From IMG/VR virus record IMGVR_UViG_3300025108_000316, positions 1 to 26,800 of that record: 26,800 nucleotides of DNA, one strand, 5' to 3'. Below, one piece after another: positions 1 through 26,800 of this stretch (positions within the stretch are counted from its first letter, which is position 1; the number at the start of each line of letters is the position of its first letter). This stretch comes from a virus. The position numbers and the translations under genes were made by a program. Below the pieces are notes generated by a model, which was not told where the DNA came from, ran no database searches, and saw only the letters and a program-made list of their open reading frames with translations.

Positions 1-196
1 AAAGAGTTACTTTACGCCCACCGCCTGTGCGATCCGCAGGGGCAGAAATACTAATACTTGTTTTGTTACCAAGCGTTTGCGAAGATGTTGCCTCTGCAAA
101 TGTTGTGCTTTCTGCGCTAGTAATATCTACACGATTTGCTTCCGTATCCAAAACCGTGAGCCCGTTGTCCAGTACCCTATCATTTATTGATGCCAT
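1..196 (-). CDS. Truncated virion-associated protein (N-terminal 65 residues only)
   Basis: The gene starts at an ATG at 196 and runs off the left edge, so only the first 65 residues are visible. It begins MASINDRVLDNGL and continues through a Thr/Ser-rich stretch to PADRTGG. From memory, this N-terminus belongs to a small conserved protein found beside adaptor genes in marine podovirus genomes; its function is not established. It begins one base after the stop of the adaptor gene upstream, so the two are almost certainly co-translated. A role as a head-tail or tail component is inferred from position only. Confidence 0.75.
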   Translation of the reverse strand, partial: MASINDRVLDNGLTVLDTEANRVDITSAESTTFAEATSSQTLGNKTSISISAPADRTGGGRKVTL

Positions 197-817
197 TTAA
201 TAACTCCTTATTTTAATCCTACGACCAGAGCCGCCTGTTTTAGATCGTTCACTTTCACTATTAATATCACTAACTGCCTTTTGATACAACGCTGCCCATG
301 TTTGTATTCTACTATCTTCCTGTAAATATGGCGCAGAATGCAGTAAAGCACCATATAAATAAGCGTCTGGGTAATTAGTGAGCAACCAATTTGTCGTGTT
401 GCCACCATTAAGTGCATCTATTTTTTCGTAATATAGCAACTCCAAAGTATAAGTTGCATCTGGTTTTGGGAAAACTTCAATTGCGCTGTCTAATATAGAA
501 TACGTTGTTGGCTTTCCTGTGGTGTCATTATTATCTTCACGAAGTTTAGATATTTCTAATGCGCTTGCTTGCTCTAACGTAGAAACATCAGAACCAGTAA
601 TTACAAATCTAATGGGCTGTAGAAAATCTGTAGGTAAAGAAGTATATTGCGTATCTAACTGCGCTGTTGCACGTTTTTCCATTCTATAATGACGAACCTC
701 TCTATTCATTTGCGCTTCTGATAATGAAATAAAATCAGGAATAGTTGCTGTCAAATCATCACGATTTAGAAAATCTGCTATAGAGGTTTGCAAATCCGCA
801 TAAGTTGTTAAAGCCAT
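197..817 (-). CDS. Head-tail adaptor protein (SU10-adaptor-like)
   Basis: A 206-residue protein with the typical adaptor opening: MALTTYADLQTSIADFLNR, then an acidic helix and the motif SLSEAQMNREVRHYRME, then a beta-rich middle (residues about 50-125) and a C-terminal helix with YPDAYLYGALLHSAPYL. This pattern matches the family that forms the ring below the portal in podoviruses with SU10-type heads. Its expected role is to join the portal to the tail tube and seal packaged DNA. The last residues are basic (GGSGRRIKIRSY). It sits downstream of the terminase and small basic genes and directly upstream of another virion gene. Confidence 0.75.
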   Translation of the reverse strand: MALTTYADLQTSIADFLNRDDLTATIPDFISLSEAQMNREVRHYRMEKRATAQLDTQYTSLPTDFLQPIRFVITGSDVSTLEQASALEISKLREDNNDTTGKPTTYSILDSAIEVFPKPDATYTLELLYYEKIDALNGGNTTNWLLTNYPDAYLYGALLHSAPYLQEDSRIQTWAALYQKAVSDINSESERSKTGGSGRRIKIRSY

Positions 818-822
818 CTAAT

Positions 823-1083
823 TCACCATTTAACTTTGTTTGCCCAATAAGCCGCAGACATTTTACCTTTAGCAATATTGTTTGCGTGTCTTGCCTTAAA
901 TGACTTTGCTCTTTTAGTCATGGTTTTATCACCAGTTTTTCCTTGTTGCCCAAATCGAATAGTTTTAATTTTACTACCTTCTTTTGCAACAACTATGTGA
1001 GATTTTTTAGGGTGGCTAGGGGTACGTTTTGGCTTGTTGTATCCGCTAACTCCTGCACGTTTTAGTCTAGGGTCTTTCGGCAC
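823..1083 (-). CDS. Small lysine-rich protein, DUF5872-like
   Basis: An 86-residue, very basic protein. Recognisable parts are RAGVSGYNKPKRTP, KSHIVVAKEGSKIKTIRFG, and a C-terminal FKARHANNIAKGKMSAAYWANKVKW. This block is shared by a conserved phage/bacterial family that I recall as DUF5872; its function is unknown, and the charge suggests nucleic acid binding. The start is GTG at 1083, because the plus strand reads CAC at 1081-1083. The GTG overlaps the stop of the tiny upstream frame in a TAGTG arrangement. No in-frame ATG gives the conserved N-terminus, so the GTG start is favoured. Confidence 0.75.
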   Translation of the reverse strand: MPKDPRLKRAGVSGYNKPKRTPSHPKKSHIVVAKEGSKIKTIRFGQQGKTGDKTMTKRAKSFKARHANNIAKGKMSAAYWANKVKW

Positions 1084-1124
1084 TATTTTTTCTTGCCGCC
1101 TTTTTTCTTACCTTTACCGTACAT
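1083..1124 (-). CDS. Possible 13-residue lysine/glycine peptide
   Basis: A tiny frame encoding MYGKGKKKGGKKK. Its ATG at 1124 overlaps the TAA of the upstream gene (TAATG) and its TAG overlaps the GTG of the downstream gene (TAGTG). An AAGGAAG purine tract lies just upstream. The double coupling suggests ribosomes pass through it to reach the downstream gene, either as a real micro-peptide or as a leader. It is too short for coding statistics, so confidence is low. Confidence 0.35.
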   Translation of the reverse strand: MYGKGKKKGGKKK

Positions 1125-1297
1125 TATTTCTTCCTTTTCTTCTTTTTCATAGCTCGTAAATTGTCAACCATATTAGGGTAGGGTCGGCCTGCCGCTTTTG
1201 CGGTGCGTTTGGCTTTGGCTTCTTCAGCTTTGGTCATTTTTCGCCGTTTACTTTTAGGTTTAGGGTTTTTACTTTTCCAAACTGGTTTTTTAGCCAT
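1124..1297 (-). CDS. Small very basic hypothetical protein
   Basis: A 57-residue protein starting MAKKPVWKSKNPKPKSKRRK and ending in a lysine/arginine run (AMKKKKRKK). An excellent ribosome binding site, AGGAGGG, precedes the ATG, which is the main evidence for translation. A central KMTKAEEAKAKRTAKAAGR segment is probably helical. There is no recognisable fold. With the two following frames it forms a cluster of three tiny cationic products after the terminase; DNA or capsid-interior binding is a guess from charge alone. Confidence 0.65.
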   Translation of the reverse strand: MAKKPVWKSKNPKPKSKRRKMTKAEEAKAKRTAKAAGRPYPNMVDNLRAMKKKKRKK

Positions 1298-1339
1298 AGC
1301 CACCCTCCTATAAAAATCTCTATAACATATAAAATTAAA

Positions 1340-2599
1340 TTACGCTATACCCTTTAGATTACGTTTTATAGGTTCGCCCCAATCTATGGTTGGCCTATAT
1401 CCAACCGCCAAATATCTAAAACTATCTGCTCCGTGAGAAGTCCAATCATGTAAAGGTCTGCCGCGCCAAGATTTGAGTTTTTCGTCAAACTCTCTGCGAT
1501 ATTGTAATAAAGCTTCTATGCCTCTTTCACATTTTTCTTCATCAAACCAACATTTATTAAGCATAGACCGTGATGCTTGTATTCCATCATCTACGCTCAA
1601 TCTTGGAGCAATTTCAATATTACGAATACCCAAATTATCTAAAGTTTCTAAACGACTTTTGCCAGTACCTAACTCTTTAACTCTTACATCGTGAGGTAAA
1701 ATGTGGGTTTCGTAATTATAGACTTTTTCATTCAAAACTTTTGCGTAATGGTCTAAACCCACACCAGAATTTTCGTAATAATCAATTAAATGTATTTCTT
1801 GACCTACAAACTGCGCAAACCAAATAGCAGTGCTGTCGCCTATTCCTAAGTCAAAACTTGTAATGACTGACGCCGCAGGATCATATGGAACAGATGTTAT
1901 TCTATCTTCTGTTTTTGCTGTTTTCATTTCTTGGGCGTAATAAGCACCTTGTATAGCCGCCTCGAAACTACACATAAACTCTTGGGCATATCTATCTTCG
2001 CCCATTGTTTTGCGTGCTTCCTCTAATTCTTCTTTTTCTAAAATTTCAGTTTCATCTGCTTTGTACATAGCGCAAAACCAGTTATCATTGTTTATTGCAT
2101 TGTTATAAATTTCCCAAAATTCATTTTTACCTTTAGGCGTTCCTATAAATGTAGCTTTACCCTGCCTATCTGCCAAAGATGGCCTTATTACAGTTGGCCA
2201 AGCGTTTGCAGGAAAGTCCGCAGGCTCGTCTAGTACAACGCTATCAAAATATAAACCACGCATTGCGTCATAATTATCTGCTCCAAACAGTCTAAATCTA
2301 GCCCCATTAGGAAAGTCGGCACGAAGCTCAGAAGTATTGTAAACAACACCTTCAACGTCTTGTGTATATTCTAACAGGTAGTCCCACGCTATTGCTTTGG
2401 CTTGGCGGTAGTATGGCGCGATGTAAGCAACCCTGACATTTTTGCGGTCTGTGGTTAGTGCCGTTTTAATTAAATCATTTATAGCCGCAACTGTTTTGCC
2501 AAACCTACGATGAGCAACAATAACAGCAAATCTTTCTTGGCGTTTATGAAAACTTTTTACTAGCTTTCGTGGGCGGTAGTTAATCGTCCTCGTCGTCAT
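1340..2599 (-). CDS. terL: Terminase large subunit
   Basis: A 419-residue packaging motor. The N-terminal ATPase shows a Walker A variant, AHRRFGKT (residues 29-36), a Walker B VVLDEP (D124, E125) and coupling motif FIGTPKG (151-157). The C-terminal RNase H-like nuclease shows FDLGIGDST (D250, D255), LPHD (D304) and a closing HGADSFRYLAVG (D392). The protein docks on the portal, cuts concatemeric DNA and pumps it into the prohead with ATP. Its ATG overlaps the end of the small subunit gene by 20 bases, indicating coupled translation. Length and motif order are typical for the family; no residue expected to be essential appears missing. Confidence 0.95.
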   Translation of the reverse strand: MTTRTINYRPRKLVKSFHKRQERFAVIVAHRRFGKTVAAINDLIKTALTTDRKNVRVAYIAPYYRQAKAIAWDYLLEYTQDVEGVVYNTSELRADFPNGARFRLFGADNYDAMRGLYFDSVVLDEPADFPANAWPTVIRPSLADRQGKATFIGTPKGKNEFWEIYNNAINNDNWFCAMYKADETEILEKEELEEARKTMGEDRYAQEFMCSFEAAIQGAYYAQEMKTAKTEDRITSVPYDPAASVITSFDLGIGDSTAIWFAQFVGQEIHLIDYYENSGVGLDHYAKVLNEKVYNYETHILPHDVRVKELGTGKSRLETLDNLGIRNIEIAPRLSVDDGIQASRSMLNKCWFDEEKCERGIEALLQYRREFDEKLKSWRGRPLHDWTSHGADSFRYLAVGYRPTIDWGEPIKRNLKGIA

Positions 2600-2960
2600 C
2601 GTCCAACCACTTATAAGCTATAATGTGTTCGCCAGTATCGCCTGCGCCCTCGATGCGTTGTGTTTCTTTCCACCCTGCTCTTGTTTTTAAATAAAATATT
2701 TGTGCGCCTAAATCACCTGTTCTTGCTTTTTGTATTAAATTTTGCGCTACAAATCCAACAGCCCTTGCTTTTCCCTTTTTATATAGTGCAGAAACCTCTT
2801 CATCCCTTTCTAATATATCAAAGAAAACACGCCTGCTTATACTGAAATAATCAGCTATTTGTTCAGTTGTTAAAACTGCCGCTAATGTTTCAACTTCACG
2901 CTTTTGCTCATCCGTTAAAACTATTTTTGGTCTACCGCCTAAATTTTTTTTATCTTCCAT
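2580..2960 (-). CDS. terS: Terminase small subunit
   Basis: A 126-residue protein. After a GGRPK segment (residues 8-12) an N-terminal helix-turn-helix follows (about 16-50: VETLAAVLTTEQIADYFSIS). A helical oligomerisation region comes next (LIQKARTGDLGAQIFYLKTRAGWKE). The tail is very acidic (WLDDDDEDD). This matches the small terminase subunits that recognise the packaging site and regulate TerL. The gene overlaps terL by 20 bases. Its start lies two bases from the -35 of a promoter reading the other way (2962-2990), so its own transcription probably comes from the methyltransferase side, through the opposed small gene. Confidence 0.85.
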   Translation of the reverse strand: MEDKKNLGGRPKIVLTDEQKREVETLAAVLTTEQIADYFSISRRVFFDILERDEEVSALYKKGKARAVGFVAQNLIQKARTGDLGAQIFYLKTRAGWKETQRIEGAGDTGEHIIAYKWLDDDDEDD

Positions 2961-2961
2961 C

Positions 2962-2990
2962 TGGACATTCTTTACGTTTTTTTATATTAT
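2962..2990 (+). promoter_or_regulatory. Sigma70-like promoter for the isolated small plus-strand gene
   Basis: TGGACA (2962-2967), exactly 17 bases, then TATTAT (2985-2990). The spacer contains TTTACG followed by a T run. The gene it serves starts at 3017. The same -35 hexamer, 17-base spacing and TTACG-T7 spacer recur at 9949-9977, which argues this is not chance. Confidence 0.65.
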
Positions 2991-3016
2991 AGTTTACAAG
3001 CAATAAAGGAATTATT

Positions 3017-3229
3017 ATGGATATTACATTTACAAACCCGCACGAACAGTTTTGCTATGAAACCGCTATAAAGTTTTCTGCTATTAGAGGTTACGGTGCT
3101 AAACGTACTAGACAAGAGTTTACTAGCGCAGAAGATGCTATGACTTATGCTAAAACCTTTGGCGATAACAAAACAATGATTTATGCTATTAACGACCTTG
3201 GCAACTTTGCCCATATTTTTAACGCATAA
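3017..3229 (+). CDS. Small hypothetical protein on the opposite strand
   Basis: A 70-residue soluble protein, MDITFTNPHEQFCYETA..., rich in aromatic and charged residues, with no recognised domain. An AAAGGAA ribosome binding site lies 8 bases before the ATG and a good promoter lies at 2962-2990. It is flanked by minus-strand genes: the methyltransferase ends only two bases from its stop, tail to tail, and terS starts on its other side. Its isolated orientation and private promoter resemble a moron or an early regulator. An 84-residue frame on the minus strand over the same bases has no ribosome binding site and reads as a shadow. Confidence 0.75.
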   Translation: MDITFTNPHEQFCYETAIKFSAIRGYGAKRTRQEFTSAEDAMTYAKTFGDNKTMIYAINDLGNFAHIFNA

Positions 3230-3230
3230 T

Positions 3231-4562
3231 TTATTCATCATCGAAACCCGATAAGTCTACTTCTACTTCGCCACATTTTTCGGAGGCTACTCGGGGGTCG
3301 CCTTTTACAAATACTAACACGTTTTGATGTGTTTTACCTAGCTTTCTAGAAACTGAAAAACCTTTACCCGCTCTAAGAGGAAGGCTTCCGACCATAGTTA
3401 CTAATATGGCTTCGTTATAAAATTTTAAACCACTATCCAAAAAAGCGTTTATAGTTTCGCCTACAAAATTATAGTAATAACCTTTTTTGTCTCTAACTTC
3501 GCCAACTACAAAACAAGCGAAAGCGTCATTATTTAATAAACTACAACTTTTTTCTATTATTTTTTTATAATTAACTAAAAAGCTATTGTAATCCATGTTA
3601 GATAAATCGTTTTTATCATCACTATAAACTTCTAAATCTACATAAGGGGGACAGCTAAAAATTAAGTCGGCTTTTACATCTTTAAAAGTTTTATTAATAT
3701 TTATACTATCACCAATCTCCCAAATAGGTAAAAAGTTTTCGCAAATTAATTTAGATTGCTTTCTATTACTTTCTACCTGTTCAGACCGCAGTTCATGCCC
3801 AAAATAATTTTTTTCTAATTTACTGGCAATTATACCCCTTACACTACCACCCGCAAAAGGGTCAACGATATTGCCGTTTTTAGGACAAAACCACCTATAA
3901 ACTAACTCGCAAAGAACTGGGTCAAAAACACTAGTGTTACTAATTTTCATACCCGCCATTTCAGCTATATTATTATTAAAGGTTAATTCTTCATCACGAC
4001 CTTCTTCTGATTCTATTCCTAATTCTATCCATTTTTTCTTTCTATCTTGCCACCAACCGTCACGACTATTTAACACACTAAATGGCGGTGCTAAAAATTT
4101 ATTGGTTAAATTACCCGCCCTATTTATTTCTTCTTCTTTTTCATCGAAAAGGTTACCAAGTTCATCTAAAGAAAAACCTGTTAATTCTAAATTAAAATTT
4201 AAATCAGTAAGTTCGTTAAATTCTACTTTAAGAAGTTCTTCATCCCAACCCGCATTTAAAGCTAATTTATTATCAGCTATGACGTATGCTTTTTTTTGCG
4301 CTTCAGTCCAATCATCGGCTTGAATACAAGGTACTTCTTTTAAATTTAATTTTTTAGCCGCTAAAAGTCTACCGTGACCCGCTATTATTTCATTTTGTGC
4401 ATCGACTAAGATAGGGTTGGTAAAACCCCATTCTTTTATACTTGAAGCTATCTGTGTAATTTGTTCGTCGCTATGAGTTCGACTATTTCTAGCATACGGT
4501 ATAAGCGTTTCTATGTTTCTTCGCTCTACCTTATCAGCAGGCCAAGACCGTCCATCGTGCAT
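3231..4562 (-). CDS. ParB-like nuclease domain fused to a DNA methyltransferase
   Basis: A 443-residue two-domain protein. Residues about 15-100 form a ParB/Srx-type fold, with LIPYARNSRTH and IIAGHGRLLAAK. The C-terminal part is an S-adenosylmethionine-dependent amino-methyltransferase: the cofactor motif VDPFAGGS (233-240) precedes a catalytic SCPPY (303-307), followed by DLEVYSDD. The CPPY form replaces the commoner DPPY/SPPY; I have seen it in this phage family. It probably methylates adenine or cytosine amino groups, protecting phage DNA or marking packaging or regulatory sites. No restriction endonuclease partner is visible. The ATG at 4562 has AAAGGG upstream, and a promoter candidate lies at 4588-4615. 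Confidence 0.85.
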   Translation of the reverse strand: MHDGRSWPADKVERRNIETLIPYARNSRTHSDEQITQIASSIKEWGFTNPILVDAQNEIIAGHGRLLAAKKLNLKEVPCIQADDWTEAQKKAYVIADNKLALNAGWDEELLKVEFNELTDLNFNLELTGFSLDELGNLFDEKEEEINRAGNLTNKFLAPPFSVLNSRDGWWQDRKKKWIELGIESEEGRDEELTFNNNIAEMAGMKISNTSVFDPVLCELVYRWFCPKNGNIVDPFAGGSVRGIIASKLEKNYFGHELRSEQVESNRKQSKLICENFLPIWEIGDSININKTFKDVKADLIFSCPPYVDLEVYSDDKNDLSNMDYNSFLVNYKKIIEKSCSLLNNDAFACFVVGEVRDKKGYYYNFVGETINAFLDSGLKFYNEAILVTMVGSLPLRAGKGFSVSRKLGKTHQNVLVFVKGDPRVASEKCGEVEVDLSGFDDE

Positions 4563-4587
4563 GGGTGCGCCCTTTCTGTTGTTTTAT

Positions 4588-4615
4588 ATTATACCTAAAA
4601 AAATCCCCCGCGCAA
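4588..4615 (-). promoter_or_regulatory. Candidate leftward (late?) promoter overlapping a terminator
   Basis: On the minus strand, TTGCGC (4615-4610), 16 bases, then a perfect TATAAT (4593-4588). Transcription would begin near 4581, about 19 bases before the methyltransferase ATG. The -35 and spacer lie inside the terminator hairpin and its U tract (4597-4623), so the replication transcript ends where the packaging transcript would begin. The -35 is only partly consensus. Confidence 0.5.
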
Positions 4616-4623
4616 GGCGAGGG
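4597..4623 (-). terminator. Intrinsic terminator of the leftward replication operon / small RNA
   Basis: On the minus strand, CCCTCGC (4623-4617) pairs with GCGGGGG (4611-4605) around a 5-base loop. One base (A) then precedes seven U residues (4603-4597). This is a textbook rho-independent terminator and the strongest in the window. Confidence 0.85.
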
Positions 4624-4703
4624 AAGTTGGCGAGGTAATTCAGTCCGTAAAAAAGCAGTATATAGCGGAACTAATTCGAACAGGGAGGAGTTCGTGACCT
4701 CGC
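4597..4703 (-). ncRNA. Candidate small RNA with an anti-Shine-Dalgarno loop
   Basis: In the 100-base gap after the gene ending at 4721, the minus strand can fold into a compact RNA. GCGAGGT (4703-4697) pairs perfectly with ACCTCGC (4636-4630), closing a domain of 74 bases. Inside, CGAAC (4694-4690) and GTTCG (4681-4677) form a hairpin whose 8-base loop is UCCUCCCU (4689-4682). The intrinsic terminator at 4623-4597 follows. An extended -10-like TGTTATACA lies at 4717-4709, placing a possible start at the first base of the closing stem. Alternatively it is processed from the operon's 3' end. C/U-rich loops of this kind pair with mRNA ribosome binding sites in alphaproteobacterial small RNAs. 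Existence as a discrete RNA is inference. Confidence 0.45.
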
Positions 4704-4720
4704 TACCTGTATAACACCAT

Positions 4721-5188
4721 CTAATCATTTTTCATACGTTTCAAGTATTCTTTGTATGGTTGTAGTTGTTTTTCTGCAACAAGACCCGCTCTGACCATCT
4801 GTTCGCCTAAAGCACCCAATATATAACTTTCGCCCACTGGCTCACCGTTTTTTATTCTTTCAGCGTTTATTTTTAATTCGTTAGGCTCATATTTTTCAGG
4901 TGTAAGTTCTTTAAATTCAGGTCGCCTTGGCGCTATTTCTTTAGCAGATCTACTAATTTCCTTTGCTGTAGGCCAAGTTCTTGTTTCCATTTTACTTAAT
5001 AGATTTTCTTCAAAATCATTAAACCACTGCGAATAGTTTTGACTAGGTGCTAATTTTATAATTTGACTGCATAAAAACTCTGCTTCGCTTTTCATGTTTT
5101 CGTCATTGTTTTGCACTGATCTAGGGGCGTTAAGCCTACCTAATAATTTTAAAGTAAAAACTTTTAGCTCTTCTTTTCTATGTCCCAT
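4721..5188 (-). CDS. Hypothetical replication-operon protein (lambda P position)
   Basis: A 155-residue, mostly helical and charged protein starting MGHRKEELKVFTLKLLGRL and ending QPYKEYLKRMKND. There is no Walker motif, so it is not a DnaC-type ATPase. It overlaps the 3' end of the initiator gene by 25 bases and is the last gene before a strong terminator. In lambda-like replication modules the gene after the O-type initiator encodes the helicase loader or adaptor. That role is possible here by position only; no sequence similarity is claimed. The central TWPTAKEISRSAKEIAP resembles a short helix-turn-helix-like element but is not diagnostic. Confidence 0.7.
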   Translation of the reverse strand: MGHRKEELKVFTLKLLGRLNAPRSVQNNDENMKSEAEFLCSQIIKLAPSQNYSQWFNDFEENLLSKMETRTWPTAKEISRSAKEIAPRRPEFKELTPEKYEPNELKINAERIKNGEPVGESYILGALGEQMVRAGLVAEKQLQPYKEYLKRMKND

Positions 5189-5994
5189 GTATAATAACTT
5201 TCATCGTAATCTGTTTCCCTGTGATGATTAATAGTTTTAATTAATAATTCTGCTTCGTTTAATTTTTTTTCCTCTTCTTTAGCTTTTGCAATATCTTCAT
5301 TTAATACTTTTATAGCATTTTCTAAAACATCCTTTTGTATATTATCAGGTAGAATTTCATAATGGTCCTCCCATCTTTCTTGATTTAGCCATGTACTTGC
5401 GTGAGGTAAAAACTGCTTTTTAGTATCTTTATGGGCTTCTATAAAAATGTCTAACTTTTCCATTAACTCTTCAAAACTAATTTTCATATGTGCTTTTGCA
5501 TATGCCTTCTGAGCGGGTGCTTTTGCTGTTTTTCTAGGGTACTTTTCCCAAAACTTATTAAACTGTTCCTCAACAACATCTATCGAGCGTACTAACATAA
5601 TAGGTTCATTGGATGGTTTATTGGATGGTTTGGGTGAACCTTGTGCAGGGGTAGGGCTGAATGTCATGCCGTGGTAGGGGTGAACGTCATTCAGTGGTGG
5701 CCTAGTTGAAGGTAGTTTGCTAACTATTTGTAAATTAATTTGGTAATCTATAGTGTAACCGTGGCGGCACTCTTTTTGCCCTGTTACCTTTAAAACACCC
5801 ATTGCCAACATTTCTTTAATATGCTGACGAACAGCGCGACTAGACATTTCTAAATCTGCCGCCATATTTCCTTTACTTACCCATATACCGCTTCCATCAT
5901 CACTGGCCTTATCTGCCATATACATAAGAATTGATTTTTTCGTAGGCGAGCCAATTAATTTTGTTTGTATTACGTTTGAAACTAGGTTACTCAT
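5164..5994 (-). CDS. Lambda O-like replication initiator with winged-helix domain
   Basis: A 276-residue protein. Residues about 10-95 form a winged helix-turn-helix (PTKKSILMYMADKAS, GNMAADLEMSSRAVRQHIKEM, then a beta wing). A Pro/Ser-rich linker follows (about 96-130, including KPSNKPSNEP). The C-terminal domain holds FWEKYPRKTAKAPAQKAYAKA and FLPHASTWLNQERWED, a combination common in phage replication organisers. It should bind the origin and recruit the host helicase and replisome, since no phage polymerase is visible. The linker coding region carries 23-bp-spaced repeats, as in lambda O. A ribosome binding site AAGGAG lies 12 bases before the ATG, a long spacing. It overlaps the downstream gene by 25 bases. 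Confidence 0.8.
   Translation of the reverse strand: MSNLVSNVIQTKLIGSPTKKSILMYMADKASDDGSGIWVSKGNMAADLEMSSRAVRQHIKEMLAMGVLKVTGQKECRHGYTIDYQINLQIVSKLPSTRPPLNDVHPYHGMTFSPTPAQGSPKPSNKPSNEPIMLVRSIDVVEEQFNKFWEKYPRKTAKAPAQKAYAKAHMKISFEELMEKLDIFIEAHKDTKKQFLPHASTWLNQERWEDHYEILPDNIQKDVLENAIKVLNEDIAKAKEEEKKLNEAELLIKTINHHRETDYDESYYTWDIEKKS
5608..5690. other. Candidate replication origin: iterons inside the initiator gene
   Basis: Two 18-base repeats, GGTAGGGCTGAATGTCAT (5650-5667) and GGTAGGGGTGAACGTCAT (5673-5690), differ at two positions and start 23 bases apart. A third, degenerate copy at 5627-5644 (13 of 18 matches to the second) keeps the same 23-base period. Next to it, ATTGGATGGTTT occurs twice in tandem (5608-5631), flanked by the inverted pair AGGTTCA (5602-5608) and TGAACCT (5635-5641). 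All lie in the linker region between the DNA-binding and C-terminal domains. This is the arrangement of the lambda origin within gene O; function here is inferred. Confidence 0.55.
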
Positions 5995-6059
5995 TACTTA
6001 TGGTTACTCCTTGTAATCTATGAGGTATTGCTAAAATACTTCTTCCTTATTGCTTATAA

Positions 6060-6087
6060 CCCTCAGAGTCGTGAAATCCTCTGGGGG
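6060..6087 (-). terminator. Stem-loop between repressor and initiator genes (attenuator?)
   Basis: CCCTCAGAG (6060-6068) pairs with CTCTGGGGG (6079-6087), nine base pairs with one G-U and a 10-base loop. It lies immediately downstream of the repressor stop on the minus strand. The sequence after it in the leftward direction (TTATAAG) is not a real U tract, so partial termination or mRNA stabilisation is more likely than full termination. Confidence 0.5.
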
Positions 6088-6092
6088 TTTAA

Positions 6093-6296
6093 TTATGTTG
6101 AAACCCAAGTAACGGAATCTTCCTGTAAGTAATCAGAAATTCTTTCTACTGTAGAAAATTTAGGGTCGGTTTCATTATTTATTATTTGATATAAAACAGG
6201 TCTTGATACGTTAGCATTTTTTGCCACCTTTGTTAAGTTCCTATCTCTTAGTTTGTGTCTTATTTCGTCCAAGCTTAATATTACTTTATTATCCAT
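6093..6296 (-). CDS. XRE/Cro-CI family transcriptional regulator
   Basis: A 67-residue protein consisting almost only of a helix-turn-helix domain: LSLDEIRHKLRDRNLTKVAK, then NANVSRPVLYQIINNETDP and the closing helix STVERISDYLQ. The size matches Cro-type proteins; a CI-type peptidase or oligomerisation domain is absent. It is divergent from the plus-strand early operon across 6297-6386, where TTTAC/GTAAA half-sites are concentrated, so it likely controls both directions. No integrase is visible in this window, so a lysogeny switch is not demonstrated. The ribosome binding region reads AGAGGTT before the ATG. Confidence 0.85.
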   Translation of the reverse strand: MDNKVILSLDEIRHKLRDRNLTKVAKNANVSRPVLYQIINNETDPKFSTVERISDYLQEDSVTWVST

Positions 6297-6386
6297 TTTA
6301 ACCTCTTTTGTTTACATTTAATTATTTTAAGCTTTACATTAGAAAAAAAGTAAAGTAAAGTGATTAAAGCAAAAAGGAGAAATATT
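6297..6386. promoter_or_regulatory. Divergent early control region with TTTAC/GTAAA operator-like boxes
   Basis: This 90-base AT-rich gap separates the XRE regulator (minus) from the early operon (plus). TTTACA at 6311-6316, then 17 bases, then TTACAT (6334-6339) is a plausible rightward promoter with a weak -10. TTTACATT occurs twice in direct orientation (6311-6318 and 6333-6340). The second copy, extended to CTTTAC (6332-6337), faces two GTAAAG copies (6350-6355 and 6355-6360). These half-sites straddle the expected start point and are the natural operator candidates for the regulator. Confidence 0.55.
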
Positions 6387-6617
6387 ATGACAAAACTAAG
6401 ACCATCCCCAGTTACAGTTAAACACGCTATAACAGAAGCTGTTTGGGAATATACACAAAAGCTATCTGAAGCCGAGGCTCCAAAACACGAGCATTTCCCA
6501 ACTGGTTGGCATCGTATTGTGGAAAAGGCTATAGATAAAGCTTACGACAATTATCAAGATAGCGAAATGGGTAAAATAGAAAACGAATTAGAGAGGTTAG
6601 CCAATGCCTTTAAATAA
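6387..6617 (+). CDS. Early hypothetical protein
   Basis: A 76-residue acidic, helical protein starting MTKLRPSPVTVKHAITEAVW and ending ENELERLANAFK. The start at 6387 is chosen over the in-frame ATG at 6360 because AAAAAGGAG sits 7-8 bases before 6387, while 6360 lies inside the operator boxes. It is the first gene of the rightward early operon and overlaps the next by 14 bases. No domain is recognised. Being first suggests very early expression, possibly a host-directed or regulatory factor, but nothing in the sequence proves this. Confidence 0.7.
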   Translation: MTKLRPSPVTVKHAITEAVWEYTQKLSEAEAPKHEHFPTGWHRIVEKAIDKAYDNYQDSEMGKIENELERLANAFK

Positions 6618-6792
6618 TAAAGAAAAGGAGATTATATGGAAAACATTTAAAACACTCAGAAACACATCTAATCAAATAAACGATGTCCATGATTTATGGT
6701 TATCCGATGTAAGAGATATAGAAATAAGTTTTTGGGATTTATATAATAATTTTGATTTTGTAAAAGAAAATTGTGAGAAAGAAAAAAAATGA
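6604..6792 (+). CDS. Early hypothetical protein
   Basis: A 62-residue protein, MPLNNKEKEIIWKTFKTLRN..., with an aromatic, acidic C-terminal half (FWDLYNNFDFVKENCEKEKK). The ATG overlaps the preceding gene by 14 bases with GAGAGG upstream, and its TGA overlaps the ATG of the following gene (ATGA), so it is embedded in a translationally coupled operon. No family is recognised. Confidence 0.65.
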   Translation: MPLNNKEKEIIWKTFKTLRNTSNQINDVHDLWLSDVRDIEISFWDLYNNFDFVKENCEKEKK

Positions 6793-7379
6793 CAAATATA
6801 CCAGAACGATTAAAAGATTTAATTACCGAAGTAGGCTTAACAGAAAGACAAGCCACTTGGAACTGCCACGGTACGCCAGTAATATTACATAAAGCATTAG
6901 AAAAAATAGCTATAAAAGAAAATATAGTTTTTGATGCACCAACTATTATAGAAAGCAATATAAAAGAAAAACACGTTGCTATTTGCGTAACAGGCCATAA
7001 AGACGACGCGACAGCTTGGTCTATAGGCGAGGCCGCACCTTACAACACAACAAATAAATATCCCTACGCTATGGCAGAGAAAAGAGCCAAGGACAGGGTA
7101 ATATTAAAGTTGCTTGAGTTAAGTGGTGATGTTTACAGCGAGGAAGAGGCCGACGAATTTAAAAATCAAAAGCCTAAGAATAGCGAACCAAATTTAAGTA
7201 TCGACCAAGCAGAACGCATAGATGCAATGTTAGAGTTTTACGAAGATTGCAACCTAGAACGTTTTTTAGCCGCAGAAAAGAAATATGAAAAAGTGCTTAA
7301 CATGGTTGGTATAGGCGAAGATGAATATAATAAAATAATCGAAGCACACGATAAAAGAAAAGCGGAGTTGTACTCATGA
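6789..7379 (+). CDS. Probable single-strand annealing/recombination protein (Rad52-like?)
   Basis: A 196-residue protein. Residues 20-45 hold WNCHGTPVILHKALEKIAIKE, the middle is a beta-strand region (HVAICVTGHKDD, AWSIGEAAPYN), then NKYPYAMAEKRAKDRVILKL and a YSEEEADEF acidic motif, followed by a helical tail. The alternating strands and the helix with AMAEKRAKDR recall the Rad52/Sak-type core and its basic DNA-facing helix. The gene lies directly before SSB with an ATGA overlap, the usual place for phage annealing proteins. It would pair complementary strands during recombination-dependent replication. The family assignment is from pattern memory and is not certain; an ERF-like protein is the main alternative. 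Confidence 0.55.
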   Translation: MTNIPERLKDLITEVGLTERQATWNCHGTPVILHKALEKIAIKENIVFDAPTIIESNIKEKHVAICVTGHKDDATAWSIGEAAPYNTTNKYPYAMAEKRAKDRVILKLLELSGDVYSEEEADEFKNQKPKNSEPNLSIDQAERIDAMLEFYEDCNLERFLAAEKKYEKVLNMVGIGEDEYNKIIEAHDKRKAELYS

Positions 7380-7741
7380 AAAATATTACAGCCGTTGGCT
7401 ATCTAACTAAAGATTGCGAAGTTGTTGAAAACGAAAAAAGTTCTTTTGTAAAATTCTCTATAGCTGTCGATGATGGCTATGGTGAAAACAAAGGCACTAT
7501 ATTTTTTGGCGCACGTTACTTTAGAACAAACATTTCACCTTATTTGCTCAAGGGTAAACTTGTTGCAATAACAGGCGATTTAAAAAAGAACGATTACGAA
7601 GGAAAAACATATTTATCAATAAATGCGACAGACGTTAAACTTTTAGGAGGTAAAACTAACGAACCAAAAAGACTAGCCGAAGGGCAAAAAATAGAAAGCA
7701 ATAATGAAGTTAAAGATTTTGACGATGAAATACCATTTTAA
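7376..7741 (+). CDS. ssb: Single-stranded DNA-binding protein
   Basis: A 121-residue OB-fold protein. N-terminal strands ITAVGYLTKDCEVVENEKSS and VKFSIAVDDGYG, the FFGARYFRT segment, and KGKLVAITGDLKKNDYEGKTYLSINATDVKLLGG follow the SSB layout. The acidic tail ends DDEIPF, the motif that bacterial SSBs use to bind recombination and replication partners, so it could recruit host enzymes. It is shorter than E. coli SSB because the flexible linker is reduced. It starts by ATGA overlap with the annealing-type gene, forming a recombination pair. Confidence 0.93.
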   Translation: MKNITAVGYLTKDCEVVENEKSSFVKFSIAVDDGYGENKGTIFFGARYFRTNISPYLLKGKLVAITGDLKKNDYEGKTYLSINATDVKLLGGKTNEPKRLAEGQKIESNNEVKDFDDEIPF

Positions 7742-7755
7742 GAAGGAGTAATATT

Positions 7756-7983
7756 ATGGATACGACTACAACACAAAACTTTAAAATTTTAGAACATTTA
7801 AAAACAGGCAAAACCATAACACCTATAGATGCGCTTATGGAGTTTCATTGTTTACGGTTAGCCGCAAGGGTTTTTAATTTAAGAGAACAAGGGTGGCCTA
7901 TACATACCGATAGAATTACAAATGGCGAAAAAACTTATGCAGAGTATTCTTTAAACCAAGATAAACAAACATGGCCAAACTAA
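7756..7983 (+). CDS. Helix-turn-helix DNA-binding protein (HTH_39-like)
   Basis: A 75-residue protein: FKILEHLKTGKTITPIDALM, then LRLAARVFNLREQGWPIHTDR, and YAEYSL. This pattern belongs to a small winged-HTH family frequent in phages and recalled as PF14090. It should bind DNA, probably as an early regulator, though targets are unknown. GAAGGAGT precedes the ATG by a good distance. The 3' end overlaps the next gene by 13 bases. Confidence 0.82.
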   Translation: MDTTTTQNFKILEHLKTGKTITPIDALMEFHCLRLAARVFNLREQGWPIHTDRITNGEKTYAEYSLNQDKQTWPN

Positions 7984-8366
7984 AGCTACAAGTAATAAAA
8001 AGTGGGGGGCAGTTTATGCCCTCTACTGAGTATGATGCTGTTAAAATAGAAGAGTACAAAGAAGGTCAAGTGTTTGATTTACAGCCGACAGGTAAACGCT
8101 CGAACCCACACCATAATTTATATTGGGCTACACTTAAAAATGTTTGCGATGCTACTAATAGATGGCCTTCCGAACAACATTTACATAGTGAATTAAAATG
8201 GGCGTGTGGTTACGTTAAGATGCGTTGGAATAGTTTAGCAAGCGCACATATGCGTATTATGGACAGCATTTCTTTTGATGATATGAGCCAAAAAGAATTT
8301 AACAGTTATTTTGAATTGTCTATGGAAAAACTAGCGGAGGCAATAGGATATGACCCATTACACTGA
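7971..8366 (+). CDS. DUF1367/NinB-like recombination accessory protein
   Basis: A 131-residue protein. Features are a beta-rich N-terminus ending KEGQVFDLQPTGKRSNPHHN, LYWATLKNVCDATNRWPSEQHLHSELK, and a C-terminal FNSYFELSMEKLAEAIGYDP. The KRSN/LYWA pattern and final helix match phage DUF1367-type proteins and more loosely NinB, an accessory of phage recombination. It lies between SSB/HTH and HNH genes, consistent with a recombination role. It overlaps both neighbours; the ribosome binding site is weak, so coupling to the upstream gene is likely. Confidence 0.7.
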   Translation: MAKLKLQVIKSGGQFMPSTEYDAVKIEEYKEGQVFDLQPTGKRSNPHHNLYWATLKNVCDATNRWPSEQHLHSELKWACGYVKMRWNSLASAHMRIMDSISFDDMSQKEFNSYFELSMEKLAEAIGYDPLH

Positions 8367-8613
8367 CGAGCAAATAATGATAAGGGCAATGCCCTGTCCA
8401 AAGTGTTTTGCAAAACCAAGACAGTTATGTAAAAGAAAACCAAATAAAAATGGCATTATAAGAAACCACGAAGAACGAATGCTTTTATTCCACGACCACG
8501 TTAAGGAATGTTCTTTTGGTTCTATGTATTTTCAAGGATACTCCGTTGCTACTACACAAAAAAGTTTTGACGAAATGCAAGAATATGAAAGTTTACTGGA
8601 ACCATATGAGTAA
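8350..8613 (+). CDS. Small zinc-finger protein
   Basis: An 87-residue protein with CPKC at residues 16-19, a third cysteine at 27 (LCKRK) and H40 in IIRNHEERM. This C-x2-C-x7-C-x12-H pattern is typical of short phage zinc-binding proteins. The C-terminal half is acidic with no motif. It probably binds nucleic acid or a partner protein through the zinc knuckle. GGAGG lies about 10 bases upstream of the ATG, and the gene overlaps the HNH gene by 8 bases. Confidence 0.8.
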   Translation: MTHYTDEQIMIRAMPCPKCFAKPRQLCKRKPNKNGIIRNHEERMLLFHDHVKECSFGSMYFQGYSVATTQKSFDEMQEYESLLEPYE

Positions 8614-8935
8614 TCTAACCAACCGACCACCGCTTGGGTTAAAAGCAGATAAAACAAAACGCAATGCAAAGTATTTAGACAAGATTAGAGAAATGCCGTG
8701 TTGCGTTTGTAAGAAGTTTGGCGAGGTACAGTACAGCCCAACAACAGCGCACCACCCTATTCACGATAGGTTTAGTATGGCTAAAGCAAGCGACCTCGAT
8801 GCTATACCTCTATGCGAAGGACATCATCAGGGTTTATGGGATAAGTCTAAATTAGCTATTCACGACAGTAAAAAAGCATGGCGAGAAAAATACGGAGCTG
8901 ATTGGTCTTATATTGTCCAAGACACCGCCATATAA
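8606..8935 (+). CDS. HNH-type nuclease (YbcO/Ref-like)
   Basis: A 109-residue protein. A zinc knuckle PCCVCKK (C32, C35) is followed by TTAHHPIHDRF (H49, H50) and DAIPLCEGHHQGLWD (C70, H73, H74), matching compact HNH nucleases such as YbcO and the P1 Ref family. It should cleave DNA with a divalent metal, likely in recombination. The start at 8606 is chosen because an upstream in-frame ATG at 8516 lies deep inside the zinc-finger gene and its translation is not protein-like. The 3' end overlaps the convergent RusA gene by 28 bases. Confidence 0.83.
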   Translation: MSNLTNRPPLGLKADKTKRNAKYLDKIREMPCCVCKKFGEVQYSPTTAHHPIHDRFSMAKASDLDAIPLCEGHHQGLWDKSKLAIHDSKKAWREKYGADWSYIVQDTAI

Positions 8936-9342
8936 AGAACTGGACCGCGCTCTGGGTGGCAGTAAACCTTTTTAGCGTTAACACTAGTAACTTGGTTATC
9001 AGAGTAATACACAACGCCCTCTATGCCGTCTAAAGCCGATTTTATAATGTTGTCTATGTCTGGTTTAGATGTTGGAAGAATAGCACCGTATTCTGCTTCC
9101 ATTTTTTTAACCTTAGACCATGATTTAGGAATATCCATAAATGCTATAATATCAACATGGCAAAATTTTGCTGTTGGGTCTAATTTTAATTCACGCATTT
9201 TTTTCCATGATGCCGCGTGTATTCTTGTTTCGTAATCGCGTGTTTTTTCTGGCGTATAAGCATGACCATTACGAGTGAAGCGAGGCCGACCCTTTCCTTG
9301 AGGTTGCCCTGTTACTTCTATTTCTACTTTTATTAATTCCAT
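8908..9342 (-). CDS. rusA: RusA-family Holliday junction resolvase
   Basis: A 144-residue endonuclease. The N-terminus VTGQPQGKGRPRFTRNGHAYTP and the active-site region TSKPDIDNIIKSALDGIEG...VVYYSDNQV give the RusA acidic triad D95, D97 and D115, spaced like E. coli D70, D72 and D91. It resolves four-way junctions made during recombination-dependent replication, or trims branched DNA before packaging. It is transcribed against the rest of the recombination cluster, with its stop inside the HNH gene. No Shine-Dalgarno sequence is visible before its ATG. Confidence 0.92.
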   Translation of the reverse strand: MELIKVEIEVTGQPQGKGRPRFTRNGHAYTPEKTRDYETRIHAASWKKMRELKLDPTAKFCHVDIIAFMDIPKSWSKVKKMEAEYGAILPTSKPDIDNIIKSALDGIEGVVYYSDNQVTSVNAKKVYCHPERGPVLYMAVSWTI

Positions 9343-9360
9343 AAAGTTAGGAATAGCAGA

Positions 9361-9387
9361 TAGCCCCCGAAGGGGCTAACTATTTTT
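9361..9387 (+). terminator. Intrinsic terminator, best in the rightward direction
   Basis: TAGCCCC (9361-9367) and GGGGCTA (9372-9378) form a perfect 7-bp stem around CGAA, followed by ACTATTTTT (9379-9387). Rightward it would end the early transcript that reads past the HNH gene antisense to RusA. Leftward the loop is a stable TTCG tetraloop but the downstream sequence is not U-rich, so leftward RusA transcripts may pass. Confidence 0.65.
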
Positions 9388-9405
9388 AATATCTTAGCAT
9401 TTCGG

Positions 9406-9813
9406 TTAAAATTCTTTTGCCTTGTGAACAGACTTAATAAGTTTATCAGTATAACCCCGCCCATAAACGGAGCCATTTTTTCTTAACTTGGGAAGCTCAA
9501 CTTCCAAAGTTGGTAGTCTTAACCCTGCATCGAAAAGACATTCTTTTTTCTTAATGTCAGTGTCATAACCCCAAACTCCTGATTGCGTCCAAGTAAAATT
9601 TTCATGTTTAGAAGCATCATATAAATTAACGTCTATCCATTTATTGTCTAAATTCCAATAAGTTCCAAAACTACTTTGTACTTCTTGAAGAACATCAACA
9701 ACTGACCTTACTTTTCCTTGCCTTACAGCATGAGCATTTCCCGCGCCTATAAAAACCAGTGCTAAATACCAGTCATCACTTTTCAACGCAGAGCGTCTAG
9801 TTACATTAGTCAT
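9406..9813 (-). CDS. Hypothetical protein
   Basis: A 135-residue protein starting MTNVTRRSALKSDDWYLAL and ending DKLIKSVHKAKEF. It is rich in aromatic residues in the middle (FGTYWNLDNKWIDVNLYD, FTWTQSGVWGYD). There is no transmembrane segment and no recognised domain. AAAAGGAAAA lies before the ATG. It probably has its own leftward promoter (9874-9902) and is followed by RusA 63 bases further on, so the two may share a transcript. Confidence 0.7.
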   Translation of the reverse strand: MTNVTRRSALKSDDWYLALVFIGAGNAHAVRQGKVRSVVDVLQEVQSSFGTYWNLDNKWIDVNLYDASKHENFTWTQSGVWGYDTDIKKKECLFDAGLRLPTLEVELPKLRKNGSVYGRGYTDKLIKSVHKAKEF

Positions 9814-9873
9814 AGACTTTTCCTTTTTGCTAAATTGTCAAATAACGTACAAGTAAATTTTTCTTGTAAGTAA

Positions 9874-9902
9874 AGGATACTATATATTTTTGTAAATGTC
9901 GA
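9874..9902 (-). promoter_or_regulatory. Candidate leftward promoter
   Basis: On the minus strand, TCGACA (9902-9897), 17 bases, TATCCT (9879-9874). It would serve the gene starting at 9813. The -10 is moderate. It lies back to back with the rightward promoter at 9949-9977. Confidence 0.4.
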
Positions 9903-9918
9903 GAGGTTTTTTTGTAAA

Positions 9919-9977
9919 GTTACGTTACGTTATTTACGAATTTAATACTGGACACTTACGTTTTTTTACGCTATCAT
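9919..9977 (+). promoter_or_regulatory. TTACG operator-like array and rightward sigma70-like promoter
   Basis: The promoter is TGGACA (9949-9954), 17 bases, TATCAT (9972-9977), upstream of the gene at 10008. TTACG occurs at 9920, 9925, 9934, 9956 and 9966: five copies in about 50 bases, two of them inside the spacer. The same hexamer and TTACG-T7 spacer are found at 2962-2990. The remaining part of the 194-base gap (9814-10007) holds the leftward promoter and an ACAAG/CTTGT inverted pair near 9849-9866. Confidence 0.6.
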
Positions 9978-10007
9978 TAACGTATAAGCAAAAAGGAATA
10001 AATTAAA

Positions 10008-10139
10008 ATGAAATATTACGGACATGAAATTTTTGACGAACGCGAAGTAGACAAAGGTTTTGAGGTAGAAATGTTTGGATGGATTTATGAGTTTGAAACG
10101 GTAGAGGAAGCAAAAAAGTTTATAAAAGAAAACAAGTAA
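10008..10139 (+). CDS. 43-residue hypothetical protein
   Basis: A short soluble protein, MKYYGHEIFDEREVDKGFEV, continuing to YEFETVEEAKKFIKENK. AAAAGGAA lies 10 bases before the ATG and a good promoter sits at 9949-9977. The strand-then-helix pattern with a closing EEAKKFI helix suggests a small alpha/beta domain. It is similar in design to the isolated gene at 3017-3229, which has the same promoter type and a comparable EDAMTYAK helix, but the sequences are not clearly homologous. Confidence 0.65.
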   Translation: MKYYGHEIFDEREVDKGFEVEMFGWIYEFETVEEAKKFIKENK

Positions 10140-10153
10140 CTTTAACCCTAGCG

Positions 10154-10168
10154 GGGGGGCAACCCCCC
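10154..10168 (+). other. GC-rich hairpin
   Basis: GGGGGG (10154-10159), CAA, CCCCCC (10163-10168): a very stable short hairpin in the 44-base gap between two plus-strand genes. There is no T tract, so it is either a weak or factor-dependent terminator or an mRNA-stabilising element. The next gene's AAAGGAG follows two bases later. Confidence 0.5.
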
Positions 10169-10183
10169 AGAAAGGAGCCTCAC

Positions 10184-10543
10184 ATGGCTTATACACCGCG
10201 CACTAAAAACCCAATTACTTTTGGCATATCTCTAACTGGCCAGAAATATTACACTAGCACAGAGGTCGAACACTTTTGGGAATGTGCCGATAATATCAAG
10301 CCGCTTCAATTAATGCACGATTATCGTGATTTTCTGAAAGCTTGGTTGCATGGCAAAATTAAAAAAAGCACCTTAGTCGATAGTGAAGTGCTTAAATTAT
10401 TTGCAGGCGATTTAGATAATCGTGCCGACATTGACTACCGCGAAGGGCATTGGGAAGATGACCCCAACATAGTTGCAGGCGGTAAATACTTTGCTAAAAA
10501 ACAAGCGGAGTTATACTCACACATTAAAAAGAAAGGGGCTTAA
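10184..10543 (+). CDS. Hypothetical protein
   Basis: A 119-residue protein, MAYTPRTKNPITFGISLTGQ..., with central helices (LMHDYRDFLKAWLHGKIKK, SEVLKLFAGDLDNRAD) and an acidic, aromatic segment (YREGHWEDDPN). No domain is recognised. AAAGGAG lies 9-10 bases before the ATG. The stop codon falls in the loop of a hairpin (10535-10550). Confidence 0.7.
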   Translation: MAYTPRTKNPITFGISLTGQKYYTSTEVEHFWECADNIKPLQLMHDYRDFLKAWLHGKIKKSTLVDSEVLKLFAGDLDNRADIDYREGHWEDDPNIVAGGKYFAKKQAELYSHIKKKGA

Positions 10544-10550
10544 CAGCCCC
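10535..10550 (-). terminator. Hairpin terminator, best in the leftward direction
   Basis: GGGGCT (10535-10540) pairs with AGCCCC (10545-10550) around TAAC, which includes the stop codon. Reading leftwards, the stem is followed by TTTCTTTTT, a good U tract. It would stop antisense leftward transcription arriving from the lysis operon; rightwards it lacks a U tract. Confidence 0.55.
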
Positions 10551-10584
10551 CTAAAAATAAATTAATAATTTACAAAAAAAGGAG

Positions 10585-10613
10585 TTTACACTTACAAATT
10601 TTTAATTTATAAC
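10585..10613 (+). promoter_or_regulatory. Sigma70-like promoter for the DUF932 operon
   Basis: TTTACA (10585-10590), 17 bases, TATAAC (10608-10613). The gene starts at 10639. TTTACA also occurs at 10570-10575 and CTTACA at 10591-10596, so the TTTAC box seen in the other control regions recurs here. Confidence 0.6.
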
Positions 10614-10638
10614 TGACGTAGCAATAAAGGAGATGTAT

Positions 10639-11466
10639 ATGCTAGATTTTACAAACGATTATGATTTTAACATTTTGGAACTGCCACTAATACCACAAGG
10701 CATGACAACACCTGTGGATGGTTGGAAGCTACTGGTACGGGAAGACACTGGCGAACACCTACACGTTCACAAGGCAAGCTATAAGGTACTACCACACGCC
10801 GACGTAGTTCAGGCCACCGAAGACGCTCTAAAGGCTGTTAACATATCAAATGATTATGACTTTAACGTTTATTGCCATGAGCAAGGTAAAAAGCTTGAAA
10901 TAGATATTAAGTTTAACAACCTTGTAACTGAGCCAGAAGTTGGTGACCATGTAATGTTTAGAGTAAAAGGTTTTAACTCTTATGACGGACATTGGGCATA
11001 TCAAACAGTGGCCGATGCTTTTAGACTATGGTGCAAAAATGGTTGCGTTACACCTGACAGCGTTACCGCAATATGGCAACGACACACCAACAGCATTTCA
11101 GTAGAAGGCATAGAGAAAAAAATCAAACTAGGCTTGGAAACATTTTGGAATCAAAAAGAACAATGGCAAGCTTGGATGAAAACCAAAGTAGAGAAGGAGC
11201 GAGTAGAAAACCTGTTTAAAAAACGTTTAGTTAAAATTAACTCTAAAACTACAGAAGAAACCCATAACAAAAAACAACTAGAAAACCTTATGGGGCAACT
11301 AGACCAAGAGTTTAAACACTTAGGCCAAAACAAATGGGCGGTTTACAACTGCATGACGCATTGGGCAACCCATACAACAGACACTAAAAGGCCGCACAAT
11401 GTAACCCGCGAAAGAGAAAGAGCAGTTGGCCAAGTTTTAAATACAAAGCAGTGGCTAGGAATATAA
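10639..11466 (+). CDS. DUF932 phage/plasmid-like protein
   Basis: A 275-residue protein of the DUF932 family, found in phages, plasmids and genomic islands. It shows PVDGWKLLVREDTGEHLHVH, YKVLPHADVVQATEDALKAV, a beta-rich middle, AFRLWCKNGCV and RHTNSISVEG, a charged helical region, and a closing NVTRERERAVGQVLNTKQWL helix. The biochemical function is unknown; family members are thought to act in DNA metabolism. The start is set at 10639 rather than the in-frame ATG at 10633, because AGGAG ends at 10632, which would leave no spacing for the earlier ATG. It has its own promoter and is the largest gene of the second rightward block. Confidence 0.85.
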   Translation: MLDFTNDYDFNILELPLIPQGMTTPVDGWKLLVREDTGEHLHVHKASYKVLPHADVVQATEDALKAVNISNDYDFNVYCHEQGKKLEIDIKFNNLVTEPEVGDHVMFRVKGFNSYDGHWAYQTVADAFRLWCKNGCVTPDSVTAIWQRHTNSISVEGIEKKIKLGLETFWNQKEQWQAWMKTKVEKERVENLFKKRLVKINSKTTEETHNKKQLENLMGQLDQEFKHLGQNKWAVYNCMTHWATHTTDTKRPHNVTRERERAVGQVLNTKQWLGI

Positions 11467-11468
11467 AC

Positions 11469-11489
11469 GGCGAGGGCGAAAGCCCTCCC
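11469..11489 (+). other. GNRA-loop hairpin after the DUF932 gene
   Basis: GAGGGC (11472-11477), GAAA, GCCCTC (11482-11487), extended by two G-C pairs outside a bulged C. It starts 3 bases after the stop codon. No T tract follows, so stabilisation of the 3' end or factor-dependent termination is more likely than intrinsic termination. The rest of the 128-base gap to 11594 holds nothing else I can name. Confidence 0.5.
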
Positions 11490-11594
11490 ACTATTGGAAA
11501 CCTCGTAAAAAAAGCGGGTAATTACGTTATACCCCCTTTACCTTTACATATCTACCAATTATACTTGACGTATATTAAGAAAGAGGATTTTAAA

Positions 11595-11864
11595 ATGATT
11601 TACCAAGTAACCACAGACATCGAAATAGAAGTTCGAGGCCAAGAGTTTGTTATAGATATTTTCGCAGATGTAGATGGCGACTATGTTCCTGATAACATCG
11701 ACCTACAATGGAAAAATACAGAAACCCTTCGTCACAGAGATTTACCGAAGCGTTTTAAGGCTTATGTCGAAAAACATTTTGACGATGAAATAAACCAAGC
11801 AATTTGTTCAGCACCTTTAGAATATAGCGACAGTTTATACGATGCTTGGAAGGAGGATTTCTAA
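11595..11864 (+). CDS. Hypothetical protein
   Basis: An 89-residue acidic protein: strands MIYQVTTDIEIEVRGQEFVI and DIFADVDGDYVPDNI, then helices ending YDAWKEDF. The start is set at 11595, with AGAGGA upstream. An in-frame ATG at 11451 would extend across the end of the DUF932 gene and the hairpin and adds non-protein-like sequence. The DVDGDYVPDNID segment resembles an acidic calcium-type loop but lacks the full EF-hand pattern. Its TAA overlaps the next ATG. Confidence 0.68.
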   Translation: MIYQVTTDIEIEVRGQEFVIDIFADVDGDYVPDNIDLQWKNTETLRHRDLPKRFKAYVEKHFDDEINQAICSAPLEYSDSLYDAWKEDF

Positions 11865-12121
11865 TGAATTACGATACTTCAATATTATCAGAGTGGGTTA
11901 CCAAAAAAGGCAATAAGTTTTATTGCACACGTTTCAATGGTTCGATGCGCTACATCGGTTGTTTCGAAGCTGTTTCAGATGGAACTAGAAACCCTGATAT
12001 GAGCCGATTAGATTGGAAACCAATTATGGACGTTGAAGATGGTGCTAAATATGTTGGCGATTTTACAAGCACTGTAAACAATAATGTTTATAAACTTTGG
12101 ATTGGTGCTAAAAATGATTGA
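11864..12121 (+). CDS. Hypothetical protein
   Basis: An 85-residue protein, MNYDTSILSEWVTKKGNKFY, with two cysteines (FYCTRF, YIGCFE) and a beta-rich profile. The start at 11864 is favoured over an in-frame ATG at 11846 because AGGAGG lies 7 bases before it and the ATG overlaps the previous stop (TAATG). No family is recognised. Confidence 0.68.
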   Translation: MNYDTSILSEWVTKKGNKFYCTRFNGSMRYIGCFEAVSDGTRNPDMSRLDWKPIMDVEDGAKYVGDFTSTVNNNVYKLWIGAKND

Positions 12122-12209
12122 TTGGCAAGATAAAATAATTTTTGTGGCTATGATTATAATGATGATTATAGCCGCCCTTAACATAGACAGCTTTATGGTG
12201 ATCCAATGA
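12114..12209 (+). CDS. 31-residue single-span membrane peptide
   Basis: This short gene encodes MIDWQDKIIFVAMIIMMIIA followed by ALNIDSFMVIQ. One hydrophobic helix covers residues about 8-22. The ATG overlaps the end of the previous gene by 8 bases, and its TGA overlaps the next ATG (ATGA), giving coupling on both sides. Such peptides in phage early operons often act on host membrane proteins, but no function can be assigned here. Confidence 0.5.
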   Translation: MIDWQDKIIFVAMIIMMIIAALNIDSFMVIQ

Positions 12210-12391
12210 GTAGAAAGATAAAAGTCGAACTGACTGAAAACCAATATTTGACCATTGCACAAGCATTAGACAGTCATTGCCTTGATATAATGGCTGGTGA
12301 ATACATAGACAATCTAATCGCTACAGAAAACAGAGTAATTAATAACGCTCTTACGGCTATGACTAAAGGTTATAAAGAATGGAAGAAGTAA
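12206..12391 (+). CDS. Hypothetical helical protein
   Basis: A 61-residue protein, MSRKIKVELTENQYLTIAQA, mostly helical, ending MTKGYKEWKK. The opening KIKVELTENQYLTIAQAL resembles a ribbon-helix-helix-like start (strand then helix), which would suggest DNA binding, but the match is loose. It is coupled to both neighbours by overlapping start and stop codons. Confidence 0.62.
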   Translation: MSRKIKVELTENQYLTIAQALDSHCLDIMAGEYIDNLIATENRVINNALTAMTKGYKEWKK

Positions 12392-12516
12392 TGAACCCTG
12401 ATGACACAGAAGAAAATTATAACGAAGATTGCGACTGCTACGGTTGCGCCACAATGAGACGCGAATGTTGGTATGATTACATAGAAAGAAAAAGGAGAGA
12501 AAGAAATGAAAAGTAA
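12391..12516 (+). CDS. 41-residue cysteine-rich peptide
   Basis: This gene encodes MNPDDTEENYNEDCDCYGCA and then TMRRECWYDYIERKRRERNEK. Four cysteines (C-x-C-x2-C and a later C) in an acidic first half suggest metal binding; the second half is strongly basic. The ATG overlaps the previous stop (TAATG). An in-frame ATG at 12379 is an alternative start adding four residues. It overlaps the next gene by 11 bases. Confidence 0.5.
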   Translation: MNPDDTEENYNEDCDCYGCATMRRECWYDYIERKRRERNEK

Positions 12517-12748
12517 AAGAACAAAAACACCTTTAACTAGAACAGAATTAGAACATTTTGTTTTAAATCACATAGCAACATGGGTAGAGGAAGAAGCTGA
12601 ACAGTTTAATTACGAAGAAAAAAACTTTTACGATTTACCTCAACTCTATAGAAATGAAATGGACACATTTACAAACTTGTTTCGCTCTAGATGGTTTGAT
12701 TACGAAAAAGAAAATAATCTAAGAAGTAGAGGAACCGTTATAACTTAA
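12506..12748 (+). CDS. Hypothetical protein
   Basis: An 80-residue, highly charged helical protein: TRTELEHFVLNHIATWVEEE, then EQFNYEEKNFYDLPQLYR and FRSRWFDYEKENNLRSRG. AAGGAGA precedes the ATG by a good distance. No domain is recognised. It lies in the coupled run of small plus-strand genes. Confidence 0.65.
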   Translation: MKSKRTKTPLTRTELEHFVLNHIATWVEEEAEQFNYEEKNFYDLPQLYRNEMDTFTNLFRSRWFDYEKENNLRSRGTVIT

Positions 12749-12759
12749 AGGAGGCAGTT

Positions 12760-12939
12760 ATGGAAATAAAACCAGAAGATAGGGACACTAGAGACAGTAT
12801 AAAAAGACAAATAGATAGGCTAGAACCTTTAGCTTTACTACCAAAATCACCGCCATCAGTTAAACAAGAATATAGAGAAGCAAAAGAAGCTATGGCAACA
12901 TTAGTTAAAAAACTTAGAGAGGAAGGAGTTAGAATATGA
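12760..12939 (+). CDS. Hypothetical small helical protein
   Basis: A 59-residue protein, MEIKPEDRDTRDSIKRQIDR, then LEPLALLPKSPPSVKQEYRE and a final basic helix. AAAGGAGG lies just before the ATG and its TGA overlaps the next ATG (ATGA), so translation is well supported despite the short length. Two helices joined by a proline-rich turn are likely; the function is unknown. Confidence 0.6.
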   Translation: MEIKPEDRDTRDSIKRQIDRLEPLALLPKSPPSVKQEYREAKEAMATLVKKLREEGVRI

Positions 12940-13211
12940 AACCTTGGGAGGAATTAAGAAAAAAGCAAGCTACGGAAGTAAAAGAGCTATTAAAAATGTT
13001 TAGCCATTTAACAATAGTTGAAGCCTCAAAAGCAATGGGAATAGATAGCCATGCACTTCGAACACACGCATTTAGATTTGGCGTTGAATTTACCAAAAGC
13101 TACGGAGGAAAAACATCAATAGAAACTGATAAGAAAAAAATAAAAAACCAAAGAATAAGTTTACCTAGAGCTCCTTGGGATGTTCGTGGGGAGGATATTA
13201 AACGACACTAA
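12936..13211 (+). CDS. Putative helix-turn-helix protein
   Basis: A 91-residue basic protein. Residues about 15-50 (VKELLKMFSHLTIVEASKAM, GIDSHALRTHAFRFGVEF) fit a homeodomain-like helix-turn-helix of the kind found in resolvases and small phage regulators. The C-terminal part is basic and proline-rich (KKIKNQRISLPRAPWD). Site-specific DNA binding is likely and could regulate the switch to late genes, but there is no direct evidence for a target. GGAAGGAG precedes the ATG. Confidence 0.68.
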   Translation: MKPWEELRKKQATEVKELLKMFSHLTIVEASKAMGIDSHALRTHAFRFGVEFTKSYGGKTSIETDKKKIKNQRISLPRAPWDVRGEDIKRH

Positions 13212-13280
13212 CAGACACCAACTAAGTTAATGGCATTTGCCTCCCCTTATCATTTATAAAAAAAACGAGCAGTAAATACA

Positions 13281-13487
13281 ATGGAATATTATACTTTAAT
13301 GACTATTGGATATGAATTTATAAACCACCCCATGCAATTTAGCATTTGGTTTTCCAGTGAAAATAAATGTTGGGAAACACTTATGGGTAATAATAATTTA
13401 TATGAGCAAATTAACGCTACTGAAGGCTATTGTCAGGTTAGTGATATAACTTCCTATTTAGTTAAGCCAAAATTACGCCCTTGGTAA
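13281..13487 (+). CDS. Hypothetical protein
   Basis: A 68-residue aromatic-rich protein, MEYYTLMTIGYEFINHPMQF, with a beta-strand-like pattern and no membrane span long enough to be certain. No clear Shine-Dalgarno sequence is present (GAGCAG is the closest). Its stop is immediately adjacent to the endolysin stop on the other strand, with no terminator between them. Confidence 0.5.
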   Translation: MEYYTLMTIGYEFINHPMQFSIWFSSENKCWETLMGNNNLYEQINATEGYCQVSDITSYLVKPKLRPW

Positions 13488-13955
13488 TTATCTAAGTTCA
13501 AAATGTGGACCATCTATAAAAGGCCTTCGCCCCTGAGATCTGCGGAGGTCTACATATTCGTTCATAGCATCTTCCATAGAACCTTCGTAATCACCAATGT
13601 CCTCTATATGCCATGCCGCACCCCATCTAATAGTCCGACCAATTTCTTTTGCCGCACTAGCCATTGCATCAGCTATGTCGTCATATACATTTATCTCCCA
13701 AACAACTTCAGACCCATCGTATGCCACTAAATCAACTGCGTGTGAAAAACCGCTATCTTGTATTAAGTGTTTTGATTTTAATGTTTGGCTTCTACCCATG
13801 TTAAATAGCCGTTGCTGTTCTTCAAGACTTCTTACGCCATACGTAACTCCGAAATCTATTTTTGTGCGATCTATAGCTTTTTTTACTGTTTCCACCAAAT
13901 CAGGATGAACACCCTCTAGTCTGTCTAACGATCTATTTGATAATCTAAATGTCAT
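13488..13955 (-). CDS. Endolysin, peptidase M15 (L-alanyl-D-glutamate peptidase type)
   Basis: A 155-residue zinc peptidase that should cut the peptide stems of peptidoglycan at the end of infection. It shows RSLEEQQRLFNMGRS (43-56), the zinc-site region SKHLIQDSGFSHAVDL (61-76; H63 and D75 as ligands) and a closing GPHFEL with H151. Relative to the usual H-x6-D spacing, H63 and D75 are 12 residues apart, so a short insertion is present. There is no signal peptide, so release needs a holin. It is the last gene of the leftward lysis block, 16 bases after the holin gene, with AGGAAA before its ATG. Confidence 0.9.
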   Translation of the reverse strand: MTFRLSNRSLDRLEGVHPDLVETVKKAIDRTKIDFGVTYGVRSLEEQQRLFNMGRSQTLKSKHLIQDSGFSHAVDLVAYDGSEVVWEINVYDDIADAMASAAKEIGRTIRWGAAWHIEDIGDYEGSMEDAMNEYVDLRRSQGRRPFIDGPHFELR

Positions 13956-13971
13956 TTTAATTTTCCTATAA

Positions 13972-14355
13972 CTATTTTTTAAAAAACTTTGTGGCAGACC
14001 TCACAGCGAAGCTACTGGCAACGATTACTCCTAAAGTATACTGATACCACTCAGGCATACTTTCCAACGCTACAAAGCCCTCCGCAACGATCTGACGGCC
14101 TTTTTCACCTGTGAACACTAAAATTAATGGAATACTGAACAAACCAACCAAATATTCGTCTTTCCATGAGTTTTGAGTGCCTTGCGCCATAATGCGCTCC
14201 CAATCGGCAACCGATGTTTCTTTTGATAGCAATATTTTACTTTTTGCTTCTGCCTCTGTTAGCTTTAATTTGGCTTCTGCCGCTTGTTTGGTTGTTTTCG
14301 CATCGAGCCAAGAGCCTGCTAAACTTGCAACTGGACCTAATAGTTGTGCTATCAT
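13972..14355 (-). CDS. Holin-like membrane protein (GTA_holin_3TM family)
   Basis: A 127-residue protein with an N-terminal hydrophobic segment (LLGPVASLAGSWLDA), an amphipathic Ala/Lys helix, then WKDEYLVGLFSIPLILVFTG, and a final span LGVIVASSFAVRSATKFF. This matches the three-span holins described from alphaproteobacterial gene transfer agents (recalled as PF11351). It should form inner-membrane lesions that release the adjacent M15 endolysin. Its ATG overlaps the upstream stop (ATGA). The family supports an alphaproteobacterial host. Confidence 0.83.
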   Translation of the reverse strand: MIAQLLGPVASLAGSWLDAKTTKQAAEAKLKLTEAEAKSKILLSKETSVADWERIMAQGTQNSWKDEYLVGLFSIPLILVFTGEKGRQIVAEGFVALESMPEWYQYTLGVIVASSFAVRSATKFFKK

Positions 14356-14666
14356 GCGTTTTTATCCCTTATGCTATTAAACCCAAAATAACCGACAACG
14401 ACTCCACTAGCCGCCACAACATAAACGCTTGCTATGTCTGTAATTAAACTTGCCGCCACTTCGAACCCAAGAACAGATGCTAATAAAATAATAAAAGGGT
14501 ATAACAACATCCCCGCGCAACACGCTTTAACAAGTAATCGTTCCGTGTTCCTTTTTTCGTCTGCATCAGCTATTTTTAATCTACGGTCTTCTATTTCGAG
14601 TTGTTGAAACTCTTTTTTACTTAGATTGCCGTTTTTATCTTTATCTAGCTTGTCGAACTCTGTCAT
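14352..14666 (-). CDS. EF-hand-containing membrane protein
   Basis: A 104-residue protein. Residues 8-19, DKDKNGNLSKKE, form a complete EF-hand calcium loop (D1, D3, N5, G6, L8, E12). A charged helix follows, then two hydrophobic spans (about 50-66 and 74-96). Single EF-hands on membrane proteins are uncommon in phages and could make lysis or membrane binding sensitive to calcium. It lies between small membrane genes and the holin, with overlaps to both neighbours, so a lysis-related role is inferred from position. Confidence 0.72.
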   Translation of the reverse strand: MTEFDKLDKDKNGNLSKKEFQQLEIEDRRLKIADADEKRNTERLLVKACCAGMLLYPFIILLASVLGFEVAASLITDIASVYVVAASGVVVGYFGFNSIRDKNA

Positions 14667-14844
14667 TTGCGTACTCCTGACATATGCGCCTACTATATCC
14701 TAATATTATCAAACGTCCATTTTTATCGTATGCCGCCCATTTTTTACCATGCTCTATTACTATTGGGTCGTAATTTCCAAGCACAAAAGTTCTTGACTTG
14801 AGTGGTTTTTCATTACTTTTGCTTTCTTTTTTTCTTCTAGGCAT
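14641..14844 (-). CDS. Hypothetical small basic protein
   Basis: A 67-residue protein starting MPRRKKESKSNEKPLKSRTF and containing DPIVIEHGKKWAAYDKNGRL, then ILGYSRRICQEYANDRVRQ. The second half reads as a small beta/alpha domain. The ribosome binding site is weak (GGA only 3 bases from the ATG). It overlaps the upstream gene by 85 bases in another frame and the EF-hand gene by 26. Both overlapping frames look protein-like, so I keep both. Confidence 0.55.
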   Translation of the reverse strand: MPRRKKESKSNEKPLKSRTFVLGNYDPIVIEHGKKWAAYDKNGRLIILGYSRRICQEYANDRVRQAR

Positions 14845-14930
14845 TCGTCCATACTTGGAAATGTGGATATTTGGTAAAAACGTAAGTTATCTGTATTTAC
14901 AAATTGGATAAAAACCAAAACATAAATCAT
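14760..14930 (-). CDS. Short exported or membrane-anchored protein with two cysteines
   Basis: A 56-residue protein: hydrophobic N-terminus MIYVLVFIQF, then RFYQISTFPSMDECLEEKKK and a second cysteine in LLCLEITTQ. The FPSMDEC...C pattern is typical of small periplasmic proteins with one disulfide. The ATG at 14930 is chosen because it overlaps the upstream TGA (ATGA); a TTG at 14957 would add nine residues. Its 3' half shares DNA with the next gene in another frame, an arrangement reminiscent of nested spanin genes, although the products do not match spanins. Confidence 0.55.
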   Translation of the reverse strand: MIYVLVFIQFVNTDNLRFYQISTFPSMDECLEEKKKAKVMKNHSSQELLCLEITTQ

Positions 14931-15385
14931 GGCAAGTAATCCCAAATATCTAGCCAACCCATATGATGCAAATATGCCGTAGAGCCAATAACAGCCGCAG
15001 TGAGTAACAAAATGATAGAAACCGCAGTAAGTGCTAAGTCAGCACGTTCTTGCGCCTCACGCCTCGCCCTAGCTTCTGCCTCACGCTTTTCGGCTAATAC
15101 TTCTCTGCGAATTTTCAAAAGTTCTAAGTATTTTGACCGTCCGTAGGTTTGGGTAATCCACTCTTTAAGCTCTTCTTCTGCCTCAGCCGCCTGTCGGAGT
15201 TTCGCCCATCTATCCAACGCCGTAGCATTTGCACTTTTGCTTGATACACCTTTTTTCTGTAACGTTTTCTTAGCTTGGTCAGTTGCGTCGAAGAATTGTC
15301 CAATCTGCTTACTAAGCCCTGCTATGGATTTACCTGCGGCAAGCCCTGTCTTTATGCCTGCAAGAATTGTTAAAGGGTCCACCAC
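14927..15385 (-). CDS. Coiled-coil protein with a C-terminal membrane span
   Basis: A 152-residue protein: Gly/Ala-rich N-terminus (VDPLTILAGIKTGLAAGKSI), long charged helices (about 40-115, with EKREAEARARREAQERAD) and one span near 118-138 (AVSIILLLTAAVIGSTAYL). I have the impression that the N-terminus recurs in marine phage proteins near capsid or lysis genes. The role is unknown; a membrane-tethered lysis or ejection accessory is possible. The start is a GTG at 15385, overlapping the upstream TAG (TAGTG). Confidence 0.7.
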   Translation of the reverse strand: MVDPLTILAGIKTGLAAGKSIAGLSKQIGQFFDATDQAKKTLQKKGVSSKSANATALDRWAKLRQAAEAEEELKEWITQTYGRSKYLELLKIRREVLAEKREAEARARREAQERADLALTAVSIILLLTAAVIGSTAYLHHMGWLDIWDYLP

Positions 15386-15777
15386 TAAATCCCATCGTTA
15401 CGAGCAAACTCTACAGTCTTTTCTAATATAGCAATACGAGATTGGAGCTTAATAATTTCCATCATATGACTAGCCATGCCACCCATATCCTCATTGATCA
15501 TGTCAATATCTTCCCAGATCTCATTGTCACCATCTTCCATGTCCTCATAAAACTCAGCAAGGATGTCAATCATTTCATCTATATTCATTTTATTCTGCTC
15601 AATATCTCTGACCATATTAACCTTGTCAGTTGTATTGCTTTCAGCATTAAGCACAGAAACAGTTGCCTCAAGATTAGATATTATAGAAGCTTGCTCACTA
15701 GCATACCAAACCATTCCACCCAAGCTAGAGCATATTACCCCAATGACTGCTATGTTTACCTTGGGAAGTTTGTCCAC
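15385..15777 (-). CDS. Inner-membrane-anchored coiled-coil protein (spanin-like?)
   Basis: A 130-residue protein: an N-terminal span (VNIAVIGVICSSLGGMVWYA, residues 7-26) followed by an acidic coiled coil (SIISNLEATVSVLNAESN through IKLQSRIAILEKTVEFA). The layout, a short N-terminal anchor and periplasmic coiled coil, resembles the inner-membrane subunit of spanins, but an accompanying lipoprotein is not identified. The start is GTG at 15777; an ATG at residue 22 would destroy the membrane span. Confidence 0.65.
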   Translation of the reverse strand: MDKLPKVNIAVIGVICSSLGGMVWYASEQASIISNLEATVSVLNAESNTTDKVNMVRDIEQNKMNIDEMIDILAEFYEDMEDGDNEIWEDIDMINEDMGGMASHMMEIIKLQSRIAILEKTVEFARNDGI

Positions 15778-15781
15778 ATCA

Positions 15782-15973
15782 TTATCCCATAATGCTCATT
15801 CTAATAAGCAATAATAAACTTGCTCCAGTTATTGCTATCATTATAGTCTCCATGCGCTTCATTCTATTATACAAATCTTTAAACTGAATTTTCATTTCTG
15901 TTTTGATTTCTATAATTTGCTTTTCCAACGCATCAATCCTATCATGTGCAGATTGCACTGTTTTTTTATTCAT
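15782..15973 (-). CDS. Small coiled-coil protein with C-terminal anchor
   Basis: A 63-residue protein: a coiled coil (SAHDRIDALEKQIIEIKTEM, KIQFKDLYNRMKRME) followed by a C-terminal hydrophobic segment (TIMIAITGASLLLLIRMSIM). Such tail-anchored coiled coils are common beside phage holins and can be class-II holins or haemolysin XhlA-like proteins. It lies 5 bases downstream of a virion-type gene and 5 bases before the next, in a tight operon. The ribosome binding site is weak. Confidence 0.65.
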   Translation of the reverse strand: MNKKTVQSAHDRIDALEKQIIEIKTEMKIQFKDLYNRMKRMETIMIAITGASLLLLIRMSIMG

Positions 15974-15978
15974 TGCTT

Positions 15979-16254
15979 TTAATACCCATTAGCCACTAGT
16001 TTACTAAACTCACCTGACATTAATTTCTTTTTGCAGTATTCATTAAACTCTTCACTGCCTAATTTAGCACCACATTCCTTCATCCACATTTCAATAACAA
16101 CAAAAGGTATAGACCCTGCAAGCCTCATATCCGACTTGCGGTTATGGCCATCTATGTTGCGCTCTTTGTTAAAATCTAAAATGTCTTGAATATCTTGACT
16201 ACGGTTAATTACAATTTTGCCATCTTCATCAAAATATTTTGTTTGTACGCTCAT
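15979..16254 (-). CDS. Conserved phage protein next to the capsid gene
   Basis: A 91-residue protein. It holds QDIQDILDFNKERNIDGHNR, then SDMRLAGSIPFVVIEMWMKE, and a basic closing FNEYCKKKLMSGEFSKLVAN. I recall this pattern (ILxxNKxxR, SxDMRxxxSIPxxVxxxW) as a small conserved protein of podoviruses found just after the major capsid gene; its function is undefined. It starts in an ATGA overlap with the upstream gene. A structural or assembly role is inferred from position. Confidence 0.7.
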   Translation of the reverse strand: MSVQTKYFDEDGKIVINRSQDIQDILDFNKERNIDGHNRKSDMRLAGSIPFVVIEMWMKECGAKLGSEEFNEYCKKKLMSGEFSKLVANGY

Positions 16255-16508
16255 TTTTTAGCTTTCTTTTTCTTTGGCGCTTTGCCACCTTCCCAAGCCT
16301 CATTTACATCAGGAGTTGATGGATCGTCACTTTGAACCTGTCCTTTTGCGTTTCTTGCTCTTTTAGGTTTTGATGCGCTAATCTCTAATGCCATGCCTGC
16401 TTCAACCATAGCTTTCCCTGTTTCATCATCCAGTTCTATCTCTTGCCCTTGAGCGCATGGACTACCGTTTGCCCAAGGATTTCTGTCTGAGGTTATTTTA
16501 ATTTTCAT
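16251..16508 (-). CDS. Small protein with lysine-rich tail
   Basis: An 85-residue protein: MKIKITSDRNPWANGSPCAQ, then GQEIELDDETGKAMVEAGMA, and a basic tail KAPKKKKAKK. The start at 16508 has GGGAG upstream; longer in-frame starts would extend through the capsid terminator and into the capsid gene. The compact beta-rich first half with AxxxxxAGxA resembles short proteins found beside phage head-completion genes. It probably acts in the head, by position. Confidence 0.68.
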   Translation of the reverse strand: MKIKITSDRNPWANGSPCAQGQEIELDDETGKAMVEAGMALEISASKPKRARNAKGQVQSDDPSTPDVNEAWEGGKAPKKKKAKK

Positions 16509-16522
16509 GTTGATCTCCCAAT

Positions 16523-16554
16523 AAAGGTGATGGGGCATTTCTGCCCCACCTTTT
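16523..16554 (-). terminator. Hairpin after the major capsid gene
   Basis: On the minus strand, AAAGGTGGGGCA, loop GAAA, then TGCCCC with a short bulge and ACCTTT form a long stem-loop immediately downstream of the capsid stop. Only a short U-rich tail (TTTATT) follows, so partial termination is likely. This would lower expression of the small downstream genes relative to capsid. The opposite strand also ends T-rich. Confidence 0.7.
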
Positions 16555-16557
16555 ATC

Positions 16558-17550
16558 TTATGAAGCGTTAATATCTGCCACGATACCATGTGCTTTCTGC
16601 GAAGTAACTTGCAAGCCGTACTCACAGCTAATCAAGCGGCGTTCTGATAAGCCAGTTTTGGCGAGTGGTTCCTGTTTTGCAGTTTGCAGGTAAGCAACTT
16701 CAGCAAATGATGGATCAAGAACAAGAACATCAGGTGTATAATCTACACTTGATACTGTTCTGACACGCATATGTCTGTTAGGCACAATTTGCACTTCTCC
16801 AAAATCAGAAATATAAATATCGACCGCAGCTGTTAATTTTTTTCCATCCACTTCTTGGAATTTAGTTGCGTTACCAGTAAAGGTAGATATTTTTTGTTTT
16901 TGCGCTGAACCACACATAACAATAGTAGGTGTAGCCCCTGCGTTCCAACAATCAGCAATCACGCCTTTTAAAAGTGCTTCTGTAATAGGACGTAAAGTCC
17001 CATCTGTTGCCGCAGCATTAACAAAACCGCTTTCACCACTTCCTGATGTTGTGCCGTTAGCACCTGAAGCACCACGCGATACGTTAGAAGTAAGATACGC
17101 AGGCAAACCCGCGGTTGCTCTAGCTGTACCAGATGCACCCGCATTTGCGGCTACGTTTGATAAAAGCATAGCTTCCATGTCACGCTTTAGCTCAGAAAGC
17201 TTATATGCAACTTGTTTTGCCACTGTTTGGGCGTTAGCAACACCATTTACAGCTTGGTTAGTAGAAGAAACTTCCACAACTTTAGCTGAAATTTGTGTGT
17301 AGCCACCTTTACGAACAGCATTAGTTGGTGCTGTGTTAGATAAACCAACGTCACCCTCTATCTGTCTGTTTGCACCAGTTGCGGCTAGGTCAACTTCACT
17401 CCACTCAAAGAATGTATTGTCAACATTGCGTGTTCCAATAGTAGACATCAGTAATGTCTCTGTTGGCGTGATAGAGGCCATCGCTTCCGATAGGTCCTCT
17501 CTTATTGTTGAAACATCGTATGTTTCGTTTGTATTGGCTGTAACGGCCAT
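16558..17550 (-). CDS. Major capsid protein, SU10-type (DUF5309)
   Basis: A 330-residue protein. The N-terminus carries STIREDLSEAMASITPTETLLMSTIG and TFFEWSEVDLAA, typical of the SU10 major capsid family with an HK97 fold. Then QISAKVVEVSSTNQAVNGVA, the long spine helix region YKLSELKRDMEAMLLSN, a Gly/Ala/Ser-rich loop, and C-terminal strands (DIYISDFGEVQIVPNRHM, DVLVLDPSFAEVAYLQ). Hundreds of copies form the icosahedral shell. The gene follows scaffold and portal and is followed by a hairpin, a usual arrangement for a highly expressed gene. AAAGGAC precedes the ATG. Confidence 0.92.
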   Translation of the reverse strand: MAVTANTNETYDVSTIREDLSEAMASITPTETLLMSTIGTRNVDNTFFEWSEVDLAATGANRQIEGDVGLSNTAPTNAVRKGGYTQISAKVVEVSSTNQAVNGVANAQTVAKQVAYKLSELKRDMEAMLLSNVAANAGASGTARATAGLPAYLTSNVSRGASGANGTTSGSGESGFVNAAATDGTLRPITEALLKGVIADCWNAGATPTIVMCGSAQKQKISTFTGNATKFQEVDGKKLTAAVDIYISDFGEVQIVPNRHMRVRTVSSVDYTPDVLVLDPSFAEVAYLQTAKQEPLAKTGLSERRLISCEYGLQVTSQKAHGIVADINAS

Positions 17551-17563
17551 GATAAAGTCCTTT

Positions 17564-18562
17564 CTAAGACAAGAGAAATTTAGCTACGTCATCAACGGAG
17601 CCAGAATTTTGCATTTTAGAACGTGCTTCTTTTTGCTTAACTACTTTTGCTCCACTAGCTGTTTTTTTCGCACCCGCTTTAACCATCGGCCTTGCGCCTT
17701 TAGTTTTTTCAACAACTTTAGTTTTTGAAGTTTGCAGTTTGCGATAGGCTACGGCATCACGCATAATCTTAAATTCCCAAGTGTGTTTCAGACTACCTAA
17801 TATTTGCGGAGGAACTTGATAGTAATCAAGAGCCACAGTTTGAATGTCTTTCAAAATTTTTGGACCTTTTTCTGGATCATTCAATTCTGGCATTTCCTGC
17901 CGTAATATATCAGCTTGATCTGACGCATATTTTTGGTCTTGTTCAAACATTATACGCTCGTTAGCTTTAGCTTGTTCATTGGCTTGCGCCTTAAAATTAC
18001 TAAATGCTTCAACGTCTTGCCGATATTGCTCCATTTGCTCCAAATAACCTAAAGGGTCACTCTGTTGGAGCTCCTTATTTGGCATTATTGGCTTTTGTGG
18101 CACATCACCGTTTTCTAGTGCTTGCAAAATTTCGTTAAGTTTAACACGATCTTCTTGCAATGATTGGGTAGTTTGCTCTAGTTCTTTTTTAACTCTAGCA
18201 TTATCTTCCATACCCTTTTGGATGTAGTCTTGTCCTGCGGCACTTCGCTTTAGCTCCCCAATGGTTGCCTTCTTAATTTCGCCATCGCTTTTATACTCTA
18301 GCTCCATATCATCAGAAAGTTCATAGGGAACGGCTGTATCCTCATCTAGCCCATCCTCATCCACGATTTCTTCTAATTCATCGCTTTCGTGGTCAGCGAC
18401 ATCTTCACTTTCCGCTACTTCAACCGTTTCTTCAGTTTCAGTGTCCTGAGGTTCCTCAATAACAGCTTCCGCAACTTCGTTAAGATTTTCTTGTTCTTGT
18501 GGTGGCTGTGATATTAAATTAGCAATATCTTCCAGACTACCAGTTGTAGGTTCAGTGCTCAT
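17564..18562 (-). CDS. Scaffolding protein
   Basis: A 332-residue protein: very acidic N-terminal third (EEPQDTETEETVEVAESED and more), a long helical middle (VKKELEQTTQSLQEDRVKLN, YLEQMEQYRQDVEAFSNFKA) and a strongly basic C-terminus (TKTKVVEKTKGARP, AGAKKTASGAKVVKQKEAR). This charge layout and the position between portal and capsid genes match podovirus scaffolds, which template prohead assembly and bind capsid through a basic C-terminal segment. It overlaps the upstream small gene by 11 bases. Confidence 0.85.
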   Translation of the reverse strand: MSTEPTTGSLEDIANLISQPPQEQENLNEVAEAVIEEPQDTETEETVEVAESEDVADHESDELEEIVDEDGLDEDTAVPYELSDDMELEYKSDGEIKKATIGELKRSAAGQDYIQKGMEDNARVKKELEQTTQSLQEDRVKLNEILQALENGDVPQKPIMPNKELQQSDPLGYLEQMEQYRQDVEAFSNFKAQANEQAKANERIMFEQDQKYASDQADILRQEMPELNDPEKGPKILKDIQTVALDYYQVPPQILGSLKHTWEFKIMRDAVAYRKLQTSKTKVVEKTKGARPMVKAGAKKTASGAKVVKQKEARSKMQNSGSVDDVAKFLLS

Positions 18563-18800
18563 TGGCGTGCCGTTCCTTTCTTTCTATGAGTTTTTCAGCA
18601 TTTATATCTGCTTGCAAAAGGTACTCAATTTCATTTAACGCCCGATAAATGGCGTGAGCATCCTCACGTTTTTCCACCTCTGGCGCACTCGTATTTGCCA
18701 TCAACCGCATTTGGTTTTCTCGCAAATCCTTCATAATGCCTTGAAATTCATCGCTATTTAATAAATTTCTGGCTCTAATAGCTCGTTTCTTGTAATCCAT
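18552..18800 (-). CDS. Small helical protein between portal and scaffold
   Basis: An 82-residue, highly charged helical protein: MDYKKRAIRARNLLNSDEFQ, GIMKDLRENQMRLMANTSAP and AIYRALNEIEYLLQADINAE. It overlaps portal by 26 bases and scaffold by 11, so it is translated with them. No family name is recalled with confidence. A chaperone or head-assembly role is suggested only by position. Confidence 0.7.
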   Translation of the reverse strand: MDYKKRAIRARNLLNSDEFQGIMKDLRENQMRLMANTSAPEVEKREDAHAIYRALNEIEYLLQADINAEKLIERKERHANEH

Positions 18801-20919
18801 CCATCATTTCTTTGTTGTGTGGTCTTACCTTATCTTGTTCGGCTTTTATTGCCGTTGTGTCAACTGCAGTTTCATATTTACCCAATATTTCAGCTACCTT
18901 AACAGCTAAATCTTGAACCATTTCATCACGCTGTAAATCATCTTTCATACCTAATTCGTGCATTCTAAACTGATTATCACTTGCGGCTTTTTGTGCATCT
19001 AGTTGTAGTTTAGCCATATCAACTTGTGCTTTTGTTTGTGCCTTCATTTGTTCAGTTGCCATAAACGCTTGATTAGGGTCTGTTTGCTGTTGACCTTGTT
19101 GCATCATTTGCGCTTGCTGTTGTGCTTGTTGTTGTTTTTGCGAAAGTAATTCTTGTTCTTTTTCCATTGTTACTGGTAAATAATAACGATCTGAATTTTT
19201 TAAACCAACGCTGTTAAGTAAATCAGATAGTGTATTTCTAACATTTGTCATAGTAACCAGACCGTTTTGTGGTCCATATTGTTGCCAAACGTTCATTTGC
19301 ATTTGTAACGTTTCTCTTAAAACAGCGGCTTTTTCTTGCTCTCTACCAGTACCAATCCCAACATTAACAATCATGTCAGCTTCTAAATCCCAACTTCTAG
19401 GGTCTACTGGGACAAATTCGTTATTTAATCTTATAATTTCTTCTTTATCAGAATTATTTATGATGCAATTAGCTATGAGTTTAAATAACCTTCTCATGCC
19501 GCCTTCAGCTAAATTTCTTGCTATAACTTCTGCTTGGCCTGCCGCACCCTGCATTGTAGCGGCTATAGCCGTTGCGCTTGCAGATTGTAAAACGTCAGCA
19601 TTTAAACCTTGTGAAGCGCGGCTTACACCTGTTTTGTTTTCTACTAAGCTATCAAAATATTGAAGTGCAGGCAGCGTAGAGCCTGCCGTAAAAGGAACGA
19701 CTTGCTCTCTAATAGACCCCGCTTGCTTTACTCTTACTATTCTTCCAATTTCGTTATTAAGCAAATCATCAACTGAAACTTGGCCATCTACTATTTCAAG
19801 ACCTGGATTGTTAGTTAATGCAACGTTATCTAACACACCTCTAAGCATCGATGTCGCGGCATCTTGATCGTCCATAACCAAATCAACTAAACTGCTTCCA
19901 AAAAAAGCGTGTGGCTCTGGATCAACTTCAAATATTGCAAAAGGAATTTCGTCTGCTAATTCACAAGATAAAACTTTATAACTCGAACCGCCTAAAATAA
20001 ACCGATACATTAACGGCTTTCCAGTTCCTTCTTTATCAATTTTCATATAAGCTTCAGTAACAATAACTTTTCTACTGGTTGGGTCAACACTTTCGTCATC
20101 GCCTTCGTCAACAGCGTAATTTCTACGTTCAAACTCACTTTCAGCTTCAAAGGTTGACATATTACCTTGCAAGTTATGAACATCTTCATGTTCAAATCCC
20201 ATTTCCGTTAAATCACCAATAGTCATATCTGTTCTATGACCAACCACAAAAAAATCTTCAATACTTCGTGCGTTTCTATCTACAAAGAACTCTTCTGGGG
20301 GAATAGAAATAATAGAAATGTCACCTTTAGTTACGGTGCGACTTATTTTTGCATCGTGTATAACGGTTTCAACTTCTAATCCTTCTTCCTCTAGTGAGCC
20401 TTCAACGTTTTTTGTATGTTCTAAAACTGTAATTTCATCTGGCTGTATTAAGAAATTAAATTCTTCGTCCGTCAAATTTCTAAACTCATGTATTACATTT
20501 TTTGTATTATCTTCATACATAACTTTTGCAATGCCACACTTCTTAACCATCGCATCTTGGAAAACATCATTGAGCAACCTATAACCGTTATTTTGCATAA
20601 ATTTATAATTTGCAAATTTAGTCATTTGTTCGCAAACTTGAACATCTTCAGGCATACGAGGAACAAATTCAACAACGTTTTCAGTGCTTAGGAAAACACG
20701 TTGTATAGATGGCTTTAAACTTTTAACAACTTCACGGCATTTAGTAGCGACCACCCTAGAGCGGCCTTCCTCGTAACCAATATCAACTTCGCCATCGTAA
20801 TAACGTTGAGACTTTAGTCTTGGCTCAGTTATTTCTGCCTCTATGAAGTCAACGGCATCTTCAACAGCTTTTTGAATAATGCCTTGTACTGTCTCGTCAT
20901 CCATTGCCTCAATTTTCAT
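18775..20919 (-). CDS. Portal protein
   Basis: A 714-residue protein, a typical length for podovirus portals. It opens with helical VQGIIQKAVEDAVDFIEAEI and the recognisable YYDGEVDIGYEEGRSRVVATK, EVVKSLKPSIQRVFLSTENV, VEFVPRMPED, TKFANYKFMQNNGYRLLNDV; a middle stem region includes PFAIFEVDPEPHAFFGSSLVD and a later helical crown. Residues about 590-630 are a Gln-rich coiled coil, followed by charged helices. Twelve copies form the DNA entry ring at the capsid vertex and bind TerL during packaging and the adaptor afterwards. It lies upstream of scaffold and capsid, as expected. AAGGAATA precedes the ATG. Confidence 0.92.
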   Translation of the reverse strand: MKIEAMDDETVQGIIQKAVEDAVDFIEAEITEPRLKSQRYYDGEVDIGYEEGRSRVVATKCREVVKSLKPSIQRVFLSTENVVEFVPRMPEDVQVCEQMTKFANYKFMQNNGYRLLNDVFQDAMVKKCGIAKVMYEDNTKNVIHEFRNLTDEEFNFLIQPDEITVLEHTKNVEGSLEEEGLEVETVIHDAKISRTVTKGDISIISIPPEEFFVDRNARSIEDFFVVGHRTDMTIGDLTEMGFEHEDVHNLQGNMSTFEAESEFERRNYAVDEGDDESVDPTSRKVIVTEAYMKIDKEGTGKPLMYRFILGGSSYKVLSCELADEIPFAIFEVDPEPHAFFGSSLVDLVMDDQDAATSMLRGVLDNVALTNNPGLEIVDGQVSVDDLLNNEIGRIVRVKQAGSIREQVVPFTAGSTLPALQYFDSLVENKTGVSRASQGLNADVLQSASATAIAATMQGAAGQAEVIARNLAEGGMRRLFKLIANCIINNSDKEEIIRLNNEFVPVDPRSWDLEADMIVNVGIGTGREQEKAAVLRETLQMQMNVWQQYGPQNGLVTMTNVRNTLSDLLNSVGLKNSDRYYLPVTMEKEQELLSQKQQQAQQQAQMMQQGQQQTDPNQAFMATEQMKAQTKAQVDMAKLQLDAQKAASDNQFRMHELGMKDDLQRDEMVQDLAVKVAEILGKYETAVDTTAIKAEQDKVRPHNKEMMDGLQETSY

Positions 20920-20929
20920 TGTATATTCC

Positions 20930-22771
20930 TTATTGCACCGTTATTTCTTGGTTTCCAGTTGAAGCACCTAATACTCTTAAAATCTCTTTAGCTTCCGCAG
21001 AACCTAATTTGCCTTCGCCTGCCGCAATTCTTTGAAGTGGTCCTAAATCTTTTTTGGCCGCTTTATTGACTGCCCTTATAAAAGGTTTGCTTGTAAGTAA
21101 AAAACTTGAACCCGCCATAGTAGCCGCCAAACCTCCCGCTAGTGCTATATCTTGTATAGCCAGTGTACCTAAACCTATGGTTGATATTACATTACCAGTT
21201 CCAGAAAAATTCTTTTCTAATCCCGCTAAATTGGCACGTTTCAAAATATTATTTAATTCTTCCAATTCTGCGAGAGTATCACCAAATAATACTTTTTTAG
21301 CGGCGGGTTGCATTTTTTCCAAATTAGTTGAGAAAGTTTTGATTGAAAAGTTTGTACCTGTTCCTCTAACGCCTGCCGTTGGATTGCCAAGTTCATTAAT
21401 CATGGTAGCTGTAAAATTATTAAACTCTTCAGTTGGCAGTGCCTTTTTAATTTGTGCTAATTTCGCTGTACTTTGCTTCGCACCACCTTCAATTAACGTT
21501 CGTGTTACTGCGTTATATGCCGCTTGGTTATCTTCAGCCTTAAAAATATCCTTAAGGGTGTTATCCACTATGTCCATTTTTTTCTTGGTGTAATCGTTGG
21601 CTTTTTGCCATGCTTTCAGAGCATTGTCGCCTTTAGCCGAAGCCGCCGCTTTCATGTCTTGAGTTAAGGCTTTGTAAATTCTATCAACATTAGTTTCGCC
21701 AATAGTTTTTGAAATTTCACCCGCAGGATTTTTGACGTTTTCGCCAAAACGTGTTCGCAATGTTTTCAATGTTTGGTAATCAACACCTTTAGAAAGGTCA
21801 CTTAAAATATCGTCAAAATTACTATAACCTATAAAATCTCTGAGAGCTTTTTTGCCTTGCCCCATCGATGATAGTTCCGCAAAAAGCTTGTTTGTATTTG
21901 TTGTTACAACAGGCGTTTCTGGGGGTATAAACGCATCAACTCTTTTATAAAGTTTTTCTTGTACATTTCTAAATTTACTTTGAAACAGGTCAGCCCCCGC
22001 CCTTATGTCGCCACCCGCTTCTTCCATTGTTTTGATAGTGCCTTTTTTGTTTGCAATATCTGTGGCTATTTCTTGCGCTCTATCTACTATTTTTTCTTTA
22101 GATTTTGTTATTATGCCGCCACTAATCGGATTAGCCTCTAAGCCTGCTTCTGCCAAGGCTTGCGGCCTCCCCATCATGCCTAGATTTGGGTATAAATCTA
22201 ACTTTTCTGCGGATTCAGCCGCTTCCATTCGCTTTGTTACTTCGCCGACTTGTCTTGGGTTTACCCTGCCTGCCGTCACCGTTTTCATCGTTGGGGCATA
22301 CGCTGTTTGTCTGCCTAGACTAGCAACACCACTAGAAACACCTGTTGGTAGAACTGGCATTTCAAACATCATACCCATATCTCTAGCTAATTTTCTTTCT
22401 TGGGTTTTATTACCGCCAAGTTCACCAAGCAAACCCGCAAGTGTATTTGGAACCATTGCCAAAGCAGATAGGGCTGTCATACCCGCATCGCCTGCTCTTT
22501 CTCCAATGCTTCTATCAGGAGCAACCATCCGACCGCCATATTGAGACATTGCTTTTCTTGGGTTTCTTGTAGCGTATTCCACAGTGTCACCAAAACGCTC
22601 TTCATAAACAGGATTTGCCCTTCCGCTATCAAAAGCCAAAGGGGTCATGTCTCCGCTTTCAATTTTTTGCTTTGCCAAAAAGTTTTCAAGTTTTATTCTG
22701 GCTTGTTTTAGGTTTGCCACATTTTTAATTCTGTATGGTCGCCCTGCGTGTTTTATTACAAATTCAGCCAT
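20930..22771 (-). CDS. Putative internal virion/DNA-ejection protein
   Basis: A 613-residue protein. The N-terminus (AEFVIKHAGRPYRIKNVANL) is followed by a hydrophobic Ala/Gly/Leu segment (MTALSALAMVPNTLAGLLGE), long charged helices (MEAAESAEKLDL, KKGTIKTMEEAGGDIRAGAD, YTKKKMDIVDNTLKDIFKAE) and near the end two hydrophobic stretches (TIGLGTLAIQDIALAGGLAA, GSSFLLTSKPF). This mix of amphipathic helices and membrane-active segments, and the position between portal and a lysozyme-bearing virion protein, fits internal core proteins that leave the capsid first and help DNA cross the envelope. No family name is certain. The ATG overlaps the previous stop (TAATG). Confidence 0.75.
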   Translation of the reverse strand: MAEFVIKHAGRPYRIKNVANLKQARIKLENFLAKQKIESGDMTPLAFDSGRANPVYEERFGDTVEYATRNPRKAMSQYGGRMVAPDRSIGERAGDAGMTALSALAMVPNTLAGLLGELGGNKTQERKLARDMGMMFEMPVLPTGVSSGVASLGRQTAYAPTMKTVTAGRVNPRQVGEVTKRMEAAESAEKLDLYPNLGMMGRPQALAEAGLEANPISGGIITKSKEKIVDRAQEIATDIANKKGTIKTMEEAGGDIRAGADLFQSKFRNVQEKLYKRVDAFIPPETPVVTTNTNKLFAELSSMGQGKKALRDFIGYSNFDDILSDLSKGVDYQTLKTLRTRFGENVKNPAGEISKTIGETNVDRIYKALTQDMKAAASAKGDNALKAWQKANDYTKKKMDIVDNTLKDIFKAEDNQAAYNAVTRTLIEGGAKQSTAKLAQIKKALPTEEFNNFTATMINELGNPTAGVRGTGTNFSIKTFSTNLEKMQPAAKKVLFGDTLAELEELNNILKRANLAGLEKNFSGTGNVISTIGLGTLAIQDIALAGGLAATMAGSSFLLTSKPFIRAVNKAAKKDLGPLQRIAAGEGKLGSAEAKEILRVLGASTGNQEITVQ

Positions 22772-24252
22772 TATTCTAACACCGTTTCCGTTACGTCTTC
22801 AGTTACGATTGGATTATTTTCAGAAACAACGTTTGTTGTTCCCGCTATTTCTGCCTTTAAAGCATTTACATCTATTGGTGGAACAACAGCATAGCTATCT
22901 GTATTGCCTGATAATAATTCACCTAATCTTTGTGCTTGTTTCTCTGCAATACTTAACCCTTCTGTTAAATACTGTTTTATTTCTTCCATTTGCCTTAAAA
23001 ATTGTGGTGTGGATTGTTGTCTATTTAAATCAATTAGTCCCCTTTTAGCCATATCTAATTCTGGTCCACTAATAGCACCCGCACCCCTAAGACTATCAAA
23101 TGCTTGTACCCCTAACGTATCCTTAAATTGGTCTATTAAAATGATAAGGTCTGTTTTGCCTTGGTCTAAAGCTCCGAAACTGCCTTGAACTTTGCCAGTT
23201 ACGCCCGATAAGTTTGGATTATCTATAATAGCTTGCGCCCTATTAATAGCCGTATTTGCTTTAAGTGACGCAGTATCTAAGTCGCTTTGTTTTTGTCTAG
23301 CTTCTTTTATTTCTTCTGAACCTAATGATTTTGCGCCTGCCGTTCTTCTATCAATATCAGCTTTTCTAGCTGTTGAAGCCGCTAAATAACGTCTGGCAAG
23401 TTCGCCTTCTAATATTGTGTTGTCTACTAATCTAATTGCAGTGCTTCCATCACGGTTGATATAAGAAAACCCGCTTCCATCAGGCAATTCTCTCGCGCTT
23501 TGGACACTTGTAGATTTTAAACTTGACCCCATAAATTCATTGTAAACGGCTTTTGGGTCCATCCCTGCCTCTATTGCTTGCGCATAAGGCTCGCCGCCCT
23601 CTTGGGAGCGCAAATACTGCGCCGTTCTATTAGCAACCTGTGTTGTTTGTTGCCTTGCCATATCTGCTTGTGCAATTTGATTTAACCTAGCACCAGTATT
23701 AGTTCTGCTTAAAGCAGACATAACGTTTCTTGTCCTTGGGTCACGCAAAAAACCCATTAACCCGCCCTGTGCAGGCATTTGCTGCATCATTTGCGCTGTT
23801 TGCAGTGGGTTGTTTGGATTAAATGGAGTTGGTTGCGCCATTGTTTTTGTTCCTTTTTGTGTTTGCGGGGGTACTCTAGTGCCTTGATATCCCACCCACG
23901 CATCTGTTCCTTGTGTTTTTAAAATATATTTAGCAATTTTGTCCTGTGTTTCTTTTGTAAATTTTGTGTCACCACTTAGACCTAGTGCATTTTTTGCATC
24001 TCTTAGGGTACTACCCACTATTTGGTATGCGCCCATTGGCGTTGAAATAGTGCCTTTATTATTTAAACCTACATATTTGCCGTATGCTCCATCTGGGTCG
24101 GAAAACTCTAGAGCTTCGTCTAAAGTCATATCAGTAAGTTTTATATCGCTAAATAAACCTTCTGGCCTGTTTTGGTAACCAAAGAGAGCGTCATAATCAC
24201 CTCCACTTTCACCACTAAAAATTCCTTGCTGTACGTCCTGCCATGTTATCAT
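22771..24252 (-). CDS. Virion-internal protein with N-terminal lysozyme-like domain
   Basis: A 493-residue protein. Residues about 8-125 resemble a peptidoglycan hydrolase: IFSGESGGDYDALFG (probable catalytic E15), TPMGAYQIVG (71-80), and LSGDTKFTKETQDKIAKYIL. The remainder is Gln/Ala-rich helical sequence (AQMMQQMPAQGGLMGFLRDP, RQQTTQVANRTAQYLRSQEG), with an acidic C-terminus. It would locally open the cell wall during DNA ejection, like T7 gp16, and is separate from the lysis endolysin. It is between two other internal virion genes. Confidence 0.8.
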   Translation of the reverse strand: MITWQDVQQGIFSGESGGDYDALFGYQNRPEGLFSDIKLTDMTLDEALEFSDPDGAYGKYVGLNNKGTISTPMGAYQIVGSTLRDAKNALGLSGDTKFTKETQDKIAKYILKTQGTDAWVGYQGTRVPPQTQKGTKTMAQPTPFNPNNPLQTAQMMQQMPAQGGLMGFLRDPRTRNVMSALSRTNTGARLNQIAQADMARQQTTQVANRTAQYLRSQEGGEPYAQAIEAGMDPKAVYNEFMGSSLKSTSVQSARELPDGSGFSYINRDGSTAIRLVDNTILEGELARRYLAASTARKADIDRRTAGAKSLGSEEIKEARQKQSDLDTASLKANTAINRAQAIIDNPNLSGVTGKVQGSFGALDQGKTDLIILIDQFKDTLGVQAFDSLRGAGAISGPELDMAKRGLIDLNRQQSTPQFLRQMEEIKQYLTEGLSIAEKQAQRLGELLSGNTDSYAVVPPIDVNALKAEIAGTTNVVSENNPIVTEDVTETVLE

Positions 24253-24262
24253 TTATAAGCTC

Positions 24263-24922
24263 TTAAAAAGGTAAAAACGGTAATTTTGGTAAACTTCCTA
24301 TTGCTGTTAAAATGTCAAATAAACCATTTCTTTCTCCAGTCTGAGTAGAAAATTGAGGCTGCGCCCCAAATATACCACTATAATAACTTAAATTTTCTCT
24401 TGGATAGCCTAAATTAGCTAAAGTTTGGTTTCTAGCCGCATCTAATAGTTGTTGCTCTTGGCGCATTGCCGCTTCGCTTGCTCGTTGCTGTTGCTGAATA
24501 CCATATTGTCCCTGACCAAACATTTGATTGCCAAGATTTTGCAAATTAGAAGCACCTTGTTGTCTATAACCCATATCTCGCTGTGCTAAATTTTGTGCGT
24601 TGTTAAAACCTTGTAACCTTTGCGCTGTCGCCATGTTTAAAGCATTTCTGTCATACTCTGCGTTAGTCATTGCATCAACAATGCCAGACCTAGAACCACC
24701 ATATGCGTTTTGACTTTCTGCCTGTGCGCCACTAGTATTAATGGCCATTTGCCTAGAACGCTCATTGTCGTCTTGCGCTTGTTTTATAACGTCATCGATG
24801 TATGGGTTCATAAAGTTTTGATATGATGTTGGGCTAAGACCTTGCGTTGCCATGTTGTTGTAAACATTACCCGCTGTTTGTTGTGCGTTTTGCACTTGTT
24901 GAAAAATGTTGTCACCAATCAT
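24263..24922 (-). CDS. Gln/Asn-rich virion (DNA-transfer-like) protein
   Basis: A 219-residue protein with the motif SYQNFMNPYIDDVIKQAQDD followed by AINTSGAQAESQNAYGGSRS and a long Gln/Asn/Ala-rich helical region (NAQNLAQRDMGYRQQGASNL, GQYGIQQQQRASEAAMRQEQ). I recognise the FMNPY...D...A...GGSR pattern from proteins in marine podovirus virion operons, usually assigned to the tail or ejection complex. No enzymatic motif is present. The C-terminus is hydrophobic and proline-rich (IGSLPKLPFLPF). Confidence 0.72.
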   Translation of the reverse strand: MIGDNIFQQVQNAQQTAGNVYNNMATQGLSPTSYQNFMNPYIDDVIKQAQDDNERSRQMAINTSGAQAESQNAYGGSRSGIVDAMTNAEYDRNALNMATAQRLQGFNNAQNLAQRDMGYRQQGASNLQNLGNQMFGQGQYGIQQQQRASEAAMRQEQQLLDAARNQTLANLGYPRENLSYYSGIFGAQPQFSTQTGERNGLFDILTAIGSLPKLPFLPF

Positions 24923-24924
24923 TA

Positions 24925-25836
24925 TTAAAAACCTCCAATAAATCCTTTATCATTATCAGACTTCCTAAAAGAAGTCCCCGCGGGTCTGTTTGCAGATAAA
25001 TTTTTATCTGCTCTATCTCTTGCCTTAGCAACCATTTGGTCAAGAAAACTAGGCTGATTACTACTATTGTTATTACTGCCGCCTGTCATTTTATTTACTA
25101 ACTGACCTATTAAAGAATAGTCTTTTACATCTTTAGCAACTTGAGTAGCTATATTTTTAACGTCACCGGCCATTGCTCCCATATGCTCACCGAATGTCAT
25201 ATCAAAAGGGTTTTTATCTTTCATAACAAATCCACGTTCTGCGGCTTCTCGAGGAGACATTTGTCCCTCTTTATAACCTACAGCGTAAACACCACCATCA
25301 GGAGTTTGTGCAAAACCCATTGCACCATCTGAAACACCTTCGGCATAATTTCTTTTTTGCCTCTCCATAAGTTCAGCTAATCCCATTCTATTATTTGGGT
25401 CTAAAAAGTCTGCCACACTGTCGCCACCGTGATAAGGGTCGCTACCACCACCAAAATTATCGCCTACTGGGTTAAATGAAGCTGTAGGTGCAGTATTGCC
25501 TGCTAATTCGTCATAAAGTGATGGGTTTCTGTTTGCGAAATCTTCTTCCATTTGCTGTTGCAAAAAGTCGCTTGTATAGACATCCATGCCGCCAATATTA
25601 GCAACATTATTACCCATATTAGGAACTTGAACGTTTTCCATGCCTAAAGATGACAGTAAATTATTTGTACCGCTAAAAGCGGTTTCTGGTACTTGTGCAA
25701 AATATTTTGGAACATTTACTGGACCTTGATCATATATTCTATTAAGCTCATCAAGTATAAAATCCCTAGAAGCTTTTGTTCGAGGATCATCTACTGTTTC
25801 GCTTGGTTTACCTAATAAAAAATCGAAAACACCCAT
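24925..25836 (-). CDS. Gly/Asn-rich virion protein
   Basis: A 303-residue protein starting MGVFDFLLGKPSETVDDPRT, with low-complexity Asn/Gly/Met segments (VQVPNMGNNVANIGGMDVYT, NPVGDNFGGGSDPYHGGDS) and a disordered C-terminus ending DNDKGFIGGF. The opening MGVFDFLLG is typical of virion-internal proteins in such operons. No domain is recognised. The ATG at 25836 is preferred over an adjacent GTG at 25839 because GGAG is 7 bases before it. Upstream lies a 50-base AT-rich gap with no convincing promoter. Confidence 0.72.
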   Translation of the reverse strand: MGVFDFLLGKPSETVDDPRTKASRDFILDELNRIYDQGPVNVPKYFAQVPETAFSGTNNLLSSLGMENVQVPNMGNNVANIGGMDVYTSDFLQQQMEEDFANRNPSLYDELAGNTAPTASFNPVGDNFGGGSDPYHGGDSVADFLDPNNRMGLAELMERQKRNYAEGVSDGAMGFAQTPDGGVYAVGYKEGQMSPREAAERGFVMKDKNPFDMTFGEHMGAMAGDVKNIATQVAKDVKDYSLIGQLVNKMTGGSNNNSSNQPSFLDQMVAKARDRADKNLSANRPAGTSFRKSDNDKGFIGGF

Positions 25837-25889
25837 CACTTTACTCCATATTATTTTTTCTATAGCACATTTTTATTTACATTACACCC

Positions 25890-26237
25890 CTAGTAAGTCG
25901 TTAACGCTACACGCTTCCAAATAGCTGTAGAACCATCATGTGCCGCAGTACAAATATAAATATAATTAGTATCCCAAGCTATCATCCCTGCCGCATCTCC
26001 TGATGAACCAACACTGCTTGATGGCGTTGTTTGCTTCATGGCAATTTGTTTAAATGAATTTTGCGCTGAAACAACAGGATAATTTTTTTCTTCATCCCAC
26101 AAAAATATACCATTTTCACTTGGGTTATCATCAGATGTTTTAAAAAATAACTTACCTAAGTTTCGCTGCAAAAACAGATTTAGCTCTCTGCCCCATTGAC
26201 GTACATCTGTACCTATAACTGGTGGAGTAACTGGCAC
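25890..26237 (-). CDS. Small tail-associated beta-rich protein
   Basis: A 115-residue protein: VIGTDVRQWGRELNLFLQRN, then a beta-rich region NGIFLWDEEKNYPVVSAQNS and the C-terminal GMIAWDTNYIYICTAAHDGS, ending TAIWKRVALTTY. The closing pattern (G-hhA-D-xxYhYhC, WKRV) recurs at the ends of marine phage tail fibre and tail-associated proteins. It probably lies at the tail tip or fibre. The start is GTG at 26237, overlapping the upstream TAG (TAGTG), with an AGGGGG tract nearby. Confidence 0.72.
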   Translation of the reverse strand: MPVTPPVIGTDVRQWGRELNLFLQRNLGKLFFKTSDDNPSENGIFLWDEEKNYPVVSAQNSFKQIAMKQTTPSSSVGSSGDAAGMIAWDTNYIYICTAAHDGSTAIWKRVALTTY

Positions 26238-26800
26238 TATCGTCTGCCCCCTGCTTTTACTTCAAGTCGCATTGTGCCTACACGCCATGCCGCTAACTCA
26301 TCACCTTCAACACGCATTCTAACTTGCCTACCACTAAATCGCACTGAAGTTGGATTGCTTGGATTAAATGGGCCGTGTGTTGTCTCAGTTGCATTAGGAT
26401 AAAATCGTGTTTTAAATTTCAAGTCCACATCGCCTTGCGTAAGCTCATCGGGTATAACTTCAGTGACTTTTGCTATTTGGTCCCCTGCGCCAATAGATAT
26501 AGGGCCAGTTTCGCAAAATACAGAACCGCTATCATAATTTAAACCTGTTTCGTGAGAATAAACAGTAACCGCGCTAGTTGTGTTTGCCGTGCCACCCATG
26601 CCAGAATGGTTTGTGCAATAGTAATACAAATTAGGAGTTGTGTCAGATACTACGATTTGCGTAGTACTCCCAACAATAGTTACCCCTGTTGTATACTCTG
26701 ACCCACCCCCATGAATTCCATCTGAAGTTGTTGAAAACCTAAAAGGGTGCCCACTATTACTGGCATCCGATTGGTCAAATATATAAGTATTGCCAGATTT
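26237..26800 (-). CDS. Partial tail structural protein with cupredoxin-like motif (5' end outside window)
   Basis: The frame stays open to the right edge, so only the C-terminal 187 residues are visible. They include YIFDQSDASNSGHPFRFSTT, then GGGSEYTTGV and a repeat-like YYYCTNHSGMGG. The spacing of His, then Cys-x2-His-x2-Met resembles the copper-site pattern of cupredoxins, with one shorter gap before Met. The C-terminus SVRFSGRQVRMRV...WRVGTMRLEVKAGGRR is typical of large tail proteins of marine podoviruses, perhaps a nozzle or fibre. Metal binding is unproven. An apparent start at 26629 (TTG) is not used because the family sequence continues upstream to 26800. Confidence 0.75.
   Translation of the reverse strand, partial: KSGNTYIFDQSDASNSGHPFRFSTTSDGIHGGGSEYTTGVTIVGSTTQIVVSDTTPNLYYYCTNHSGMGGTANTTSAVTVYSHETGLNYDSGSVFCETGPISIGAGDQIAKVTEVIPDELTQGDVDLKFKTRFYPNATETTHGPFNPSNPTSVRFSGRQVRMRVEGDELAAWRVGTMRLEVKAGGRR

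Follow-up and report, generated by a model that had tools for sequence, protein, structure and literature searches.

Anti-Shine-Dalgarno RNAs of bacteria and small RNAs of phages

AbcR1 and AbcR2 (alpha-r15) of alphaproteobacteria carry an anti-Shine-Dalgarno (aSD) seed, aSD1, with the sequence CUCCUCCC in the loop of their 5' hairpin; they repress translation at ribosome-binding sites and possess a second targeting region further along the RNA (PMC8844928). The phage RNA described here, which is encoded in a stretch of 26,800 nt of viral DNA (the window), is similar to them in its overall plan, and they represent its nearest functional analogue. The aSD1 seed is present in the phage RNA, where it is made up of the loop UCCUCCCU and the C that precedes it, and is invariant in 18 sequences; the likeness to alphaproteobacterial small RNAs drawn in an earlier note on this DNA is thus apt. 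In contrast, the second aSD of AbcR, UUCCCCUC, which is located between SL1 and SL2, is absent, and the phage RNA and its homologues have ACUGCUUUUUU. The phage RNA further differs from AbcR in that it is phage-borne, in that a closing stem surrounds both hairpins, and in that no copy was found in the bacterial genomes searched. No Rfam family matched the RNA at its gathering score, and no AbcR or alpha-r15 family was among the Rfam matches up to an E-value of 10, for which Rfam 15 may have no alpha-r15 model.

NfeR1 and the alpha-r14 RNAs display unpaired aSD loops of the CCUCCUCCC type, a motif that NfeR1 carries three times (PMC10746234), and combine conserved loops and variable stems with repression at ribosome-binding sites (PMC10746234, PMC3927594). 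They share with the phage RNA a conserved aSD-type loop on variable stems; however, they consist of three hairpins with the same motif, whereas the phage RNA contains one such hairpin and a different second loop. Loops of the CCUCCUCCC type also characterize CcsR1-4, the 'cuckoo' RNAs of Rhodobacter, which form a stress-linked small-RNA group. Four of these RNAs are transcribed together with a gene for a DUF1127 protein (PMC10253847), in contrast to the single copy of the phage RNA. Covariance matches below threshold were obtained for SorX (RF02784; 17.6 bits versus a gathering score of 46.6) and anti-hemB (RF02837; 17.4 bits versus 49.5), neither of which amounts to membership; CUCCUCCCUG and a terminator are common to anti-hemB and the phage RNA. 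By analogy, we think that the phage RNA works like AbcR and NfeR1, the likeness claimed being one of function.

To our knowledge, hardly any work has addressed small RNAs in marine phages outside the model systems. The phage-encoded small RNAs OOP, VpdS, 24B_1 and SvsR act on phage or host genes (PMC12197685, PMC12803456); as far as they are described in these sources, none contains an aSD hairpin loop, and the phages from which they derive are mostly temperate, whereas the phages considered here are without a detected integrase. A phage RNA built around an aSD hairpin loop was not found in the literature searched, and the present one defines a new RNA family of phages, although RNAs of this general type are known. 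With the family, it becomes possible to test whether a phage employs the same seed logic as post-transcriptional regulators of alphaproteobacteria, for which an alignment, a covariance model and a target prediction are now at hand.

Position and fold of the RNA

The RNA is located between the last gene of the replication operon and a ParB-methyltransferase gene (Table 1). Its length is approximately 107-114 nt, with the 3' end given by the terminator and the 5' end at about 4710-4703. The closing stem is correct in both sequence and coordinates as first proposed, and the 5-bp hairpin with its exposed loop and the terminator with seven U residues were likewise found in place. The proposed extended -10-like element is present, with coordinates that had been one base off (4716-4708 instead of 4709-4717). 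The conserved second hairpin, the upstream TTGAAA and the TATAAT beyond the U-tract are additions to the earlier note.

Table 1. Features of the small-RNA locus in the window
Feature	Position	Strand	Basis or remark
Small-RNA gene	4597..4710	-	Fold, covariance model R1, viral homologues
Closing stem P1, 5' arm GCGAGGU	4697..4703	-	Pairs with 4630-4636
Closing stem P1, 3' arm ACCUCGC	4630..4636	-	Pairs with 4697-4703
Hairpin 1, CGAAC 4694-4690 / GUUCG 4681-4677	4677..4694	-	Anti-SD loop UCCUCCCU 4689-4682
Hairpin 2, ~6-bp stem, long loop with seed ACUGCUUUUUU (4659-4649)	4642..4672	-
Intrinsic terminator, 8-bp stem (4624-4604), 5-nt loop, U7 (4603-4597)	4597..4624	-
Extended -10-like element TGTTATACA	4708..4716	-	Sequence; putative promoter
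Possible -35 TTGAAA	4739..4744	-	Inside end of upstream gene; sequence comparison
TATAAT directly past U-tract	4588..4593	-	Probable -10 of a separate promoter for the methyltransferase gene
Upstream gene, 155 aa, last of replication operon	4721..5188	-	Constant left neighbour of the RNA
Downstream gene, ParB-N + N6/N4 DNA methyltransferase	3231..4562	-	Usual right neighbour

The minimum free energy of the RNA is -35.7 kcal/mol compared with a shuffle mean of -25.4 (z = -3.03), and a fold energy as low is reached by 1 of 200 shuffles. The covariance model R1 matches positions 4710-4597 with 141.5 bits, a score obtained with a close copy already in the model. When hairpins that expose [CU]CUCCC and have a terminator behind them were sought with a simple search, the combination was found at one place in the window, the RNA site, and once in the 60 dinucleotide-shuffled windows that served as the control (0.017 per window). 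The loops are predicted to be unpaired (0.84-1.0) in most family members, the exception being L025, in which loop 1 is predicted to be accessible by half only. Conservation together with this predicted accessibility shows the two seeds to be single-stranded in the modelled folds.

Homologues and covariation

The RNA is carried at the same place by at least 25 related viral contigs, and in close relatives its position is unchanged. The upstream 155-aa protein as a query yielded 32 viral loci, which became 44 with an alignment, and DNA-pattern scans added a third lineage (L191, L205 and L209) along with L198 and L213. Among relatives, the RNA is 82-89% conserved, above its neighbours; between the window and L209, it is 82% identical over its length, compared with 48% for the upstream protein and 26% for the replication protein. 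The loop AACUCCUCCCUGUU and the UACUGC with the U-run are invariant or nearly so in 18 distinct sequences, and the anti-SD loop of hairpin 1 is invariant in all 18.

The stems around these loops covary. One pair of P1 alternates between C-G and U-A in a compensatory manner (8 versus 9 sequences), the second stem pair of hairpin 1 is G-C, A-U or C-G, and one stem pair of hairpin 2 is C-G, U-A or U-G among the homologues. In the alignment of the 18 distinct homologues, 96.9% of the stem cells are paired, 24 cells are double-changed (shuffles, 8.6), and covariation scores 0.191, with slid controls reaching at most 0.080, all of which are counts that take related sequences as separate. Since few pairs carry the signal and the sequences are related, the covariation is good but not overwhelming. 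The comparison of relatives had been set beforehand as a check; stem changes proved to be compensated and the loop conserved, and neither of the adverse outcomes, uncompensated stem changes or an unconserved loop, occurred. The original proposal, in which the phage encodes a small RNA whose anti-SD loop is functional, is thereby well supported, and the conserved phage RNA family is very probably real.

The alternations in the terminator between G-U and G-C (U-G/C-G) are compatible with pairing on the minus strand only. This strand preference, the centring of conservation on the loops and the U-tract, and the lack of iterons apparent by eye make it hardly credible that the conserved unit acts as DNA, for instance as an origin of replication or as inverted repeats bound by a protein, even though the locus adjoins replication genes and the plus strand of the region folds too (z -2.8). 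Equally remote is the reading that the stretch encodes a small protein from the 64-codon ORF beginning at 4728 (4534-4728, minus strand), which is uninterrupted across the entire RNA. Nearly all close members do have an open frame of 48-67 codons that starts with ATG; however, this reading is disfavoured because variable columns are spread evenly over the codon positions (12, 16 and 16 of 38 each), with no coding signature, and because one-base length differences shift the frame in L025, L027, L038, L042, L174 and L175 while the loops remain fixed. The divergent L044 group, moreover, encodes a different peptide.

In that group (L044, L045 and L181-L183; approximately 57-64% protein identity), the primary sequence at the same site is mostly changed, and the order of CCUCCC, ACUGCUUUUUU in a hairpin, terminator and TATAAT is kept. 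R1 finds these RNAs at the syntenic place with 17-22 bits; since terminators alone elsewhere also score 17-22 bits, the argument for the group rests on position and loops. At the site in L177-L179 and L043, a CCUCCC-exposing hairpin and a terminator are all that is left, which may represent homologous RNAs. In L028 (3470-3595), the terminator loop contains 12 inserted bases, and no other family member shows a length change this large.

Phage context and search for bacterial copies

The genes of the window are those of a small tailed phage, including terminase, an SU10-type portal, capsid, replication and single-strand-binding genes. Its closest cultured relatives by portal and terminase, at approximately 33-50% identity, include Octadecabacter Antarctic DB virus 2, the Pelagibacter phage HTVC106P and the Methylophilales phage Venkman, a relationship which suggests a marine phage; the phages carrying the RNA are uncultured and probably marine. 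A phage integrase family was sought and not found in 11 related contigs, of which several span 26-36 kb.

No copy of the RNA was detected in HTVC106P, Venkman or the Octadecabacter DB2 virus, nor with two covariance models in 385 sampled alphaproteobacterial genomes. The covariance matches returned from these genomes were terminators or, at one site, lay inside a coding gene. Across 84,980 genomes, a scan with a DNA pattern produced 74 matches; the ones that were inspected resemble chance occurrences, and the loose pattern CTCCC..ACTGCTTTTT in viral contigs also gave chance matches nearly throughout.

Putative promoter elements and neighbouring genes

The possible -35 hexamer TTGAAA is followed after 17 nt by 4721-4716, which reads GATGGT in the window, a weaker form, and GATTAT in most relatives. 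In L209, the corresponding unit is TTGAAA, 18 nt and TATAAT, and it lies immediately in front of ACAGG, which makes up the conserved 5' end of the RNA. The TATAAT past the U-tract is conserved in L022-L042 and L044-L052, with TACAAT in L209. Given the promoter-like elements before the RNA and the separate TATAAT beyond its U-tract, the RNA looks like its own transcription unit and, as judged from these sequence elements, is probably transcribed independently. Within 4588-4624 of the window, TATAAT comes only a few bases after the terminator, and TTGCG in the terminator loop lies approximately 16 nt upstream of it; the terminator and the promoter of the next gene may thus overlap, in an arrangement that relatives conserve.

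The RNA could instead be the end of the replication-operon transcript, comprising its 3' UTR and terminator, in which case any stable RNA would arise by processing of this mRNA and could still act through base pairing. Only approximately 10 nt separate its start from the stop codon of the upstream gene, to which it is tied and the product of which has no PHROG match, and in L209 the upstream ORF extends into the first stem of the RNA. However, two invariant loops and covarying upstream helices are needless for a plain terminator, and a -10-like element, which is a full TATAAT in L209, precedes the RNA; we therefore consider a 3'-UTR origin unlikely, while giving it some weight.

A cis-acting leader of the ParB-methyltransferase gene, i.e., an attenuator or riboswitch with the closing stem as the switch, is conceivable in that this gene lies directly downstream and that GCGAGG of the P1 5' arm in the window could also pair with CCUCGC of the terminator. 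However, this alternative pairing is broken in L023, L027, L032, L039 and L042 (terminator arm CCCCUGCC), the downstream gene has its own TATAAT past the terminator, and the RNA stays in L044, L046-L048 and L174, in which the right neighbour is another gene. Since the alternative pairing is lost in the CCCCUGCC members and the downstream gene is exchanged, a cis switch is disfavoured and appears highly improbable. In L174 (contig 3300020414_000261), most of the ParB-methyltransferase gene has apparently been deleted with the RNA kept, and a short methyltransferase start remains, fused towards the next gene.

Proposed mode of action

We propose that a phage-encoded, terminated small RNA, transcribed independently, would present two single-stranded seeds, of which CUCCUCCC belongs to hairpin 1 and ACUGCUUUUUU to hairpin 2. 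The former would pair with the Shine-Dalgarno region of an mRNA and block translation initiation, while the latter would add adjacent pairing on some targets; the targets would be host and/or phage mRNAs. The pairing and blocking step is inferred from the seed sequence and from RNAs of the AbcR/NfeR1 type. As a whole, the reading of a terminated trans-acting small RNA that blocks ribosome-binding sites is reasonably likely, and its component of action in trans by base pairing with ribosome-binding sites is, taken separately, modestly likely. A more elaborate version appears doubtful, namely that the bipartite seed of a phage-specific family, an anti-SD loop and a further antisense loop, would clamp a selected phage or host mRNA at two neighbouring sites that cover its ribosome-binding site. 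The RNA would thus mimic the AbcR-type regulators of the host in function and reprogram translation in the course of infection, with the target leader sometimes swapped as an escape.

The U-rich loop and the U7 tail are Hfq-like features. They would suit a sponge or decoy that does not block mRNAs but uses its aSD-like or U-rich loop to titrate a small RNA of the host or an RNA-binding protein such as Hfq, as would the precedent of phage VpdS, which is described as competing with host RNAs for Hfq (PMC12197685). Two sequence-specific invariant loops nevertheless exceed the needs of a U-rich decoy, and such a role is quite unlikely.

Candidate targets

For the proposed trans-acting RNA, the start regions of 460 predicted ORFs from nine related phages were compared with both loops. 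Loop 1 matches many leaders to some degree since anti-SD pairing is generic. The standout gene encodes a 123-aa protein (MKQHYLALVFIG...) in three phages, L290, L292 and L300. Its leader in L290 reads UAAAAAAGCAGUAA-AGGAGUUU-UGUCAUG, in which 14 nt match loop 2 of the phage's own RNA and the adjoining 8 nt, the Shine-Dalgarno sequence, match loop 1, as a contiguous Watson-Crick match in the correct antiparallel order over the ribosome-binding site; the leaders in L292 and L300 match both loops over 13 + 7 nt. When the leader set was shuffled 100 times, matches of 11 plus 6 nt or longer never occurred. Being near-identical copies, the three leaders are not independent, and among orthologous leaders the bipartite match is limited to these three phages: the both-loop site is absent from those of L303, L304 and the window, where the leader is located upstream of 9813 on the minus strand, and the sequence in these is different. 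A similar leader is also present in a 34-kb phage contig in which the RNA could not be recognised. Nested cofolding, a method that cannot model two kissing loops, ranks the MKQHYLALVFIG leader approximately 19th of 460. The target prediction suggested in the earlier note has therefore provided one strong phage candidate, which is lineage-specific and without a site in the window's own phage. Through its leader match to both seeds, the 123-aa gene may be regulated by the RNA in L290, L292 and L300, and the leader is perhaps a lineage-specific target, to be taken as a lead and not as proof.

Other candidates were rejected. The Rep-initiator mRNA of the window contains AAAAAGCAGU at 5421 and GGGAGGA at 5372 in the right order, neither of which is found at that place in relatives. 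A search for host target leaders returned 1 pattern match versus 3 in the reversed control, the match being in apparent coding sequence, and a viral scan for the target leader motif returned mostly one recurring coding-like sequence (KAVEEL-type) in unrelated contigs. In this regard, AAAAAGCAGT-NN-AGGAGTT recurs in L322, L325, L334 and many viral contigs, and reads as a conserved coding motif (AGQKAVEEL-like) that is unrelated to the RNA and constitutes a trap for pattern searches.

The leader of a 91-aa gene (MKPWEELRKKQA; window 12936-13211, plus strand) contains AAGGAGTT, and five relatives have AGGGAGGA; both are complementary to loop 1 over 7-9 nt and overlap the coding end of the preceding gene. 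Since the loop-1 match is strong in five relatives and weaker in the window, the MKPWEELRKKQA leader is kept as a lead only. The leader of the gene at 9406-9813 (window 9813-10184, minus strand; L290 ~3004-3060) carries a palindrome such as ACAAGTAAATTTTTACTTGT, which is likely an operator. The upstream part of this leader is similar among relatives, and the ribosome-binding segment with the first codons is of two types.
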